Source of the DNA: Hyphomonadaceae bacterium
GTDB taxonomy: Bacteria > Pseudomonadota > Alphaproteobacteria > Caulobacterales > Hyphomonadaceae
Assembly: GCA_022844345.1 (NCBI GenBank)
Contig: JALHLU010000006.1
Coordinates: forward strand, 1 to 64,000
Length of the DNA stretch: 64,000 nt
Direction of reading: 5' to 3'
Under the pieces are notes generated by a model that did not search any database, was not told the DNA's origin, and saw only the letters and a program-made list of their open reading frames with translations. Every line of letters starts with the position of its first letter. Position 1 is the stretch's first letter. Both the position numbers and the translations under genes were made by a program. Positions 1 to 64,000 of the stretch are shown in pieces.

Positions 1-409
1 ACGACATCAGGGCCAGCAGCCCAGTCGCTGCATCAACAGGCCGAACACAAGACCGTACCCGACCGATCGTTCGCCCAATCCCCTTGCCAATCCAGCGCCG
101 TCCACACAAGACGAAGTAGACGCGCTCGTCCGTGAAGGTGACGGCGAGCTCGCGCGGACTGAGCTCTGGCTGTTCCAGCGCGAGGTCGATGAGCTGGCCG
201 CGCACCTCGTCCGGGATGCGGTTCCACACGCGGCCAGGGCCTGAGCGCCGGTCTTCGAGGCCGTCTTCGCCAAAGCGCTGGTAGAGGTCGCACCAGCGAT
301 AGAAGGCCGGCCGGGAGACGCCCAGCTTCTCCAGCGTACGCTTGACCGGCAGGTGCGAGCCTTCGACCAGGCGGATGATCTCCATCTTCTCGGATGCAGG
401 ATACCTCAT
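1..409 (-). pseudogene. IS3-family transposase OrfB, 5' fragment fused to unrelated tail
   Basis: From ATG 409-407 the frame reads MRYPASEKMEIIRLVEGS, then HLPVKRTLEKLG and a helix-turn-helix, the usual start of IS3 OrfB. After the residues DERVYFV (about position 115) the expected continuation toward the DDE catalytic core is absent. The frame instead stays open through unrelated codons to the window edge. The rve/DDE domain is therefore missing in this window, so no active transposase can be made from here. Whether the break is a deletion or a junction with another element cannot be told without sequence to the left. Confidence 0.65.
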
Positions 410-431
410 TCGGGGTCGCCCCCATCCGCGA

Positions 432-686
432 TCATGCTTTTTTGAGCAGACGGTTCTCGAGGGTGAGGTCAGCGACCACCTCCTTGAGAGCGCCCATCTC
501 GTGGCGCAGGTCCTTCACTTCGCCAGAGGAGGCCTCGCGCGCCGTGTCGCCCGCAAGCCGGCGCTTGCCAGCTTCCAGGAACTCCTTTGACCAGCTGTAG
601 TAGAGGCCCTCGGCAATCCCTTCCCGCCGGCACAGCTCGGCGATCGACGCCTCGCCACGCAGTCCGGCAAGTAGGATAGAGCACAT
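432..686 (-). CDS. IS3-family transposase OrfA (helix-turn-helix subunit)
   Basis: An 84-residue protein with the OrfA signature: AGLRGEASIAELCRREGIAEGLYY is the helix-turn-helix that recognises the IS ends (quoted here only in outline: GLRGE, IAELCRREGI, YYSWSKEFLEAGK). A C-terminal leucine-rich coiled coil ends in LLKKA. The last codons read AAA AAA GCA TGA (443-432), a typical A6G slip site. A -1 slip there would read on to a TGA at 408-406 that overlaps the ATG of orfB. The first dozen residues diverge from the usual OrfA start, so the N terminus may be altered. Confidence 0.75.
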   Translation of the reverse strand: MCSILLAGLRGEASIAELCRREGIAEGLYYSWSKEFLEAGKRRLAGDTAREASSGEVKDLRHEMGALKEVVADLTLENRLLKKA

Positions 687-873
687 GTGTAATTTCGTAA
701 CGCGGGGGTCAGCCGCTCAAGTCACCTAGGCAGCACCACTTTTCGTCAACACGACGCCCAATCGCGCGATTACCTGGGCGTTCGATCGACAGGCGGGTCT
801 AACTGGTTGACAGCGCGCGTTACTGAAGGCCTCCGAAAAAGTGGTGAGCTATGCGAGGGCTTGAAGTCGCCAG

Positions 874-1968
874 TTAAGCCAGCACTGCATCGACGGGTCT
901 GCGAGCGGAGAACGGAAGCGCTTCGCCATACCCGAAGCGCATCACGATATCGGGCCGGCGCCCTGGCATGCCGGCAAGCCCTGCAAGTTCCGGCCGCAGG
1001 CTGGCGACTTCGACCGGCTGATTGACGAAGGCTGTCTTGAGGCCAAGCGCCGTCGCCTGCAAGGCGAAGCGCTGACAGGAGCGGCCTGCGCGCATCCAGT
1101 GATCCTTGTCATCCTGCTCGGAAACAAAGATCGCAACGCCGGCGGACGATTCCAGCTGCCGCGCATACTTGTCATTCTCTCCTTTCGCACTGACCAGCAT
1201 GCTGAACATGTGCGGGCCCAGCCACTCCGGCAACGCCGGTTGCCCGCTTGTCACGCTGAACAGTCCATCGCCACGCAGCAGGGCTTCCCGCGGGCTGAAG
1301 CGAAGCCATGACTTCAGTTCGCGGACGAACATCTCGTCACCCATCTGCGCGCCGTTGCCGGCAAGAACCAGATCGCGCACGCGGCCGATCTGCGGGCGAT
1401 CGGTGATCATCACAAGATCGACGCCGGGAATCGCCGCAGCTGCGGCCAGCGCCGTGACGTCACTTGTGGGGACCGCCCTGCCGTCATAGTCGGCGCGCGT
1501 CGATTGGCGATGCGGGATCGCATCGAACAACATCGATCGAGCAGCTGTTTCGCCTGCAAACACAAATTCGACCGAGCCGCCATTCGCCGCGTTGAACCTG
1601 ATTTCACCCGGCCGGCCGCCGGCGCCTGCCGCCAGAGACAGGTTCTCCGCCGCGCATCCGAGGCTTGCAAACATGTGGTGGTCATCGGGGTCAACCACCG
1701 GGGTCCGCCGCGCAGAATCGGGGAGTATATCGATCTGGCCTTCGGCCATCCTGAAGCGCCAGGGCTGCGTGTTGTGCCCGCTGGCGGCGAGCGTCGCATA
1801 GCGGATGAAGTCGCGATTCTCCGGGCGCGCAGATAGCGCGGCGCGCGTTGCTGAGACGGAGGCGGTGTACTCCTCCATCGACCCCATCTGCCGCAGCACT
1901 GCATAGGTGGCGCCCGCTCCAACCAGCGCCAGAGCGCCTCCGCCGATCAAGGCATCTCGTCGTCTCAT
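874..1968 (-). CDS. Tat-leader nitroreductase-family (Acg-like) protein
   Basis: A 364-residue protein. The ATG at 1968 is chosen because it opens a twin-arginine leader (MRRRDALIGGGALALVGAG); an upstream in-frame ATG at 2103 would add a non-leader extension. The mature part starts with an ASGHNTQPWRF block and has a C-terminal GxxTAFVNQPVEV region. Both are features of the FMN-binding nitroreductase superfamily branch that includes Acg-like proteins. Export to the periplasm is inferred from the leader. It lies downstream of the PrpD-like gene on the same strand, with about 125 bases between, and could be cotranscribed. The substrate is unknown. Confidence 0.75.
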   Translation of the reverse strand: MRRRDALIGGGALALVGAGATYAVLRQMGSMEEYTASVSATRAALSARPENRDFIRYATLAASGHNTQPWRFRMAEGQIDILPDSARRTPVVDPDDHHMFASLGCAAENLSLAAGAGGRPGEIRFNAANGGSVEFVFAGETAARSMLFDAIPHRQSTRADYDGRAVPTSDVTALAAAAAIPGVDLVMITDRPQIGRVRDLVLAGNGAQMGDEMFVRELKSWLRFSPREALLRGDGLFSVTSGQPALPEWLGPHMFSMLVSAKGENDKYARQLESSAGVAIFVSEQDDKDHWMRAGRSCQRFALQATALGLKTAFVNQPVEVASLRPELAGLAGMPGRRPDIVMRFGYGEALPFSARRPVDAVLA

Positions 1969-2092
1969 GGAGTGGCGCCTTCCAGTTTTGCAAGCGCCGC
2001 GGAGCGCGCGCTGCATACGACGCAACGCCCCATTTGTGCGGCGCGTTCCTTGTGAAGCGCAACAACTGTATTGCGCTGTCACTGGCTGGACT

Positions 2093-3668
2093 TCAGGTCG
2101 CAATCATCCGGACGATTTCCGAGGCGCTGGCCAAACGCTCGATGTTCATCGTGGCGTCGATGACTTCGGTGGTGCGGGGGCGGCCGAGGACGGGCCACAT
2201 CAGTTCCATTGCCTTGGCCGTCACATCCTCGCGCGTCATCGGGTGCGAGGGGAAACCGCGCACATACGGCACGTAGAGCTCGTGGCGGCCGGTGCGGGCG
2301 TCGATCAGCTTGACGCGGGCGGGCTCTTCGCGCGCCTGCCCTGCCGGGGTTTCGAGATCTGGCGCGTGGACGACGTCCATCTTTTTTCTTCAGTTCATGC
2401 ACGCGCGTATCCGTGTTGAAGCGCACGCGATCCTGCGCGGAGACGAGATCGAGGCGGCCGTCGATCAGGATGATCGAGGCGAGATAGCGCAGGTTCAGCG
2501 CGGGCATCTCTGCATTGCGGAAGGCCTCCCAGCGGCCGGGCATTTCCATGACGATGCTTTCGACCGTTTCGGGCGAGGTCTTCGGCAGGAGTTCGAGCAG
2601 GGCCTGCACGACGGGCTGGGTCGGGCCGCCGACGGGATAGCGCTTGTAGGCTGTGTGGTGGAATTCCGAGCGGGTATCGAGATCCTCGATCAGGTAGAAG
2701 GGGTCGTGATCGGCGCCGAGGCTGAAGGCCTTGTGGTTCATGTAGCCGCCGGGGTTGTCGAAGCAGTCGGTGACGCCGGTGTAGCCGGCCTCCACCATCA
2801 GGGCCGCCTCGATACCATTGCGGGCGCCGACGCCAGCGAAGACGAAAGTTTTCTCGACATGATCATTGTCGAGCAGCCATTGCCACGAGCCAGACGCCTG
2901 CTGTGCGGCATAGGACATCACCAGCGCCACCTTCTCCGGCGAGAGGTCGAGCATGGAGGCCGCCGTCGCAGCCGCGCCGAAACACGGGCCGATGCCGTGG
3001 TTCGCAAGGCCTGAGTCATATAGCGTGCGCACGCCCAGCGCCTTGGGCAGGCGGCCGCAGAGTTCATAGCCTGCCACGCACGCGCGCAGCACGTCATGAC
3101 CCGAACCGCCACGGTTCTCGGCCAGCGCGAAGGCGACGCCGACGACGGCCGGGCCCGGCTGCACGAAGGCAGAGGGGATAAAGTCGTTGATCTCCGAGCC
3201 ATGCACGATCATGGCGCTGCCGAATGCAGCGTCGACGAGGCCGGCGCGTTCCTTCGTGGCCAACATCGTGGCGCCGTTCTTTGCGTCGGCGGATTTTGCG
3301 AGCGCGTATTTGCGTCCCAGCATGGCGGGTTCGAGATCCTTGCACGAGACGGCGGCCGCCAACGTGTCCAGGATATGCCGCTTGCCGAGTTCGAGGAATT
3401 CCGGATTGACGGAAGCTGTGCGGATATTGGCGATGTACGCACTGATGGTCGGTGTCAGCAGTCGGCCATCGCCGCGCGGCGCGCGAGGCGCTGCGGCCTG
3501 AGTTGTGGCCCCGGCTGCAGTGGGCGGTTGGGCAACTTGCGCTTCTGCCGTCCCCTGCCCCGATGCGGTCGCGCACCCGCCAAGCACCGCGCCGAGACCA
3601 AGCGCGCCGACGCCGAGCGCCTCGCGGCGGTTGGGTGTGCTGCATGCGCGAACAGATTTGGTCTTCAT
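2093..3668 (-). pseudogene. MmgE/PrpD-family protein with Tat lipoprotein leader, frameshifted near 2382
   Basis: The ATG at 3668 is preceded by AGGGA. The leader contains NRREALGVGALGLG and LGGC, so it looks like a Tat-exported lipoprotein. The body is MmgE/PrpD-like: ILDTLAAAVSCKDLEP, SEINDFIPSAF, and HTAYKRYPVGGPTQ. The frame breaks in the A6 run at 2382-2387. Upstream the frame reads HELKKKDGRR and then loses family character. In the other frame, from 2380 to the stop at 2093, come RVKLIDARTGRHELYVPYVRG and HPMTREDVTAKAMELM, the typical C-terminal part. One A fewer would restore a single frame of about 524 residues. It may be a real lesion, a +1 slip or a sequencing error. Confidence 0.75.
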
Positions 3669-3834
3669 GCTGGTCCCTGCCCTCGGGCCGGTGGAGTACC
3701 AGCCTCTCGATGCGCTCATGCGGCGCCACCCCAGGAGTAACAGCAATTTGCCGTTCGGCCAGACTGCAAATGCTTTACAGCGGCGGCGATCAGCGCGAAC
3801 AAGACGGGAGAAAAACAAGACGTGGGAGGTCTGG
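3669..3834. promoter_or_regulatory. Divergent intergenic region between PrpD-like gene and carboxylesterase
   Basis: These 166 bases separate two outward-facing gene sets of the envelope enzyme cluster, so promoters for both directions must lie here unless they start inside the genes. A good ribosome site (GGGAGG) precedes the plus-strand gene. I see no convincing -35/-10 pair or operator palindrome. Confidence 0.4.
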
Positions 3835-5442
3835 ATGCGCTTAACCCGACGGGGACTGATGCTGGGCGCTGCGGCCAGCTTGAGCGCATGCGCCAGCGGC
3901 CCGACCCTCGCCCAAGCGACGGGACAACCGCTGGCCGAAACGGCGCAGGGCAAGGTGCGCGGGCTGCTGCAGGCCAATGGCGTCACCGCGTTCAAGGGCA
4001 TGCGTTATGCGACTGCCACGCGTTTCATGCCGCCGACAACGCCGCCGGGCTGGACGGGCATCAAGGACATGTTCGACTATGGCGACCAGAGCCCGCAGGC
4101 GCGGACCTCTCTGGCGCATGCGGGCACCGCGATGTCGGACGATTGCCTGCGGATCAATGTGTGGACGCCGGGACTCGATGGCGGGCGCCGGCCTGTCATG
4201 CTGTGGTTCCATGGCGGCGGATTCGAGGCCGGGTCCGGCTCCGCGTCGCTCTATGACGGCACGCGCATGGCGCGGCGCGGCGACGTGGTGGTCGCCACGA
4301 TCAACCACCGCCTCAACGTGTTCGGTCACTGCTATCTCGGCGGCGTGCTGGGGGATGAGTTCGCGCAGTCGGGCAATGCCGGCTATCTCGACCTGATCGC
4401 GGCAATGAAATGGGTTCGGACAAACATCGCGAGTTTCGGCGGCGACCCGAACAATGTGATGATCTACGGCCAGTCGGGCGGCGGGCGGAAGGTAAGCCTC
4501 TGCTATGCCGGACGCGAGGCGCAGGGCCTGTTCCACAAGGGCGTTGTGCAGAGCGGATCGCACCTGAAGGTACAGACCCCGGAACGGGCCAATGGCCTCA
4601 CCGAGGCTCTGTTGACGGAGCTCGGCATCGCGAAGGCTGATGCGCGCAAGCTGCAGACCATCGACATCGAGACGCTGTCTACGGCGCAGCGCAAGGTGAT
4701 CGCGGCGGCCGGCGCGCGGTTCTCGCCCATGCTGGATGGCGTGAGCTTCACCGCGCATCCTTTCCTGCCGGATGCGCCTGCGATCTCGAACCAACTGCCG
4801 ATGATGTTGGGCACGACGCGGACGGAGCTGACCAACCAGATGGGCCGCGAGCCCGGCATATTCGACATGAACGAGGCTCAGGCCAAGGAGCGGCTCAAAT
4901 CCTTCATCGACGAGAAGGATATCGACGAGGCATTCCGAAACTTCCAGGCATCGCGCCCGCAGGCAAATGCATCCGAGGTGTTCTTCACCATCGTGTCGGC
5001 GCGCGGTTACTGCCGCGACCAGACCATCATGGCCGAGCAGCGCGTGAAGGCGGGCGGGCGCGGCAAGACGTATGTCTATCGCCTGATGTGGCGCCAGCCT
5101 GTCGAGGGCGGGCGGCGCGTTTCGCAGCATTCGCTGTGCCTGCCGTTCATGTTCGACAATGTCGCCGCTGGCGAGAACATGACAGGGCCAGACACCGAAG
5201 CGACCCGCGCCATGGTCGACAATATGGCGAACAGCTGGATCGCGTTCGCGCGCACGGGCGACCCCAACAACGCCAGCGTTCCGAAGTGGGAGCCGTACGA
5301 TCTCGTACGACGGAACACGATGATGTTCGACGTTCCAAGCGAGACGGTAGACGATCCGCACAAGGCGGAGCGTGAATTCATGGCGCACTATCCAAGCCAG
5401 CAGGACGGCGGCAATGCGCTGCACCGTCAGGCGATGGACTGA
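3835..5442 (+). CDS. Type B carboxylesterase (para-nitrobenzyl esterase-like), Tat lipoprotein
   Basis: A 535-residue protein starting at ATG 3835, 7 bases after GGGAGG. The leader has TRRGLMLG followed by lipobox LSAC (Cys19), so it is likely Tat-exported and lipid-anchored. The carboxylesterase fold is shown by FKGMRYA near 53-59, SDDCLRINVW near 101-110, oxyanion HGGG at 126-129, and nucleophile Ser214 in GQSGGG. The late SQHSLCLPF segment probably supplies the catalytic His. Predicted to hydrolyse esters in the envelope. It heads a plus-strand run with two beta-lactamase-fold genes. The substrate is not predictable. Confidence 0.85.
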   Translation: MRLTRRGLMLGAAASLSACASGPTLAQATGQPLAETAQGKVRGLLQANGVTAFKGMRYATATRFMPPTTPPGWTGIKDMFDYGDQSPQARTSLAHAGTAMSDDCLRINVWTPGLDGGRRPVMLWFHGGGFEAGSGSASLYDGTRMARRGDVVVATINHRLNVFGHCYLGGVLGDEFAQSGNAGYLDLIAAMKWVRTNIASFGGDPNNVMIYGQSGGGRKVSLCYAGREAQGLFHKGVVQSGSHLKVQTPERANGLTEALLTELGIAKADARKLQTIDIETLSTAQRKVIAAAGARFSPMLDGVSFTAHPFLPDAPAISNQLPMMLGTTRTELTNQMGREPGIFDMNEAQAKERLKSFIDEKDIDEAFRNFQASRPQANASEVFFTIVSARGYCRDQTIMAEQRVKAGGRGKTYVYRLMWRQPVEGGRRVSQHSLCLPFMFDNVAAGENMTGPDTEATRAMVDNMANSWIAFARTGDPNNASVPKWEPYDLVRRNTMMFDVPSETVDDPHKAEREFMAHYPSQQDGGNALHRQAMD

Positions 5443-5459
5443 GTTACGGGGAGAGACCA

Positions 5460-6902
5460 ATGAGAACGATCACCAGCAGCATGGCGGCCCTTGCCGCCGC
5501 CGCGTGCCTCGCCCTTCCGGCATTCGCGCAGCAGACGCCGACCGGACCGCGCCCCGCGACCACAGCTGCGGCGGATGAAGGCGCATCCACCACCACGCCA
5601 CGGCATTCGGCTGCGCAGGCGGCGGGCTATCGCGCGCTGCATCTTTGCACGGCGACGTTCTCGTCGGGACTTCCTCAGGACATCATCAACCGTACCGGCA
5701 GCGGCCAGACCGCGACGGGCGAGACAAAGATCGACTCTGTCGCGAAGACCGTGACGGTCAAGTTCGCCGATGACATGGAGCCGCGCATTGCGGCCTGGCG
5801 GCCGGGGCTGGGCTGCACGCAGCTGCCTATCGGCGCCAAGATGGAGATGGTGAAGCACCTGCCGCGCCTGCCGGATTCGATCTCGATTCCGAACTTCGAC
5901 GCGCAGGCCTGGCCGATGGGTGACGCCAACGCGACGGCGAAGCTGCCGGCGGCGCAGGAGAAGGCTGTCTCGACCGTGTTCGACGAGGCCTTCCGCGACC
6001 AGGACGGCCCCTACAAGGGCAACACCTGGGGCGTCGTCGTTATCAAGGACGGCAAGATCGTCGCCGAGCGCTATGCGCCGGGCTGGGGCGTGCACACGTC
6101 CTCGCGCACCAATTCGATGTGCAAGAGCCTGAGCGTGTCGCTGGTGGGCATTGGCGTGCAGAAGGGCCTGCTCGACATTCATGCGAAAGCGCCACTGACG
6201 GCGTGGCGAAAGCCGGGCGATCCGCGCGGGGAGATCACGCTGAACCACATGCTGCACATGGCGAGCGGGCTCTACACCGAGAGCGGCCGCAATCCGCAGG
6301 GCGAAATCTATGGCTCGGGCGCGCCAGCGTCCGAAGTGTCAATGAGCAACATCATCGATGCGCGGCCGGGCGAGCGATACATCTACTCCGGCTCCGACAC
6401 GATCCTTGCGACGCGGGCCGTGCGCGAGGCGTTCAATAATGACGCAGAGTGGATCAGCTTCCCGCATCGCGAGCTTCTGTGGAAGCTGGGCATGACACGC
6501 ACGCTGATCGAGACGGATTGGGTAGGTGACTTCATCACGTCTGGCCAGTGCTGGAGCACGGCGCGGGATTTCGGCCGCTTCGGCATGCTCTATCTCAATG
6601 ACGGCGTGTGGAATGGGGAGCGCATCCTGCCGACGGGATGGTCGGACTATGTCTCCACGCTGGCGCCGGCGCAGCCTGCCTCGCGTGCGCGCGGCGGCGC
6701 TGGGTATGGTGCGCAGTTCTGGGTCTATGGAGAGATGGAGGGCCTGCCCGATGTCGCCTACTCGCCCGGCGGCGCGCTTGGGCAGTATGCGCTGATCATA
6801 CCCTCGAAGAATGTCGTGATCGTGCGGCGCGGGCTGGATCGTGGCGAAGGGTTCAAGCTGGCGAAGTTCTCGGCCGACGTGCTGAAAGCGATGGGGCTGT
6901 AG
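5460..6902 (+). CDS. Secreted beta-lactamase-fold serine hydrolase (class C/esterase type)
   Basis: 480 residues with a Sec-type signal peptide ending AFAQQ (about residue 24). An N-terminal region of about 150 residues that I do not recognise precedes the beta-lactamase/penicillin-binding fold. Catalytic SxxK is Ser219-M-C-Lys222, and the second motif YSG is at 309-311. A C-terminal SPGGALGQYALI segment probably forms the third active-site wall. Such proteins are usually esterases or DD-peptidases rather than beta-lactamases. It starts 17 bases after the carboxylesterase and abuts the next hydrolase, so the three are probably one operon. Confidence 0.8.
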   Translation: MRTITSSMAALAAAACLALPAFAQQTPTGPRPATTAAADEGASTTTPRHSAAQAAGYRALHLCTATFSSGLPQDIINRTGSGQTATGETKIDSVAKTVTVKFADDMEPRIAAWRPGLGCTQLPIGAKMEMVKHLPRLPDSISIPNFDAQAWPMGDANATAKLPAAQEKAVSTVFDEAFRDQDGPYKGNTWGVVVIKDGKIVAERYAPGWGVHTSSRTNSMCKSLSVSLVGIGVQKGLLDIHAKAPLTAWRKPGDPRGEITLNHMLHMASGLYTESGRNPQGEIYGSGAPASEVSMSNIIDARPGERYIYSGSDTILATRAVREAFNNDAEWISFPHRELLWKLGMTRTLIETDWVGDFITSGQCWSTARDFGRFGMLYLNDGVWNGERILPTGWSDYVSTLAPAQPASRARGGAGYGAQFWVYGEMEGLPDVAYSPGGALGQYALIIPSKNVVIVRRGLDRGEGFKLAKFSADVLKAMGL

Positions 6903-8012
6903 ATGCTCACGCGCCGCTCGCTGATCGGATCAGCACTCGCGACGACCGCGTTGTCAGCCTGCGCCGCGGGGCCATCCGTGGCGGCGACGCCCGGCCCCGG
7001 TCGTGGACCGTGGCGCATGTCAACGCCGGACGCGCATGGGCTTTCGCCCGCTGCGCTTGAAGCAGCCGCCGCGCAGCTTGCCGCGCCTGGCGAGCGGCAG
7101 GGGCTCGTGGTGATCCGCCATGGAGAACTGGTGTTCGAGCGCTACTGGGCGAACGACTGGGCGCGCGCCGTTCCCGAATGGCGCAATGTCTCGTTCTCGG
7201 CGGGCAAGTCTTGGGGCGGAGCGATGGTAGGCCGCGCCGTCACGACGGGGCGGCTGAACATCGACGAGCTGACGTCGAAATATCATCCCGCCGAAATCTC
7301 CGGCTTCAGGCCGCAGACGCGCATCCGACACCTGCTGACCATGACGTCTGGCGGCACGATGAACATGAAGCCCTCTTCCAAGCCGCCGAAGAAGCTGGAC
7401 GATGCAACGCCGCCGGGGCCGGGCGTTGAGTATGAATGGTACAAGGAAGCCGAACGCGGCACGCCACCGGGCTATGGAACGACGATCCAGCCAGGCGAGC
7501 GCTTCTTCTACGACGGCGCTCCAGCAGATCACCTCGCCGACATCATCACGGCGGCGACCGGCAAGACGAGCCATCGCTACATGATGGAGGAGATCGTCGC
7601 TCCGCTCGGCTGCGAGAATTTCAACTACCAGCGCGAGGGAGTGGACAGCAAAGACAACATCCGCATCGGCGGGTCGATCACCCTCTCCTGCCGCGATCTC
7701 GCACGGCTGGGACAGCTCTATCTCAACAAGGGGCGCTGGAACGGCGAGCAGCTGATCGCTGCGGATTACATCCGCGACGCCGTGAACCCTTCGGCGCACA
7801 ATCCGGCCTATGGCTATCTCTGGTGGCTCAATCGTTCGGGCCGCACGCCGGGCGCGCCGCGTTCGATGTATTTCGCGGCGGGCGCGCGCGGACAGTTCTG
7901 CTTCGTGCTGCCTGAGCATGACATGGTGATCGCGACCATGGGCTATGGCGCTACGCAGCTTTCGGCGCCGGATGCCTGGAAGGCGCTTGGTCCGGCTCTT
8001 CCGGCGATCTGA
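6903..8012 (+). CDS. Tat lipoprotein beta-lactamase-fold serine hydrolase
   Basis: 369 residues; the ATG at 6903 directly follows the previous stop (TAGATG), suggesting translational coupling. The leader LTRRSLIGSALATTALSAC has a twin arginine and lipobox Cys20. Catalytic SxxK is Ser99-A-G-Lys102, HLLTMTSGG follows the helix, and FFYDGAPADHL takes the YxN/YSG position. The fold matches class C/EstB-like hydrolases. It converges with the thiolase gene, only 4 bases between stops. It is shorter than its neighbour because it lacks the extra N-terminal region, so the two are related but not a recent simple duplication. Confidence 0.8.
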   Translation: MLTRRSLIGSALATTALSACAAGPSVAATPGPGRGPWRMSTPDAHGLSPAALEAAAAQLAAPGERQGLVVIRHGELVFERYWANDWARAVPEWRNVSFSAGKSWGGAMVGRAVTTGRLNIDELTSKYHPAEISGFRPQTRIRHLLTMTSGGTMNMKPSSKPPKKLDDATPPGPGVEYEWYKEAERGTPPGYGTTIQPGERFFYDGAPADHLADIITAATGKTSHRYMMEEIVAPLGCENFNYQREGVDSKDNIRIGGSITLSCRDLARLGQLYLNKGRWNGEQLIAADYIRDAVNPSAHNPAYGYLWWLNRSGRTPGAPRSMYFAAGARGQFCFVLPEHDMVIATMGYGATQLSAPDAWKALGPALPAI

Positions 8013-8016
8013 TCGC

Positions 8017-9255
8017 CTACATCCGCTCCACGATGATGGCCGGCGCCATGCCGCCGGCGGCGCACATGGTGACGAGACCACGCTTGAGGTCGCGTCGTTC
8101 GAGTTCGTCGAGGATCGTTCCGATCAGGATGGAGCCGGTGGCGCCGATGGGGTGGCCGAGCGCCATGGCTCCGCCGTTCACATTAACCTTGTCGCGATCG
8201 AGCTTGAGGTCGCGGATGAATTTCTCGGCGACGACAGCGAAGGCCTCGTTGATCTCGAACAGGTCAATGTCATCGAACGTGAGGCCAGCCTTTGCCAGCA
8301 CCTTGCGGGCGGCAGGCACGGGCGCATTCAGCATCAGCGTGGGGCTGTCGCCCATGTTGGCCGAGGCAATGACACGGCCACGCGGCTTCAGGCCATTGGC
8401 CCGTGCGTATTCGGGCGAGGCCAGCAGCAGGGCCGCGGCGCCATCGACCACGCCCGATGAATTGCCAGCATGGTGGACGTGTTTGATCTTCAGGTCCGGA
8501 TGAACCTTGCGGATGAGGCCGCCATAGGTCTCGCCCTGCTCGTTCAAAGGATACTCGGCCATCGCCTCAAATGCTGGCTTGAGCGCGGCGAGACCTTCCA
8601 TGGTTGTCTGCGGCCGCGGGAATTCCTCGCGGTCGAGCGCGAGAGAGCCGTCCGCCTTGTGGACGGTCACCAGGCTCTTGCCGAAATGGCCGTTGCGGAT
8701 GGCGCGGTCTGCGCGCTGCTGACTCTCATACGCCAGTGCATCGAGCGCTTCGCGCGGGATGTTCTCCAGCGTGGCGATGGCGTCGGCGCAGACGCCCTGA
8801 TGGCTTTGCGGGTGGCGAGCTCGCAGGCGTTCGTTCCCGGCGTCGATGAAGGGAGGCGCTTTCGGGTCGGCGATGGCGGCGGTGTAGCTCATCATCTCGG
8901 TGCCGCCGGCGATGGCGAGGTCCGCCATGCCGGACATGATAGTGGCGGCGGCAAGGTTCACCGATGTGATGCCCGAACCGCAGAAGCGGTCGATGGTGAG
9001 GCCCGAGGCGCGCACATCGTAGCCCGCGTCAAGCGCGGCCATGCGACCAAGGTCCCGTCCCTGCTTTCCAACCTGGGTGGAGGTGCCCCAGATGATGTCG
9101 TCCACATGGGCCGTGTTGATGCCGGTGCGCTCGGCCAGCGCCTTCAGCACGGTCGCGCCCAGGTGCTGCGGATGCATGTCGGCCAGCGCGCCCTTGCCCT
9201 GCCGGCCGATGCCGCGTGGCGTGCGGCAGGCGTCGATGATCCAAGCTTCGGTCAT
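8017..9255 (-). CDS. Acetyl-CoA acetyltransferase / thiolase
   Basis: 412 residues of thiolase family. Active Cys92 lies in DRFCGSG, NEAF carries the conserved Glu/Asn region, His368 lies in GHPIGATG, and the second Cys398 in CAAGG. It condenses or cleaves acyl-CoA with CoA in the cytoplasm. Sequence alone does not decide between a degradative 3-ketoacyl-CoA thiolase and an acetoacetyl-CoA thiolase. A role in PHB or fatty-acid turnover fits the nearby PHB depolymerase, but that is inference. Single gene on this strand, convergent with the hydrolase operon. Confidence 0.9.
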   Translation of the reverse strand: MTEAWIIDACRTPRGIGRQGKGALADMHPQHLGATVLKALAERTGINTAHVDDIIWGTSTQVGKQGRDLGRMAALDAGYDVRASGLTIDRFCGSGITSVNLAAATIMSGMADLAIAGGTEMMSYTAAIADPKAPPFIDAGNERLRARHPQSHQGVCADAIATLENIPREALDALAYESQQRADRAIRNGHFGKSLVTVHKADGSLALDREEFPRPQTTMEGLAALKPAFEAMAEYPLNEQGETYGGLIRKVHPDLKIKHVHHAGNSSGVVDGAAALLLASPEYARANGLKPRGRVIASANMGDSPTLMLNAPVPAARKVLAKAGLTFDDIDLFEINEAFAVVAEKFIRDLKLDRDKVNVNGGAMALGHPIGATGSILIGTILDELERRDLKRGLVTMCAAGGMAPAIIVERM

Positions 9256-9375
9256 GGCAAGGCTCCCGGTTGTCTTGTCGTTGCGTACAGCTTAGCGGGT
9301 ATGACGCGAACGGAAAGTACGCCGTGGCGGCATGACGCCGCGACAGGATGCTGGGTGCAGCGCTATGCCTTTGGG

Positions 9376-10554
9376 ATGACGCGTTGTGATGTCCTGGTGA
9401 TTGGCGCGGGTGCGGCGGGCCTGATGTGCGCCATCGAGGCGGCACGGCGCGGGCGAAGCGTCGTGGTGATCGACCATGCAAACAAGCCGGCGGAGAAGGT
9501 GCGCATCTCTGGCGGCGGGCGCTGCAACTTCACCAACCTGCATGTGACGCCGAAACAGTTCCTGTCGAAAAATCCGAATTTCTGCGTCTCGGCGCTGAAG
9601 CGGTACACGCAGCACGACTTCATCAAGCGGGTGAACGAGCGCGGCATTGCGTTCCACGAGAAGACGCTCGGCCAGCTGTTCTGCGATGGCTCGGCGACGC
9701 AGATCATCGACATGCTACTGGAGGACCTGAAGGCGGCGGGCGGAGAGCTGCGGCTGGGCGTCGAGCCCGGCGCGGTGGGGCGGACAGGCGATGGCTGGCG
9801 CGTGGGCGTTCCGGCCGGCGCTATCGAGTGCTGCTCGCTGGTGATAGCGACCGGCGGGCTGTCGATCCCGAAGATGGGGTCGACAGGATACGCCTACGAT
9901 GTGGCGCGGCAGTTCGGGCTGAAGATCGTCGAGCCGCGCCCCGCCCTCGTGCCCTTCGTGTTCAACGAGCCGCAGCTTGCGCCGATTGCAGAGCTGGCCG
10001 GAGTTTCGGTGAAGGCGCGAGCGACGGCCGGGGGCAAGAGCTTTGACGAGGGCATGCTGTTCACGCATCGCGGATTGTCGGGGCCTGTGATCCTGCAGGT
10101 GTCTTCCTACTGGCGCGATGGGGATGAGGTGGTGATCGACCTGACGCGCGGGCGCGATGTTTTCGGGGAGCTGCGCGCGGCGCGGACGGAGCGGCCGAAA
10201 CAGCAGCTGGACAATGCGCTGGCGGTGTTTGCGCCCAAGCGGTTGGCGGACCAGATTGCAGCGCGCACGTTCGGAGCGGCGCGGTTGGCGGACTTGTCAG
10301 ATGCGAAGCTGCGCGACGTGGCGGCGGCGCTCAACGCCTGGCGGGTGAAGCCGGATGGGACGGAGGGCTGGCGCACGGCGGAGGTAGCGCTGGGCGGGGT
10401 CGACACGGAGGGGCTGTCATCGAAGACGATGGAGTCGAAGCTGGAGCCGGGGCTCTATTTTATAGGCGAATGCCTGGACGTGACCGGCTGGCTCGGCGGT
10501 TATAATTTCCAGTGGGCGTGGAGCTCGGGCTGGGCCGCCGGGCAGGTGGCTTAG
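9376..10554 (+). CDS. BaiN/HI0933-family flavoprotein (NAD(P)/FAD-dependent oxidoreductase)
   Basis: About 392 residues from ATG 9376. An in-frame ATG at 9301 would add 25 residues not expected before the nucleotide-binding motif, so the inner start is preferred, although neither has a strong ribosome site. GAGAAG at 10-15 is the Rossmann dinucleotide fold, SGGGRCNFTN at 45-54 is the hallmark of the BaiN/YhiN/HI0933 family, and GECLDVTGWLGGYNFQWAW near the C terminus is the second FAD contact. Cytoplasmic; most family members have no defined substrate. Confidence 0.88.
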   Translation: MTRCDVLVIGAGAAGLMCAIEAARRGRSVVVIDHANKPAEKVRISGGGRCNFTNLHVTPKQFLSKNPNFCVSALKRYTQHDFIKRVNERGIAFHEKTLGQLFCDGSATQIIDMLLEDLKAAGGELRLGVEPGAVGRTGDGWRVGVPAGAIECCSLVIATGGLSIPKMGSTGYAYDVARQFGLKIVEPRPALVPFVFNEPQLAPIAELAGVSVKARATAGGKSFDEGMLFTHRGLSGPVILQVSSYWRDGDEVVIDLTRGRDVFGELRAARTERPKQQLDNALAVFAPKRLADQIAARTFGAARLADLSDAKLRDVAAALNAWRVKPDGTEGWRTAEVALGGVDTEGLSSKTMESKLEPGLYFIGECLDVTGWLGGYNFQWAWSSGWAAGQVA

Positions 10555-10572
10555 GACGGGGAACCCGGAACG

Positions 10573-10614
10573 GCGGGGCGCCAGCATGGCGATTCAGCCG
10601 GCCAGCCGCCCCGC
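10573..10614. terminator. GC hairpin between convergent flavoprotein and GST genes
   Basis: GCGGGGCG at 10573-10580 pairs with CGCCCCGC at 10607-10614, between two convergent stop codons. No T run follows on either strand, so factor-independent termination is uncertain. Confidence 0.35.
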
Positions 10615-10624
10615 GCTCCAGAAA

Positions 10625-11281
10625 TCAAAACTCGATGTCGAGTTCTTCGATTTCGATAGGCTCGGCTTTCGCTTCCTCGATCCATTGCTGCATTGGGGCC
10701 CAAGCCATGACGCGGTCGCGGTATTCGGCGGCCTTGCCTTCCAGCGCCACGTCATAAGTGACGAAGCGCGTGCAGACCGGGGCATACATGGCGTCCGCCA
10801 GCGTGGGCGCGTCGCCAAACAGCCACGGGCCGCCATACTTGTCGAAGCATTCGCCCCAGATGGTCAGCACACGGCGGATGTCGCCCTTGGCGCCGGTGAA
10901 GACGCGGAAGCCGGGATAGCGGGCGCGCAGGTTCATGGGCAGGGCCGAGCGCAGGTTGTAGAAGCCGCCGTGCATTTCGCCGATGATGGAGCGGGAATGC
11001 GAGCGTGCCTTCTTTTCGAGCGGCAGGAGCCCCTTCTTCGGGAATTCCTCCTCCAGATACTCCGCGATGGCGAACGTGTCCCAGATGCTTGCCCCCTTGT
11101 GGTCCAGCCTGGGGGTAAGGACGGTGGGAGAGAGCAACAAAAGCTCAGCCCTGTTGCCCGGATCGTCCGTGGGCACGCTTTCTACCTCAACGTCCAGCTC
11201 CGCCAATTGGCAGAAAAGCCACGCCCTGAGGGACCATGACGAGTAGTTCCTGCTCGATATTGTCAGTCTAGCGCCTGCCAT
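10625..11281 (-). CDS. Glutathione S-transferase family protein
   Basis: 218 residues from ATG 11281, which is preceded by AAGGAAA; another in-frame start at 11317 lacks this. The N-terminal thioredoxin-like part has ISSRNYSSWSLRAWL, typical of GSTs with an active-site serine region, and LTPRLDHKGASIWDTFAIAEYL, the cis-Pro/Glu-Ser-type glutathione-contact block. The all-alpha C-terminal domain includes PWLFGDAPTLADAMYAPV. Predicted cytoplasmic glutathione conjugation or reduction; substrate unknown. Convergent with the flavoprotein gene. Confidence 0.85.
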   Translation of the reverse strand: MAGARLTISSRNYSSWSLRAWLFCQLAELDVEVESVPTDDPGNRAELLLLSPTVLTPRLDHKGASIWDTFAIAEYLEEEFPKKGLLPLEKKARSHSRSIIGEMHGGFYNLRSALPMNLRARYPGFRVFTGAKGDIRRVLTIWGECFDKYGGPWLFGDAPTLADAMYAPVCTRFVTYDVALEGKAAEYRDRVMAWAPMQQWIEEAKAEPIEIEELDIEF

Positions 11282-11409
11282 GACGGCACTTTCCTTGCCC
11301 TTAATGTGTCTATGCAATCGTATGTCGCAGTGCAGTAAGTCTGGAACTAGGCTTCCCTAAACGAAGGCCTTGGGGTTACGCACTGCCTAAGAATAGAGCG
11401 CGCCTGGAT

Positions 11410-12624
11410 ATGTGGTACCACATTTACGAGGCCCAGATGCAAGCCTCAGCGCCGTTTCGCGCTGCTGCATTGGCCGCCCTCCAGATGAGACCCGCGCTTA
11501 ACGGCGCGGGCGACAGCATGGCCATGCGCCAGGTAATGGCGGCGCTCGAAATGGCGAGCCGGGCCAAGCTCACCCACGTTTCCCAGCCCTTCGGCATCAA
11601 TTCGGTGATGGTGGACAACCGCGAAGCGCTGGTGGTTGAGGAGGTGGCGCACGATCTGCCCTTCGGCCGGCTGCTGCATTTCCGAAAGGATATCGATTCG
11701 CCCCAGCCAAAGGTGATGATTGTCGCCCCGCTGTCCGGGCATTTTGCCACGCTCCTGCGCAACACGGTCAAAACCATGCTGCAGGACCATGATGTCTACA
11801 TCACCGACTGGAAGAACGCCCGCGACGTGCCGATGGTGCACGGCCGGTTCGGTTTCGAGGACTATGTCGATCATCTGATCGGCTTCCTCGAATTCCTGGG
11901 ACCGGGCGCGCATATCGTGGCGGTCTGCCAGCCCTGCGTGCAGGCGATGGTGGCGACGGCGGTGATGTCCGAGCGAAAACACCCCTGCACGCCGCGTTCG
12001 CTGACGCTGATGGCGGGGCCGATCGACTGCCGCATCAATCCGACGGCCGTGAACAAGCTGGCGACCGATCACCCGATCGAATGGTTCAAGAACAACCTGA
12101 TTTCGACCGTGCCCTTCCCCCTGCCCGGCTGGGGCCGGCGGGTTTATCCCGGCTTCATGCAGCTGACCGCGTTCATGGCGATGAACCCGGAGCGGCACAT
12201 GGATGCGCACAAGACGCTGTTCAAGCACCTGGTCGAGGGCGAGGACGACGAGGCGGAGAAGATCAAGACCTTCTACGACGAGTATTTCGCCGTGCTGGAT
12301 CTGACCGAGGATTTCTATCTCGAGACGGTCGCCTGGGTGTTCCAGGAGATGCGCCTGCCGCTAGGCCGGCTGAAGCATCGCGGCGAGCCCGTTGATTGCT
12401 CGAAAATCACCCGGACCGCGATCCTGACCGTGGAAGGCGAGCGCGATGACATCTGCGCCGTGGGCCAGACGGCAGCGGCCCACGAGTTGGCGACCAAGCT
12501 GCGCCCGCACCTGCGCAGCCACCACCTGCAACCCGGGGTTGGCCATTATGGCGTGTTCTCGGGCAAGAAGTGGGAGCGCTTCATTTATCCGACCGTGCGG
12601 ACAGTCATTCTTTCGATGGAATAG
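11410..12624 (+). CDS. phaZ: Intracellular poly(3-hydroxybutyrate) depolymerase
   Basis: 404 residues, the usual length of intracellular PhaZ. The family N terminus MWYHIYEAQ is present, and the presumed nucleophile is Cys173 in VCQPC, a cysteine replacing the lipase-box serine as in Ralstonia-type intracellular depolymerases. A late GVGHYGVFSGKKW segment carries the catalytic His. It breaks down stored PHB granules into hydroxybutyrate units in the cytoplasm. No phaC, phaR or phasin gene is in the window. It ends 3 bases from the stop of the convergent next gene. Confidence 0.9.
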   Translation: MWYHIYEAQMQASAPFRAAALAALQMRPALNGAGDSMAMRQVMAALEMASRAKLTHVSQPFGINSVMVDNREALVVEEVAHDLPFGRLLHFRKDIDSPQPKVMIVAPLSGHFATLLRNTVKTMLQDHDVYITDWKNARDVPMVHGRFGFEDYVDHLIGFLEFLGPGAHIVAVCQPCVQAMVATAVMSERKHPCTPRSLTLMAGPIDCRINPTAVNKLATDHPIEWFKNNLISTVPFPLPGWGRRVYPGFMQLTAFMAMNPERHMDAHKTLFKHLVEGEDDEAEKIKTFYDEYFAVLDLTEDFYLETVAWVFQEMRLPLGRLKHRGEPVDCSKITRTAILTVEGERDDICAVGQTAAAHELATKLRPHLRSHHLQPGVGHYGVFSGKKWERFIYPTVRTVILSME

Positions 12625-12627
12625 GCG

Positions 12628-13206
12628 CTAGTTCACGCGCTCTGGCGGAAGCTGGCGCGTATCGCGGATCACTAGCCGCCCAGCACCGGCGTCGCGCAGA
12701 ATCGCGATCAGGCTCCAGAAGGCGTCTGTGGACGCCGTCCCGAAATCGATGACCAACGCGCCGGGATGGATCCCGAGCGAATGGATGACGTCGGGCGGGC
12801 GGGTGGCGCCCTTTGCGATGCGGCGTTCGTCAGGATCGTACCAGTGGCTGAACCAGTCCTTCAGCAACCCGGCCATGTCGCCGGGCAGGTCGTGGACGAT
12901 CTCGACATCATCCCAGTTCAGCTTTTCCACGCGGATCTGCGTGTCGCCGGACGCACCTTCGATGGGGTCGAATTCCAGCTGCTCGTCGGCGAACAGGTCG
13001 ACGATCACCGAGGCGTCCAACTTGCTCTTGAGGGTGGTGAGGAAATCGACCCGGTAGTGCGCGCCGTAGAGTGTGGGGTCGGCAGGGCGCTCGGTAGGCG
13101 CCTCGGCGGCGCCTCCTGGAAATTTCTCGAACTGGCTGCGCAGAAAGCCGACGAACTGATCGACATAGAGCTGGCGCGCCAGGGTGATGAGGTCGTCGCC
13201 ATCCAT
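12628..13206 (-). CDS. Hypothetical protein, unknown function
   Basis: 192 residues from ATG 13206, preceded by AAGGGTGG. An upstream in-frame start at 13257 lies over the terminator hairpin region and is not preferred. No signal peptide or membrane segment. The sequence is acidic, with alternating hydrophobic stretches and a C-terminal part (GALVIDFGTASTDAFWSLI) that looks like a small alpha/beta domain. I do not recognise a family. It is transcribed in the same direction as the hemolysin III-like gene, but the hairpin at 13259-13290 separates them. Confidence 0.6.
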   Translation of the reverse strand: MDGDDLITLARQLYVDQFVGFLRSQFEKFPGGAAEAPTERPADPTLYGAHYRVDFLTTLKSKLDASVIVDLFADEQLEFDPIEGASGDTQIRVEKLNWDDVEIVHDLPGDMAGLLKDWFSHWYDPDERRIAKGATRPPDVIHSLGIHPGALVIDFGTASTDAFWSLIAILRDAGAGRLVIRDTRQLPPERVN

Positions 13207-13258
13207 CGGGCCACCCTTACGGCAGGCGGCCGCCCGCGCCAATGGGTGGAACGGCAAA

Positions 13259-13290
13259 GGCCCGGCGTTGCCGCCGGGCCCTGTTTTCTT
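13259..13290. terminator. Probable rho-independent terminator
   Basis: A 9-bp perfect stem (GGCCCGGCG/CGCCGGGCC, 13259-13280) with loop TTGC, followed on the plus strand by CTGTTTTCTT. On the minus strand only TTT follows, so it may end minus-strand transcription from the hemolysin III-like gene weakly. No plus-strand gene nearby ends here. Confidence 0.6.
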
Positions 13291-13308
13291 GCACCCTGCC
13301 TGCCGCCG

Positions 13309-14004
13309 TCAGGCCAGCGGCACAGCCGCGATATCGAGGTAGATGGCCGCGAAGTGGCAGGAAGCGGCGGCGACGACAAAGCCATGCCAGATCGCTGAAT
13401 TGAAGGGCAGCTTCTTGTTGACGTGGAAGACAACCCCGATCGTGTAGAGCACGCCACCCGCCGCCAGGAGCGTGAGGCCAATCGGCGACATCGTGTGGAT
13501 CAGCCGGTCGATTATGGTCAGCACTGCCCAGCCAAGGCCGAGATAGAGCATGATGAAGGTACGCGGTGAGTTGCGGCGGACCAGCAGGTTCATGGCGATG
13601 CCAGCCAAGGCGACCAGCCAGACAAGACCAAGCACGGTCCACGCGAGCGGGCCGTCCAGCTTGGCCAGCATGAACGGCGTGTAAGAACCTGCGATCATCA
13701 GGAAAATGCCCGACAGGTCGACCCGTTCGAGGATACGGCTGAGCTTCTGGTTGGTGTTCGAGTTGTAGAGCGCCGAAGCGCCCAGCATGGCCAGGAGGCC
13801 GGCCGAGTAGATGACCAGCGCGGCAGTGAGTTTGACGCTGCCCGAAAATGCTGCGGTGGAGACGAGGACGATGCAGCCAGCGATGGCGAGCACGAGGCCG
13901 ACGGCGTGGACGATCACATCGGCAAGCCATTCGATGCGGCGCGACTGCGGGTACCAATAGACCGCAACAGCCTCGGCCTGGGCGGGAGTGAGATTTGTGC
14001 TCAT
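13309..14004 (-). CDS. Hemolysin III / PAQR-family integral membrane protein
   Basis: 231 residues with about seven hydrophobic segments. Family signatures are the early ADVIVHAVGL histidine, the SALYNSNTN loop, DLSGIFLMIAGSYTPFML, and a late WHGFVVAAASCHFAAIYL with paired histidines. The conserved His and Asp residues are thought to bind a metal ion. Located in the inner membrane. The name hemolysin is historical and does not imply toxicity. Monocistronic by appearance. Confidence 0.85.
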   Translation of the reverse strand: MSTNLTPAQAEAVAVYWYPQSRRIEWLADVIVHAVGLVLAIAGCIVLVSTAAFSGSVKLTAALVIYSAGLLAMLGASALYNSNTNQKLSRILERVDLSGIFLMIAGSYTPFMLAKLDGPLAWTVLGLVWLVALAGIAMNLLVRRNSPRTFIMLYLGLGWAVLTIIDRLIHTMSPIGLTLLAAGGVLYTIGVVFHVNKKLPFNSAIWHGFVVAAASCHFAAIYLDIAAVPLA

Positions 14005-14463
14005 ATCAATCTGCCCTTCTTGGCTGGGGCCTCGGGTTGAATGTGCGGACCGGTCATCGGTTCCGATGCGAGCATTGCGCCACGAAACACTGGCGCTAGT
14101 TGGACCCGATTGCGGCGAACCGCATGCGGACCATCTTCATGTAGGTACGCTTTCGCCATCACGATGAACCCGCATTCAGTTTCAACGCGGATCGACGGCG
14201 AAGTGTGTCTTCTGCGCAGCGGTTCCTGAACTTCGCGACAGGATTGAGCTGCCCGTCCGGCTGCGTTCGCGGCGCACCCGGGACTCGAGTCTGATTATGC
14301 CTGACGGGTGTTGAGGGCCGCTCTTTGCGATCGATGCAATTTGCCAGATCGGCACAGGATCGTGCATCGGGCGATGATGCTGTCGCGGCAATCTTTGGCC
14401 GCGCGAAAGCTGTTTCGTTCCGGCTTGCTTGCGGGAGAACACGCCGCAGATTATCCCCGGTCC
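14005..14463. other. 459-base intergenic region without a recognisable gene
   Basis: No convincing coding frame or structured RNA. Two small inverted repeats lie close together near its left end: CATCGG/CCGATG at 14055-14068 and GCGCCA/TGGCGC at 14077-14096. They could be protein sites or a small hairpin upstream of the hemolysin III-like gene. The rest looks unremarkable. Confidence 0.4.
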
Positions 14464-15135
14464 ATGACCGATCTTTCACATTGGACGAAGCGGCCCATGC
14501 CCGGCGAGCAGACGCTGGCGGGCAGGCGCGTGCGGCTTGAGCCGCTGGACTGGCTAAGCCATGGCGAGGGGCTGTTCGCCGCCGTGGGCGGGGACGTGAA
14601 TGCCGGCCTCTGGACGTGGATGCCGGTAGGTCCGTTCCACAGCCCGGAGGCGCTGGGCGATTTCCTCGCGGAGGTGCGCGAGAATGAGGGCTGGCGAACC
14701 ATGGTCTTCCGGGCTCAGGCGACTGGGGAAATTCTCGGCATGGCTGCCTACATGCGCATCCGCGAGGCGCATGGCAGCGCCGAGATCGGCTGCGTTGCGT
14801 TCAGTCCAAAGTTGAAGCGGACGACCAAGGCGACCGAGGCGCTGGCGCTGATGGCGGCGCACGTGTTCGAGCTTGGCTATCGCCGCTATGAGTGGAAGTG
14901 CAACAGCCAGAACCTCGCGTCCAAGCGGGCGGCGGAGCGCTTTGGCTTTGTGTTCGAGGGGGTATTCCGGAACGACATGGTGACCAAGGGCGAGTCGCGG
15001 GACACGACCTGGTATTCGATTACGGATGGCGAATGGCCGGTGGTGCGTGCGGCGCTCGGCCACTGGCTTGCCGATGACAATTTTGCAAATAATGGTTCCC
15101 AGTTGCGGAGCCTTGAGTCGTTCCGCGCGCAATAG
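14464..15135 (+). CDS. GNAT-family N-acetyltransferase (RimJ/RimL type)
   Basis: 223 residues. The ATG at 14464 gives a normal domain start (GRRVRLEPL is the first strand); the upstream extension is not family-like. The acetyl-CoA binding region is GSAEIGCVAFSPKLKRTTKATEAL, followed by ERFGFVFEGVFRN, the typical late strand-helix of RimJ/RimL-like acetyltransferases. It acetylates a protein N terminus or small molecule; substrate unknown. Followed after 12 bases by the VOC gene, so possibly cotranscribed. Confidence 0.85.
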   Translation: MTDLSHWTKRPMPGEQTLAGRRVRLEPLDWLSHGEGLFAAVGGDVNAGLWTWMPVGPFHSPEALGDFLAEVRENEGWRTMVFRAQATGEILGMAAYMRIREAHGSAEIGCVAFSPKLKRTTKATEALALMAAHVFELGYRRYEWKCNSQNLASKRAAERFGFVFEGVFRNDMVTKGESRDTTWYSITDGEWPVVRAALGHWLADDNFANNGSQLRSLESFRAQ

Positions 15136-15147
15136 CGGCAGACCTTC

Positions 15148-15996
15148 ATGATCACCGGCCTGGACCACGTCCTGATTGTCTGCACCTCGGTGGACGAAGG
15201 CGAGCACACCTATTCCGCCCTGCTCGGCAGGGAGCCGGACTGGCGCTCGAGCGATCCGGGCGGGTCGTCGACCGTGATCTTCCAGATGGAGAACATGGCG
15301 CTTGAGATCATGGCGCCGCATGGCGGCGGCCCGCTGGCCCGGCGGCTACACACCATGCTGGAGCAGGAAGGCATCGGGCTGAAATCGCTGATCTTCTCGT
15401 CCGACAACCTTGCCGACGACCGCGCCATGTTTGATCGCAGGGCGCTGAAGCCGGATGAGATCGCGGGCGGTGAAAGCGTAAGCCCGTATTCCGGGACGGC
15501 GCGCTACTGGTCGCGCTTCAGGCTGGACGAGCAGGCGACGCACGGGGTGCGTATCTTCGCGCTCACGCGCAAGACGCCGGACCCCATGCCGTACAAGCCG
15601 CTGAAGTCCGATGTGATCAATGGCCTCGACCATGTGGTGATCAACACCGCGAACCCGGACCGCGCTGCGGCGCTTTATGGCGCGCGCCTGGGGCTGAGGA
15701 TGGCGCTCGACCGGTCGAACCCCGACTGGGACATGCGATTGATCTTCTTCCGCGTCGGTGGGCTGACGGTGGAGCTGGCGCACAAGATCTCGGCCGGCGT
15801 GGGCAACCAGCCGGACAAGCTGTGGGGCCTTTCCTGGAAGACGCCTGATATCGAGGCAACGCACGCGCGCCTGATGGCGGCCAATTTCGCCGTAACCTCG
15901 ATCCGGCCCGGGCGGCGGGCGGGAACCAAGGTATTCACCGTGCGCGACGGTACGATGGGCGTGCCGACGCTGGTGATTTCCGAGGCGGCCCCGTAG
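15148..15996 (+). CDS. Two-domain VOC (glyoxalase-like) protein
   Basis: 282 residues with two glyoxalase-like units. The first begins GLDHVLIVCTSVDEG and resembles glyoxalase-like domain 3. The second begins GLDHVVINTANPDRAAALYGARLGLRM near residue 154 and keeps the conserved His and the beta-alpha-beta layout. VOC proteins use a metal site for isomerase, dioxygenase or lyase chemistry. The exact activity is not predictable. It is probably cotranscribed with the preceding acetyltransferase gene. Confidence 0.75.
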   Translation: MITGLDHVLIVCTSVDEGEHTYSALLGREPDWRSSDPGGSSTVIFQMENMALEIMAPHGGGPLARRLHTMLEQEGIGLKSLIFSSDNLADDRAMFDRRALKPDEIAGGESVSPYSGTARYWSRFRLDEQATHGVRIFALTRKTPDPMPYKPLKSDVINGLDHVVINTANPDRAAALYGARLGLRMALDRSNPDWDMRLIFFRVGGLTVELAHKISAGVGNQPDKLWGLSWKTPDIEATHARLMAANFAVTSIRPGRRAGTKVFTVRDGTMGVPTLVISEAAP

Positions 15997-16089
15997 GCAA
16001 CAGACTCAATCAGCCGGCAATAGGCGGCCGCAACACCCCGATTGCACTGCCTATTCCCCAGTGCCTATCGCCTGTGCGATAGCACGCGC

Positions 16090-16695
16090 ATGAAACCGTT
16101 TACCCAGCTCACCGGAACCGCTGCGCCGCTGCCGATCGCCAATGTCGACACGGACCAGATCATTCCCAAGCAGTTCCTGAAGACCGTCTCGCGCGAGGGA
16201 CTGGCCAAGGGGCTGTTCTATGATTTCAAGACCAAACCGGATGGCGCGCCCAATCCGGACTTCGTGTTGAACAAGCCCGCTTACGCCAATGCTTCCATCC
16301 TGCTGGCGAAAGAGAATTTCGGCTGCGGATCATCGCGCGAGCATGCTCCGTGGGCGTTGCTCGACCAGGGCTTGAGCGTCGTGATCGCGCCGAGCTTTGC
16401 CGACATCTTCTACAACAACTGCTTCAAGAACGGGCTGCTGCCCATCGTTTTGCCGCGCGATGTGGTGGACCAGCTGATGAAGCAGGCTGGCGGACCGAAC
16501 CATGTGTTCAACATCGACCTGGCCGCGCAGACCGTGACCGCGCCCGACGGCAAGGTGCACGCCTTTGACATCGACCAGGGCCGCAAGGCCAGCCTGCTGG
16601 CCGGGCTGGACGATATCGGCGAGACGCTGCAGCATTCGGGCGAGATCAGCGCCTTCGAGGAGAAGCGGAAGCTTTCCCAGCCATGGCTATCGTGA
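16090..16695 (+). CDS. leuD: 3-isopropylmalate dehydratase small subunit
   Basis: 201 residues, normal length. [15 protein letters not shown] at the N terminus and [15 protein letters not shown] near 77-89 are the aconitase swivel-domain signatures. With LeuC it interconverts 2- and 3-isopropylmalate in leucine synthesis. LeuC is not in this window, so it is either elsewhere or to the left. The last 13 bases overlap the start of the next lipoprotein gene. leuB lies 2.9 kb downstream on the same strand. Confidence 0.95.
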
Positions 16696-17345
16696 CCCGC
16701 TTCTGGCCTGCAGCCTTCGTGATCGCGCCACTGCTCGCGCTGGCGGCGTGCGGGGCTGCGACCGAGGGGCCGTCGGTCGAGGCGACGGCGGAGACCGCCG
16801 CAGCCGCTGCGATTGATCCCAAGGCTGCGGCCGAAGCTGCCAAGGACAAGGCGGAGACTGACGCGCTCGCGGCGGCCAAGCCCGCCTTCGATGCGGCCCT
16901 GGCCACGGGCGATCCGCTGGCGATCGATGGTCTGGCTGACGCCGGCAATGCGTGGGCGCACTATCATCGCGGCAAGGAGCGCGTCGCCAGCCATGATTTC
17001 ATGCTGCAGCAAGGCGGCTTCGAGGACATGGAAGCGGCAGCCGAAGCGGGTCTGCCCGAAGCGCTGATGTGGGTGGGGCGGCGGAAGGCCTATGGCGTGG
17101 AAGGCTACAAGCTGCAGCCCAACACCGGCCTGATCATGATGGAGCGCGCGGCGCGGCGCGGAAATCTCGAGGCGATGGTTGCGGTTGGCGAGATGTACGA
17201 GCAGGACGCCTACATGCATGACGCGAAGAAGGCGCGCGACTGGTATGGGCGCGCAGCCGAGGCTGGTTCGACACAGGCGAAGGACGCGCTGGCGCGGATG
17301 GGCGGGGCCGAGCCTGATATTGCGCCCGACGGCTTGGAGCCATGA
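16683..17345 (+). CDS. Lipoprotein with Sel1-like repeats
   Basis: 220 residues. The signal peptide ends in the lipobox LAACG (Cys at about 23). An Ala-rich low-complexity linker follows to about residue 65. The mature part contains Sel1/TPR-like helices such as [17 protein letters not shown] and [20 protein letters not shown]. Sel1 proteins act as protein-interaction scaffolds in the envelope. The gene start lies inside the end of leuD (13-base overlap), pointing to coupling. Biological role unknown. Confidence 0.75.
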
Positions 17346-17433
17346 GGCGCGCCCGCTTGGCTGCCGTGAACGGATCGGACAATCGCCCATTTCGGTAAGC
17401 GTTGCGAGAGACCTTCGTCCTGTACACCCGGGG

Positions 17434-17462
17434 CCGGCAGGCAGTGTTCATCTGCCTGCCGG
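17434..17462. terminator. Strong hairpin between convergent genes
   Basis: CCGGCAGGCAG (17434-17444), loop TGTTCAT, CTGCCTGCCGG (17452-17462): a perfect 11-bp stem between a plus-strand stop at 17345 and a minus-strand stop at 17492. No T run, so it may be a transcript-end hairpin that needs other factors. Its core resembles the hairpin at 35539-35563. Confidence 0.45.
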
Positions 17463-17491
17463 GTGGGGAGGAACGCCCGTCGTCTTGTGAT

Positions 17492-18511
17492 CTATCGGGC
17501 GGCGGTGGCGGCAGGGGCTTGTCCCCTGCTCTCTCTTGTCGGTTTGGGTTCGGCGGCGGGGTAGCTGCGGATCGTGGCGGGGATGCCAGCTTCAAATGGC
17601 TTGGCATCAGACCAGAAGCGGCGGGAGAATTTTGTGGCGTCGACGTGATAGGGTCGATCCCAGGTGAAGCGCATCTCGATACATTCGCGCAGAAAGGTCG
17701 AGAAGATGCCCATGGCCCGCAGCATGAGCGTGGGCATAGCCATTACCTTGAGGTCTACGCCCATGGCGTCGGCGCCAAGCTGCAACAGGTCGCGTGGGGT
17801 GCGGATGGGCGCGCATGGAACATGCCAGACCTGGTTGAAGGCGTCGTCAGGCGCATCGAGCAGCGTCACCACCGCGCGGGCGATATCGGGCACATAAGCG
17901 AAGGCGTGCGGGGTGTCGGCGCTCATGATCAGCTGGGCCGACTTTCCTTGTGCAACGCGGGCAAGACCGGTTGCGCCGATGTGAGAATTCAACACGCCCG
18001 GACCGTAGAAATCGGGCGCGCGGAGGGAAGCCCAGCGCACGCGGCCAGCGCGAGCGGCCGTCTGCCACAGGCGGGTAGCTTCGGCGCGGGCGGCAGGCTT
18101 CACGCCGTAAGAGGTTAGCGGCATGTCCTCATGCAGCGGCTCGTCCTGCGGCCCATACATGTAGAGGTTATCGACCTGCACGATCCGGATGTTGGCGGCT
18201 TCGGCAGCGGCAAGCAGGTTGCGCATCGCTTTAGGCCAGGCGTCGCGCCAGACCTTTCCGCGATATTCGAAGCCGATGGTGACGACGGCTTGCGCCGCGC
18301 CAGCCATCGCACTGCGAACCTGTGCGGCGTCGAGTACATCGCATGGCGTGAACTCAACGCCGGGTGGGAGACTGGCGGGGCGGTGGCGCTGGACCAGGCG
18401 CACGGGTGTTCCGCGTGCACGCAGACGGGCGATTATCGCCTCGCCTGTCGGACCGTAGCCGAACACCGTGACGAGGCCCGGGGAGGCGGCCTGTTTTTCC
18501 TCAGTGTTCAT
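17492..18511 (-). CDS. NAD(P)-dependent epimerase/reductase (extended-SDR/NmrA-like)
   Basis: 339 residues. ATG 18511 is chosen because AAGGAG sits 7 bases upstream; 18538 is an alternative. The nucleotide-binding motif is VFGYGPTGEAII, DNLYMYGP is the SDR Tyr-region strand, and RAPDFYGPGV follows. The missing classical YxxxK suggests an atypical or non-oxidative member. Divergent from the LysR gene with a palindrome between them, so it is probably the target of that regulator. Confidence 0.8.
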   Translation of the reverse strand: MNTEEKQAASPGLVTVFGYGPTGEAIIARLRARGTPVRLVQRHRPASLPPGVEFTPCDVLDAAQVRSAMAGAAQAVVTIGFEYRGKVWRDAWPKAMRNLLAAAEAANIRIVQVDNLYMYGPQDEPLHEDMPLTSYGVKPAARAEATRLWQTAARAGRVRWASLRAPDFYGPGVLNSHIGATGLARVAQGKSAQLIMSADTPHAFAYVPDIARAVVTLLDAPDDAFNQVWHVPCAPIRTPRDLLQLGADAMGVDLKVMAMPTLMLRAMGIFSTFLRECIEMRFTWDRPYHVDATKFSRRFWSDAKPFEAGIPATIRSYPAAEPKPTRESRGQAPAATAAR

Positions 18512-18550
18512 TGCTGTCTCCTTCTCTGTTGACAGCAAGGTAGCGCGGGT

Positions 18551-18563
18551 CTGATCATATCAG
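18551..18563. promoter_or_regulatory. Candidate LysR operator palindrome
   Basis: CTGATCATATCAG is a perfect 5-bp inverted repeat with a 3-base centre, between the divergent reductase (start 18511) and LysR (start 18588) genes. A further GATAT half-like element occurs near 18585, just before the LysR start. LysR regulators usually bind AT-rich dyads in such a place. No binding data; the assignment is by position and symmetry. Confidence 0.5.
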
Positions 18564-18587
18564 AAATGCATAGTTGGTATTTTTGAT

Positions 18588-19544
18588 ATGCGCGAAGTGA
18601 ATTTGGCGGGCGTCGATCTCAACCTTCTTCCGGCGCTCGAGGCGTTGCTGAAGAGGCGCAATGTCAGCGAGGCGGCGCGCGATGTCGGCCTGTCGCAGCC
18701 GGCGATGAGCCGGGCGCTGGCGCGGCTGCGGGACGTGCTGGGCGATCCGCTGCTGGTGCGGACGGCAGGCGGCTATGCGCTGAGTTCGCGCGCGCAGACG
18801 TTACATGCACAGCTGGCGACGGCGCTGGACCAGGTGAAGGCGGTGTTTCGCGATCCCGGGTTCGACCCGGCGCGGACGGAGCGCACGGTGCGCATCGTGG
18901 GTCTCGACACGCACACCATCCTGATGGGGCCTGTCGTGATGGCGCGGCTGGCGAAGGAGGCGCCCGGGATCGATGTCCGCTTCGAGGGGTATTCGGCCAA
19001 CATAGTCGAGCGGATGTCGACGGGTCAGCTGGATCTTGTGTTCGCGCAGGCGACGACGCCGCTGCCGCCGGGAGCGCGCAGCGAGTTCCTGGTGAAGGAC
19101 AGGCTGGCGCTTGTGCTGCGGGCGGGACATCCGCTGGCGAAGCGAAAGTGGACGATCGAGGACTATGGCCGCGTGAGCCATGTCGGGATTTCGATCTTCG
19201 GCGATGCCGGTTCGGAGCTGGACGCCCAGCTGGCGCCGGCGGGCGTGAAGCGGCGCGTTGCGCTGGTGACGCCGCACTTCATGGCGGCCCTGGCGACCGT
19301 CGCGGGGACCGACATGGCGACGACGGTGGGCCGGTCATTCGCAACCCGCTTTGCCGGGCCATTTGGCCTCATCCTGAAGGAACCGCCGCTTCCGCGGACC
19401 GATCTCGATCTGACAGTGGTGTGGAGCGAGGTGCGGTCGGCTGATCCCGTGCTGGCCTGGATGCGCAAGGTGATCGGCGAGGTGGCGCGGGAGACGATGG
19501 CGGCCGAACCGGTTCGGGTTTCCCGCGCACGCGAAAGGGACTAA
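18588..19544 (+). CDS. LysR-family transcriptional regulator
   Basis: 318 residues. The N-terminal winged helix-turn-helix is clear: LNLLPALEALLKRRNVSEAARDVGLSQPAMSRALARLR, then GDPLLVRT. A periplasmic-binding-protein-like effector domain follows from about residue 95 and resembles the NodD/NahR side of the family. It probably controls the divergent reductase gene and itself through the shared 76-base spacer. The effector is unknown. It and the reductase gene interrupt the leuD-leuB order. Confidence 0.9.
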   Translation: MREVNLAGVDLNLLPALEALLKRRNVSEAARDVGLSQPAMSRALARLRDVLGDPLLVRTAGGYALSSRAQTLHAQLATALDQVKAVFRDPGFDPARTERTVRIVGLDTHTILMGPVVMARLAKEAPGIDVRFEGYSANIVERMSTGQLDLVFAQATTPLPPGARSEFLVKDRLALVLRAGHPLAKRKWTIEDYGRVSHVGISIFGDAGSELDAQLAPAGVKRRVALVTPHFMAALATVAGTDMATTVGRSFATRFAGPFGLILKEPPLPRTDLDLTVVWSEVRSADPVLAWMRKVIGEVARETMAAEPVRVSRARERD

Positions 19545-19568
19545 GACCCCCCTCGCAAAGCGAGACGG

Positions 19569-20660
19569 ATGACCACCATGGCGACCAAACAACAGACCCT
19601 CCTGCTGCTGCCCGGCGACGGGATCGGCCCGGAAGTGACCGAGGAAGCACGCCGCGTGGCGGCGCACGTGGCGCCGGACCTCCAGATGGAAGAGGCATTC
19701 TTCGGGGGCGTTTCATACGACAATTTCGGCACGCCGCTGACCGACGCGGTGATGGAGCGCGCGCACAAGGTGGATGCGATCCTGATGGGCGCCGTAGGCG
19801 GGCCGCAGTGGGACAATGTTCCGCGCGACAAGCGGCCGGAGGCGGCCCTGCTTCGCATCCGCAAGGAACTGGACGTTTACGCCAACCTGCGGCCGGCGTT
19901 CTGCTTCCCTGCCCTCGCAGGGGCATCGGCGCTGAAGCCCGAGCTGGTCGAGGGCCTCGACATCATGATCGTACGCGAGCTGACCTCGGGCGTATACTTC
20001 GGGCAGCCGAAGATGATTGAGACGCTTCCCAACGGCGAGCGGCGCGGGGTCGATACACAGAGCTATACGACATCCGAGATCCGCCGCGTGGCGGCGCGCG
20101 CGCTTGAACTAGCGCGCGGGCGCACGGGACGAACGGGCAAGTTCCCGGGCGTACTTAGCTGCGAGAAGTCCAACGTGATGGATTCAGGCCTGTTGTGGCG
20201 CGAGGAAGTGTCCAGGCTTCACAAGGAGCAGTACAGCGATGTGAAACTGGACCACATGCTGGCCGATGCGGCGGCGATGCATCTGGTGAAGGCGCCCAAG
20301 GACATCAACGTGCTGCTGGCCGACAACCTGTTCGGCGACATTCTTTCGGATGAAGCCTCGATGCTCACGGGCTCGATCGGCATGTTGCCGTCGGCCTCCC
20401 TGGGTGAGCCGGGCGTGCCGGGCCTATATGAGCCGGTGCACGGATCGGCGCCCGATATCGCCGGCAAGGGCATCGCCAATCCCATCGCGGCGATCCTGTC
20501 GCTGGAGATGGTGATGCGCTGGAGCCTTGGGCGCGCAGATGTTGCCGACCGCATCTTCGCAGCCGTGGGCAAGGCGCTGGAGGGCGGCGCGCGAACGGCC
20601 GATCTCGGCGGTTCGATGAGCACGCGCCAGATGGCGGATGCGATCCTGAAGCATCTCTAG
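19569..20660 (+). CDS. leuB: 3-isopropylmalate dehydrogenase
   Basis: 363 residues. GDGIGPEV near the N terminus, GAVGGPQWD, RIRKELDVYANLRP, RELTSGVYFG, and NLFGDILSDEASMLTGSIGMLPSASLG are diagnostic. The catalytic Lys is kept in EKSNVMDSG and the metal-binding Asp in HMLADAAAM and the GDILSDEA block. It oxidises 3-isopropylmalate to 2-oxoisocaproate with NAD. A second ATG at 19578 is an equal start option. It follows the LysR gene by 24 bases, so its promoter may lie within or before that gene. Confidence 0.95.
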   Translation: MTTMATKQQTLLLLPGDGIGPEVTEEARRVAAHVAPDLQMEEAFFGGVSYDNFGTPLTDAVMERAHKVDAILMGAVGGPQWDNVPRDKRPEAALLRIRKELDVYANLRPAFCFPALAGASALKPELVEGLDIMIVRELTSGVYFGQPKMIETLPNGERRGVDTQSYTTSEIRRVAARALELARGRTGRTGKFPGVLSCEKSNVMDSGLLWREEVSRLHKEQYSDVKLDHMLADAAAMHLVKAPKDINVLLADNLFGDILSDEASMLTGSIGMLPSASLGEPGVPGLYEPVHGSAPDIAGKGIANPIAAILSLEMVMRWSLGRADVADRIFAAVGKALEGGARTADLGGSMSTRQMADAILKHL

Positions 20661-20731
20661 ATTCCGGATCCGCAAGGCTTGCCCGACGGCATCACAGCGT
20701 CTAGAACATATCAAGAACATTGAGGGCGCTG

Positions 20732-21073
20732 ATGACACACCTGGAGATCGACTATGTGGAGCTTGCGAGCCGGGATATCGGCGCGACGAAAGCTTTTCTC
20801 ACGAAGGCGTTCGGCTGGACCTTCACGGACTATGGCCCGGAGTATCAGGCTTTCGCCAATGCTGGGATTGAAGGTGGCGTGTTTCAGAATGCTGAGGACG
20901 GGCTGAAGGCGCCGCTGGTGATCCTGAGGGCGGAGGATCTGGCCGAGGCGGAAAAAGCCGTGAAACTGGCAGGCGGGGTTATCACGCAGCCGCCGTTCAG
21001 TTTTCCGGGCGGACGGCGGTTCCATTTCCGCGAGCCGGGCGGCAATGAAATGGCTGTGTGGAGCGAGCGCTAG
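20732..21073 (+). CDS. Single-domain VOC (glyoxalase/bleomycin-resistance-like) protein
   Basis: 113 residues from ATG 20732, with GAGGG 7 bases upstream. YVELASRDIGATKAFLTKAFGWTFTDYG and GRRFHFREPGGNEMAVW are the two halves of a VOC module, including a C-terminal Glu-containing metal ligand strand. Substrate not known. It converges with the next gene. Confidence 0.8.
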   Translation: MTHLEIDYVELASRDIGATKAFLTKAFGWTFTDYGPEYQAFANAGIEGGVFQNAEDGLKAPLVILRAEDLAEAEKAVKLAGGVITQPPFSFPGGRRFHFREPGGNEMAVWSER

Positions 21074-21076
21074 ATA

Positions 21077-21454
21077 TTAGCTGTAGTCGCAGATGCGTGT
21101 GAGCTTGTCGCCTCGCGTCTCGAACAGGGTGGCGCCGCGGATCGAGACGTGTTCGCCGGGGCGCACATAGTTGCCAAGTTCGGCAGCAGCAACGCCGGAA
21201 AACACGGTTTCGGCCGCCGCCTTGTGGCCATCGACGAGAATGCTCACAACCTCGTGGCGGCGTTCGCGGAACGCGCGGGTCGTCGCCTCGATCACTTCGC
21301 GCATCTCGTCCTTGCCGTTCAACCTGAGGGCGCCGCCGGGATTGCTGATGGTTTCGAACACCACGTCATCGGAGCAGCATTCGAGCATGCCGTCGACGTC
21401 GTTTGCGTTGTAGTGCTCCACATAGCGCCGGACGATGGCGGCAATGTTGGACAT
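21077..21454 (-). CDS. SnoaL/NTF2-like protein
   Basis: 125 residues from ATG 21454, preceded by AGGAGAG. The start IAAIVRRYVEHYNANDVDGML and the DDVVFETI strand are typical of the NTF2-like/SnoaL cone fold, followed by strands ending in ETRGDKLTRICDY. Such small proteins act as isomerases, hydrolases or binding proteins; no activity can be assigned. It stands alone between leuB/VOC and the ASADH-like gene. Confidence 0.75.
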   Translation of the reverse strand: MSNIAAIVRRYVEHYNANDVDGMLECCSDDVVFETISNPGGALRLNGKDEMREVIEATTRAFRERRHEVVSILVDGHKAAAETVFSGVAAAELGNYVRPGEHVSIRGATLFETRGDKLTRICDYS

Positions 21455-21658
21455 GAGCTCTCCTGCGGGCGCGATTGTGCGCGTTGGTCGTCAGCATGCG
21501 GGGGCTGGCGCCGGACCGTCACGCCCATTAGACGCTACTGGCCCCCTCGCTCGAAGCGATTGCCGATACCATGCACGGCGCGGAGGGATACTGCGGCGAA
21601 GTAACCGCGAGAATGTGACGACATGACGACCGGCGCTCCGCCGGCAGGGAGTATTTCG

Positions 21659-22693
21659 ATGACCCCAAAGGTCGCAGTTCTGGGCGCAACCGGCATGGTT
21701 GGGCGCGAAATCCTGAACATCCTGGCTGAGCGCGGTGTTCCCGTCGCCGACGTTACGGCGCTGGCCTCGCGCAAGATGATGGGCGCGGAGGTGAGCTATG
21801 GCGATGCGACACTGAAGGCGAAGGACGTCGACGAATTCGATTTCACCAAGGTGCAGGTGTGCATCATGGCGACGGGAGACGCGCCCGCGCGCAAATACGG
21901 CAACGCCATTTCGGCCACGGGCTGCATTGTGATCGACACCTCCCGCGCCTTCCGCATGGACCCGCAGACGCCGCTCGTGGTGCCCGAGGTGAACGCTGAC
22001 GCGATCGAGGGGTACACCAAGCGCAACATCATCGCCGTGCCCGATGGTGCGACAGCGCAGCTGGTGCGCGTACTTAAGCCGCTTCATGAGGCGGCGGGCG
22101 TCGCGCGCGTGGTGGTCGCGACCTATCAATCTGTTTCCGGCGAGGGCCAGCGCGCCATCGATGAGTTGTGGACACAGACCAAGGGCATCTATGTGAACCA
22201 GAGCCCTGAGCCAAAGGAATTTCCGCGCCAGATCGCCTTCAACGTCATCCCCTCCATCGACGAAGTGATGGACGACGGCTTCACGGAAGAAGAATGGCGG
22301 ATGGCCGCAGAGACCCGCAAGATCATCGATAACGACATACAGGTGGTGGCGACATGCGTTCGCGTGCCCACCTTTGTCAGCGTCGGCGAGGCTGTGCACA
22401 TTGAACTGGCGGAGCGCCTGCCAGCCGCCGAGGCCCGTACCGTGCTGCGTGAGGCGCCGGGGCTGTTGCTGATCGACCGCCGCGAGGAGGAGGACGGCTA
22501 CGAAACGCCGATCGGCGCAGTGGGTGAATGGGCGACCTATGTCTGCCGCGTGCGGGACGATCCGACGGTCGAGAACGGCCTGGCGATGTGGATCGTCGCC
22601 GACGACCTGCGCAACGGGGCGGCGATGCTGGCTGTGCAGTGCCTTGAACTGCTGGTGAACCGGGGTGTCTTCTCGAAAGCTCTACCAGCCTAG
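21659..22693 (+). CDS. Aspartate-semialdehyde dehydrogenase homologue lacking catalytic Cys and His
   Basis: 344 residues from ATG 21659, full length for ASADH and closely family-like: VAVLGATGMVGREILNIL (NADP site), ALASRKMMG, VVVATYQSVSG, QIAFNVIP, and DDGFTEEEWRM. But the active-site motif NPNCST reads VPDGAT, with Gly130 (GGT, 22046-22048) in place of the catalytic Cys. The region FVGHSEA reads FVSVGEA, placing Val242 (GTC, 22382-22384) at the general-base His. It should not make aspartate semialdehyde. It may be a Usg-like regulatory or structural paralogue. The frame is intact and conserved elsewhere, so it is not a decayed pseudogene. Confidence 0.85.
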   Translation: MTPKVAVLGATGMVGREILNILAERGVPVADVTALASRKMMGAEVSYGDATLKAKDVDEFDFTKVQVCIMATGDAPARKYGNAISATGCIVIDTSRAFRMDPQTPLVVPEVNADAIEGYTKRNIIAVPDGATAQLVRVLKPLHEAAGVARVVVATYQSVSGEGQRAIDELWTQTKGIYVNQSPEPKEFPRQIAFNVIPSIDEVMDDGFTEEEWRMAAETRKIIDNDIQVVATCVRVPTFVSVGEAVHIELAERLPAAEARTVLREAPGLLLIDRREEEDGYETPIGAVGEWATYVCRVRDDPTVENGLAMWIVADDLRNGAAMLAVQCLELLVNRGVFSKALPA

Positions 22694-22705
22694 GAGAAAA
22701 TCTCC

Positions 22706-22737
22706 GGGCCGGTTGAGAAACTATCGCTGGCCGGCCC
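22706..22737. other. Inverted repeat after the ASADH-like gene
   Basis: GGGCCGG (22706-22712) and CCGGCCC (22731-22737) can form a 7-bp stem with an 18-base loop, 13 bases after the stop codon. No T run follows. Possible transcript-end hairpin. Confidence 0.35.
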
Positions 22738-22774
22738 GGTTACACCGCCGGGCGAACGGGCCTATGTAGCCCGC

Positions 22775-23668
22775 ATGCCGAAGGATGCCGAAATTCGCAG
22801 CGGCCTGTTCGCCGCTACGGCCGCTTACGGCCTGTGGGGCTTCCTGCCCCTCTATTTCCAGTTGCTGGGAGACATGCCGCCGCTTGTGATCCTGGCGCAT
22901 CGCATCGTCTGGTCCGTGCCGACCGCGCTGATCCTGGTGCTGGCCGCGGGCAAGGGGGCGGAGTTCTCGGGCCTCCTGCGGCGGCCGCAGATGTTGCTGA
23001 CGCTCCTGGCCTCGAGCCTCGCCATTGCGACCAACTGGACGATCTACATCTGGGCGGTGACGAATGACCGGATCCTGGAAGGCAGCCTCGGCTATTACAT
23101 CAACCCGCTGATCGCGTTCCTGTTCGCCGCGATGTTCTTTGGCGAGCGGTTCAGGCCGCTGCAACTCGTGGCCATAGGGGTGGCCGCCATGGGCGTGGTG
23201 AACCAGACGTTGGTGGTGGGCGCGTTCCCGTGGGTGTCGCTGTCGCTTGCCCTGTCGTTCGCGATCTATGGCGCGATCCGCAAGACGACGGCGGTGGACA
23301 GCCGCGTAGGCTTCGGCGCAGAGGCGCTGCTTCTGGCGCCGGCCGCCCTGCTCTATCTCGGCTTCTTCCTGCCTGAGGGCATTGAGGCGTTCGGCTCAGG
23401 CGATCCCGGGCTGATCGCGTTGCTGGTGCTGGCGGGGCCACTGACGGCCACGCCGCTGATCCTGTTCGCGATCGGCGCGCGGCGGCTGCGCCTGTCGACT
23501 ATCGGCATCCTGCAATACATCGCGCCTAGCGTTCAGTTCGCCATCGGGCTGGCAATGGGGGAGGCCTTCACCATGGGGCATGCCGTGACCTTCGGCCTGA
23601 TCTGGACCGGCGTGGTGCTGTTCACCCTGTCGGGCCGCCAGCCTCGCATGGCCGCAGCCGCAGACTGA
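22775..23668 (+). CDS. rarD: RarD-type EamA-family permease
   Basis: 297 residues with about ten transmembrane helices in two EamA repeats. RarD signatures: GLFAATAAYGLWGFLPLYFQLL, AHRIVWSVP, NWTIYIWAVTNDRILEGSLGYYINPL, and LQYIAPSVQF. Inner-membrane transporter of the drug/metabolite superfamily; substrate unknown (historically linked to chloramphenicol sensitivity). The ribosome site before ATG 22775 is weak. No obvious partner gene. Confidence 0.9.
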   Translation: MPKDAEIRSGLFAATAAYGLWGFLPLYFQLLGDMPPLVILAHRIVWSVPTALILVLAAGKGAEFSGLLRRPQMLLTLLASSLAIATNWTIYIWAVTNDRILEGSLGYYINPLIAFLFAAMFFGERFRPLQLVAIGVAAMGVVNQTLVVGAFPWVSLSLALSFAIYGAIRKTTAVDSRVGFGAEALLLAPAALLYLGFFLPEGIEAFGSGDPGLIALLVLAGPLTATPLILFAIGARRLRLSTIGILQYIAPSVQFAIGLAMGEAFTMGHAVTFGLIWTGVVLFTLSGRQPRMAAAAD

Positions 23669-23670
23669 AA

Positions 23671-23704
23671 AAATTAGCCCCGCAACGAATGAACGTGCGG
23701 GGCT
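23671..23704. terminator. Hairpin terminator after rarD
   Basis: AGCCCCGCA (23676-23684) pairs with TGCGGGGCT (23696-23704), just after the rarD stop. A run of six A precedes the stem, so the minus strand reads as a stem followed by T6 while the plus strand lacks a U tract. Confidence 0.6.
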
Positions 23705-24007
23705 CTGAGGTTTGCCATGCGAAGTCGCGAAGAGCGATTTCGCAGTTCAATCCGCAAGCCGCGCGCCGCGCGAGCAAGCCATTGTTTACCGAGACTTCCC
23801 AATGTTTTCGTGGCGACGGCCCAAACCGGGAAGGGTTGTCTTAAGGAATCTGCCCGAGAATTGGACAGTGTGAGATTCACCTGTGTTTTTCCCTCGTTCG
23901 GAAAAATGCGGGGTTGGGGAATAACACGCGGGAAACCTTGCGTGTGATCTACAGCGGCGGCCGCGCCGCGGGGGCATTGAGTAGATTTGCGAGGTTGAGG
24001 GCAGGAT
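23705..24007. other. 303-base non-coding region with a small hairpin
   Basis: No convincing gene; one 76-codon frame (23717-23947) looks random. GCGAAGTCGC (23719-23728) and GCGATTTCGC (23734-23743) pair over 10 bp with one G-U pair. Repeats CACGC/GCGTG lie near 23928-23945. The region is the likely promoter and leader of the Hpt-like gene; a small RNA is possible but unsupported. Confidence 0.4.
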
Positions 24008-24394
24008 ATGAGCGCAGCTATTGATCCCACCGAGTCACCCGAATGGGAGGCCGCCCGCCTTGAATGGTGGCAGCAAACCAAGGGCGAACTCGAGCGACTT
24101 CAGCAGGCCGTAAACGGGGCAACTCCGGGATCGCTGCAGCTTGAGACAATCTACGCGCCGATGCACGATATGGCCGGACTTGCCGGCGTCCTTGGCTATC
24201 CACTGCTGGGCAAGATCGCGCGCGGACTTATCGAGACGCTGCGTAAGGGCGCAAATCCACTGGATGACAGGATGCTGATGGTCGCCAAAGCGCACCTGGC
24301 GGCTCTGGTCGCCCTGCACGCCAAGGATGTGCGTGGCGAAGGCGGCCCGGCCGGTGTCGCCGTGATGGCCAAGCTGGCGTCGATCCACGCCTGA
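24008..24394 (+). CDS. Hpt-like histidine phosphotransfer protein
   Basis: 128 residues, soluble and helical. MHDMAGLAGVLGYPLLGKIARGLIETL around 52-78 matches the Hpt helix motif of short alphaproteobacterial phosphorelay proteins (HDxxGxxxxxGYPL), with His53 as the candidate phosphoacceptor. Such proteins shuttle phosphate between histidine kinases and response regulators. No kinase or receiver gene is next to it. The Hpt consensus Lys/Gly after His is weak (HDMAG instead of HDMKG), so phosphotransfer activity is an inference. Confidence 0.6.
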   Translation: MSAAIDPTESPEWEAARLEWWQQTKGELERLQQAVNGATPGSLQLETIYAPMHDMAGLAGVLGYPLLGKIARGLIETLRKGANPLDDRMLMVAKAHLAALVALHAKDVRGEGGPAGVAVMAKLASIHA

Positions 24395-24501
24395 TCGCGC
24401 TACGCCGGCAAGCCTCACCGGGGCGCCCCTTGCCCCGACAGCAAAACGTCGTAATGCCAGAAGCTCGTTTCCCACGCGACGCATGGGGGCAGAGGCGTGG
24501 C

Positions 24502-25221
24502 ATGACGAGTCCGACGTATTTCGCAATCGGCGACATTCATGGCGAGTCACGCAAGCTCGCCGAGCTTCACGCAGCCATACTCGATCGCATCGCATTCGAC
24601 GGGGGCCCAGCCCGCATCGTGCATCTTGGCGACTACGTTGACCGTGGCCCAGACTCCAAGGGCGTCATCGAGCGCGTGATGGCGCTGGAGGCGCGGTTCG
24701 CCGACGACCCAATAGTGAGCGTGATCTCATTGATGGGCAACCATGAGCAGATGATCCTCGACGCCTTCGATGGCGACGGCGATGTCGGCAGCTGGTGGTC
24801 ACAAGGCGGGGCTGAAGCGGCCGACAGCTATGTCGGAAAATCGGGCGAGGCCGGTGCAAACTGGCGCGACTACATTCCGCCGGAGCACATCGGCTGGCTG
24901 CGAGGCCTGGGCGCGATCCATCACGACGCCGAGCGAAAGTTGGCGTTCGTTCACGCGGGGATCGAACCGGCGACCTTTCCAGACTGTCCCGACACCGTCC
25001 GTCTCTGGACGCGTTCGCATCGTTTCTTCGAGCATGCCAACTGGCCCGATCGCAAGGAGCTGGCTGGCCTGTTGGTGGTACACGGCCACACGCCGCGCAG
25101 TTTTCAGCCAGAGAGTTTTCCACATCGCATCAATGTCGACACGGGAGCATGCTTTGGCGGGCCGCTCACAGCCGTGATGCTGAAAGAGGGCGCCGCGCCG
25201 GAGTTTCTGCGCGCGACCTAG
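24502..25221 (+). CDS. PPP-family metallophosphatase (serine/threonine phosphatase-like)
   Basis: 239 residues from ATG 24502 with AGAGG upstream. The calcineurin-type motifs are all present: GDIHG at about 9-13, GDYVDRGPDS near 43-52, GNHE near 78-81, then FVHAG and VHGHTP with the metal-binding histidines. Two divalent metals catalyse phosphoester hydrolysis in the cytoplasm. It follows the Hpt-like gene by 107 bases. The last 4 bases overlap the stop of the convergent hydrolase. Confidence 0.9.
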   Translation: MTSPTYFAIGDIHGESRKLAELHAAILDRIAFDGGPARIVHLGDYVDRGPDSKGVIERVMALEARFADDPIVSVISLMGNHEQMILDAFDGDGDVGSWWSQGGAEAADSYVGKSGEAGANWRDYIPPEHIGWLRGLGAIHHDAERKLAFVHAGIEPATFPDCPDTVRLWTRSHRFFEHANWPDRKELAGLLVVHGHTPRSFQPESFPHRINVDTGACFGGPLTAVMLKEGAAPEFLRAT

Positions 25222-26333
25222 AGACAGGCGTAAAGTGCATCAATGATGCGCGAGCGGCGCGCATCCTCAAGCAGGTGCGTGCCCTGGCGGTTCATGATGT
25301 AGGCGCCGGCAAGGCCGTTGCCGGGATCGCCGAAGGCGCCGGAACCGCCCCAACCCGAATGACACAACGTGGCGGGATTGGGCCCGTAGATTAGCGGCAA
25401 GTTGCGCATGACGCCTGCGCCGAAGGCGACACGACCTGGCAACACGCGATCCTCGCCGCTGACACGCTCGCGCGTGAGTTCGTCCCAGGTGACCGGAGCG
25501 AAAATGCGCGCATCACCTATGCGGCCCTTTTGAGCAAATGCGCTGTAGAGCCGCGCCATGGCGACAGCCGTGCCGTGTCCATTGGCCGAGGGGATTTCCG
25601 CCTTGCGCCATTCGGCAGAACCGCGCGGGGCTGCGGCCCAGGGCGTAAGAAAGGCGGCGCGGGTTTCGGCGTTGTGGTGGGGGAATTCGGCGGCGGCTTT
25701 CGGCTTCAGGAGTTCGGCGACGCGGCCGTGCTCACTTTCGGGCAGGCCGATCCAGAAATCGATGTCGAGCGGGACACAGACATCCTCGCGCAGGATTCGC
25801 CCCAGCGATCGCGTCGAAACCCGGCGCACAAGTTCGGCGGCGATATAGCCCCAGGTGAGCGGATGGTAGCCCGAGCCCTCGCCCCTGCCCCACATGGGCG
25901 GGAGCGTCGCAAGCTCGGCGGCCAGCGCGGGCGGATCGAGCCAGAGGGTGGGGTCGATGGGGTCGGGAAATCCCGGCAGGCCGCCCTGGTGCGAGAGCGC
26001 CTCTGCCACCGTGATGGCAGCTTTGCCGTTCGCCGCGAATTCGGGCCAGTAGTTGGCCACAGGCGCGTCATAGTCCAGCCCGCCACGCTCGACGAGGCGG
26101 GCGACGATCAGGGCGGCAACCGGCTTCGTGGCCGAATAGACCGGGCAGAGCGTGAGCTCGTTCCAGGCCTGCGCGCCGGCGCGATCAGCATAGCCGCCGC
26201 GCAGATCGACGATGAGTTCATCGCCAAGCCAGGCGGCAAAGCTTGCGCCATGCTCCAGCCCATCGGAGAAATTTTGGTCGAACGCCTCGCGAACCCGCTC
26301 GAAGCCTGCCGCTGTAAATCCAGTCGTGTTCAT
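25218..26333 (-). CDS. EstB-like serine hydrolase (beta-lactamase fold)
   Basis: 371 residues without a signal peptide, hence probably cytoplasmic, unlike the two exported relatives near 5.5-8 kb. Catalytic SxxK is Ser67-A-T-Lys70 and the Tyr is 156 in GYHPLTWG. The ending CHSGWGGSGAFGDP carries the HxG-type third motif, replacing KTG, as in family VIII esterases. Predicted esterase; substrate unknown. Confidence 0.88.
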   Translation of the reverse strand: MNTTGFTAAGFERVREAFDQNFSDGLEHGASFAAWLGDELIVDLRGGYADRAGAQAWNELTLCPVYSATKPVAALIVARLVERGGLDYDAPVANYWPEFAANGKAAITVAEALSHQGGLPGFPDPIDPTLWLDPPALAAELATLPPMWGRGEGSGYHPLTWGYIAAELVRRVSTRSLGRILREDVCVPLDIDFWIGLPESEHGRVAELLKPKAAAEFPHHNAETRAAFLTPWAAAPRGSAEWRKAEIPSANGHGTAVAMARLYSAFAQKGRIGDARIFAPVTWDELTRERVSGEDRVLPGRVAFGAGVMRNLPLIYGPNPATLCHSGWGGSGAFGDPGNGLAGAYIMNRQGTHLLEDARRSRIIDALYACL

Positions 26334-26441
26334 GCCCGCAGGGAGCGCGAGGAAGGCTTCGCGTCAAGTGGCGGGCCACGCGTCTTTCGCTTGTCGCGCT
26401 GCTCGCCTAAGGTCGAGATATTGCGTTCAGGGGAGGACACA

Positions 26442-27344
26442 ATGCTTGCACGGGCAGTCACGAAGGGCGTCAACATCCGCACGTCGGCCGATAGCCGGAC
26501 CAACGCCAACATTCTTGGCCAGCTGGCCCTGAACGAGCAGATCGAACTCGTGGCGCCGTACGCTGACGCACCGAAATGGTGGAAGGTGAAGTGGAAGGGC
26601 CAGGCCGCCTATGTGGCGCGGCGCCTCGTGACGCTGGTGGACTGCCCTGCCCCTGTCACGCTTGATGCGGAGATCGAGAAAGTCGTCAACGATACGATCG
26701 TCAAGGCCAATGCCGACTACGACGCGATCACGTATGGGCTTGGCTGCAAGTGCTCGCGAAATGCGGAAGGCGCGCTCGACTTCAGCAAAGGCAAGGATTT
26801 CGACGGCAAGCCGTGCAAGGGATCGCGGGTCGATTGTTCCGGCTGGATCGCGGGACTGGCACAGCTGATCTTTGCGGCGGTCGACACTGCTTCTGGCCGC
26901 GATGTTTTCGGCGCTGGCGCCGCAAGCTTTCTGGCAAACATGTCGGACGTCCAGATCGTGCGCATCTCGCGCAAGTCGGGCTGGCGAATGTGGTCGGGGA
27001 CCGACATCGACAAGCTGAGCCTGCGGACGGGCATGGTATTTGGCATCGACAAGGCGGCCACGCGCTTTGAAGGCAATGACCGCACATTCAACATCGATCA
27101 CATCGTCATGGGATTTGCCCAGGACGGAGTGTACTACATCACGCAGAGTTCTGGCGGGAGCGGAAAGGGCGTCAACACGATGACGTGGGAGAGATGGCGG
27201 CGCGACATGTCAAAGCTGTTCCCGGACTTCAAGGTTCACTGCGTTGACCTGATGGCGATCGGCAACTGGACGGGCGCGGAATCACGCGCCCTTGAGGACA
27301 ATGCCGGCGACCACCTCGACTTCATCACGGCGCCGGCGGGATAG
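26442..27344 (+). CDS. SH3-domain NlpC/P60-like cysteine hydrolase
   Basis: 300 residues from ATG 26442 with GGGAGG 7 bases upstream. Residues 1-65 form a bacterial SH3 domain (VNIRTSADSRTNANILGQL, then WWKVKWKGQAAYVARRLV). The following region has the NlpC/P60 core: Cys132 in RVDCSGW and His220 in NIDHIVMGF. Extra cysteines (GCKC near 101-104, Cys125) may bind metal or form disulfides. Members cut peptidoglycan peptides. No signal peptide is seen, which is unusual for that job. Confidence 0.75.
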   Translation: MLARAVTKGVNIRTSADSRTNANILGQLALNEQIELVAPYADAPKWWKVKWKGQAAYVARRLVTLVDCPAPVTLDAEIEKVVNDTIVKANADYDAITYGLGCKCSRNAEGALDFSKGKDFDGKPCKGSRVDCSGWIAGLAQLIFAAVDTASGRDVFGAGAASFLANMSDVQIVRISRKSGWRMWSGTDIDKLSLRTGMVFGIDKAATRFEGNDRTFNIDHIVMGFAQDGVYYITQSSGGSGKGVNTMTWERWRRDMSKLFPDFKVHCVDLMAIGNWTGAESRALEDNAGDHLDFITAPAG

Positions 27345-27349
27345 GCCAG

Positions 27350-27808
27350 GTGGAAATCAACGGAATCGCTCACATCCAGATCACGGCGGGACGATACGAG
27401 ATTGCGCGGGAGTTCTACCGGAAGCTTCTGCCATTCATGGGTCTGAAGCAGGTGATGGATGACGCCGCCGGATACTATTGCGTCGGCGGGAGAACCGGCG
27501 TGCTGATATCGCCGCCAGCTCCCGAGCATGAGGGTGAGCGCTTCGTGCAGCGGCGCGTGGGGCTGCATCATGTGTGCTTCCGGGCGCGCTCGCGCGAGGA
27601 TGTCGATGAGGCGCACGCGTTCATCAGGGAGCTGGGCGCAACCATCATCCGCGCGCCGCAGGAGGACAGCTGGGCACCGGGATACTATTCCATCCTGTTC
27701 GAGGATCCGGACGGGGTACGGCTGGAGATCAACTTCGTGCCCGGCAAGGGCGTGTTCGACACAGAGGAGAAAACTGTGAAACTGGTTGAGCCGCGCAAGC
27801 CCGCCTAA
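27350..27808 (+). CDS. VOC-family protein (glyoxalase-like)
   Basis: 152 residues starting at GTG 27350, five bases after the previous stop. GIAHIQITAGRYEIAREFYRKLLPFMGL and LHHVCFRARSREDVDEAHAFIRELG form the VOC repeats; ILFEDPDGVRLEINFVPG is the metal-ligand strand with Glu. It is probably cotranscribed with the SH3-NlpC gene. Substrate unknown. Its stop overlaps the stop of the convergent kinase gene by 4 bases. Confidence 0.8.
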   Translation: MEINGIAHIQITAGRYEIAREFYRKLLPFMGLKQVMDDAAGYYCVGGRTGVLISPPAPEHEGERFVQRRVGLHHVCFRARSREDVDEAHAFIRELGATIIRAPQEDSWAPGYYSILFEDPDGVRLEINFVPGKGVFDTEEKTVKLVEPRKPA

Positions 27809-28653
27809 TCGCCGCCCGGGATTCTGACGACGGCTTCCGCTGCTTTCGGATTCGCCAGATCCTCATGGCAGGCCGCGAGCGGCAGTTCAGGCGCGCTCCA
27901 TTCTACAGCCTTCGCGAGTACGGTGTTCACCGCACCGACCGCATGGCGGAGACACCCTTGAGGATCGCGGCCTGTCAGGTGCTGGCCGAGATACGCCAAA
28001 TGGAGCAGGTCTCCCGTCCCGTGTGGAACGGGGCGATCGAAGCGCTCCGAGGCGGCGGCGTTCATCTGTCCGTCCCGCATCTGCATGTTGAGCAGCTGGT
28101 CGCCCATGGGGATCGAACTCACCAGCCATTGCTGGCGCGAAAAACGCACGGCGCGCATGACATCTCCGGCTTCAGGCGCTTCCCCGTTGAGACGCTCGAA
28201 CTCCCAGTGATTGCAGGCGACCATGCTGGCGCGTGGGACGAGCAGGTCCTGCTGCGCCCTAGCGGTTTCCTCGCGCACGTAGAGCCCGCTATCCGAGTCC
28301 CCCATGACCGGATCAACCATCACGAAGGGCTCGCGCCCCGCGCCGCGCACTGCCCGCACGTTGTCGATGGCTTTGGCCGCGACTTCCACCTGGTCTGGCG
28401 CTGCAAAGTAGCCGGTGAGGATCGCGTCAGTCTGGGCGAACAGGCCGTTGGCGGCGATGCCGTCGAGCATGTCCTGCATCGTGGCGGCGGGGACGGCGGC
28501 TCCGCCCGGCTTTCCCCAGCCCGGATGGCGGCCGAACAGCGTCGTGGGCACATGGACAGGATCGACCTTCAGCGGCCCCAGCACGTAGGGGGCTATGCCT
28601 CCGCCGACGCGGGAAGCGGCGACATAGGATGAAATCACCAGCACCAGGGGCAT
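27805..28653 (-). CDS. Pyridoxal kinase-like protein (PdxY type)
   Basis: 282 residues of the ribokinase/PfkB-related vitamin kinase fold. VISSYVAASRVGGG at the N terminus, DAILTGYFAAPDQVE, FVMVDPVMGD, NHWEFERLNG, and HGTGDLLHLAYL, where the Asp of GTGD is the catalytic base. It phosphorylates pyridoxal to PLP, or a related substrate. Divergent from the malyl-CoA lyase-like gene, with its start overlapping that gene's upstream region. Confidence 0.8.
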   Translation of the reverse strand: MPLVLVISSYVAASRVGGGIAPYVLGPLKVDPVHVPTTLFGRHPGWGKPGGAAVPAATMQDMLDGIAANGLFAQTDAILTGYFAAPDQVEVAAKAIDNVRAVRGAGREPFVMVDPVMGDSDSGLYVREETARAQQDLLVPRASMVACNHWEFERLNGEAPEAGDVMRAVRFSRQQWLVSSIPMGDQLLNMQMRDGQMNAAASERFDRPVPHGTGDLLHLAYLGQHLTGRDPQGCLRHAVGAVNTVLAKAVEWSAPELPLAACHEDLANPKAAEAVVRIPGGD

Positions 28654-28781
28654 GCTTTGTCCGTCAGATCATCGCGCGCGGCGAATTTCCCACAATAGCC
28701 CAACCCGCCTCCTGCTCCACCTTGATCTTGGGCGGGCGCTCCGTCATCACCCCTTGCAGACAAGCAAGAGGGCCAGCTCCC

Positions 28782-29669
28782 ATGTCCGTTATCCGGCCGC
28801 GCCGTTCCGTTCTCTACATGCCCGGCGCCAACGAGCGCGCGCTGGAAAAGGCCAAGACCCTGCCCGCCGATTCGCTGATCCTCGACCTCGAGGACGCCGT
28901 GGCCCCGGAAGCCAAGGCCGAGGCGCGGACGCGGGTATGCGAGGCCGTCAAGGCTGGCGGCTATGGCCCGCGCGAATTGGTCATCCGCGTGAACGGCATG
29001 GACACGGAATGGGGCGCGGCCGACCTTGCGGCCGCCGTCGCCGCAAGGCCTGACGCCATCCTCGTTCCAAAGGTGAACGGACCGGGCGACATCGACCAGA
29101 TCGAAGGCGCCCTCTACGGCGCGCATGCGTTCGCCGACCTTGCCCTGTGGGTGATGATCGAGACGCCACAGGCCATTCTCAACATCCGCGAGATCGCCGC
29201 CAAGGCGGGCATCACGCAGCTCAAGGGCTTTGTGATGGGATCGAATGACCTGATCAAGGATTTCCGCGCCGAACCGATGCCGGGACGCGAGAATCTGGCG
29301 GCGTGCTACACGCTGACGATCGCGGCGGCGCGCGCCCACGATCTGCTGGTGTTCGACGGCGTCTACAACGACATCGCCAATACCGAAGGCTTTGTGGCCG
29401 AGGCCAAACAGGCGCGCGCATTCGGCTTCGACGGCAAGACACTGATCCATCCTTCGCAGGTTGATCCGTGCAACACGATCTTCGCCCCGCCCGCCGATGC
29501 GGTAGCGCAGGCAAAAGACGTGATCGCGGCGTTCGCTGATCCGGCCAATGCGGGCAAGGGCGTGCTCAAGGTGAACGGCAAGATGACCGAGCTACTGCAC
29601 CTCGCACAGGCGCGGCGCATGGTGGCGGTGGCCGAAGCGATTGCAGCGCGCGAGGCGGCGAACGGGTGA
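28782..29669 (+). CDS. HpcH/HpaI-family CoA-ester lyase (malyl-CoA lyase-like)
   Basis: 295 residues from ATG 28782 with GAGGG upstream. RRSVLYMPGANERALEKAKTLPADSLILDLEDAVAP is the CitE/Mcl start with the metal-site Glu, VIRVNGMD carries the substrate Arg, and LWVMIETPQAILNI the second metal ligand region. These enzymes cleave malyl-CoA or beta-methylmalyl-CoA to glyoxylate plus acyl-CoA. Followed 82 bases later by a mesaconyl-CoA-hydratase-like gene, which favours the ethylmalonyl-CoA pathway role; citramalyl-CoA lyase is an alternative. Confidence 0.82.
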   Translation: MSVIRPRRSVLYMPGANERALEKAKTLPADSLILDLEDAVAPEAKAEARTRVCEAVKAGGYGPRELVIRVNGMDTEWGAADLAAAVAARPDAILVPKVNGPGDIDQIEGALYGAHAFADLALWVMIETPQAILNIREIAAKAGITQLKGFVMGSNDLIKDFRAEPMPGRENLAACYTLTIAAARAHDLLVFDGVYNDIANTEGFVAEAKQARAFGFDGKTLIHPSQVDPCNTIFAPPADAVAQAKDVIAAFADPANAGKGVLKVNGKMTELLHLAQARRMVAVAEAIAAREAANG

Positions 29670-29751
29670 TCTAACCTGTAGCTGCCGTTGTTGGGACGGC
29701 TGAGCCGCTATAAGGGGGAGCTGCAGTTGCAAAAAAAGACGGGCGCGCGTC

Positions 29752-30801
29752 ATGACCCTCAAATCCGATCCCGGCAATTTCTTCGAGGATTTCGTTGTTG
29801 GCGACGAGCTGATCCATGCGACGCCGCGCACGGTGACCGAGGCGGACGCCGCGCTCTACACCGGCCTCACCGGCTCACGCTATGCCCTCTATTCGGCGGA
29901 CACGTTTGCGCAGGACATCGGGCTTGGCGGCGCGCCGATCGATCCCCTGCTCGCCTTCCATGTCGTGTTCGGCAAGACGGTACCGGATATCTCGCTCAAT
30001 GCGGTAGCGAATCTTGGCTATGCCGATGGACGCTTTCTTGCGCCTGTCTATCCGGGCGATACGCTGCGCGCGGTGTCCGAAGTGATCGGCGTCAAGGAGA
30101 ACTCCAACGGCAAGACCGGCGTCGTCTATGTGCGCACGCATGGCTACAATCAGGAGGACGAGGAAGTCCTCAGCTATGTGCGCTGGGTGATGGTCAACAA
30201 GAAGGACCATGCGAAGCCCGCGCCTGCCACAGTTGTGCCGCAGCTGCCGCAGGCGGTTGATCCACGAGAATTGCCCAAGCGCGCCTACAACCTGCCCGAG
30301 TACAATTTCGTGCTGGCCGGATCGCCCTTCGGTTTCGAGGACTACGAGATCGGCGAGAAGATCGACCATGTGGATGCGTTCACGGTGGAAGAAGCCGAGC
30401 ACCAGATCGCAACCCGGCTCTACCAGAACACCGCCAAGGTTCACTTCAACCAGCACGCCCAGAGCCAGACGCCGCGCGGGCGCCGGCTGATCTATGGCGG
30501 GGTCGCCATTTCACTGGCGCGGTCCATCGCCTTTAACGGGCTCGCGAACGCCGCCGAGATCATCGCCATCAACGCCGGGACACATGTGAACCCGCTGTTC
30601 GCCGGGGATACGGTGTTTGCGTGGTCCGAAGTGCTCGACAAGGCAGATCTCGGCGACGGTCTGGGGGCGCTGCGCCTGCGGCTGGTGGCGACCAAGAACC
30701 TGCCGTGCGGGGAATTCCCGCACAAGGACGCCGAGGGCAAGCACCTTCCGGACGTGATTCTCGATTTCGATTACTGGGCAGCCATTCCCAACCGGGGGTA
30801 G
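29752..30801 (+). CDS. MaoC-like double-hotdog dehydratase (mesaconyl-CoA hydratase-like)
   Basis: 349 residues, close to the size of mesaconyl-CoA hydratase. Two hotdog units: the N-terminal GNFFEDFVVGDELIHATPRTVTEADAALY and the C-terminal FEDYEIGEKIDHVDAFTVEEAEH. HFNQHAQ and YGGVAISLARSIAFNGL resemble the catalytic Asp/His hotdog segment. It hydrates mesaconyl-CoA to beta-methylmalyl-CoA, the substrate of the lyase just upstream. The two are probably cotranscribed although the ribosome site is weak. No ccr, ecm or mcd genes of the pathway are in the window. Confidence 0.8.
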   Translation: MTLKSDPGNFFEDFVVGDELIHATPRTVTEADAALYTGLTGSRYALYSADTFAQDIGLGGAPIDPLLAFHVVFGKTVPDISLNAVANLGYADGRFLAPVYPGDTLRAVSEVIGVKENSNGKTGVVYVRTHGYNQEDEEVLSYVRWVMVNKKDHAKPAPATVVPQLPQAVDPRELPKRAYNLPEYNFVLAGSPFGFEDYEIGEKIDHVDAFTVEEAEHQIATRLYQNTAKVHFNQHAQSQTPRGRRLIYGGVAISLARSIAFNGLANAAEIIAINAGTHVNPLFAGDTVFAWSEVLDKADLGDGLGALRLRLVATKNLPCGEFPHKDAEGKHLPDVILDFDYWAAIPNRG

Positions 30802-30820
30802 GCGTTCCTAGATAAGATCG

Positions 30821-31249
30821 ATGTACTCCTCAGACTTTCCCCAGTTCGCCGCCGCCTGCGCCATCCTGTTCTCGGTGGTGATCCGCTCGATTCGCTCGGG
30901 CGCATCGTGGGATGCGGTGGCTGAGGGCCGCGCGACAGCCGACGTGCTGCGCGACCTTACTGGCATTCTCAGCTTCGACGACCTGCAGCAGGCCTTCGGC
31001 CCACCGCGCCTCGAGGATGGCGTGTTCCCTGTGACCCGGCGCGAGGTTTTGCGCCAGCGGACCGGGCTGGGCTACCTGTTCGGGGACCGCTGGCTGGATG
31101 GCGGATCGGCCCTGATCGCGATTCTCGCCATCCTCCCGATCTGGCCGATCTGGGAATCCCAGATGTGGCTGGATATCCTGCTGGCCTTCGCCAGCGCCTA
31201 CCAGGCTGCGGGATGGGGCGCGGCCTTCAGGCTGGTCAAGCGGCGGTAG
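30821..31249 (+). CDS. Hypothetical membrane protein
   Basis: 142 residues with an N-terminal hydrophobic stretch (FAAACAILFSVVI) and two more near the C terminus (ALIAILAILPIWPIW, WLDILLAFASAYQAAGWGAAF), hence probably two or three membrane passes. The middle is soluble and charged. I know no family. It follows mch-like by 19 bases and may share its transcript. Its 3' end overlaps the amidotransferase stop by 14 bases. Confidence 0.5.
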   Translation: MYSSDFPQFAAACAILFSVVIRSIRSGASWDAVAEGRATADVLRDLTGILSFDDLQQAFGPPRLEDGVFPVTRREVLRQRTGLGYLFGDRWLDGGSALIAILAILPIWPIWESQMWLDILLAFASAYQAAGWGAAFRLVKRR

Positions 31250-31955
31250 CGCTGCGCAGGAATCGCGTGATCCACCGCGCCACCAACGCATTGTCCTCCG
31301 CCTGCTGTAGCGATGAGATGGCGGCGTCGACCTGCGCCTCGGTCAGCGCCTTGCCACGCCGGTTATTGTAGAGCGCGCTCACATACGTGTCCGAGAATTC
31401 CGGATGTCCCTGGACGCTGATGGCCGGGATATCGTCATAGGCCAGCATCGCATGCGCGGTGTGGGCCGAGCGGGCGATCGTCGTCGCGCCTCTGGGCGGG
31501 GCAATAACCTGGTCCTGATGGCTCACGGCCAGCGAGATGGCCTCCCCCGCCCCAGCCATCCAGTCGCGCGTCGCGACAATCTCATAGGTATGGCGGCCGA
31601 CGCCCCAGCCTTTTTCCGACTTGCGGACGTCCCCGCCCAGCGCATCGGCGATGACCTGGTGGCCGAAGCAGACGCCGACCAGCGGCGTACGGGCGGCAGC
31701 GGCGCCACGGATGAAGGCGCGCAGCGAATCCATCCACGGCGTCGAATCATAAACGCCGAAGGGCGAGCCTGTGATCAGGATGGCGTCGCACGACGCCGGG
31801 TCCGGCAGGGTCTCCCCATCCAGCAGGGAGGCCGTACCAAAGGACAGGGCCTCATCCGCCGGCGACAGGAGGGTGCGGAACATATCCGGATAGCGCGGAA
31901 ACTGATCCTGCAGGGCGCCAGGCGCCCGTCCCGTTTCGATGATCGTCAACTTCAT
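31236..31955 (-). CDS. Class I glutamine amidotransferase-like protein
   Basis: 239 residues. ATG 31955 is preferred because it gives the canonical start MKLTIIETG; an in-frame GTG at 31982 is possible. Nucleophile Cys96 lies in GVCFGHQVIA and the catalytic His-Glu in VQGHPEFS. The family (GMP-synthase glutaminase-like, YfeJ/GuaA-like stand-alone domain) releases ammonia from glutamine or acts on gamma-glutamyl compounds. The partner is unknown. Convergent with the membrane protein gene. Confidence 0.85.
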   Translation of the reverse strand: MKLTIIETGRAPGALQDQFPRYPDMFRTLLSPADEALSFGTASLLDGETLPDPASCDAILITGSPFGVYDSTPWMDSLRAFIRGAAAARTPLVGVCFGHQVIADALGGDVRKSEKGWGVGRHTYEIVATRDWMAGAGEAISLAVSHQDQVIAPPRGATTIARSAHTAHAMLAYDDIPAISVQGHPEFSDTYVSALYNNRRGKALTEAQVDAAISSLQQAEDNALVARWITRFLRSATAA

Positions 31956-32009
31956 TGGGCGATCAATAAGACCTTTGCGCACAAGGTCAAAAGTGCGCTT
32001 GGCGCCGCG

Positions 32010-32037
32010 TTGACAGAGCCAAAACGAGGTCTATTAC
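32010..32037 (+). promoter_or_regulatory. Candidate sigma-70 promoter for sdhCDA
   Basis: TTGACA at 32010-32015, a 16-base spacer, then TATTAC at 32032-32037, 50 bases before the sdhC start. It is the only clean -35/-10 pair I could point to in this gap. The start site is inferred near 32044; not verified. Confidence 0.5.
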
Positions 32038-32086
32038 CGGGTGCAGCGTGATGAGGGTCGCGCAAAAGGGCTGAAGGAACAAAGCC

Positions 32087-32530
32087 ATGTCATCATGGAC
32101 CGACAAACGGCCAATGTCGCCGCACGTGTCGATCTGGAAGTGGCACATGACGATGGCCTCTTCGATCCTGCACAGGATCACCGGCGTCGGGAATTACCTC
32201 GGCATCTTCATCGTGGTCGCCTGGCTGTTCGCAACTGCCGCCGGCCCCGACTATTACGAGCCTCTGGCAGGCCTCATCGGCACGATCTGGGGCCAGCTCA
32301 TTCTGTTCGGCTTCACGCTTTCGATCAGCTACCACCTGCTCAACGGCATACGTCACCTCGTGATGGATGCAGGCAAGGCTCTGCAGCCCAAGTTTGGCAG
32401 CTTCCTGTCGGGCCTCGTGCTTGTTCTGTCGGTGGCGCTTGCGGTTGGCGTCTGGATACTATCCGGCCTCGTCCCCGGCGTTGACCCCCTGAACATGACG
32501 GGCGCTGCGCCCCTCGGAGCCGCGCAATGA
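32087..32530 (+). CDS. sdhC: Succinate dehydrogenase cytochrome b556 subunit
   Basis: 147 residues with three transmembrane helices. RPMSPHVSIWKWHMTMASSILHRITGVGNYLG is the SdhC signature, with the heme/quinone-site Ser and Arg (SILHRITG). The heme His lies in SYHLLNGIRHLVMD. It anchors the SDH catalytic subunits in the inner membrane and takes part in quinone reduction. AAGGA precedes the start. The last four bases (ATGA) overlap the start of sdhD, so translation is coupled. Confidence 0.95.
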   Translation: MSSWTDKRPMSPHVSIWKWHMTMASSILHRITGVGNYLGIFIVVAWLFATAAGPDYYEPLAGLIGTIWGQLILFGFTLSISYHLLNGIRHLVMDAGKALQPKFGSFLSGLVLVLSVALAVGVWILSGLVPGVDPLNMTGAAPLGAAQ

Positions 32531-32919
32531 GCAAGCAACAGGAATCCATGCGCACGCCGCTCGGCCGGGTTCGTGGTCTTGGCTCGGCCAAGCACGGCGC
32601 CGGCCATTTCGTCACGCAGCGGGTTTCCGCGATCGCGCTGATCTTCCTTGTCCCCTGGTTCCTGATCTCGCTGATCGCCGCGGTGCGTGGCGGCTATGAC
32701 GGCGCGCTTGCCTGGGTTGCCGATCCGATCAACGCGGTGCTGACGCTCCTGGCCGTGGGCGCGGCGCTCTATCACATGCGCCTTGGCATGCAGGTCGTGA
32801 TCGAGGATTACATCGCAAAGCACGGCACGAAAGCCGTGCTGCTGATCCTAAACACATTCATCTGCGTAGGGCTCTTCGCAGCGGCGGCTTACGCCGTCCT
32901 CAAGATTGCAATCGCCTGA
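32527..32919 (+). CDS. sdhD: Succinate dehydrogenase hydrophobic anchor subunit
   Basis: 130 residues, three membrane helices. TPLGRVRGLGSAKHGAGHFVTQRVSAIALI is the SdhD start, with the conserved GLGSA and QR near the membrane. ALYHMRLGMQVVIEDYI supplies the heme-ligand His. Coupled to sdhC by an ATGA overlap and followed 36 bases later by sdhA. Confidence 0.93.
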   Translation: MSKQQESMRTPLGRVRGLGSAKHGAGHFVTQRVSAIALIFLVPWFLISLIAAVRGGYDGALAWVADPINAVLTLLAVGAALYHMRLGMQVVIEDYIAKHGTKAVLLILNTFICVGLFAAAAYAVLKIAIA

Positions 32920-32955
32920 TCGGGCTTCCCGTTTCCGTCTGCAAGGACTGGCCAC

Positions 32956-34740
32956 ATGACTGCGTACACCTGGAACGACCATACCTATGATGTGGTGGTC
33001 GTCGGCGCCGGCGGATCGGGGCTGCGTGCAGCGCTCGGATGCGCACAGGCCGGCCTGAAGACCGCCTGCATCAGCAAGGTTTTCCCGACGCGCAGCCACA
33101 CGGTCGCGGCGCAGGGCGGCATCTCGGCCTCGTTGGGCAATATGGGCCAGGATGACTGGCGCTGGCACATGTACGACACGGTGAAGGGCGCCGACTGGCT
33201 GGGCGATCAGGACGCCATCGAATACATGGTCCGCGCCGCCCCCGCCGCCGTTTACGAACTCGAGCATTGGGGTGTCCCCTTCTCGCGCACCGAGGAAGGC
33301 AAGATCTACCAGCGCGCTTTCGGCGGCATGACCAAGAACTATGGCGAGGCCTCGATCCAGCGCACGTGTGCAGCGGCCGACCGCACCGGCCACGCCATGC
33401 TTCACACGCTGTATGGCCAGTCCCTGAAGAACGCCGTCGACTTCTTCATCGAGTACTTCGCGCTCGACCTGATCATGGAAAACGGCGCCTGCCGGGGCGT
33501 AACCGCCCTCAAGCTTGATGACGGAACGCTGCATCGCTATCGCGCCCAGCGCGTGATCCTCGCCACGGGAGGCTATGGCCGCGCCTATTTCTCGGCGACT
33601 TCGGCCCACACCTGCACGGGCGATGGCGGCGGGATGGCGCTGCGGGCTGGCCTGCCGCTGCAGGATATGGAGTTTGTTCAGTTCCACCCGACCGGCATCT
33701 ATGGCGCCGGCTGCCTGATCACTGAGGGCGCACGCGGCGAAGGCGGCTATCTCACCAATTCGAAGGGCGAGCGCTTCATGGAGCGCTATGCGCCAACCGT
33801 GAAAGACCTTGCCTCACGCGACGTTGTCTCACGGGCCATGACCATGGAAATCCGCGAAAAGCGCGGCGTTGGCGCGCAGGCGGACCACATCCACCTCCAC
33901 CTTGATCACCTTGACCCCAAAGTCCTGCACCAGCGCCTGCCCGGCATTTCGGAGAGCGCGAAGATCTTTGCCGGCGTCGACGTGACGAAGGAGCCGATCC
34001 CGGTACTGCCGACCGTGCACTACAACATGGGCGGGATCCCCACGAACTATCACGGCGAGGTTCTTACCAAGAAGGGTGACGATCCCGACGCCATCGTGCC
34101 GGGCTTGATGGCCGTGGGCGAAGCGGCCTGCGTGTCCGTGCATGGCGCGAACCGTCTGGGCTCCAACTCGCTGATCGACCTTGTCGTGTTCGGCCGCGCC
34201 GCAGGACTGCGCTGTGGCGAGAAGCTCGAAGCCAGCGCGAACCAGCCCGACCTGCCCAAGGGCGCGGGCGATGATCACCTCGCGCGCTTCGACAGGTTCC
34301 GCAATGCCAAGGGCGGCACGCCGACCGCCAAACTGCGCGCCACAATGCAGAGGGCGATGCAGGAAGACTGCGCCGTCTTCCGGACCGGCGAGACGCTGGA
34401 ATCCGGCGTCAAACGTATTGCGGAAGTCCTTGGCGGCGTGGCGGATATCTCGACCCAGGATCGCGGCATGATCTGGAACACCGACCTGATCGAGACACTG
34501 GAATTCGACAACCTGATCGTCCAGGCGGCCGCAACCGTGAACTCGGCGCTCAACCGCAAGGAAAGCCGCGGCGCCCATGCTCGTGAAGATTATGCCGATC
34601 GCGATGACATCAACTGGATGAAACACACGCTGTCGTGGATCGACGACAAGGGCGCAGTCACGATCGACTATCGCCCGGTGCACGCCTACACGATGTCGAG
34701 CGACGTGGAGTATATCAAGCCGAAGCCTCGGGTGTACTGA
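32956..34740 (+). CDS. sdhA: Succinate dehydrogenase flavoprotein subunit
   Basis: 594 residues, normal length. The FAD fold is [15 protein letters not shown]; His48 in [10 protein letters not shown] is the covalent FAD attachment. Catalytic segments [25 protein letters not shown], and [22 protein letters not shown] are intact. It oxidises succinate to fumarate. RBS AAGGACTG precedes the ATG. Unusually, sdhB does not follow: a DUF805 gene on the minus strand and a SUFU-like gene intervene. Confidence 0.97.
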
Positions 34741-34754
34741 AGCCGGACGCCCCT

Positions 34755-35474
34755 CTAGCGCTTCTTGCCAAAGGTTGCACCGGAGGTCGGGCGGAAGCTG
34801 GCCGCCTGGACGACGGACGGGCGCCTTGCAGATGCGGGGGAAGCGAAGCCGCCAGCGTCCTGAGCCGTGCGCTGCCTGTAGTCGCGGAGAGCGCGCTCCA
34901 CCGGGTCTTCGCCCGTCACGGGGCCGGCGGCTTGGCCCTTCGCGCCCGGCGGCACGCCAGCGAGCCCCCGTGGATCAGGTCCGTAGTCGTTCGGGCCTTC
35001 CTGCCCCGGCATCAGCGAGAGGTAGCCGACATTGATGACAACGCCCGCCACGGTGATCACCAGCAAGGCCAGCGGCGCCGGATCAATCGACGGCGCGAAC
35101 GACTCGCTAATGAGATGCGGCGTCGCTTCCATGTCGCCCATCGAAGCCATCTGCGCTGGAATGAGAAAATCGAGCGCGAAGGCGAGCAGCGGCAACACCA
35201 CGACGCCCGGGCGACATAACCTGTAGAGACGGCCTGAATACCCAATGTCGTGATAGCGCCTGATGTTCAGCGCATCGCCCATCGCCAACAGCAGCAACCA
35301 TCCAAGAGCCGTTCCATATATGCCCACCGGACCAAGCGCGGCGAACAGAGCGGGGTTCGTGAATATCGACGCCGTTAGCGCAAGCGTCGCCAAGAAAGGC
35401 AGCGTGAATGTCAGCACATAGCCGCGTTGACCAAGCCGCCCGTCGCGCCCCGCCCAGCGATTGAGAACGTCCAT
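34755..35474 (-). CDS. DUF805-family membrane protein
   Basis: 239 residues from ATG 35474. An RR-containing loop IRRYHDIGYSGRLYRL is the DUF805 signature (RRxHDIGxSG). Four hydrophobic segments (FTLPFLATLALTASIF, YGTALGWLLLLAM, VVVLPLLAFALDFLI, LALLVITVAGVVINVGYLSL) precede a polar, Pro/Gly-rich cytoplasmic C-terminal tail of about 85 residues. Function unknown. It lies opposite to the sdh genes inside the sdhA-sdhB gap and ends 14 bases from the sdhA stop. Confidence 0.75.
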   Translation of the reverse strand: MDVLNRWAGRDGRLGQRGYVLTFTLPFLATLALTASIFTNPALFAALGPVGIYGTALGWLLLLAMGDALNIRRYHDIGYSGRLYRLCRPGVVVLPLLAFALDFLIPAQMASMGDMEATPHLISESFAPSIDPAPLALLVITVAGVVINVGYLSLMPGQEGPNDYGPDPRGLAGVPPGAKGQAAGPVTGEDPVERALRDYRQRTAQDAGGFASPASARRPSVVQAASFRPTSGATFGKKR

Positions 35475-35538
35475 TGCGCGACCCCACCGCAAATTCTCAC
35501 CACAGACATTAGGCGAAACCGGCTGAGAACCGCTTAAT

Positions 35539-35563
35539 GGGCAGGCAGTTTTTTTGCCTGCCC
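35539..35563. other. Hairpin with T-rich loop between divergent genes
   Basis: GGGCAGGCA (35539-35547), loop GTTTTTT, TGCCTGCCC (35555-35563): a perfect 9-bp stem between DUF805 (start 35474, minus) and SUFU-like (start 35660, plus). Being upstream of both starts, it is not a normal terminator for either. Confidence 0.45.
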
Positions 35564-35659
35564 GATGGCGCGACGAGACATTCCGAACAGGAAACCAGCA
35601 GCCCGTGTGCGCTTGACAGCTGGTGCAATTCACTCGCGGTTCAGACCCGGGAGCCTAGC

Positions 35660-36463
35660 ATGGGGCGTGCGTCGAATTTGCCCGGCGCGGTTGACGCCCG
35701 CGCGACGAGAAGCCATTTCGGACCTATGCAGGATATCTGGGGTCGCCGCACGGAATCGGGCCTCACGGCCGAGGAGCTTCGCGAGAAGGTCCACCTCCAC
35801 CTTACGCGCAATCTGGGGGAGCCCCACATCGCCTTTTCCGACCAGGACGGCTGGGCCGGCAAGTCCAAGGAACCAGGGCCGCCCGTCGATGTGATGGTGG
35901 TGCCGCCCGAAGGCGAGCGGCGCTTTGCCTATGTCTGCAGTTTTGGGTCCGCAATGAAGAAGGGAGGAGACGCCCTGTCTCCCGGCGGAAAGGCTCGCAT
36001 GGAATTCGCCCTCGCCGTTCCGCAAAAGGGCGATGCCGCCGCAGACCTCGCCATGCTGAACCTCGCCGCCAATACAGTGCGGCAGTTCGCGAAACTGGTT
36101 CACATCCAGTCGGTGCGCGTGAGCCCGGGCGAGACCGTGCAGTTTGCGCGCGATCCCAGGCCTATGTTCGAGAATTCGAAGCAGGTGGCGTTTGCCTTCA
36201 CGCGCCCGCGCCTGCCGGCTGACGCGTTCCGGCGCATGCGCCTTGGCGAGGGCGACGCGGTCGACTTCTGGTCGCCTGTGCCGATCTATCGCGAGGAGCT
36301 GGAGGCCGCAGCCGCTCGCGGCACGGACAGGCTGGCGCGCGGACTGGAAAAGGCGGGCGTAACCGAGATGCTTCATCTTGACCGCCCGACGGTGGCGCGT
36401 GCGGCCTATGGCCTGCGCCGCACATGGGTATCGCGCGTGATGGACTTCTTCCGGAAGCGCTAG
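35660..36463 (+). CDS. Suppressor-of-fused (SUFU)-like domain protein
   Basis: 267 residues from ATG 35660, with GGGAG eight bases upstream; ATG 35726 is an alternative. PPVDVMVVPPEGERRFAYVCSFGSAMKK and RMEFALAVPQ match the bacterial SUFU domain (PF05076-like), which begins with a xDxxxxPPxxxRPxxxxxT-type strand. No signal peptide. Bacterial SUFU proteins are of unknown role and often sit near toxin-immunity genes, but nothing here supports that. It is followed by sdhB after 129 bases. Confidence 0.65.
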   Translation: MGRASNLPGAVDARATRSHFGPMQDIWGRRTESGLTAEELREKVHLHLTRNLGEPHIAFSDQDGWAGKSKEPGPPVDVMVVPPEGERRFAYVCSFGSAMKKGGDALSPGGKARMEFALAVPQKGDAAADLAMLNLAANTVRQFAKLVHIQSVRVSPGETVQFARDPRPMFENSKQVAFAFTRPRLPADAFRRMRLGEGDAVDFWSPVPIYREELEAAAARGTDRLARGLEKAGVTEMLHLDRPTVARAAYGLRRTWVSRVMDFFRKR

Positions 36464-36592
36464 GGCGACGCCCGGCGTACCTCGCCTATCTTTCAGAAAA
36501 CTGGAGGAAAAATGCGACCTTCCGGCGCTTGTGCTTGGCCAATCCGGGGGTAGATTGCAGCCCAATCCAAGGCCGCCTGGAAAGCACAAGCG

Positions 36593-37372
36593 ATGGTCGA
36601 ACTTACGCTGCCGCGCAATTCCAAGATCAAGCAGGGGAAGCGCTGGCCCAAGCCGGCGGCGGCCAAGAAGCTGCGCACCTTCAAGATCTATCGCTATGAC
36701 CCCGAAACCGGCGGCAACCCGCGCTGGGACTACTATCAGATCGACATGAGCAAGGTCGGGCCGATGGTCCTAGACGTGCTCATCTACATCAAGAACGAGA
36801 TCGACCCGACGCTGACCTTCCGCCGTTCGTGCCGCGAGGGCGTCTGCGGCTCCTGCTCGATGAACATCGGCGGCCACAACACCATCGCCTGCACCAAGGG
36901 GTGGGACGAATTCTCTGGTGACATCACGATCGCCCCGCTGCCGCACCAGGCCGTGGTCAAGGATCTCGTGCCCGACCTCACCAACTTCTACGCCCAGCAT
37001 GCGTATGTTCAGCCTTACCTGAAGACGCAGACGCCCGAGCCGCAGAAGGAATGGAAGCAGACCGAGGAAGACCGCTCCAAGCTCGACGGTCTCTACGAGT
37101 GCATCATGTGCGCCTCGTGCTCGACCGCCTGCCCCAGCTACTGGTGGAATGGCGACAAGTTCCTCGGGCCGGCCGCCCTGCTGCAAGCCTATCGCTGGAT
37201 TGTCGATAGCCGCGACGAAGCCACCGGCGAACGGCTCGACGACCTGGAAGATCCGTTCAAACTCTATCGCTGCCACACCATCATGAACTGCGCGCAGGTC
37301 TGCCCGAAGGGTCTCAACCCCGCCAAGGCCATCGCCGAGATCAAGAAACTGATGGTCGAACGCGCGACGTGA
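36593..37372 (+). CDS. sdhB: Succinate dehydrogenase iron-sulfur subunit
   Basis: 259 residues. [2Fe-2S] ligands C80, C85, C88, C100 in [11 protein letters not shown] and TIAC; [4Fe-4S] C170, C173, C176, C180 in [11 protein letters not shown]; [3Fe-4S] C227, C233, C237 in [11 protein letters not shown]. Electrons pass from SdhA FAD to the membrane quinone. It is separated from sdhCDA by a DUF805 and a SUFU-like gene and so must have its own promoter or read-through over the SUFU-like gene. It is followed by arsC after 4 bases. Confidence 0.97.
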
Positions 37373-37376
37373 TCCG

Positions 37377-37814
37377 ATGACGGACGCCCTGTTCCCCGTC
37401 GTGATCCATCACAACCCGGACTGTGGCACGTCGCGCAACGTCCTCGCCATCATCGAGGCTGCAGGATATGCGCCGGTCGTGATCGACTATCTCCGCGAGG
37501 GCTGGACCCGGCCGCAGTTGCGGGCGCTGTTTGCCGCCGCGAGCCTCACCGCTCGTCAGGCCCTGCGCGAGACAAAGTCCCCCGCCGCGGAGCTTGGACT
37601 GCTTGATGCCTCCGTCAGCGATGACGCCCTCATCGCCGCCATGATCGAACATCCCGTCCTGGTGAACCGCCCGCTAGTAGCCACACCGAGAGGTGTCAAG
37701 CTGTGCCGGCCGAGCGAAGCCGTCCTCGACCTGCTCGAACACTGGCCGAAGGGGCCGTTCGCAAAGGAAGACGGATCGCCGTTGATCGATGCGGACGGGA
37801 AGCGCGTTCCTTGA
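37377..37814 (+). CDS. arsC: Arsenate reductase (glutaredoxin type)
   Basis: 145 residues. HHNPDCGTSRNVLAI contains nucleophile Cys16; LREGWTRPQLRALF and RPLVATPRGVKLCRPSE provide the substrate-binding arginines. It reduces arsenate to arsenite with glutathione/glutaredoxin in the cytoplasm. No arsR, arsB or acr3 lies nearby, so the context does not prove an arsenic role. It starts four bases after sdhB, and its stop codon overlaps the TTG start of the next gene (TTGA). Confidence 0.9.
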   Translation: MTDALFPVVIHHNPDCGTSRNVLAIIEAAGYAPVVIDYLREGWTRPQLRALFAAASLTARQALRETKSPAAELGLLDASVSDDALIAAMIEHPVLVNRPLVATPRGVKLCRPSEAVLDLLEHWPKGPFAKEDGSPLIDADGKRVP

Positions 37815-38347
37815 CTGGCGGCGTCCGCATCCGGCCCGTGCGGCCGGCCGACCTGCCGGAAATCACCGCGATCTACAGTCACGCCGTGCTGACCGGGACG
37901 GCAAGCTATGAATACGATCCGCCCGGTCTCGATGAGATGACGAAGCGCTTCGAGACCAACGCCGCCAACGGCTTTCCCTGCATCGTCGCGCAGGTAGATG
38001 GCCGCGTGCAGGGATACGCCTATGCGAGCCATTTCCGGACGCGCCCTGCCTATCGTTTCATGGTGGAGGACTCGATCTACATATCGCCCGATGCGCAGGG
38101 ACAGGGGATCGGCACGCTGTTGCTGGGCGAGCTTCTCGCGCGCTGCGAAGCGCTCGGCTTTCGCCAGATGATTGCGGTGATCGGCGATGCCGGAGTCAAT
38201 CTCGCATCTGCGCGGCTGCACGCGGCGATGGGCTTTGCCGAGTGTGGGCGCATCGCCGGTTCTGGCTTCAAGTTCGGCCGGTGGTGCGATACGCTGCTGA
38301 TGCAACGCGCGCTCAACGGCGGGGCACAGACGCTTCCGGAAAACTGA
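37811..38347 (+). CDS. GNAT acetyltransferase (phosphinothricin/methionine-sulfoximine acetyltransferase-like)
   Basis: 178 residues from TTG 37811, which overlaps the arsC stop (TTGA) and begins the domain VRIRPVRPADLPEITAIYSHAV. PAYRFMVEDSIYISPDAQGQGIGTLLLGELL contains the acetyl-CoA loop (Q/GxxG), and GDAGVNLASARLHAAMGFAECG is the late helix-strand. The family acetylates small amines such as phosphinothricin or methionine sulfoximine. The gene is coupled to arsC. Confidence 0.85.
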   Translation: MTGGVRIRPVRPADLPEITAIYSHAVLTGTASYEYDPPGLDEMTKRFETNAANGFPCIVAQVDGRVQGYAYASHFRTRPAYRFMVEDSIYISPDAQGQGIGTLLLGELLARCEALGFRQMIAVIGDAGVNLASARLHAAMGFAECGRIAGSGFKFGRWCDTLLMQRALNGGAQTLPEN

Positions 38348-38599
38348 AACGCCCGGGCGTCGATGGTGGCGGGCTCGGCCAGACCGGCATGACGCGATCA
38401 TCAGTTCACGGACCATCACGTCCTCGCCGCAATCCGTCACGGGTTCGCCGCAATCTCGCGTGCGGCGAGTGCGGAACTCACTGCAAAATTCACGCGTTCA
38501 AGAGGGGTACCTTATTGGGGTGCGGCCGCCGCCCATCCCATATCTACTCTGACGCGCATCAGGCATTTCGCCTGCGGAGCGTCGAACGGAGGCGAACAC

Positions 38600-39247
38600 A
38601 TGTATATTCGCACCGCAAGGCCGGACAAACGCACGCGCATCGCCGGTATGGCGCTCGCCGTGGTGACCATAGCCGGCCTCGGCTACGTGGTGGCGACGAG
38701 CGTGAACTCATTCGTTGTGGAAGAAGAAATGCGCACGGAGCTGGCGCTCATCACGCCGCCCCCTCCTCCGCCAGTCGAGCTCCCTGAGCCGCCGAAGGTT
38801 GAGGTTGTGGAGGAAGTGGAAGCCCCGCCGGCGCCACCCGCAATCATCGTGCCCGATATCCAGGTCTTCCCTGAGGAGCTTCCGCCAATCGTGGCGCCGG
38901 TGTCGGACCCTGTTCCGCTGCCCGAGCCGGTGCCGGTCGCTCCAAGCCCAGCGCCGGTGACGCAGACGCGCTCGGCGCCCAAACTGATCGCGAGCGACAA
39001 ACCCGACTATCCTTCCGCCGCGCGCCGCGCGGGCGAGCAAGGCACGACGCAACTGGACGTGTGTGTGAATGCCAGCGGCCGCGTCACATCGGTGTCGGTC
39101 GCGCGCTCCAGCGGTTCGCAACGTCTCGATGATGCCGCTGCCAAGTGGCTCCGCGGCGAGCGTTTCCAGCCCGCGCGCATCAATGGCGCTCCGAGCGAAG
39201 TGTGCGGCCACAACGTGTACTACGAGTGGAGTCTGCGCGACGCTTAA
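38600..39247 (+). CDS. TonB-family energy transducer
   Basis: 215 residues. A single N-terminal membrane anchor (MALAVVTIAGLGYVVATSV), then a Pro-rich periplasmic spacer (PPPPPPVELPEPP near 52-64), and a C-terminal TonB domain from about residue 130: KPDYPSAARRAGEQGTTQLDVCVNASGRV and the conserved LRGERFQPARINGAP. TonB links ExbB/ExbD proton-motive energy to outer-membrane receptors. No exbBD or receptor gene is adjacent. Monocistronic with its own terminator. Confidence 0.85.
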   Translation: MYIRTARPDKRTRIAGMALAVVTIAGLGYVVATSVNSFVVEEEMRTELALITPPPPPPVELPEPPKVEVVEEVEAPPAPPAIIVPDIQVFPEELPPIVAPVSDPVPLPEPVPVAPSPAPVTQTRSAPKLIASDKPDYPSAARRAGEQGTTQLDVCVNASGRVTSVSVARSSGSQRLDDAAAKWLRGERFQPARINGAPSEVCGHNVYYEWSLRDA

Positions 39248-39270
39248 GAGCTAAACTACATTCCAGGAGA

Positions 39271-39304
39271 ACGGCTCGCCATCACAGGCGGGCCGTTTGC
39301 TTTG
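39271..39304 (+). terminator. Rho-independent terminator after tonB-like gene
   Basis: ACGGCTCGCC (39271-39280), loop ATCACA, GGCGGGCCGT (39287-39296), then TTGCTTTG. A 10-bp stem with one T-G pair, 24 bases after the stop. Confidence 0.75.
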
Positions 39305-39314
39305 CACTCGTTGT

Positions 39315-39766
39315 TCAGGATTGTCCTGGAACGCCAAGGAAGGGCGCGCGGATAAACTCGCGATAGAGTCTGATCTGGCGCGGCAGCGCCCTGGGATCAT
39401 CGAGCACTTTCGACAACACGATGCCCCGTCGTCGAGCACCTCCTCGAACATCTTCAGCGCGATCAGGGGGCCATGCAGAGGGTCTTCCGACAGCTCATCC
39501 GCCCGCGCGAAAATGCCGTCGAACAGCACGCGCTCCCTGTCGAGATAGCGTTCGAGCAGCGCTTGAGCGAGTTCGCCCTTGTCTGCGAAATGGCAGAAGA
39601 AGCCGCTCATCGTGATGCCAACGGCGGCGATGATTTCCTCGATCGACGAAGCCGCAAAGCCCTTGGCGAGGATGGCGGACTGTGCGGCGTCGAGAATACG
39701 CTGGCGCGTATCGCCGGGAACAGGCGATGGCAGGGCGGCGCTGCGAAGGCCTTCGGGCGCAGGCAT
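39315..39766 (-). pseudogene. Decayed TetR-family regulator (internal deletion and frameshift)
   Basis: The start MPAPEGLRSAALPSPVPGD and the HTH (TRQRILDAAQSAILAKGFAASSIEEIIAAVGI, GFFCHFADKGELAQALL) are intact to about residue 112. After ALKMFEEVLDDG the open frame continues with non-family residues. A different frame, one base apart, reads IVLSKVLDDPRALPRQIRLYREFIR and stops at 39315. That segment resembles the very C-terminal end of this TetR subfamily, so about 70 ligand-domain residues seem deleted. One G too many in the GGGG at 39424-39427 breaks the frame. Likely non-functional as a ligand-responsive regulator. Confidence 0.7.
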
Positions 39767-39904
39767 GTGGCGGTCCTTCCTGGCTTGTTATCACTGCTGC
39801 ACGGTCGGATCGCGCTTTGCGGGAAAAACCACAAAGTCGGTGCAGAAAAAAGGCGGGAAGCCCGGCGTTTTTCTCGGGGCCAAGAGTTCGCGGAATTGCC
39901 GGCC

Positions 39905-39942
39905 AGAAAAGACTGCGGCGGCCCGGAAAAACGGACCGCCGC
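39905..39942 (-). terminator. Rho-independent terminator of the trmD-rplS operon
   Basis: On the minus strand the stem GCGGCGGTCC/GGGCCGCCGC (39942-39915, loop with T5) is followed by AGTCTTTTCT. It lies about 30 bases after the rplS stop. Confidence 0.75.
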
Positions 39943-39970
39943 CTGAATTTTCTGCATTGGCTGCAGGCAA

Positions 39971-40360
39971 TCAGCCTGCGGCTTCCTCGCGGGTAGCACC
40001 GGTCTTCTCGGCGATGCGGGCGCGTTTGCCCGTGCGGCCGCGCAGGTAATACAGCTTGGCGCGACGGACCTTGCCGCGGCGGCGCACTTCTATGCTGTCG
40101 AGCACCGGGGAGTGGACCGGGAACACCCGCTCGACGCCTTCGCCGAACGAGAGTTTGCGGACCGTGAAGTTCTCGTTGAGGCCCGAGCCGGCGCGCGCGA
40201 TGCAGAGACCTTCGAAGGCCTGAACGCGCTCGCGCTCGCCTTCCTTGATCTTCACGTTGACGCGCAGCGTGTCGCCGGGGGCGAAATCAGGGATCTTCTT
40301 GCTACCGGAAACGCGAGCAATTTCCTCGCGCTCGAGGGTCTGGATGAGATGGGCGGCCAT
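39971..40360 (-). CDS. rplS: Large ribosomal subunit protein bL19
   Basis: 129 residues. [31 protein letters not shown] and [46 protein letters not shown] are the L19 core. It sits at the interface of the subunits. It starts 3 bases after the trmD stop, as usual in the rpsP-rimM-trmD-rplS order. Confidence 0.97.
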
Positions 40361-40363
40361 GGA

Positions 40364-41089
40364 TCAGGTCTTTCCGGCGGGCGGCTTGGCCCGCGTAAAA
40401 GGGGCATCTTGGGAAGCGGCGTATAAATCGGGTCTTCTGGCTTTAGTCAACTCCTCGGCCTGATTTCTCCGCCAAGCCCGGATTTTCGCGTGATCTCCGG
40501 AGGTTAACACCGCCGGTATCTCGCGCCCCTCCCACACCTGGGGCCGCGTATAGTGGGGGTGCTCCAGCAGGCCGGTCTCGAAGCTCTCCTCGGCAAGGGA
40601 CTCCGCATTGCCGGCCACCCCGGGAACCAGCCGCACGCAGGCTTCAAGCAGCGCCTGGGCGGCAACCTCCCCGCCCGCGAGCACGAAATCCCCGAGCGAT
40701 ATCTCTTCCATGCCCCTGCCCTCGATCACCCGCTCGTCCAACCCCTCGAAGCGGCCGCACAGAAGGATGAGGCCGGGACCGGCGGCCAGTTGGCGGACCC
40801 GGGCCTGGGTCAGCGGCTTCCCCCGGGGCGACAGGTAGATCAGCGGTCGGCCCGCCGGATCGACGCTGTCGATCGCGGCGGCGGCGACGTCGGCCCTCAT
40901 CACCATGCCGGCCCCGCCGCCCGAGGGTGTATCGTCCACATTGCGATGCTTGCCGATGCCGAATGTTCGGATGTCGACCGTCTCAAGAGACCACAGGCCC
41001 TCGCGCAGGGCCGTTCCGACGATCGAAACGCCCAGCACGCCAGGGAAGGCGTCCGGCAACAGGGTGAGGCAGGTGGCGCGAAACGACAT
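40364..41089 (-). CDS. trmD: tRNA (guanine-N1)-methyltransferase
   Basis: 241 residues from ATG 41089; an in-frame start at 41125 is less likely. [24 protein letters not shown] is the TrmD start motif and [20 protein letters not shown] the SPOUT knot that binds S-adenosylmethionine. [18 protein letters not shown] follows. It methylates G37 of tRNAs for Leu, Pro and Arg and prevents frameshifting. Cotranscribed with rplS. rpsP and rimM, its usual upstream partners, are absent: the gene is preceded by a divergent secreted-protein gene. Confidence 0.97.
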
Positions 41090-41202
41090 GACAGTTCCGT
41101 TAGCTTGGGGCGCAGGCAATTGCACCTCTTATGCGATCGCCGACTGTTACTAGACGCTGTCTGGTGATATGGAACGATCCACAATCACTGGGAGGTTCCT
41201 TC

Positions 41203-41550
41203 ATGAGACTTGCTATCTGCGCCCTTGCCGCCGTTTTCGCCGCCGCGCCCGTCCTCGCACAGACCGCGCCTTCGGACACGATCGTGGTTGTCCTCGAAAA
41301 GGGCACGACCATGAACGTGATCAGCATGGGCATGGTGGGCGATGTTGCCTACAAGCCCGACGGCACCTTCTCCGGCTTCGACGGAATGTACGAAGGCACC
41401 TACAAGGTTGATGGGACGAAGCTCTGCGTCACGGCCCCTGCCGTCCAGCAGGACAATGTCTGCTTCGAGTATCCCTCGGGCCTGAAGTCCGGCGACAAGT
41501 TCAAGATCACCGACGCCAACATCGGCGAGATCGAGATCACCCTCAAGTAA
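41203..41550 (+). CDS. Small secreted hypothetical protein
   Basis: 115 residues from ATG 41203 with GGGAGG 8 bases upstream. Clear Sec signal (LAICALAAVFAAAPVLAQ). The mature part is short, acidic and likely beta-rich, with two cysteines (LCVTAP and NVCFEYP) that could form a disulfide. I recognise no family. Divergent from trmD and followed by a strong terminator. Confidence 0.6.
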   Translation: MRLAICALAAVFAAAPVLAQTAPSDTIVVVLEKGTTMNVISMGMVGDVAYKPDGTFSGFDGMYEGTYKVDGTKLCVTAPAVQQDNVCFEYPSGLKSGDKFKITDANIGEIEITLK

Positions 41551-41573
41551 TCCGCGCCATCTGGCCGGAAGCG

Positions 41574-41601
41574 AACGCCGCCCCCGCCGGGGCGGCGTTT
41601 T
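41574..41601 (+). terminator. Strong rho-independent terminator
   Basis: AACGCCGCCCC (41574-41584) pairs with GGGGCGGCGTT (41589-41599) across a CGCC loop and is followed by TT; 24 bases after the stop of the secreted-protein gene. Confidence 0.85.
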
Positions 41602-41683
41602 CATTTGCAGCTACGCAAACTCCGCCCTGTTCGAACGAATGTGATGTGGCGAACCCGCCCGGAGGCGCCTAAGACTTGTCACG

Positions 41684-42739
41684 ATGCGGAACGACGCGCG
41701 CAGGTTGAAGCCCGTGCATGTTCTGGCGGCGGCCTTGCTCGCCTGCCTGCCGCTTCTTGCCGCCTGCGAATCCCTGCTCGAGGCCGAGGCCCTCAAGACC
41801 TATCCACCCGAAGGCCAGCTGGTGGATGTGGGCGATGGCCGCCGCATCCAGATCGATTGCCGAGGGACTGGCGGCCCGACCGTCGTGTTCCAGTCAGGCG
41901 GGGACCTGCTGGGATCGCTCGCGTGGACACCGCTGCTGGAACGCGTGTCAACGCGTACACGCGCCTGCGCCTATAGCCGGGCTGGCATCCTCTGGAGCGA
42001 TCCCGCGCGCGCGACCTTCAGGCCGGAGGAAGTCGCAGAGGATCTTCGCGCAGCGCTCCAGGCTGTTGGCGAGACCGGCCCCTACATCCTCGTGTCGCAT
42101 TCGCGCGGCGGACTCTACAGCCTGATCTTTGCCGGGCTCTACCGCGCGGATGTGGCTGGCCTGGTGTTCGCCGACTCCTCCCACCCCGACCAGGAAAAGC
42201 GCTTTGCCGAAGCTGGCTTGCCAGTTGGCGACTATGTCTCTCCCGGCCAGGAGCTGAGCCTTGCGTTCAGATGGACTGGTCTGATGCGCCTTGCGCCTTA
42301 CCCGGCCGCCCCATCCATCACAGGGCAGGTCAACGCTTTCTATCCACGCTCGGCCGAAGCAAATGCCCGCGAGGCGCGGGCCCGATCGCAGACCATGGAA
42401 GTCGCCGGCCGCTATCGCGACCTGCAGAACTGGCCTGTGGTCGTGCTGGCGCGGGAGCTGCCCGCCCAGACCCAGGCGCGCCAGCGTGCAGACGCACACG
42501 ACGCCTATCTGCTTTCGGCCGATGGACTTGTGGCGGGATCAGACACGCCGGAAAGCGAAGTGGTGTGGCGGCAGTTGCAGGCGAATCTTGCGACTTGGTC
42601 GAGCCGTGGCCGGTTGCAGATCGTGCCGGAGTCAAACCACGCTTTCTTCTTCCATCGCCCGGATGTGGTGGCCGAGGCGATTGAGGAAGTGCTGGCCGCT
42701 AGCCGGGTTGTGAGGCGGCGGCTTCCTCCGGCTGGCTAG
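41684..42739 (+). CDS. Alpha/beta hydrolase, predicted lipoprotein
   Basis: 351 residues. The leader ends in LLAAC (Cys28), so probably lipid-anchored in the envelope. The nucleophile elbow is SHSRGG with Ser140; GTGGPTVVFQSGGDLLGS precedes and ESNHAFFFHRP near the C terminus carries the His. Hydrolyses an unknown ester or amide. The last 41 bases overlap the end of the convergent symporter gene. Confidence 0.8.
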   Translation: MRNDARRLKPVHVLAAALLACLPLLAACESLLEAEALKTYPPEGQLVDVGDGRRIQIDCRGTGGPTVVFQSGGDLLGSLAWTPLLERVSTRTRACAYSRAGILWSDPARATFRPEEVAEDLRAALQAVGETGPYILVSHSRGGLYSLIFAGLYRADVAGLVFADSSHPDQEKRFAEAGLPVGDYVSPGQELSLAFRWTGLMRLAPYPAAPSITGQVNAFYPRSAEANAREARARSQTMEVAGRYRDLQNWPVVVLARELPAQTQARQRADAHDAYLLSADGLVAGSDTPESEVVWRQLQANLATWSSRGRLQIVPESNHAFFFHRPDVVAEAIEEVLAASRVVRRRLPPAG

Positions 42740-43970
42740 CCTCACCCTTCGCAGCGATCACAGTCGCAGCCATATCGCCCGACACATTGCCGACCGTGCG
42801 GAAGATGTCGGGCACCGCCTCGACCGCAACCAGAATGCCGAGCAGTTCGATGGGAACACCCATCGCCATCGAGATCGGCGCGACGCTTGCCACGAAGGAA
42901 ATCTCGCCGGGCAGCCCGACCGATCCGATGCTGATCGCGATGGCGACGAATCCGCCGATCACGAGAGCCATCGGCGACAGCTCGACGCCGAACACGGCCG
43001 CGCAGAAGAACACGACACCAAGGTTGGCGACCGGGCTGGTCATCCGGAAGACGGCGACCGCCAGCGGTAGCACGATGCCGGCGACGCGCGCTGGCACGCC
43101 CATCGCATCGCGCGAGCGCTCCACCATGAGCGGCAGCGAGGCCAGAGATGACCGGCTCGAAATGGCCACGGCAAGAACCGGCGCCGTTGCATTGAGGAAA
43201 CGCCCAATGGGCGCCCCGCCCCATACAATGGCGAACAGGAAGGCCAGCGGCACGATCGCCGCCGTCACCGCAGAGACGACGACAAGATACTGCGCGATGG
43301 TGCCGACGATCTCGATCCCCGCGATCAGGCCAACGCCCAGCGCCAGCGCAAAGACGCCAATGGGAGCGACATAGAGAACCCAGCGGACGATCACGATCAT
43401 GGTGTCGGCGACGGCGCGGAAGAAGGCGATCATCGGCGCGCGCTGCGCCTGCGGAAGCCGGGTTGCGGCAAAGCCGAAGAACATCGCGAAGACGACCAGC
43501 GGGAGGACGGCGCCCTCTGCGGCTGCGGCGACGGCGTTGCCTGGCGCGAGGGCCGCGAGCCACTCGCCAATAGTCGGCGGCGCGGCGGCCTGTGTGGGCT
43601 GCCCCCCCGCGTCAGCAATAAGGCTGGCGGCAGCGCCGGGATCGACCGGCCAGATCGAAAGGACAAGCGGGAAAGCAAAGCAGGCAAATACGGTGGACGA
43701 GACCAGCAGGACGCCGAACACCATGATCGAGCGGGCCGCCAGCTTTCCGCTGGATGCCGCATCCGCCACGGATGCAACGCCGGAGACAAGCAGGCAGAAC
43801 ACGAGCGGGATCACGGTCATCCGCAGCAGGTTGAGCCATAGGTCGCCGATATGGCCGACCTGCACCGCGACGTCGGCCATGAAGATGTTGCCGGAGGCGC
43901 CCACCATCGCTCCGATGGCGATGCCAGCCGCCAGCGCCAGCAGCGTTATGATGCTGAGCCACTTGATCAT
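42699..43970 (-). CDS. Dicarboxylate/amino-acid:cation symporter family protein, atypical TM7
   Basis: 423 residues with about eight helices and two re-entrant hairpins. HP1 reads SSRSSLASLPL, HP2 GLPGEISFVASVAPI, and TM8 DIFRTVGNVSGD keeps the Asp/Arg/Asn/Asp substrate residues. In TM7, the usual NMDGT (Na+-site) is replaced by FRMTSPVANL. It probably imports a C4-dicarboxylate or acidic amino acid, but cation coupling may differ. Located in the inner membrane. The 3' end overlaps the hydrolase gene by 41 bases. Confidence 0.85.
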   Translation of the reverse strand: MIKWLSIITLLALAAGIAIGAMVGASGNIFMADVAVQVGHIGDLWLNLLRMTVIPLVFCLLVSGVASVADAASSGKLAARSIMVFGVLLVSSTVFACFAFPLVLSIWPVDPGAAASLIADAGGQPTQAAAPPTIGEWLAALAPGNAVAAAAEGAVLPLVVFAMFFGFAATRLPQAQRAPMIAFFRAVADTMIVIVRWVLYVAPIGVFALALGVGLIAGIEIVGTIAQYLVVVSAVTAAIVPLAFLFAIVWGGAPIGRFLNATAPVLAVAISSRSSLASLPLMVERSRDAMGVPARVAGIVLPLAVAVFRMTSPVANLGVVFFCAAVFGVELSPMALVIGGFVAIAISIGSVGLPGEISFVASVAPISMAMGVPIELLGILVAVEAVPDIFRTVGNVSGDMAATVIAAKGEASQPEEAAASQPG

Positions 43971-44011
43971 CTATCGATGCTCCCGCCTGATCCCGCGACG
44001 ACGCTACAGGC

Positions 44012-45961
44012 TCAGCGGATAATGGGAAGCACGATGTAGCTCGGCTGCGACCGCGTGTGCTTCACCTGGTTGGTGGCGATCACGCCGTCCTTCTCGAACT
44101 CGTTGCGGCCGCCCGTGTTGAGGTTGCGCGCATATTTCGGGAAGGAAGACGAGGTGATCTCCACGCGGATGCGATGGCCCGGCAGAAAGGTGTTAGCTGT
44201 GGTCATCGGCGTGAAGTCGAGCTTGTAGGTCTTGCCCTTCTCCATGAAGACCTCGCGGTCATAACCTTCGCGAAAGCGGGCGCGCAGAATGGTGTCGTCG
44301 ATGATGTAGGCCGTGCCGTCGGGCGCGACATCGACCAGCTTTACCGCAAAGTCAGTGTCCCTCGCATCCGAGGACACATGCAGGATCGCATCGACGAAGC
44401 CTGCGATGGCTATCGGCTGCGTCAGCGGATCGGATGTGTAGACCAGAACATCGTGGCGAACTTCGACGGGGCGCTGGTCGAACGCGCCGGGAACAACGAC
44501 GCCGCCATTGCAGCAGTCGCCGCCGCCGATAGTCTGTACCGGCGTCCTCGGATCATAGACATAAGTGTCGGCCGGCTCGTTGCCGGTGGGGGCGGAGAAG
44601 GACAGCTTCCCGTCGCCGAACATCGAGTTCGCCTTGCCGCCCGAGCGCAGGTAGAGCTTAACCGCCTCCGCCTGTTTCGGCGGCCACTGGTCGGCCGTAC
44701 GCCATTCATTCGCGCCCATCTGGAAGTAGCGGATCTTCGGCCTGGCCTGGAACGCCTCGGCGTCGCTCTTGAGGAAGCGGCCGAAGAAGGCCCAGACATC
44801 CCCCATGACATTGAGCGATGCATCGCCAAGCTCGCGGTCACCCGATCTGAAATTTGGGCCGAGGGCGCCATAGGCGCAGTGAACAGTTGGCCCAACGATG
44901 GCGTACTGGTTGTCGCGCGTCTCCGCGTCGACGCCAGCTTTCGTGGCGTGATTGTAGAGCGCCATGTTGGGGCCGATGGAGACATCGTACCACGAGTTGT
45001 ACCAGAGCGCGGGCACGCCCCAGTTTTCATTGTCGTGGTAGAGCCCGCCCTTGAACCATTCGGGATCGTCTGGCCCGGCGCGCGCGATCAGCTTCTCGTT
45101 CGTGCCCGGCGGCTCGCCCAGGGAGCTGAGCATTTCGGCGTAAGGCAGATGCCAGACCTGTTTTGCCCAGGTTACCTCGGGCTTCTTCGGATTGAGATCG
45201 CTGTAGGCAGACAGGTATTGCCGCATCTCAGGGTCAAGACCTTCCGGGATCTGCGCCCGCATCGGATTGTCGACGCCATAGAGCCAGATCGAGAACAGCG
45301 TGCGGGGTACGCCGCCGCGATACCAGTTGCCCTGCTCGTGAAATTCCCCGACGCGGCCAATGCCAGCGCCCGATGCCATCGGCACCATGGCGGCGTGTGC
45401 AGGGTGATTGGTCGCCGCAAGCTGGAGCTGCCATTCGGCGGTCGACGAACAGCCCAGCGTGCCCACCTTCTTGTTCGACCATGGCTGGTCCGCGATCCAC
45501 GTCAGCGCGTCGTATCCGTCGCTGCGCGGATAGCCGAGAATTTCGAATTCACCTTCGGAGAAATAGCGGCCGCGCTCGTTCTGGTAGATCACCGCATACC
45601 CGCGATCGATGCCCTCGACCGTCTCGCGCAGGGAGCGCCCCGACAGCGTGTTCATGTTGTAGGGCGTGCGCACGAAGATCGTCGGCACCGGCCCCGTCAC
45701 ATCCTTTGGGCGGAAGATATCAGTAGAAAGATGCACGCCATCGCGCATCGGCATCAGCGCCTTGCGCTCGATCACCGCGCGCCTTTCAAGTTCGGCATTG
45801 AGGGCGGCGTCGCTCCACTTGGAGTAGTCGGTGATGGCGCGTTCATTGTCCGAAACGATTGGCAGGGCGGGCGCCGGGCCTGTTTGCGATATGGCCGGCA
45901 GTCCGAGCGCGACAAGCGCTGCAGCTGCAAGACCAAGACCGGCAAGGAATGTGCGTTTCAT
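44012..45961 (-). CDS. Secreted CocE/NonD-family hydrolase
   Basis: 649 residues with a signal peptide (AGLGLAAAALVALGLPAISQ). The alpha/beta fold has PMRDGVHLSTDIFRP, Ser172 in LGCSSTAEW as nucleophile, NSWYD and VHCAYG for Asp and His, and a C-terminal jelly-roll domain (LYLRSGG...GHRIRVEITSSSFPKYARN). Family members cleave esters, including cocaine, or X-Pro peptides and glutaryl-type amides. Exported to the periplasm. Substrate unknown. Confidence 0.88.
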   Translation of the reverse strand: MKRTFLAGLGLAAAALVALGLPAISQTGPAPALPIVSDNERAITDYSKWSDAALNAELERRAVIERKALMPMRDGVHLSTDIFRPKDVTGPVPTIFVRTPYNMNTLSGRSLRETVEGIDRGYAVIYQNERGRYFSEGEFEILGYPRSDGYDALTWIADQPWSNKKVGTLGCSSTAEWQLQLAATNHPAHAAMVPMASGAGIGRVGEFHEQGNWYRGGVPRTLFSIWLYGVDNPMRAQIPEGLDPEMRQYLSAYSDLNPKKPEVTWAKQVWHLPYAEMLSSLGEPPGTNEKLIARAGPDDPEWFKGGLYHDNENWGVPALWYNSWYDVSIGPNMALYNHATKAGVDAETRDNQYAIVGPTVHCAYGALGPNFRSGDRELGDASLNVMGDVWAFFGRFLKSDAEAFQARPKIRYFQMGANEWRTADQWPPKQAEAVKLYLRSGGKANSMFGDGKLSFSAPTGNEPADTYVYDPRTPVQTIGGGDCCNGGVVVPGAFDQRPVEVRHDVLVYTSDPLTQPIAIAGFVDAILHVSSDARDTDFAVKLVDVAPDGTAYIIDDTILRARFREGYDREVFMEKGKTYKLDFTPMTTANTFLPGHRIRVEITSSSFPKYARNLNTGGRNEFEKDGVIATNQVKHTRSQPSYIVLPIIR

Positions 45962-46038
45962 GGAGCGCCCCTGATCCGGCCGATTGCCGAGGTGCGGACG
46001 CTAGCAGCGCGGAGCGGGGAAAGCCAAGTCATGGGCAA

Positions 46039-46320
46039 TCATGCGCGATCCTGTCCGTCTGCGCGGCGGCGCTCGATATAGGCGCGCAGCACGGCGTTGA
46101 TGCCGCTGTGCGGATCTTCCTTCCGGCCAGCGAACCAGTCGGCAATCTCAGGATCAAGACGAAGACGGACCAGCTTGCGGCCGCGGGAGGGATAGAGGGG
46201 CACGGCCTCCCGCCAGAAGCCCGGGCCGAGGCTTTCGCGCGGGATGGCCTGTTCTACGGTGAAGTCCGCCATCCTGCGCACCTGCGTACGGGACCGTTGC
46301 GCGGTAGATTGCTTCGTCAT
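46039..46320 (-). CDS. brnA: BrnA-like antitoxin
   Basis: 93 residues from ATG 46320. LVRLRLDPEIADWFAGRKEDPHSGINAVLRAYIE is the BrnA antitoxin C-terminal ribbon-helix-helix, which binds DNA and represses its own operon; the first 50 residues bind the toxin. Overlaps the BrnT frame from 46154 to 46320 (167 bases), much longer than usual in such modules. BrnTA controls persistence-like growth arrest. Confidence 0.8.
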   Translation of the reverse strand: MTKQSTAQRSRTQVRRMADFTVEQAIPRESLGPGFWREAVPLYPSRGRKLVRLRLDPEIADWFAGRKEDPHSGINAVLRAYIERRRADGQDRA

Positions 46321-46555
46321 CGCGATCCGCCTTCCATGCTTCCACCAGCCGCCGGCGCGACGCACGCGGCGTCCACGCCACCACCATGAAGAACCCGCCG
46401 ACATGGCCAAGCGCATAGATGCGTCGCTCGCCGTGAAACTGCCGCGGGTCTTCCCGTTCGAGCACCGGATTGTCGAACATCATCGCTGCGCGGACGAAAT
46501 CGACACCGTTCTGGGCGAGATTACGCTCGCGGCGCGCTTCCTCCCACTCGAACAT
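46154..46555 (-). CDS. brnT: BrnT-like ribonuclease toxin with extended C terminus
   Basis: 133 residues from ATG 46555. MFEWEEARRERNLAQNGVDFVRAAMMFDN and PRQFHGERRIYALG fit BrnT toxins (RelE-fold mRNA nucleases), followed by VVAWTPRASRRRLVEAWKADRDDEAIYR at the usual end. BrnT proteins end near 90-100 residues; here the frame runs about 40 codons on through the brnA gene. A lost stop codon is likely. The Arg of the RxxxxR region in family members reads Trp here (EAWKADR). Confidence 0.75.
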   Translation of the reverse strand: MFEWEEARRERNLAQNGVDFVRAAMMFDNPVLEREDPRQFHGERRIYALGHVGGFFMVVAWTPRASRRRLVEAWKADRDDEAIYRATVPYAGAQDGGLHRRTGHPARKPRPGLLAGGRAPLSLPRPQAGPSSS

Positions 46556-46720
46556 GACGCCCTCACACGGCCCTGCAGCCAAGCCGCTATTTGGCGGCGG
46601 CAGGCCCTGGTGGCAAGCGAGGCTCTGCTTGACCGCCCGCGCCATCCCCCCTACTCCGCGCCCTCCCATACTCGACCCGCTGGCGGTTCGATCCCGCCAC
46701 GGCGCCTGGAGACTTGATTG

Positions 46721-47683
46721 ATGGCCCGCAAGAAGAAGGGCGAGCCGGTTCACGGCTGGCTGATCCTCGACAAACCCGAAGGTGTGACCTCGACGCAGGC
46801 CGTCGGCATCTGCCGCCGCATCTTCAATGCGCAGAAGACCGGCCATGGAGGCACGCTGGACCCGCTGGCGTCAGGCATCCTGCCGCTGGCCTTCGGCGAG
46901 GCCACCAAGACGGTCGGTTACGTCATGGAGGCGGACAAGGATTACGTCTTCACTATCCGCTGGGGCCAGTCGACCACCACTCAGGACCGCGAAGGCGAGA
47001 TCACTGCCACATCTGACGTCCGCCCCGCCCGCGAGGCCATCGAAGCTCTGCTCCCCGGCTTCATCGGCGAGATCGACCAGGTGCCGCCCCAGTTCTCGGC
47101 CATCAAGGTGAATGGCGAGCGCGCCTATGACCTGGCCCGCGAGGGCGAGACGGTCGAATTGGCCTCACGTAAGGTAAGCCTCTACACCGCCGAGCTGGTC
47201 GATTGCCCCTCCGCCGACCTCGCCGTGATCAAGGTCACGTGCGGAAAAGGCTTTTATATCCGGGCCCTCGTCCGAGACATCGCCTCTGCGTTGGGGGCTG
47301 AAGGCCATGTCGCCGCCCTGCGCCGGACCCGTGTTGGCGGATTTGCCGAGGACGCGGCAATTCAGCTTTCAAAACTGGACGAGATGAGCGATAAGGCCGC
47401 GCTGGACAAAACCCTTGTCCCCCTCGAGACCGCGCTGGACGACATCCCGGCGCTGGCCATCAGCGGGGAAGAGGCGTCCAGGCTCAGGCAGGGCCGAGAA
47501 ATCGTACTTCTGCCCCATCAGGTCGAGGCGTTTCGGGAGATGCGCCGTCCTCGTCAAGTGAACGGGGAGGATGCCTCCCGCATTTGTCTGGCCACTGAAA
47601 AGGTGGGGGAAGAACAACTCGGCGTCGCTCTGGGTGAAGTCCGAGCCGGCAGGTTCATGCCGGTTCGCGTGTTCAACCAATAG
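46721..47683 (+). CDS. truB: tRNA pseudouridine-55 synthase
   Basis: 320 residues from ATG 46721 with GGAG upstream (a TTG directly before it is in frame). [24 protein letters not shown] and [23 protein letters not shown] contain the catalytic Asp; [14 protein letters not shown] and a C-terminal PUA-like region follow. It makes pseudouridine 55 in the T loop of tRNA. First gene of the truB-rpsO-pnp run. Confidence 0.95.
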
Positions 47684-47685
47684 TC

Positions 47686-47701
47686 AGCCGGCGCGCCGGC
47701 T
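47686..47701. other. Perfect 16-base palindrome between truB and rpsO
   Basis: AGCCGGCGCGCCGGCT lies 2 bases after the truB stop and 19 before the rpsO start. It could be a hairpin with a minimal loop, a protein site, or part of the rpsO leader where S15 autoregulation often acts. Function not established. Confidence 0.4.
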
Positions 47702-47720
47702 AGAATTCAGGAGCAACCCG

Positions 47721-47990
47721 ATGTCGATCACGCCGGAGGCGAAAGCCTCCCTGATCAAGCAATATGCCCGCACCGAAGGTGATACGGGCTCCCCCGAAGT
47801 GCAGGTCGCGATCCTCACGCACCGGATCACCTACCTCACCGACCACTTCAAGACCCACAAGAAAGACAATCACTCGCGCCGCGGCCTTCTCAAGATGGTC
47901 TCGCAGCGCCGGCGACTGCTCGACTATCTGAAGTCGAGGGACGAGGCCCGCTACCAGGCCATCATCAAGGAGCTGGAGCTCCGCCGCTAA
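47721..47990 (+). CDS. rpsO: Small ribosomal subunit protein uS15
   Basis: 89 residues, canonical length. [55 protein letters not shown] is the S15 core that binds the central domain of 16S rRNA. AGGAG precedes the ATG. Lies between truB and pnp as in most proteobacteria. Confidence 0.98.
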
Positions 47991-48007
47991 CGCGGGGCCC
48001 AAAATAC

Positions 48008-48035
48008 CCGCCGGCCCACCGGGGCCGGCGGTTTT
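48008..48035 (+). terminator. Rho-independent terminator between rpsO and pnp
   Basis: CCGCCGGCCC (48008-48017) pairs with GGGCCGGCGG (48022-48031) and is followed by TTTT. It is 18 bases after rpsO and 23 before pnp, so pnp either reads through or has a start site close by. Confidence 0.8.
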
Positions 48036-48057
48036 CGTATGGAAAGAGACAATCGAG

Positions 48058-50319
48058 ATGTTTGACATCAAACGCGTTACGATCGACTGGGCGGGCCGTC
48101 CGCTCACGCTGGAAACTGGACGCATCGCGCGCCAGGCTGATGGCGCTGTGCTGGCGACCTATGGCGAGACAAGTGTTCTTGCCGCCGTCGTTTATGCGCG
48201 CAAGGCCAAGGAGGGGCAGGACTTCTTCCCCCTCACCGTGAACTATCAGGAGCGCTACTACGCAGCCGGCCGGATTCCCGGCGGCTTCTTCAAGCGCGAA
48301 GGCCGGCCGACAGAGAAGGACACGCTGACGTCCCGCCTCATCGACCGCCCGATCCGTCCGCTGTTCGCTGACGGCTTCAAAAACGAAGTCCAGGTCACGG
48401 TCACCGTGCTGTCCTACGACCAGGAAAACGATCCGGACATCGTCGGCATGGTTGCCGCTTCCGCCGCCCTCGTCATTTCAGGCGCTCCTTTCGCTGGCCC
48501 CATCGCGGCTGCCCGCGTCGGCTACAAGGATGGCGAGTACATCATCAACCCGACGGCCGAGCAGATGGAAGGCTTCCAGCTCGACCTCGTTGTCGCCGGC
48601 ACCACCGAAGGCGTGATGATGGTTGAATCTGAAGCCAAGGAACTCTCGGAAGACGTCATGCTCGGCGCCGTCAAGGCCGGGCACGAAAGCTTCCAGGCTG
48701 TCATCGACGCGATCATCCAGCTGGCCGAAAAAGCCGCCAAGGACCCATTCGAATTCGAGAGCCCGGATCACTCCGCGCTTCTGAAGTCGATCCAGGACAT
48801 CGCCGGCGCCGATCTATCGGCTGCCTACAAGATCAAGGACAAGGGCGAACGCCACGACGCGGTGAACGCTGCGCGCGAGAAGGCCAAGGCCGCGCTCGTG
48901 AAATCCGATGCCAACCCGACGGGCGCTGATCCGCTGGTGTTCAAGGAGCAGTTCAAGGAAGCCGAAGCGAAAGTCGTGCGCGGAGACATCATCCGCACCG
49001 GCACCCGCATCGACGGCCGCAAGACCACCGACATCCGCGCAATCGAATCCTTCGTCTCCGTCCTGCCGCGCACGCACGGCTCGGCGCTGTTCACACGCGG
49101 CGAAACACAGGCTCTCTGCGTCGCCACGCTCGGCACAGCTGAAGACGAGCAGTACATCGACGGCCTCGAAGGCACGAAGAAGGAGAAGTTCCTCCTTCAC
49201 TACAACTTCCCTCCCTACTCGGTCGGTGAAACCGGTCGTGGTGGCTCCCCGGGCCGCCGCGAAATCGGTCACGGCAAGCTGGCCTGGCGCGCGGTGAAAG
49301 CCGTCCTGCCGAAGGCCGAGGACTTCCCCTACACGCTCCGCATCGTGTCCGAGATCACGGAGTCGAACGGCTCCTCCTCGATGGCCACGGTCTGCGGCTC
49401 GTCCCTCGCCATGATGGACGCTGGCGTTCCGATCACCCGTCCGGTGTCGGGCATCGCCATGGGCCTCATCAAGGACGCGGAAGGCATCGCCATCCTGTCA
49501 GACATCCTGGGTGATGAAGATCACCTCGGCGACATGGACTTCAAGGTTGCCGGAACCGAAGTGGGCGTCACCTCGCTCCAGATGGACCTGAAGATCGATA
49601 GCGTCACGTTCGACATCATGAAGACGGCCCTCGCCCAGGCGAATGGCGGCCGTCTGCACATCCTCAACGAGATGAACAAGGCGATGACGGGCGCACGCCA
49701 CGAAGTCTCCGAGAACGCTCCGAAGATGATCTCGATGAAGATTCCGGTCGACAAGATCCGGGACGTGATCGGCACGGGCGGCAAGGTGATCCGCGAGATC
49801 GTCGAGAAGACGGGCGCGAAGATCAATGTCGAGGACGACGGCACGGTGAAGATCGCGGCTGTCGAAAAGGAAAGCCTCGAGGCTGCGCAGAAGTGGATCC
49901 ATGGCCTGACGGCGGAAGCCGAAGTGGGCGCGATCTACACCGGCAAGGTCGTGAAGGTGATGGAGTTCGGCGCGTTCGTGAACTTCTTCGGCGCGAAGGA
50001 CGGCCTCGTCCACGTGTCGCAGATGGCCGCCGAGCGTGTTGAATCCCCGTCCGCCATCGTCAAGGAAGGCGACACTGTGAAGGTGAAGCTTCTTGGCTTC
50101 GACGATCGCGGCAAGGTTCGCCTGTCGATGAAAGCCGTGAACCAGGAAACAGGCGAAGCCATCGAAGGCGTCACCGATGATGGTCCGTCCGGCGATCGTC
50201 CGCCGCGCGGTGATCGTCCGCGTCGCGATGGTGATCGCGGCGGTCGTGGCGGTGGCCGTGGCGGTGATCGCGGCCCGCGCCGTGAACGCAGCGACGGACC
50301 GAAGGAAGACGCGGAATAA
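48058..50319 (+). CDS. pnp: Polynucleotide phosphorylase
   Basis: 753 residues. Two RNase PH units ([39 protein letters not shown] and [25 protein letters not shown]), then a KH domain ([31 protein letters not shown] near 565-595), and an S1 domain ([28 protein letters not shown]). A 45-residue tail rich in Gly-Asp-Arg ([21 protein letters not shown]) follows. It degrades RNA 3'-5' by phosphorolysis and is part of the degradosome. Confidence 0.98.
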
Positions 50320-50348
50320 ACTCCGCCCTTCTCTCGCACAAAACACAG

Positions 50349-50380
50349 CGGCCGCTCCCGAGAGGGGGCGGCCGTTTGCT
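50349..50380 (+). terminator. Terminator after pnp
   Basis: CGGCCGCTCCC (50349-50359) pairs with GGGGGCGGCCG (50364-50374) over 11 bp with one T-G pair, followed by TTT, 29 bases after the pnp stop. Confidence 0.75.
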
Positions 50381-50429
50381 ATTGTCGGCGTCGAGCGGCT
50401 AGCATGCCGGGACGCCTGGAAGTTTCTGC

Positions 50430-51494
50430 ATGCAAGTCGTCTATGTCATTGTCGCGGCTCTTGTGCTGCTTGCCGTTTGGCGCATGTGGCGGACGCGGCA
50501 TGGCGAGTTCCAGGACAAGCCGGATCCCGATTTCGATCCCGCCGAGGGCCAGCCAGAAGCGCACGAGGCGTTGCAACTCCTGCAACAAAAGGACTGGGCG
50601 GGGCTGACCCGCCTCTACGGCCGCATTTCGCCCAGCGATCGCTACCATCTGATCGAGAGCCTTGCCGAGTTGCATCCCGCCCCGCCGCCTGAGGCGGCGG
50701 AGGATGCCGACAGCCCAATCCTGACGATCATCGGCGGCGTTTTGATGTTCCACGGCATGGCCGCGCGAGGATCAGGCCCGGCGACATCCGTCATGAAGGC
50801 CAACGCGCCGCGCATGATGGAGAACCTGAAGATATCCGCGAAACATCTGAGGGAAGCGGCATTGCGCAACCCGCACGACAGCACAAATCTTGCACTGCAG
50901 ATCAGGCTGGAAATGTTCACAACCGGCGATCGGGCGCAGATCAACAGCCTCGTTGGCCGCGTTCAGGCGTCTGGCGAGGACAACATCTACGCCGCCGCCA
51001 ACCACCTTCTGGCCAACGCGCAGAAATGGGGCGGCTCAGCGGGCGGCATGTGGCGGGTCGCAAACGAATGGGCGAGCGAAGGACCCAACGCCGCATGGCT
51101 CGCCATCCCTGCCCGCGCGCACGCGGAAGAGTGGTGTTTCGCGATGGTGTTCAGCCCGCCCAACTCGCCTGAGCGAAGTGCGATGATCGATCTGATGCAG
51201 GACGAAGGCTTCCAACGTCACATCGCAAAGCTGGACGACATGTTCTGGGCGGCCCTGGCGCGCGAGCCCCTGTCCGGCGCCGAAGCGTCCTTCGCGCACA
51301 ACCATTTCGCGATGTTGATGCACCTGTTTCGTGTCGGCGATCGCGCGCGGGCGCATCTTGAACGCATCGGGCCCTCTGTGGCCCGATACCCCTGGACATT
51401 GATGCCGACACTGTCGGGCAAACCAATGCGCCTGTTGTCTGACTTGCGCCGCCAGTACGGCCTGCCCGCGCTGCCGCCGCCTCCGCGCCGCTGA
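50430..51494 (+). CDS. Hypothetical protein with N-terminal membrane anchor
   Basis: 354 residues. One membrane helix (VYVIVAALVLLAVW, residues 4-17), then a soluble, mostly helical cytoplasmic or periplasmic region with no motif I recognise. GGAAG precedes ATG 50430. The large soluble part has repeated Ala-rich amphipathic helices (SAKHLREAALRNPHD, ANHLLANAQKWGG) suggestive of a tetratricopeptide-like scaffold, but not securely. It converges with the kinase gene, 5 bases apart. Confidence 0.55.
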   Translation: MQVVYVIVAALVLLAVWRMWRTRHGEFQDKPDPDFDPAEGQPEAHEALQLLQQKDWAGLTRLYGRISPSDRYHLIESLAELHPAPPPEAAEDADSPILTIIGGVLMFHGMAARGSGPATSVMKANAPRMMENLKISAKHLREAALRNPHDSTNLALQIRLEMFTTGDRAQINSLVGRVQASGEDNIYAAANHLLANAQKWGGSAGGMWRVANEWASEGPNAAWLAIPARAHAEEWCFAMVFSPPNSPERSAMIDLMQDEGFQRHIAKLDDMFWAALAREPLSGAEASFAHNHFAMLMHLFRVGDRARAHLERIGPSVARYPWTLMPTLSGKPMRLLSDLRRQYGLPALPPPPRR

Positions 51495-51499
51495 AGTGA

Positions 51500-53131
51500 T
51501 CAGGCCGAAACCTTCGCCAGCGAATTGACCGGGAAGCGAAGCTCGATCCTGACGCCGGCCTCGCGCGAGACGTTGACCTGGCCGCCCAGTTGCTGGGCGA
51601 GTCCGGAGATGAGCCGCGTGCCAAGGCCCATGCCGCCGGCCGGCGTTTCCGTCATGCCGACGCCATTGTCCGTCGCGATTAGGACCGCCTCATTGCCTTC
51701 CAGCGGCCGTTGCAGCGCGATCTCGACCTTTCCCGGCCGTCCATCCGGAAAAGCGTGCTTGAAGGCGTTGGAGACGATCTCGTTGACGATCATGCCGAGC
51801 GGCAGCGCCTGGTCTGGCGAGAGTTGCAGCGGGGCCAGTTTCCAGTCCAGCGTCACGCCGGGCGGAGCCGACTCGCTAAGACCGTTGAGCACGCGCGCGA
51901 GATAGGCTTCCGCATCGAGCACGCCGAACTGATCGCTCTCATAGATATGCTGGTGAACCGCGCTCATCGCTGAAATGCGCCGCGTGAGGTCTTCCTTCAT
52001 CGCAGGCGGCGCCTGCTGCAGGCGGATAAGCGACATGACCTGTTGCAGGTTGTTCTTCACGCGGTGGTGAATTTCCTGGAACAGCACGCGATTCTGGCCA
52101 AGCGCAACCTCGAGTTCGCGACGGTTGGCGTCGTGCCGCAGCAGCAGCAGGATCACCCAGCCGCACAACACCACCAGCGCGAGAAACACCGGGGCTGCGA
52201 CCAGCGCCGTGTAGCCAACGCGCGCCCAGAAGGCTTCCTCGGTCGATGTCAGCGACATGCTGGCGGTCACGACGAGGTTGAGGTCCTTGAGGCTGGCGTA
52301 GGCGACCAGCCGCGGCATGTTATCGACCGGAGAGCCTTCGGACGTGAAAACCCCCTCGGGCGCACGCGGCAAATGCTTCGCGAACAACGTCTGGCCTGAG
52401 ATGTTGATGCCAGCATCCGGCACCGGAAAGCGCGTGACCAGCCCGCCATCCGAACGGATCATGCCCACGGTCGATCCCGTTCCCAGGGCAAGTTCGTTCC
52501 AGACGTTCGACAGCGTGTCTGCGGCGATGTAGGCTGTAACCACTCCAGCGAAATTGCCGTTGCGATCGATCCGCCGGGCGATGCCAAAGAAGCGGATCGT
52601 GCTGGCGTCGCCCTGCATCCCCGTGATGATCCACGGCGCGCCGTCCTTCAAGGCGTTGAACTCGGCGACGGCGGAGACGCCGGCGCCACGCGTACCCCCG
52701 CGCTGGATGCTGCGCCCCTCCGTATCGTAGACGGCGGTCAGCGTGTTTGCGATAGCGCCCAGCCTGGGCGAAAAGCGCGCCGGATCGCCGCCGAGCTCCG
52801 TTTCGTAGACACGCAGGCGTTCGAGCGTCGATTCCACCAGAAGGCGCACATTGGCGCCGACGATCCGGACAGCTGAGCTGACACGGTCATTCGCCGCGCT
52901 GTTGACGTCACGCTCCGACAGCCAGATGAGCACAATCGCAAAAAGCGGCACAAGAACCGGAATCAGAAATATTAGCCCGATAGCCGCGCGCACGCCGCCG
53001 GGCCGCCTCGCTTGGGTGAACCCGCTGAATAACACCACGTCTCCCGGAGGACCGCCTGAGGCCCACCTGTCCCGATCACGATCTAGAATGTCGTATGGCC
53101 AGACAAGCCCACGCGCACCATCATAAGTCAT
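51500..53131 (-). CDS. HisKA_2-type sensor histidine kinase
   Basis: 543 residues as drawn from ATG 53131. No good ribosome site precedes it, and a GTG at 53035 with GGGAG upstream would give 511 residues. Two membrane helices (about 50-70 and 306-331) bracket a periplasmic sensor domain of about 235 residues, which resembles an extracellular dCache/PAS-like fold. The HisKA_2 core FQEIHHRVKNNLQQVMSLIRLQ has phosphoacceptor His356. The HATPase part has NEIVSNAFKHAF, DNGVGM and GMGLGTRLI. It has no response regulator next to it. Signal unknown. Confidence 0.88.
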   Translation of the reverse strand: MTYDGARGLVWPYDILDRDRDRWASGGPPGDVVLFSGFTQARRPGGVRAAIGLIFLIPVLVPLFAIVLIWLSERDVNSAANDRVSSAVRIVGANVRLLVESTLERLRVYETELGGDPARFSPRLGAIANTLTAVYDTEGRSIQRGGTRGAGVSAVAEFNALKDGAPWIITGMQGDASTIRFFGIARRIDRNGNFAGVVTAYIAADTLSNVWNELALGTGSTVGMIRSDGGLVTRFPVPDAGINISGQTLFAKHLPRAPEGVFTSEGSPVDNMPRLVAYASLKDLNLVVTASMSLTSTEEAFWARVGYTALVAAPVFLALVVLCGWVILLLLRHDANRRELEVALGQNRVLFQEIHHRVKNNLQQVMSLIRLQQAPPAMKEDLTRRISAMSAVHQHIYESDQFGVLDAEAYLARVLNGLSESAPPGVTLDWKLAPLQLSPDQALPLGMIVNEIVSNAFKHAFPDGRPGKVEIALQRPLEGNEAVLIATDNGVGMTETPAGGMGLGTRLISGLAQQLGGQVNVSREAGVRIELRFPVNSLAKVSA

Positions 53132-53220
53132 GATAAAACGCTAGTGTTTGACCGCCTCAGCTTCGATGCTACCCGGGCCAGGGCGTCCCGTCCCGGCGCA
53201 CAAGGACTTTGAGGGTTAAT

Positions 53221-54930
53221 TTGGGATCGGACGACCACGACCCGAAAACGCTGAAGGATCCAAGCCTTCGCCTGCTCACGCGCGTCGCCGACTTCGTCGA
53301 GCCATTAACGCGCTTCGACCGCGGCCATCTTGTGCTCGAGGCCAGCCAGCATCGCATTATCGAAGTCGCGGCCCGGCACTCTTTCCGCGTCGCGCTGAGT
53401 TTCGACCGCGGTGCGGGAAGCGGCGTATTGCCGGTTGGCGTTGTGCAGGTGGCCACCGCACAAGCAATGGCCGCCGAGAGCGACGCCCAACTGGCGGCGG
53501 CGCGCGCCGGAATTCCCGGCCGGCTTGCGGACTGGGCGGGCCAGTATGGCGAGGACCCGCAGCGCCGTCCGGCCGTCCCGGACTGCTTCGCCCCGCCGCC
53601 CGTGATCGGCCATGTCGAAGCCTGCGGATCCTGCAACGGACGCGGCAAGATCGATTGCAGGGCGTGCAACGCCGCCGGAGCAGTCGAGTGCCCTGCTTGC
53701 TCAGGGCGCGGGTCGCGCCCCTGCCCGGCCTGCAAGGAAAGCGGAACGGAGCGCTGCAGCCGCTGTCATGGGCAGGGCTATGAAATCGCTCACCGGCAGG
53801 AAACGGTTTGGGAAGCCGCAACCAACACCGCGCGGACGCAGAACGTGCCCGAGCGGCGCACCTGCGGCGGCTGCGGCGGATCAGGCAGCGTCGCCTGCAC
53901 CCGCTGCGGCGGCGCCCGGCAGGAGACATGTTCGCGATGCGCCGGGCAACGGAAAGTCACGTGCGAGACCTGCAAAGGCGCGGGCGCGCTGGGCTGCGAG
54001 GCCTGCGCCAGCACGGGCAAGCGCCATTTCACCAGCCAGCTTGTCTGCGCCATCACCGAAACATTCGAGTCAGCGCCACGATCGGCCGATGCCGAAGTGG
54101 CCGGCATTCTCAAGACGCTGCCGTCCATCGAGGACGTGTTGCGCTATGCCGAGGCGCATCGCGCTACTGCGGAGACAGACGCCTCCACCTTCCGGCGCGA
54201 GACCGTCGCACCGATCCCGGTGACATCGATTGTCGTCGCTGTAGGGCCAAGACGGACGCGTGTGCACGGGTTTGGACCCACGCAGGATATCCGCGATTTC
54301 GCCAACATCGCAGGCATCCTCCTCTCGGATGATCTCGACACGCTGGAGGCCGCTCTTCCCGCAACGCGGCTGACTCCGCCGCGAACAACACCGGAAATGG
54401 ACAACGCACTCGCGAGCGCGCTCGCGTCAGAAGCCAACGTCGCAATCGCAGAGAAACCGGGCGCCAGAGGACTCGCCGTTGTGCTGCAGGACTTTCGCGG
54501 CCTGCTGACGGAAGACCATGTGCGGCGCACATCGGCGGCTATCGGCAAGGCCGTTCGCCGCGCCTATTGGTCGGCGATGTTGCGTGGACCGGTTGCCGTG
54601 CTTGCCATACCGCTATTGCAGTTTCCGGTGGAGCTGGTGCTGCACAGGCTGGATCCTGCAGCGCGTCTTTCCGCGATGCTTGGCGTGATGCTGCTGGCTT
54701 TCGGCGGCGCCATCGCGGCGCACATGCTGGTGGTGAGGATGCTGGAGCGCAGGCTGGCGCCCGGCGGCACACCACGCCTGTGGCGGATCATGTCGCGGCA
54801 GGGCCATCTGCGAGACTGGCTGCTCGGCGCCGCTGCAGTGATCGTCGCGGGCACGCTGGCCGCCGCAGGCCTTGCCAACCTCATCTCTCCTGCTTCGGCT
54901 GCCCCGGTCACAGCTCCTCTGACGCCCTAG
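53221..54930 (+). CDS. CxxC-repeat (DnaJ zinc-finger-like) membrane protein
   Basis: About 569 residues from TTG 53221, which has GAGGG 5 bases upstream; TTG 53209 is a possible alternative. Residues about 130-270 hold ten CxxC motifs (CGSC, CRAC, CPAC twice, CSRC, CGGC, CTRC, CSRC, CETC, CEAC), with CxxCxGxG spacing like the DnaJ zinc-binding domain but no J domain. The N-terminal domain and an alpha/beta middle part have no family I know. Three hydrophobic helices lie near the C terminus. Divergent from the sensor kinase, with 89 bases between. Possible membrane chaperone or metal protein. Confidence 0.7.
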   Translation: MGSDDHDPKTLKDPSLRLLTRVADFVEPLTRFDRGHLVLEASQHRIIEVAARHSFRVALSFDRGAGSGVLPVGVVQVATAQAMAAESDAQLAAARAGIPGRLADWAGQYGEDPQRRPAVPDCFAPPPVIGHVEACGSCNGRGKIDCRACNAAGAVECPACSGRGSRPCPACKESGTERCSRCHGQGYEIAHRQETVWEAATNTARTQNVPERRTCGGCGGSGSVACTRCGGARQETCSRCAGQRKVTCETCKGAGALGCEACASTGKRHFTSQLVCAITETFESAPRSADAEVAGILKTLPSIEDVLRYAEAHRATAETDASTFRRETVAPIPVTSIVVAVGPRRTRVHGFGPTQDIRDFANIAGILLSDDLDTLEAALPATRLTPPRTTPEMDNALASALASEANVAIAEKPGARGLAVVLQDFRGLLTEDHVRRTSAAIGKAVRRAYWSAMLRGPVAVLAIPLLQFPVELVLHRLDPAARLSAMLGVMLLAFGGAIAAHMLVVRMLERRLAPGGTPRLWRIMSRQGHLRDWLLGAAAVIVAGTLAAAGLANLISPASAAPVTAPLTP

Positions 54931-54943
54931 CGACAACGCAAAT

Positions 54944-54969
54944 CGGGCGAAAGCATTCGCTTCCGCCCG
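54944..54969. terminator. Hairpin between convergent genes
   Basis: CGGGCGAAAGC (54944-54954) pairs with GCTTCCGCCCG (54959-54969) with one mismatch. It lies after the CxxC-protein stop and before the UrcA-like stop. No T run, so strength is uncertain. Confidence 0.5.
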
Positions 54970-55043
54970 ACTGGCATTGAGGGGTCGTCACGTTTTGAGG
55001 TCGTCAGGGTAGAGCTTCCGCCGCACGGCGGCCGTGCCGGTCG

Positions 55044-55403
55044 TCAGCGCGCAGCAAGGATGCGGGACGAGTCGAGACGGCGGCCAGTGCGGTCGAAATG
55101 GATGGCGGCGACATCCGTGCGGCCAAGCTTCTGCACGAAGGAATCGATGGCGCCGGCAATGCATGCGTCTTCAATCCTGCGCAGGCTGATCGGGCGCGGA
55201 CCCGAAGTCGTGCAGGCGCGGCGCGCCTCGCGCTGGAAAGCCCCATAGTTATGTTGGGCCGATTTCGCATTGTCATAGTTGAAAGTGATCGTGAACGTCG
55301 CCTGGCCGGGACCGGCCAGAGCCGCCGGGGCAAAGTGACCCGATGCAGCGACGACGGCGCAGCCGAGAACGGCGGCGACGGCAAGGCGTTTGATGGCGAT
55401 CAT
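55044..55403 (-). CDS. UrcA-family secreted protein
   Basis: 119 residues. Signal peptide (LAVAAVLGCAVVAASGHFAPAALAG), then the UrcA pattern TFNYDNAKSAQHNYGAFQREARRACTTSG with an Arg-Ala-Cys and IEDACIAGAID with the second Cys. A disulfide is likely. UrcA proteins are small periplasmic proteins of unknown role, common in Sphingomonadales/Caulobacterales. Monocistronic. Confidence 0.75.
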   Translation of the reverse strand: MIAIKRLAVAAVLGCAVVAASGHFAPAALAGPGQATFTITFNYDNAKSAQHNYGAFQREARRACTTSGPRPISLRRIEDACIAGAIDSFVQKLGRTDVAAIHFDRTGRRLDSSRILAAR

Positions 55404-55541
55404 TGGGGAGGTATCCGCTTTTTTGCAGCTCTTTGGCGGCTGCGCGTGTCCTTTGGCCTGACTCGATGACAGACGTCTGACGGCGGCAATGCGGTTGAGT
55501 GAAACTATCAGGGCCGGAATCAGGCCCCGGCCTCGGCTGGC

Positions 55542-56600
55542 TCAGGGCGCCTCAGGCGGCATCCCTGCAATCCACTCGCGCATCAACGCGAGCCCTTCCC
55601 GGTCGACGACAGAGCGGCCAAGCTCTGGCATCGCAACACCGGGTTCGACCGACACGAGCCGGTGCACCAGGATCGAACTCTCGGGCTTGCCGGGCTCGAT
55701 GACGAACAGATCATCGCCCGAGCCGCGCCCGGCCGCAGTCGGCCGCTTGTGGACGCCCCAGCCGGTCGGATTGTTTTCGTCCCACGCCAGGAACAGCCCG
55801 GAGTTGGACGCGCCGCCGCCGGCGCGATGACAGTGGGCGCAATTGATGTCGAGCCAGGCGCGCGCCCGAAGTTCGATTGCCGCGTCCCCATGGGCCGCGG
55901 GCGCGGCAGGCGGCGCTTCCGGCGCGCCTGCGAGTATGCCGCGCGCGGTCCAGTCCGCGATCTGGTTGGCGTCATGCGGGCCGTCATGGTTGAGGCTGCG
56001 CGCCGACGGGCCGATAGGCGTCATCTCGCCATCCTTCGAATGGCAGAGCTTGCACTGGTTGCGGTTTGGCACGGCATAGTCGATCGACATCGCCTCGCCA
56101 TCTGGCGCGATCGTCTCGACCACCTGTCTTCCGCCAACCGGCGCGTAGGCCGCCTCGGTCTGTTCCCTGTTCCAGATATAGGGATAGGCCGCCCACCCCT
56201 CCTCCTTGCGGATCAGAAGGCGTGTTTCGATGTAGCGCTCGCCCTGGGTTGGCGTTCGCATGTCTGGCGCAAATGCAAACGTCTTGATCAGGACCGAACC
56301 GACAGGAAACTCGAAGACATCGTTCGCCGTGTAGGCCGCCTGCTTCCCGCCAGGCACATAGATCGCGCGATGCTTGGCGGCGTAGTCGCTGAACAGCGGG
56401 TTGACCAGATCGTAGGCCACGACGCCTTCAGCCAGCGTGCGGCCGCCAGCATCTTTGAAGAAGCCATACGCGGACAACTTCGGTGCGGGATCCTCCGCGA
56501 GGATCGCACTGTCACTCACGCCTGCAGGCTGGCTGCAGGCGGCGAGCAGCAGAGCGGCGAGCCCAGCCAGCCATGCACGGGCGTAGGTTTGCCTTTGCAT
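55542..56600 (-). CDS. Diheme c-type cytochrome-like lipoprotein (SO2930/HNE_0200 type)
   Basis: 352 residues from ATG 56600, with lipobox LLAAC at about 22. Two CxxCH heme motifs occur: CKLCH and CAHCH, each followed by a conserved segment (CAHCHRAGGGASNSGLFL). Known family: conserved lipoprotein cytochromes found beside a beta-helix lipoprotein in Shewanella and Hyphomonas. Function unknown; likely electron transfer at the envelope. The next gene upstream ends 40 bases before. Confidence 0.75.
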   Translation of the reverse strand: MQRQTYARAWLAGLAALLLAACSQPAGVSDSAILAEDPAPKLSAYGFFKDAGGRTLAEGVVAYDLVNPLFSDYAAKHRAIYVPGGKQAAYTANDVFEFPVGSVLIKTFAFAPDMRTPTQGERYIETRLLIRKEEGWAAYPYIWNREQTEAAYAPVGGRQVVETIAPDGEAMSIDYAVPNRNQCKLCHSKDGEMTPIGPSARSLNHDGPHDANQIADWTARGILAGAPEAPPAAPAAHGDAAIELRARAWLDINCAHCHRAGGGASNSGLFLAWDENNPTGWGVHKRPTAAGRGSGDDLFVIEPGKPESSILVHRLVSVEPGVAMPELGRSVVDREGLALMREWIAGMPPEAP

Positions 56601-56640
56601 GGCCGTCACCGGTTCAGGAGTGGGGCAAGCCGGTTGCGGA

Positions 56641-57873
56641 TCAGGAGCCCTCCTGCTTGGGCTTGTCATGCGCCAACACGACTACGGCGGGCTCCTCGAT
56701 CTGCGCATCGGGCTGACGCTCCCGTGTCGGATTCGCTTTCGTCAGGTCAGGCGGCGTCGTTCCAAGGCCGAGGCTGATGAAGCCGACTTCGGGCTTCTCG
56801 CGAACGACGATGCGAACCTCTTCCGTCTTGTCGCCATACTTGGTGACGCCATCCCAGACGATGGCCGGCAGGCTGCCGCCAAGCACTGGCGCCAGCGGCG
56901 CAAGCCTGCCCTGGGGATCATTGCCGCCCGCGCCATATGTGTTGTCGCGGATCACGAAGTCGCGCGGCAGCGGGTTGTAGTTGGGGTCTTTGAAGGCGTT
57001 CGAGTAGGAGACCACCATCACGTGGGCGGTCTTGTTCTGGTCGAACGTGTTGTTGAACACGTGGACGTTGCGGTTCGCCATCAGCAGCACGCCCGTTCCG
57101 GTCGGCACGCCGGCGACGATGTTTCCTGGCGGCGCGAAGTTCTGCGTGTCGTTCTGGACGATCTGGTTGTTGAAGATGCGTGTGGAATGGCCACCCATCA
57201 CTGGCAGGTCCGGCAGGTCGAACACGAGGATGCCGCCGGCATTGCGCGTGGCGACATTGTCGTGGACGTCAGCGTTCATCGAGTTCTCGATCTCGATACC
57301 CGCCACGTTGAATTCGGCGCGGCTGTTGCGGACGATGATGTTTTTCGACTGGCCGACATAGATGCCGGCGTCGGATGCGCCCGACACGATGACGCCGTCG
57401 ATCAGCACGTTCTCGGATTCAACAGGATAGACGCCATAGGCGCCGTTGGTCGCAAGCGGACCGCCGGTCCAGACCACCTTCAGTTCCCTATAGGTGATGT
57501 TGTCGGCGTCCTTCGACTTGATGCCGTCGCCCTTGGTGTCCTGCATAGTGAAGCCGGTGAGCGTCACGTCGTTCGCACCGGTGACAAGCAGGCCTTCGCC
57601 TGCGCCCTTCTGATCCTTGAAGGACAGGATCGTCTTGTCGATTCCCGCCCCGCGCACAGTCACGCCGCCCACTGTCAGCGATAGCCCCTCGGTGAAGTTG
57701 AATGTGCCCTCGGCAAGCTCGATCACATCGCCGGACTTGGCGTCCTGCAGCCGCGTCTGCAGCTGGGTGTAAGCATCCGGCCCCGGTGCGATGGCGACTG
57801 GCTTGGCCGGCTCGGTCGGACCACACGCGGCGACCAGCGCCAGGACAGAAACAGCCGCGATCAGAACGCGCAT
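56641..57873 (-). CDS. Right-handed parallel beta-helix lipoprotein
   Basis: 410 residues from ATG 57873, lipobox LVAACG near 17. The body is a beta-helix with repeated NxxVxxN strands (NIIVRNSRAEFNVAGIEIENSMNADVHDNVATRNAGGI). Partner of the diheme lipoprotein: the beta-helix gene is upstream on the same strand, with 40 bases between. Such folds act on polysaccharides or serve as envelope scaffolds, but no pectinase-type catalytic triad is evident. Confidence 0.8.
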   Translation of the reverse strand: MRVLIAAVSVLALVAACGPTEPAKPVAIAPGPDAYTQLQTRLQDAKSGDVIELAEGTFNFTEGLSLTVGGVTVRGAGIDKTILSFKDQKGAGEGLLVTGANDVTLTGFTMQDTKGDGIKSKDADNITYRELKVVWTGGPLATNGAYGVYPVESENVLIDGVIVSGASDAGIYVGQSKNIIVRNSRAEFNVAGIEIENSMNADVHDNVATRNAGGILVFDLPDLPVMGGHSTRIFNNQIVQNDTQNFAPPGNIVAGVPTGTGVLLMANRNVHVFNNTFDQNKTAHVMVVSYSNAFKDPNYNPLPRDFVIRDNTYGAGGNDPQGRLAPLAPVLGGSLPAIVWDGVTKYGDKTEEVRIVVREKPEVGFISLGLGTTPPDLTKANPTRERQPDAQIEEPAVVVLAHDKPKQEGS

Positions 57874-57962
57874 TGAGGCCTCCCTTGAACCCTGAGTTTC
57901 GCGGGCGACTCTCGGGCGTTGGCCGGAAGTGTCAAGCTGCCCATGCGTCATGCTGGGCAAGG

Positions 57963-57995
57963 CGCGGCCGCCCTCAGGGGAAAGGGGCGGCCGCG
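57963..57995. terminator. GC-rich hairpin downstream of the RcnB-like gene
   Basis: CGCGGCCGCCC (57963-57973) pairs with GGGCGGCCGCG (57985-57995) over 11 bp. It lies between the minus-strand RcnB-like stop (58048) and the beta-helix start (57873). No T run. Confidence 0.45.
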
Positions 57996-58047
57996 GGTGG
58001 GACCGGTGCAAAACTCTGAGCCAGTCTCGGAGGGACTTGCGGAACCG

Positions 58048-58464
58048 CTACTGGGCGAGCGCCCAGAGAACGAGACCAGTCGCAGCCGCGATCAGCAGGA
58101 TTTCGCCCGTGTTAGAGTCACGATAGTAATGCTGCCCGTGACGCGGTGGCGGCAGGCGATAGCGGTTGTAGTCGCGGACCACGACGAAGTTGCTGTGGTG
58201 CGGGCGGGACGAATAGTAGTGGCCCTTCCGCCAGTTGTGGTGGTTGCCGCGGCCGTCGTCCCAGCCGCCGCGATGGCGGCGGTCATCGCGCCGGTCATCC
58301 CGGTATCCATCACGATAGCCATGGCGGTAGTCGCGGTCATTCCTGTCGCGGTCGCGGCCACGATCATGGTCACGTCCGTGCCCGCGGCGATCGTCTGCGA
58401 AAGCAGGGGCAACAGCGGTGATGGCGATCAAGCCAGCCGCCAGGGAAGAAGCAATGAGACGCAT
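58048..58464 (-). CDS. RcnB-family small secreted protein
   Basis: 138 residues. Signal peptide (ASSLAAGLIAITAVAPAFA), an Arg/Asp/His/Gly-rich middle (DRRGHGRDHDRGRDRDRND), then the RcnB-like end: NWRKGHYYS, VVRDYNRYRLPPPRHGQHYYRDSNTGEILLIAAATGLVL. RcnB of E. coli is a periplasmic nickel/cobalt homeostasis protein. The repeated His/Asp could bind metal. No metal transporter is adjacent. Confidence 0.75.
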   Translation of the reverse strand: MRLIASSLAAGLIAITAVAPAFADDRRGHGRDHDRGRDRDRNDRDYRHGYRDGYRDDRRDDRRHRGGWDDGRGNHHNWRKGHYYSSRPHHSNFVVVRDYNRYRLPPPRHGQHYYRDSNTGEILLIAAATGLVLWALAQ

Positions 58465-58673
58465 GGAGCACTCCTTTCAGTCTTGGAGCCTCATGAAAGC
58501 GTATGCTGGATGAACGAATCTCGACTCGTTTGTTCATATACATCTTCTCAGCGCTGTTCATACTAAACAGACGTGAAATCCGAGATGTAGCATCTTCGGT
58601 TGGTGAGATTTTCTGCAGTTACCCAGCGCGCGAACTCGGAAAGGCGCGCTGCAGTCCGGTAACCTGAATGCGA

Positions 58674-60239
58674 TCAGGCCGCCGAGCGGTTCTGACAGAC
58701 GATTCCTGCGGACTCGATCCAGCCTTTGACCCGCTCGCGGGCCGGCGTCTTGCCGTCACGCAGCAGCCGCTCGCCTTCATTCGACGTCGCAAAGAGCTCG
58801 ATGGCGTCCATCAGCGAGTCGAGGTCGGTTCCAGCCAGATCGTCGACGCTGTAGATGCCCGCGCCGACAAGGATCTGCGCGTTGGTCCCGTTGAGATCGG
58901 GAACCGAGCAGGCGAGCAGCGCCTGCGCCTGCCAATCCTTGATGATGCCGGCGTTGATGTGGCTCGCCTTGATGCGGTGGGCCGCGTCCTCGGGCGTCAG
59001 CGACAGGAGGTCACCTACGGTATTGACCCCGATGACGCTGAGCCGACTGGCCGTCTTCGGTCCGATCGAGGGCGCATCGACCACGGCGGCTTCGCGTGAA
59101 AGGCGGATACGCGGCCCGGCGGACGCAGGCACTTCGGCGGCCGCTGCAGGCGTCTTCGCGACGGTTGCCGGCTTTGTCTTCGGCTGGACAACTGCCTTTG
59201 CCTTCACAACCGGAGCTGCGGGCTTCGCAGTTTTCGCCGGCGTGCCCTTCTTTGAGGATCTGGCCGGGGCGCCCCGTCCGTTCTGCGTGCCTGTTTCGCG
59301 CGGCCACTGACAGTCGAGCGTCGACAGCGAGACCTTGAGCACTTCCTCGGCGAACAGCTTGCGCACGGCGCGATCGTCATCGCCCAACGTCTCGCGAACC
59401 TTACCCGTCTTCCGGAATTCCTGGTGCTGCCCGGCGATCAGGTTCATTTCCGCAACGGCGTCGACGCGCTTGGAAATCACCCTCACAGGCGTGTTGGCGA
59501 CGATGCCGATTGTGTCGAGCAGCAAGCTCACCTGCGGCGCCTCGGCTTTCGATTCTGCAATCGCGCGATCGAGAATGCGTGACAACATCACCGCAGCATA
59601 CCCCATCAGTGCGGCGACGACGTCTTTGATTTCCTGGTCCAGCCCATCGACCGGACGCTTCACGCCGACCTCGAAGTCATAGTGATCGATCAGCGTCTCG
59701 TAGTGCTTGTTCGAGACCAGCGCGCCGGACTTCACCATGCGCTCGAGCCAGTCATCGCCCTCGGGCATGGGCACGTCGGGAAATCCCATCTCCTGCGTCA
59801 GGATCTGGAGGAGTTCCGGGAAGGCCTTGGACAGCGACCATTCAACCGCGCGATGGATCGTGCCCTCTTCCTCGGTCTGATGCGTGTGGAAGGGTTGCAC
59901 CGGATCGACGGCATAGTGGCTCATGACGCCGGCGCAGTAGGCGGCGTGCTTCCAGTCCTGCTGCTCGAGTGCGCGGACTGTACGGCGATACCATTCGCGC
60001 GCAGCGGCGGGAGCGCCACCCCAATCGCCATCACGCACATGCAGGACGTGGTTCTTGAAATCCTTGAACACTTCGTCAGGCGCCTTGGCGCCTTCGAGAT
60101 AAGCGTCGCGATGCTTGAGAAAGACATTGCGCCAGGCTTCGGCGTCGCTGTCCTTCAGGTGGTCCAGCGCCAATACCGCGAGGCGATGGTGATTGCTGCG
60201 GCAGACCGAATCCAGAACCAGCCGGTAGCAGACCGACAT
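58674..60239 (-). CDS. Zinc-dependent phospholipase C-like protein fused to DUF4332
   Basis: 521 residues from ATG 60239, chosen over 60251 because GGAGAG precedes it. The N-terminal part (about 1-215) has HYAVDPVQPFHTHQTEEEGTIHRAVEW, a His/Asp/Glu set like the zinc sites of phospholipase C/S1-P1 nuclease. A Lys/Ala/Pro-rich linker (about 310-370) leads to DUF4332 (GPKTASRLSVIGVNTVGDLLSLTPEDAAHRIK), a helix-hairpin-helix-like domain. No signal peptide, which is odd for a PLC-type enzyme. Confidence 0.7.
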   Translation of the reverse strand: MSVCYRLVLDSVCRSNHHRLAVLALDHLKDSDAEAWRNVFLKHRDAYLEGAKAPDEVFKDFKNHVLHVRDGDWGGAPAAAREWYRRTVRALEQQDWKHAAYCAGVMSHYAVDPVQPFHTHQTEEEGTIHRAVEWSLSKAFPELLQILTQEMGFPDVPMPEGDDWLERMVKSGALVSNKHYETLIDHYDFEVGVKRPVDGLDQEIKDVVAALMGYAAVMLSRILDRAIAESKAEAPQVSLLLDTIGIVANTPVRVISKRVDAVAEMNLIAGQHQEFRKTGKVRETLGDDDRAVRKLFAEEVLKVSLSTLDCQWPRETGTQNGRGAPARSSKKGTPAKTAKPAAPVVKAKAVVQPKTKPATVAKTPAAAAEVPASAGPRIRLSREAAVVDAPSIGPKTASRLSVIGVNTVGDLLSLTPEDAAHRIKASHINAGIIKDWQAQALLACSVPDLNGTNAQILVGAGIYSVDDLAGTDLDSLMDAIELFATSNEGERLLRDGKTPARERVKGWIESAGIVCQNRSAA

Positions 60240-60492
60240 CACGCTCTCCATGCCAAGGGTGCGGGAGAGTCGAGGTTATTTGGGTTAGCAGGGGGTTAAG
60301 GCGATGGCGGAAGGAGGCCGCTGGCTGATGTCTGCAGCGCACCGCGGCACGCGTCCGCGCCTCGCGAACTCGCTGCAACTGCAACGGATTAATTAGCAGC
60401 GCGCCACTGGTACATCCTGTCGCAGGCCCCATTTCCCGGCAGCGGGTCACACGACCCGCGCGGGTTGGGATCAGCCGAAAAGGGGACAGTGC

Positions 60493-61134
60493 ATGCAAGC
60501 CTACATTCTTCTCGACCGCTCTGGATCGATGCAGTCGCTTTGGGTGGAAGCGCTTTCCTCCGTCAATTCGTTCGCAAAGGAACTCGCCAACAGACAAGAC
60601 GGCCCGGCCGTCGACAGCCACATCACGCTCGCCATCTTCGACAGCCAGCAAGGCCTGCAGTTCGACGTGCTGCGGCGCAAGCAGCCTGCCCTTCACTGGG
60701 AGACGGTGACCGACAAGGAAGCCTCCCCGCGCGGCATGACGCCGTTGCTCGACGCCATGGTACGGATCATTTCGCTCGCGGAAACGGACAATCCCGACAA
60801 GGCGGTGATCGTCGTGATGACCGATGGCGAAGAGAACGCTTCGGTCGAAGTGAAGCGCGAGGGCGTCAAGGTCGCTCTTGATCGGGCGAAGGCGAAGGGC
60901 TGGGAAGTCGTCTTCCTCGGCGCGAACTTCGACAACATCTCGGACGCCTCGTCCGTCGGCGTTCAGGGCGGTCAACAGATGGCCATGTCCGCCGGCACGA
61001 TGGACAAGTCGCTCGCAAGCCTGGCGCGCAAGTCCCGCGCGTATGGCGCCTCAGCGCCGGGGGCTGCGCCGATCGTGTTCAACGAGGAAGACCGCGAAGT
61101 CGCCAAGGAAGCCAACATCAAAAACAAGTCATGA
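60493..61134 (+). CDS. Von Willebrand factor A domain protein
   Basis: 213 residues. A MIDAS motif DRSGSM at 8-13, GMTPLLDAM for the Thr, and VIVVMTDGEENASV for the Asp/Thr. Predicted soluble metal-dependent adhesion-like domain; no signal peptide. GGGGA lies before the ATG. VWA proteins often act with AAA ATPases or phosphatases, but none is adjacent. Convergent with purH. Confidence 0.85.
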   Translation: MQAYILLDRSGSMQSLWVEALSSVNSFAKELANRQDGPAVDSHITLAIFDSQQGLQFDVLRRKQPALHWETVTDKEASPRGMTPLLDAMVRIISLAETDNPDKAVIVVMTDGEENASVEVKREGVKVALDRAKAKGWEVVFLGANFDNISDASSVGVQGGQQMAMSAGTMDKSLASLARKSRAYGASAPGAAPIVFNEEDREVAKEANIKNKS

Positions 61135-61157
61135 TGTAGCTGCGATCTGAAACATCA

Positions 61158-61190
61158 ATGGCGAGCGGGCGACCGCTCGCCATTTCCGTT
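61158..61190. terminator. Bidirectional terminator between VWA gene and purH
   Basis: ATGGCGAGCGG (61158-61168) pairs with CCGCTCGCCAT (61173-61183) across loop GCGA, followed by TTCCGTTT on the plus strand. Placed between two convergent stop codons (61134 and 61201). Confidence 0.75.
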
Positions 61191-61200
61191 TGGCCAGGCC

Positions 61201-62829
<1,629 letters not shown>

Positions 62830-62937
62830 GAGACGGCTCCAGCGCTGGCTGGGGCCCGATAGCATCACTGGCGCGGTCGTAAAACCGTCATCCGCGCCGC
62901 ATGTGGGCAAAGGCCGGAAAGCCCTGTGAGTACGCTC

Positions 62938-64000
62938 CTAATGGACGTTCATCGCCGGTTCGCCCCACGGGTGCTCCGTGAATATCTCCGGGGCCAGCGC
63001 CTTCATCATGGACAGGGAGGCCTGCGGGTCGCGGCGGGCGGCGTAGGAGACGATTGCGTCGAGCCGCGCTTGCACCTCCGCGATCGGCGGCGACCCGTTG
63101 TTTGCGACTTCCAGCACGCCATCGACAACCGTGTCGCGCACCTGCTCGCGATCGTAGAACACCGTTTCCGTGAGCTTCTCGCCGGGGCGCGGGCCGGTGA
63201 CGCGGATGAGGATATCCTGCCCGGGCGTAAGCCCTTTCAGACGGATCATCTTCTCGGCAAGTTCGGCGATGCGCACAGGCTCGCCCATGTCGAGCACGAA
63301 GAGAGCCGCTTCGGGAGAATCCGTACGCGTCGACAGGGCCGAGGCTTGCAGCACGAGGGCTGAAGCTTCTTCCACGCTCATAAAATAGCGGGTCATATCG
63401 GGGTGGGTCACCGTGACGGGGCCACCCTCGGCGATCTGCTTTTCAAACAGCGGCGCGACTGAGCCCTTCGAGCCCAGCACGTTGCCGAAGCGGACGAGCG
63501 AGAAGCGGGTCTGCGGCGCCGTTGGCGCAAAGGCCTGGATGAACAGCTCCGCCGCGCGCTTGGTCGCGCCCATCACGTTGGTCGGATTCACAGCCTTGTC
63601 GGTCGAGATGAAGGTGAAGGCCTTCACATCGAGGGCGGCGGCGATGGTGGCGCAACGGCGGGCGCCAAGCACGTTGGTGAGGATAGCCTCGTTGGGATTG
63701 AGCTCCATCAGTGGCACATGCTTGAGCGCTGCGGCATGGATCACCAGGTCAGGCTCCGCCTCGCGCATCGCCTGCTCCAGGCGCGCCTCGTCGCGCACAT
63801 CGCCGATGACCATGCGGCGTACGACATTGGGGAAAGCGCGCGACAGTTCTTGATCGATCTCGAACACGTTGAACTCGGACGAATCGAAGATGGTCAGTTC
63901 GGACGGGCCCAGCGCCGCGCACTGGCGCGCAAGTTCGCCGCCGATCGTGCCACCGCCGCCCGTGATGAACACGCGTGCGCCGGAGACGAGTTCCGCGACG
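62938..64000 (-). CDS. Nucleotide-sugar 4,6-dehydratase (CapD/WbpM-like), C-terminal part
   Basis: About 354 visible residues, frame open to the window edge, so the 5' end is missing; the GTG at 63972 is internal. FITGGGGTIGGELARQ is the NAD site, FISTDKAVNPTNVMGATKRAAE is the catalytic segment with Thr-Asp-Lys, and VRFGNVLGSKGSV plus MTRYFMSVEEAS follow. It probably makes a 4-keto-6-deoxy UDP-sugar for surface polysaccharide. A membrane N-terminal half as in WbpM is possible off-window. Confidence 0.88.
   Translation of the reverse strand, partial: VAELVSGARVFITGGGGTIGGELARQCAALGPSELTIFDSSEFNVFEIDQELSRAFPNVVRRMVIGDVRDEARLEQAMREAEPDLVIHAAALKHVPLMELNPNEAILTNVLGARRCATIAAALDVKAFTFISTDKAVNPTNVMGATKRAAELFIQAFAPTAPQTRFSLVRFGNVLGSKGSVAPLFEKQIAEGGPVTVTHPDMTRYFMSVEEASALVLQASALSTRTDSPEAALFVLDMGEPVRIAELAEKMIRLKGLTPGQDILIRVTGPRPGEKLTETVFYDREQVRDTVVDGVLEVANNGSPPIAEVQARLDAIVSYAARRDPQASLSMMKALAPEIFTEHPWGEPAMNVH

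Follow-up and report, generated by a model that had tools for sequence, protein, structure and literature searches.

The 64,000-nucleotide stretch of a Hyphomonadaceae contig analysed here (the window) carries a full-length aspartate-semialdehyde dehydrogenase (ASADH) gene whose product lacks both catalytic residues of the enzyme. Judging from comparison of sequences, it is probable (roughly 60%) that the native leuB-linked asd of this lineage has become a non-catalytic pseudoenzyme that selection keeps for a binding job, a second asd having taken over catalysis. Active-site-free relatives of ASADH are already known in the Usg proteins; what is new here is that a lineage's native leuB-linked asd gave rise to such a protein without leaving its place in the genome, and that the set of residues fixed in it is distinct. 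A literature search covering the titles and abstract openings of open papers found no description of this leuB-linked ASADH lacking Cys and His.

The 344-residue reading frame stays open up to its stop codon (22691-22693; Table 1), and we place its start at the ATG at 21659 in preference to the in-frame ATG at 21623 because a Shine-Dalgarno-like motif lies 7 nt before the former. Both ASADH domains are complete in Pfam searches (NAD-binding PF01118 at residues 4-117, dimerisation PF02774 at 139-318), and among the NCBI models the protein scores above the cut-offs of the asd_B equivalog TIGR01296 (344.4 bits, cut-off 324.2) and of PRK14874 (397.1 bits, cut-off 223). The gene is therefore likely to be annotated automatically as an aspartate-semialdehyde dehydrogenase, and would then be counted as an enzyme in metabolic models. 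The top matches in a fold search are ASADHs, the best being V. cholerae ASADH II (2r00 and 2qz9), and the results agree on a predicted ASADH fold. The one AlphaFold model, built from 11 sequences, reaches pLDDT 77.6 and pTM 0.79, with pLDDT below 50 at residues 157-160, 177-207, 235-240 and 276-290 and with weak catalytic and dimer regions; given this low confidence around the pocket, the model is too weak for a geometric argument.

Table 1. Positions of the gene, its altered motifs, its neighbours and the further asd genes of the same genome (window coordinates unless a contig is named).
Feature	Position	Strand	Basis
asd-derived putative pseudoenzyme gene, 344 aa	21659..22693	+	ORF, Pfam PF01118 + PF02774, TIGR01296, fold matches
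Shine-Dalgarno-like AGGGAG, 7 nt 5' of ATG 21659	21646..21651	+	read from sequence
Thr94-Ser95-Arg96 for Asn-Ser-Ser	21938..21946	+	Thr94 and Arg96 in 11/11 of the Gly/Val clade; Asn and Ser in 99/99 Cys-intact rows
VPDGAT (residues 127-132) for NPNC(S/T)T; Asp129 (codon 22043-22045) for Asn, Gly130 (codon 22046-22048) for the nucleophilic Cys	22037..22054	+	alignments
Arg214 for an otherwise invariant Lys	22298..22300	+	Arg in 11/11 of the clade, Lys in 99/99 Cys-intact rows
FVSVGEA (residues 239-245) for FVGHSEA; Val242 (codon 22382-22384) for the base His	22373..22393	+	alignments
leuB, upstream neighbour, kept in the clade	19569..20660	+	Pfam Iso_dh, synteny
SnoaL-like gene, divergent, directly upstream	21077..21454	-	Pfam, synteny
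EamA/RarD-like transporter gene, 81 nt downstream	22775..23668	+	Pfam, synteny
Second asd, 36% identical to the window protein	contig C2, 512647-513708	-	NPNCVAA, His intact
Third asd, 35% identical to the window protein	contig C17, 64171-65163	-	NPNCVAA, His intact

Alignment places Gly130 on the Cys of the CPNCST motif of S. pneumoniae ASADH (2gyy set) and of the NPNCST motif of V. cholerae ASADH II (2qz9), and Val242 on the His of both solved enzymes; all 99 Cys-intact leuB-type homologues in the comparison have Cys at position 130 and His at position 242. The preliminary description of this DNA, which had reported a full-length ASADH homologue with Gly130 and Val242 in place of the catalytic pair, in a frame without stops or shifts, was thus right on each point, residue numbering included. 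Gly130 also appears in independently assembled named records of 75-94% identity, in which position 242 is Val except for Ile in the 75% record. The same form in independent assemblies excludes a sequencing error or a frameshift.

The replacements reach beyond the catalytic pair. At ten positions where the 99 Cys-intact rows show at least 97% conservation, the clade of Gly130 copies described below is fixed for another residue (71 Ala, 74 Asp, 94 Thr, 96 Arg, 129 Asp, 130 Gly, 167 Ile, 214 Arg, 316 Asp and 319 Asn; positions 316 and 319 were read in ten clade rows, that of G009 being short), and 85 of the 129 columns conserved to that degree keep their residue without exception in the clade. 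Residues retained there include Gly9, Gly12, Gly15, Arg99, Gln157, Glu211, Glu212, Arg235 and Gln327. We take Arg99 and Lys214 to be phosphate contacts, Gln157, Glu211 and Arg235 to be further substrate contacts and Ser40 to contact the NADP phosphate. Of the five presumed substrate contacts four are kept in 11/11 clade genomes, and Lys214 has become Arg in 11/11. If these roles hold, the anion and carboxylate contacts would survive, as the retention of Arg99, Gln157, Glu211 and Arg235 suggests, while the cofactor side appears altered: the probable cofactor-side changes are Ser40 to Met, Leu or Val, Ser71 to Ala, Gly74 to Asp, Asn316 to Asp and Lys319 to Asn, and NADP binding may therefore be altered or lost.

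The leuB-linked gene was found in 14 of 15 genomes of the genus. In eleven (G000, G001, G002, G005, G006, G008, G009 and G011-G014, here called the Gly/Val clade) it reads PDG at the Cys motif and occupies the same syntenic place; residue 242 is Val in ten of them and Ile in one (G008), the G009 copy runs off its contig, and all eleven matches are free of internal stops. Fixation of Gly and Val in close relatives, which the preliminary description proposed to check, applies to the clade (Gly130 in 11/11, with the single Ile at 242) but not to the genus as a whole, in which G003 has an intact copy (NPNCST and FVGHSEA) and G004 and G010 read SPGGAT with the His kept. The one genome in which the gene is missing, G007, has leuB and a VOC gene within 3 kb of a contig end, and the next conserved piece starts 56 bases into another contig; a protein search there for the downstream EamA gene came back empty, in line with an assembly break. 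We therefore reject this absence as a sign of dispensability.

Across the family, a match was found in 102 of 105 genomes. The motif was read in 100 leuB-type copies (G018 was left out of this table, its motif being intact on a separate reading, and G007 has no copy): 85, G003 included, have Cys and His, and 15 lack the Cys. The latter are the 13 genus copies together with those of G092 (VPGGSS) and G101 (IPGPVA), both of which keep the His. A genome of another family of the order, G304 (87% complete), reads CPGPAA, lacks the His and has a second asd of the NPNCTTAI type, so that Cys loss occurs in five genomes of the order beyond the window clade (G004, G010, G092, G101 and G304). A DNA pattern for NPNC(S/T)TxQ matched in 359 of 398 order genomes. 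Fifteen of the 39 genomes without a match are G092, G101, G304 and twelve members of the genus, counting G007. Of the 24 that remain, fifteen were examined: a variant motif retains the Cys in six, the sequence of one contains ambiguous letters, in five a contig end leaves the motif region off-contig, and the other three are G225 (match with an internal gap), G284 (a NPNCTTMA-type gene and no other) and G314 (one weak match). Eight of the 24 had no asd match in the search of order genomes, and G103, re-examined, gave leuB alone. In G225 (contig C65, 3485-6954; another family, 99% complete) only residues 1-92 and 309-340 of the leuB-type asd are matched, a pattern that an internal deletion or a mis-assembly would give. 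The last of the 24, G247 (98% complete), gave on contig C5 only a weak match, ArgC-like by eye, to two ASADH queries.

The neighbours of the gene, which were sought in 25 genome stretches, identify it as the lineage's own asd. The window reads leuD-leuB-SnoaL-pseudoenzyme gene-EamA, and within the Gly/Val clade (the window and ten genomes) the SnoaL gene lies upstream in 11/11, while leuB is present in 10/11 and the downstream EamA/RarD gene in 10/11, the missing ones being cut by contig ends. The order is leuD-leuB-asd-RarD without SnoaL in G004 and G010, leuD-leuB-SnoaL-asd without RarD in G003, leuD-leuB-asd-RarD in G092 and leuD-leuB-SnoaL-asd in G101. Six stretches from outgroups with intact asd have SnoaL beside the gene in 6/6 and RarD in 5/6, with leuD and leuB in three (G018, G079 and G095). 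Because its place matches that of intact orthologues, the window gene is the vertically inherited leuB-linked asd and not a spare copy, and a horizontal or duplicate origin is rejected by synteny. The location near leuB, remarked on in the preliminary description, therefore stands, with the addition that this is the ancestral leuB-linked asd and not an extra paralogue. The distance from leuB to the VOC gene is ~3 kb in G005 and G011 (about 1370-4490 of those stretches) and ~70 bases in the window.

The window genome (4.19 Mb, 99.96% complete) encodes two further full-length ASADHs. The preliminary description had suggested looking in the genome for a second asd with the motif NPNC(S/T)T; both copies do have intact catalytic residues, but their motif is NPNCVAA. 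Judged by these residues both are presumably active, and catalysis is probably carried out by a second asd elsewhere in the genome. Thirteen of the 15 genus genomes yielded a second asd that retains Cys and His; none was found in G009 and G012, which are 73% and 77% complete. These two are also the only exceptions among the 15 Cys-less family genomes, the other 13 of which carry a second asd of the NPNCVAA type. In the second-asd tree the genus, G092 and G101 group together (support 99/93), from which we infer that the NPNCVAA-type gene was gained before their common ancestor. The C17 copy (contig stretch 62671-66663) clusters in that tree with the second-asd genes of another family of the order; it is probably a later arrival, apparently by a separate transfer. 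A reading frame adjoining it looks by eye like an AraC-type/GATase-like regulator.

Possession of a second asd does not by itself force loss of the Cys. Both copies are intact in G003. Among the 398 order genomes searched, ten outside the family, from two other families, carry a NPNCVAA-type gene at an identity of at least 59% (motif NPNCVAA or NPNCVAI in the seven read), and their leuB-type copy is intact in 10/10; nine second copies of the NPNCTTMA type were read within the family, and there too the leuB-type copy is intact in 9/9.

Selection on the altered gene is evident. Within the Gly/Val clade dN/dS is 0.021-0.179 (12 chosen pairs of 55); the same clade pairs give 0.045-0.151 for leuB (10 pairs) and 0.043-0.133 for the second asd (10 pairs), and intact leuB-type copies give 0.008-0.077 (12 pairs). 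Purifying selection on the clade copies is strong, at about the level of leuB and looser than on the intact enzyme. Moreover, the replaced residues are fixed in 11/11 while their codons vary (three for Gly130, namely GGC, GGA and GGT; two each for Asp129, Arg96 and Arg214; three for Thr94). With low dN/dS and residues fixed despite synonymous change, a recent pseudogene is rejected for the window clade. The same observations, together with the conserved place and the intact residues of the other asd genes, support the earlier suggestion that the frame is kept for a job other than making aspartate semialdehyde.

Branch lengths fitted on the marker topology put 0.368 changes per site on the stem of the Gly/Val clade, about 5.6 times the 0.066 of seven neighbouring markers; the clade stem for the second asd, estimated with fewer taxa, is 0.127. 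Ten of the 11 later clade branches tabulated lie at 0.4-1.6 times the marker value and one, uniting G000, G001 and G002, is faster (0.087 against 0.027); three intact outgroup tips lie at about half the marker value, and the tips of G092 (0.882 against 0.140) and G101 (0.671 against 0.270) are fast. For the asd-derived gene, the branch that unites G003 with the clade has a fitted length of 0.000, which indicates that the marker topology suits this gene poorly. Rapid change along the stem with constraint restored afterwards is more in keeping with a shift in function than with ongoing decay.

How often the Cys was lost depends on the tree consulted. A tree of seven neighbouring proteins from 20 genomes places the intact G003 beside the Gly/Val clade, with G004 and G010 outside (support 100), and the second-asd tree does likewise (88/85); this arrangement requires separate losses. 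The gene's own tree over all columns (55 rows) unites all Cys-less rows against G003 (97/97). Without the motif columns (34 rows, leaving out G092, G101 and G304) it does not clearly separate the three possible branchings, and an AU test mildly rejects a union of G003 and the Gly/Val clade (p 0.033); without all catalysis-linked columns G003 joins G004 and G010 (87/88), the pairing of G003 with the clade has p 0.031, and that of G004 and G010 with the clade is not rejected (p 0.341). G004 and G010 have Ala71, Thr94 and Arg214 in common with the Gly/Val clade, which could reflect common descent or convergence. By the marker and second-asd trees, G004/G010 and the Gly/Val clade more probably lost the Cys separately; the asd-derived gene itself gives an unstable tree, which would also accommodate a single loss within the genus. 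By taxonomy the loss in G304 looks separate, though its branch is very long (2.7) and the tree groups it with the Cys-less rows of the window's family. Taken together, these genomes form an apparent natural series of catalysis loss in an essential enzyme, from an intact copy where no second asd was found, through an intact copy with a second asd (G003) and Cys lost with His kept (G004, G010, G092 and G101), to both residues lost (the window clade and G304), and with such a series what ASADH does besides its chemistry becomes directly testable in related bacteria.

In the course of events that we propose, an ancestor shared with two neighbouring genera would have gained the NPNCVAA-type second asd, this gene would have taken over catalysis, and the old leuB-linked protein would then have been kept for a binding job. 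In the mechanism that we favour, the protein would still dimerise; the surviving contacts Arg99, Gln157, Glu211/212 and Arg235, together with Arg214 and the new Arg96 and Asp129, may bind aspartyl phosphate or a related metabolite without turnover, and the protein could thereby sense metabolites of the aspartate pathway or act there as a regulatory partner. This last role is a proposal with much less support than the pseudoenzyme claim, and we consider it rather doubtful. Hetero-dimers with the second asd are less likely, since the two proteins are only about 36% identical. A wider version, tentative but slightly easier to credit than that role, is that leuB-linked ASADH has a second, non-catalytic function even in its intact members: a second asd would let the Cys be shed several times in parallel while the protein stays as sensor or partner, and the window clade would have rebuilt the vacated site (Thr94, Arg96, Asp129, Gly130 and Arg214) as a ligand site.

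The burst on the clade stem could also mark the birth of a new enzyme, in which the original pocket, now furnished with Arg96, Asp129, Arg214 and a hydrophobic side chain at 242, catalyses another reaction without Cys or His. Such a reading would account for the newly acquired polar residues that are fixed around the active site and for the new Cys296 and Cys328, each near-fixed in the clade (9/10 rows). We nevertheless judge it unlikely: no Cys is fixed at 126-134 in the clade (Cys133 in 5/11, Cys127 only in G008), no clade-fixed His is absent altogether from intact copies (His143 is in 99/99 intact rows and His247 in 36/99), Ser40 and Asn324 have given way to varying hydrophobic residues, and the neighbouring genes, examined by synteny and Pfam, suggest no pathway for a new activity. 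Slow decay of a redundant copy since the second asd took over seems more improbable still. That Cys loss recurs in genomes with a second asd, that the G092, G101 and G304 copies, all on long branches, lack other substrate residues too, and that constraint in the window clade is looser than in intact copies would all suit it; the dN/dS values of the clade, the matches free of stops in 11 genomes, the new residues fixed despite synonymous change and the position of the sole genus absence at an assembly break speak against it.

Very little weight attaches to the idea that the protein is still an ASADH using other residues, or that the substitutions are artefacts. Arg99, Gln157, Glu211/212 and Arg235, whose substrate roles we presume, are kept, but the His stands in 99/99 Cys-intact homologues, Cys and His stand in 85 of the 100 family copies read, and the replacements recur in independently assembled genomes. 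Membership of the Usg group is equally remote, although both catalytic residues are lost and searches by sequence and by structure both match the P. aeruginosa USG-1 homolog (2hjs), among others. The window protein falls below the cut-offs of PRK08040 (246, cut-off 273) and PRK05671 (240.1, cut-off 284), presumably the Usg-type models, while passing those of asd_B and PRK14874; it groups with its own family's intact asd by synteny and in the tree (which has no Usg row), and it keeps Gln157 and Arg235. Model cut-offs and genomic place therefore reject Usg membership, and the Usg paralogues cited in the preliminary description remain a fair analogy only.

Among known systems, the window protein stands closest to the Asd_B-type ASADHs (TIGR01296/PRK14874), the leuB-linked asd of Hyphomonadaceae, with which it shares full-length homology, both Pfam domains, the equivalog cut-offs, the place, the nucleotide-binding glycines and most substrate contacts; it differs from them by Cys130 to Gly, His242 to Val or Ile, Asn129 to Asp, Ser96 to Arg, Asn94 to Thr, Lys214 to Arg and the probable cofactor-side changes. 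The gammaproteobacterial Usg/USG-1 group (2hjs) resembles it as an ASADH-fold protein without the catalytic pair beside an asd that has the pair, but the window protein derives from its own family's leuB-linked asd, scores below the Usg-type cut-offs and has other replacement residues and other neighbours. In Pseudomonas bharatica CSV86 (locus L047), an ASADH relative at 6001-6984 that we take to be Usg-like has SPSAAA and FFGDS where the catalytic motifs would stand; it lies some 300 bases after the stretch 4608-5711, which contains an asd that keeps GNC and the His. The enteric order pdxB-usg-truA, given in an excerpt of PMC6358828 where Usg is annotated as a putative ASADH, is absent at the window locus. 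A single asd copy is reported for the 58 proteobacteria surveyed in an excerpt of PMC1885841. Two diverged asd genes per genome occur also in Vibrio natriegens; there, according to an excerpt of PMC12925634, Asd1 and Asd2 are both active enzymes, whereas here one of the genes encodes a protein without the catalytic residues.
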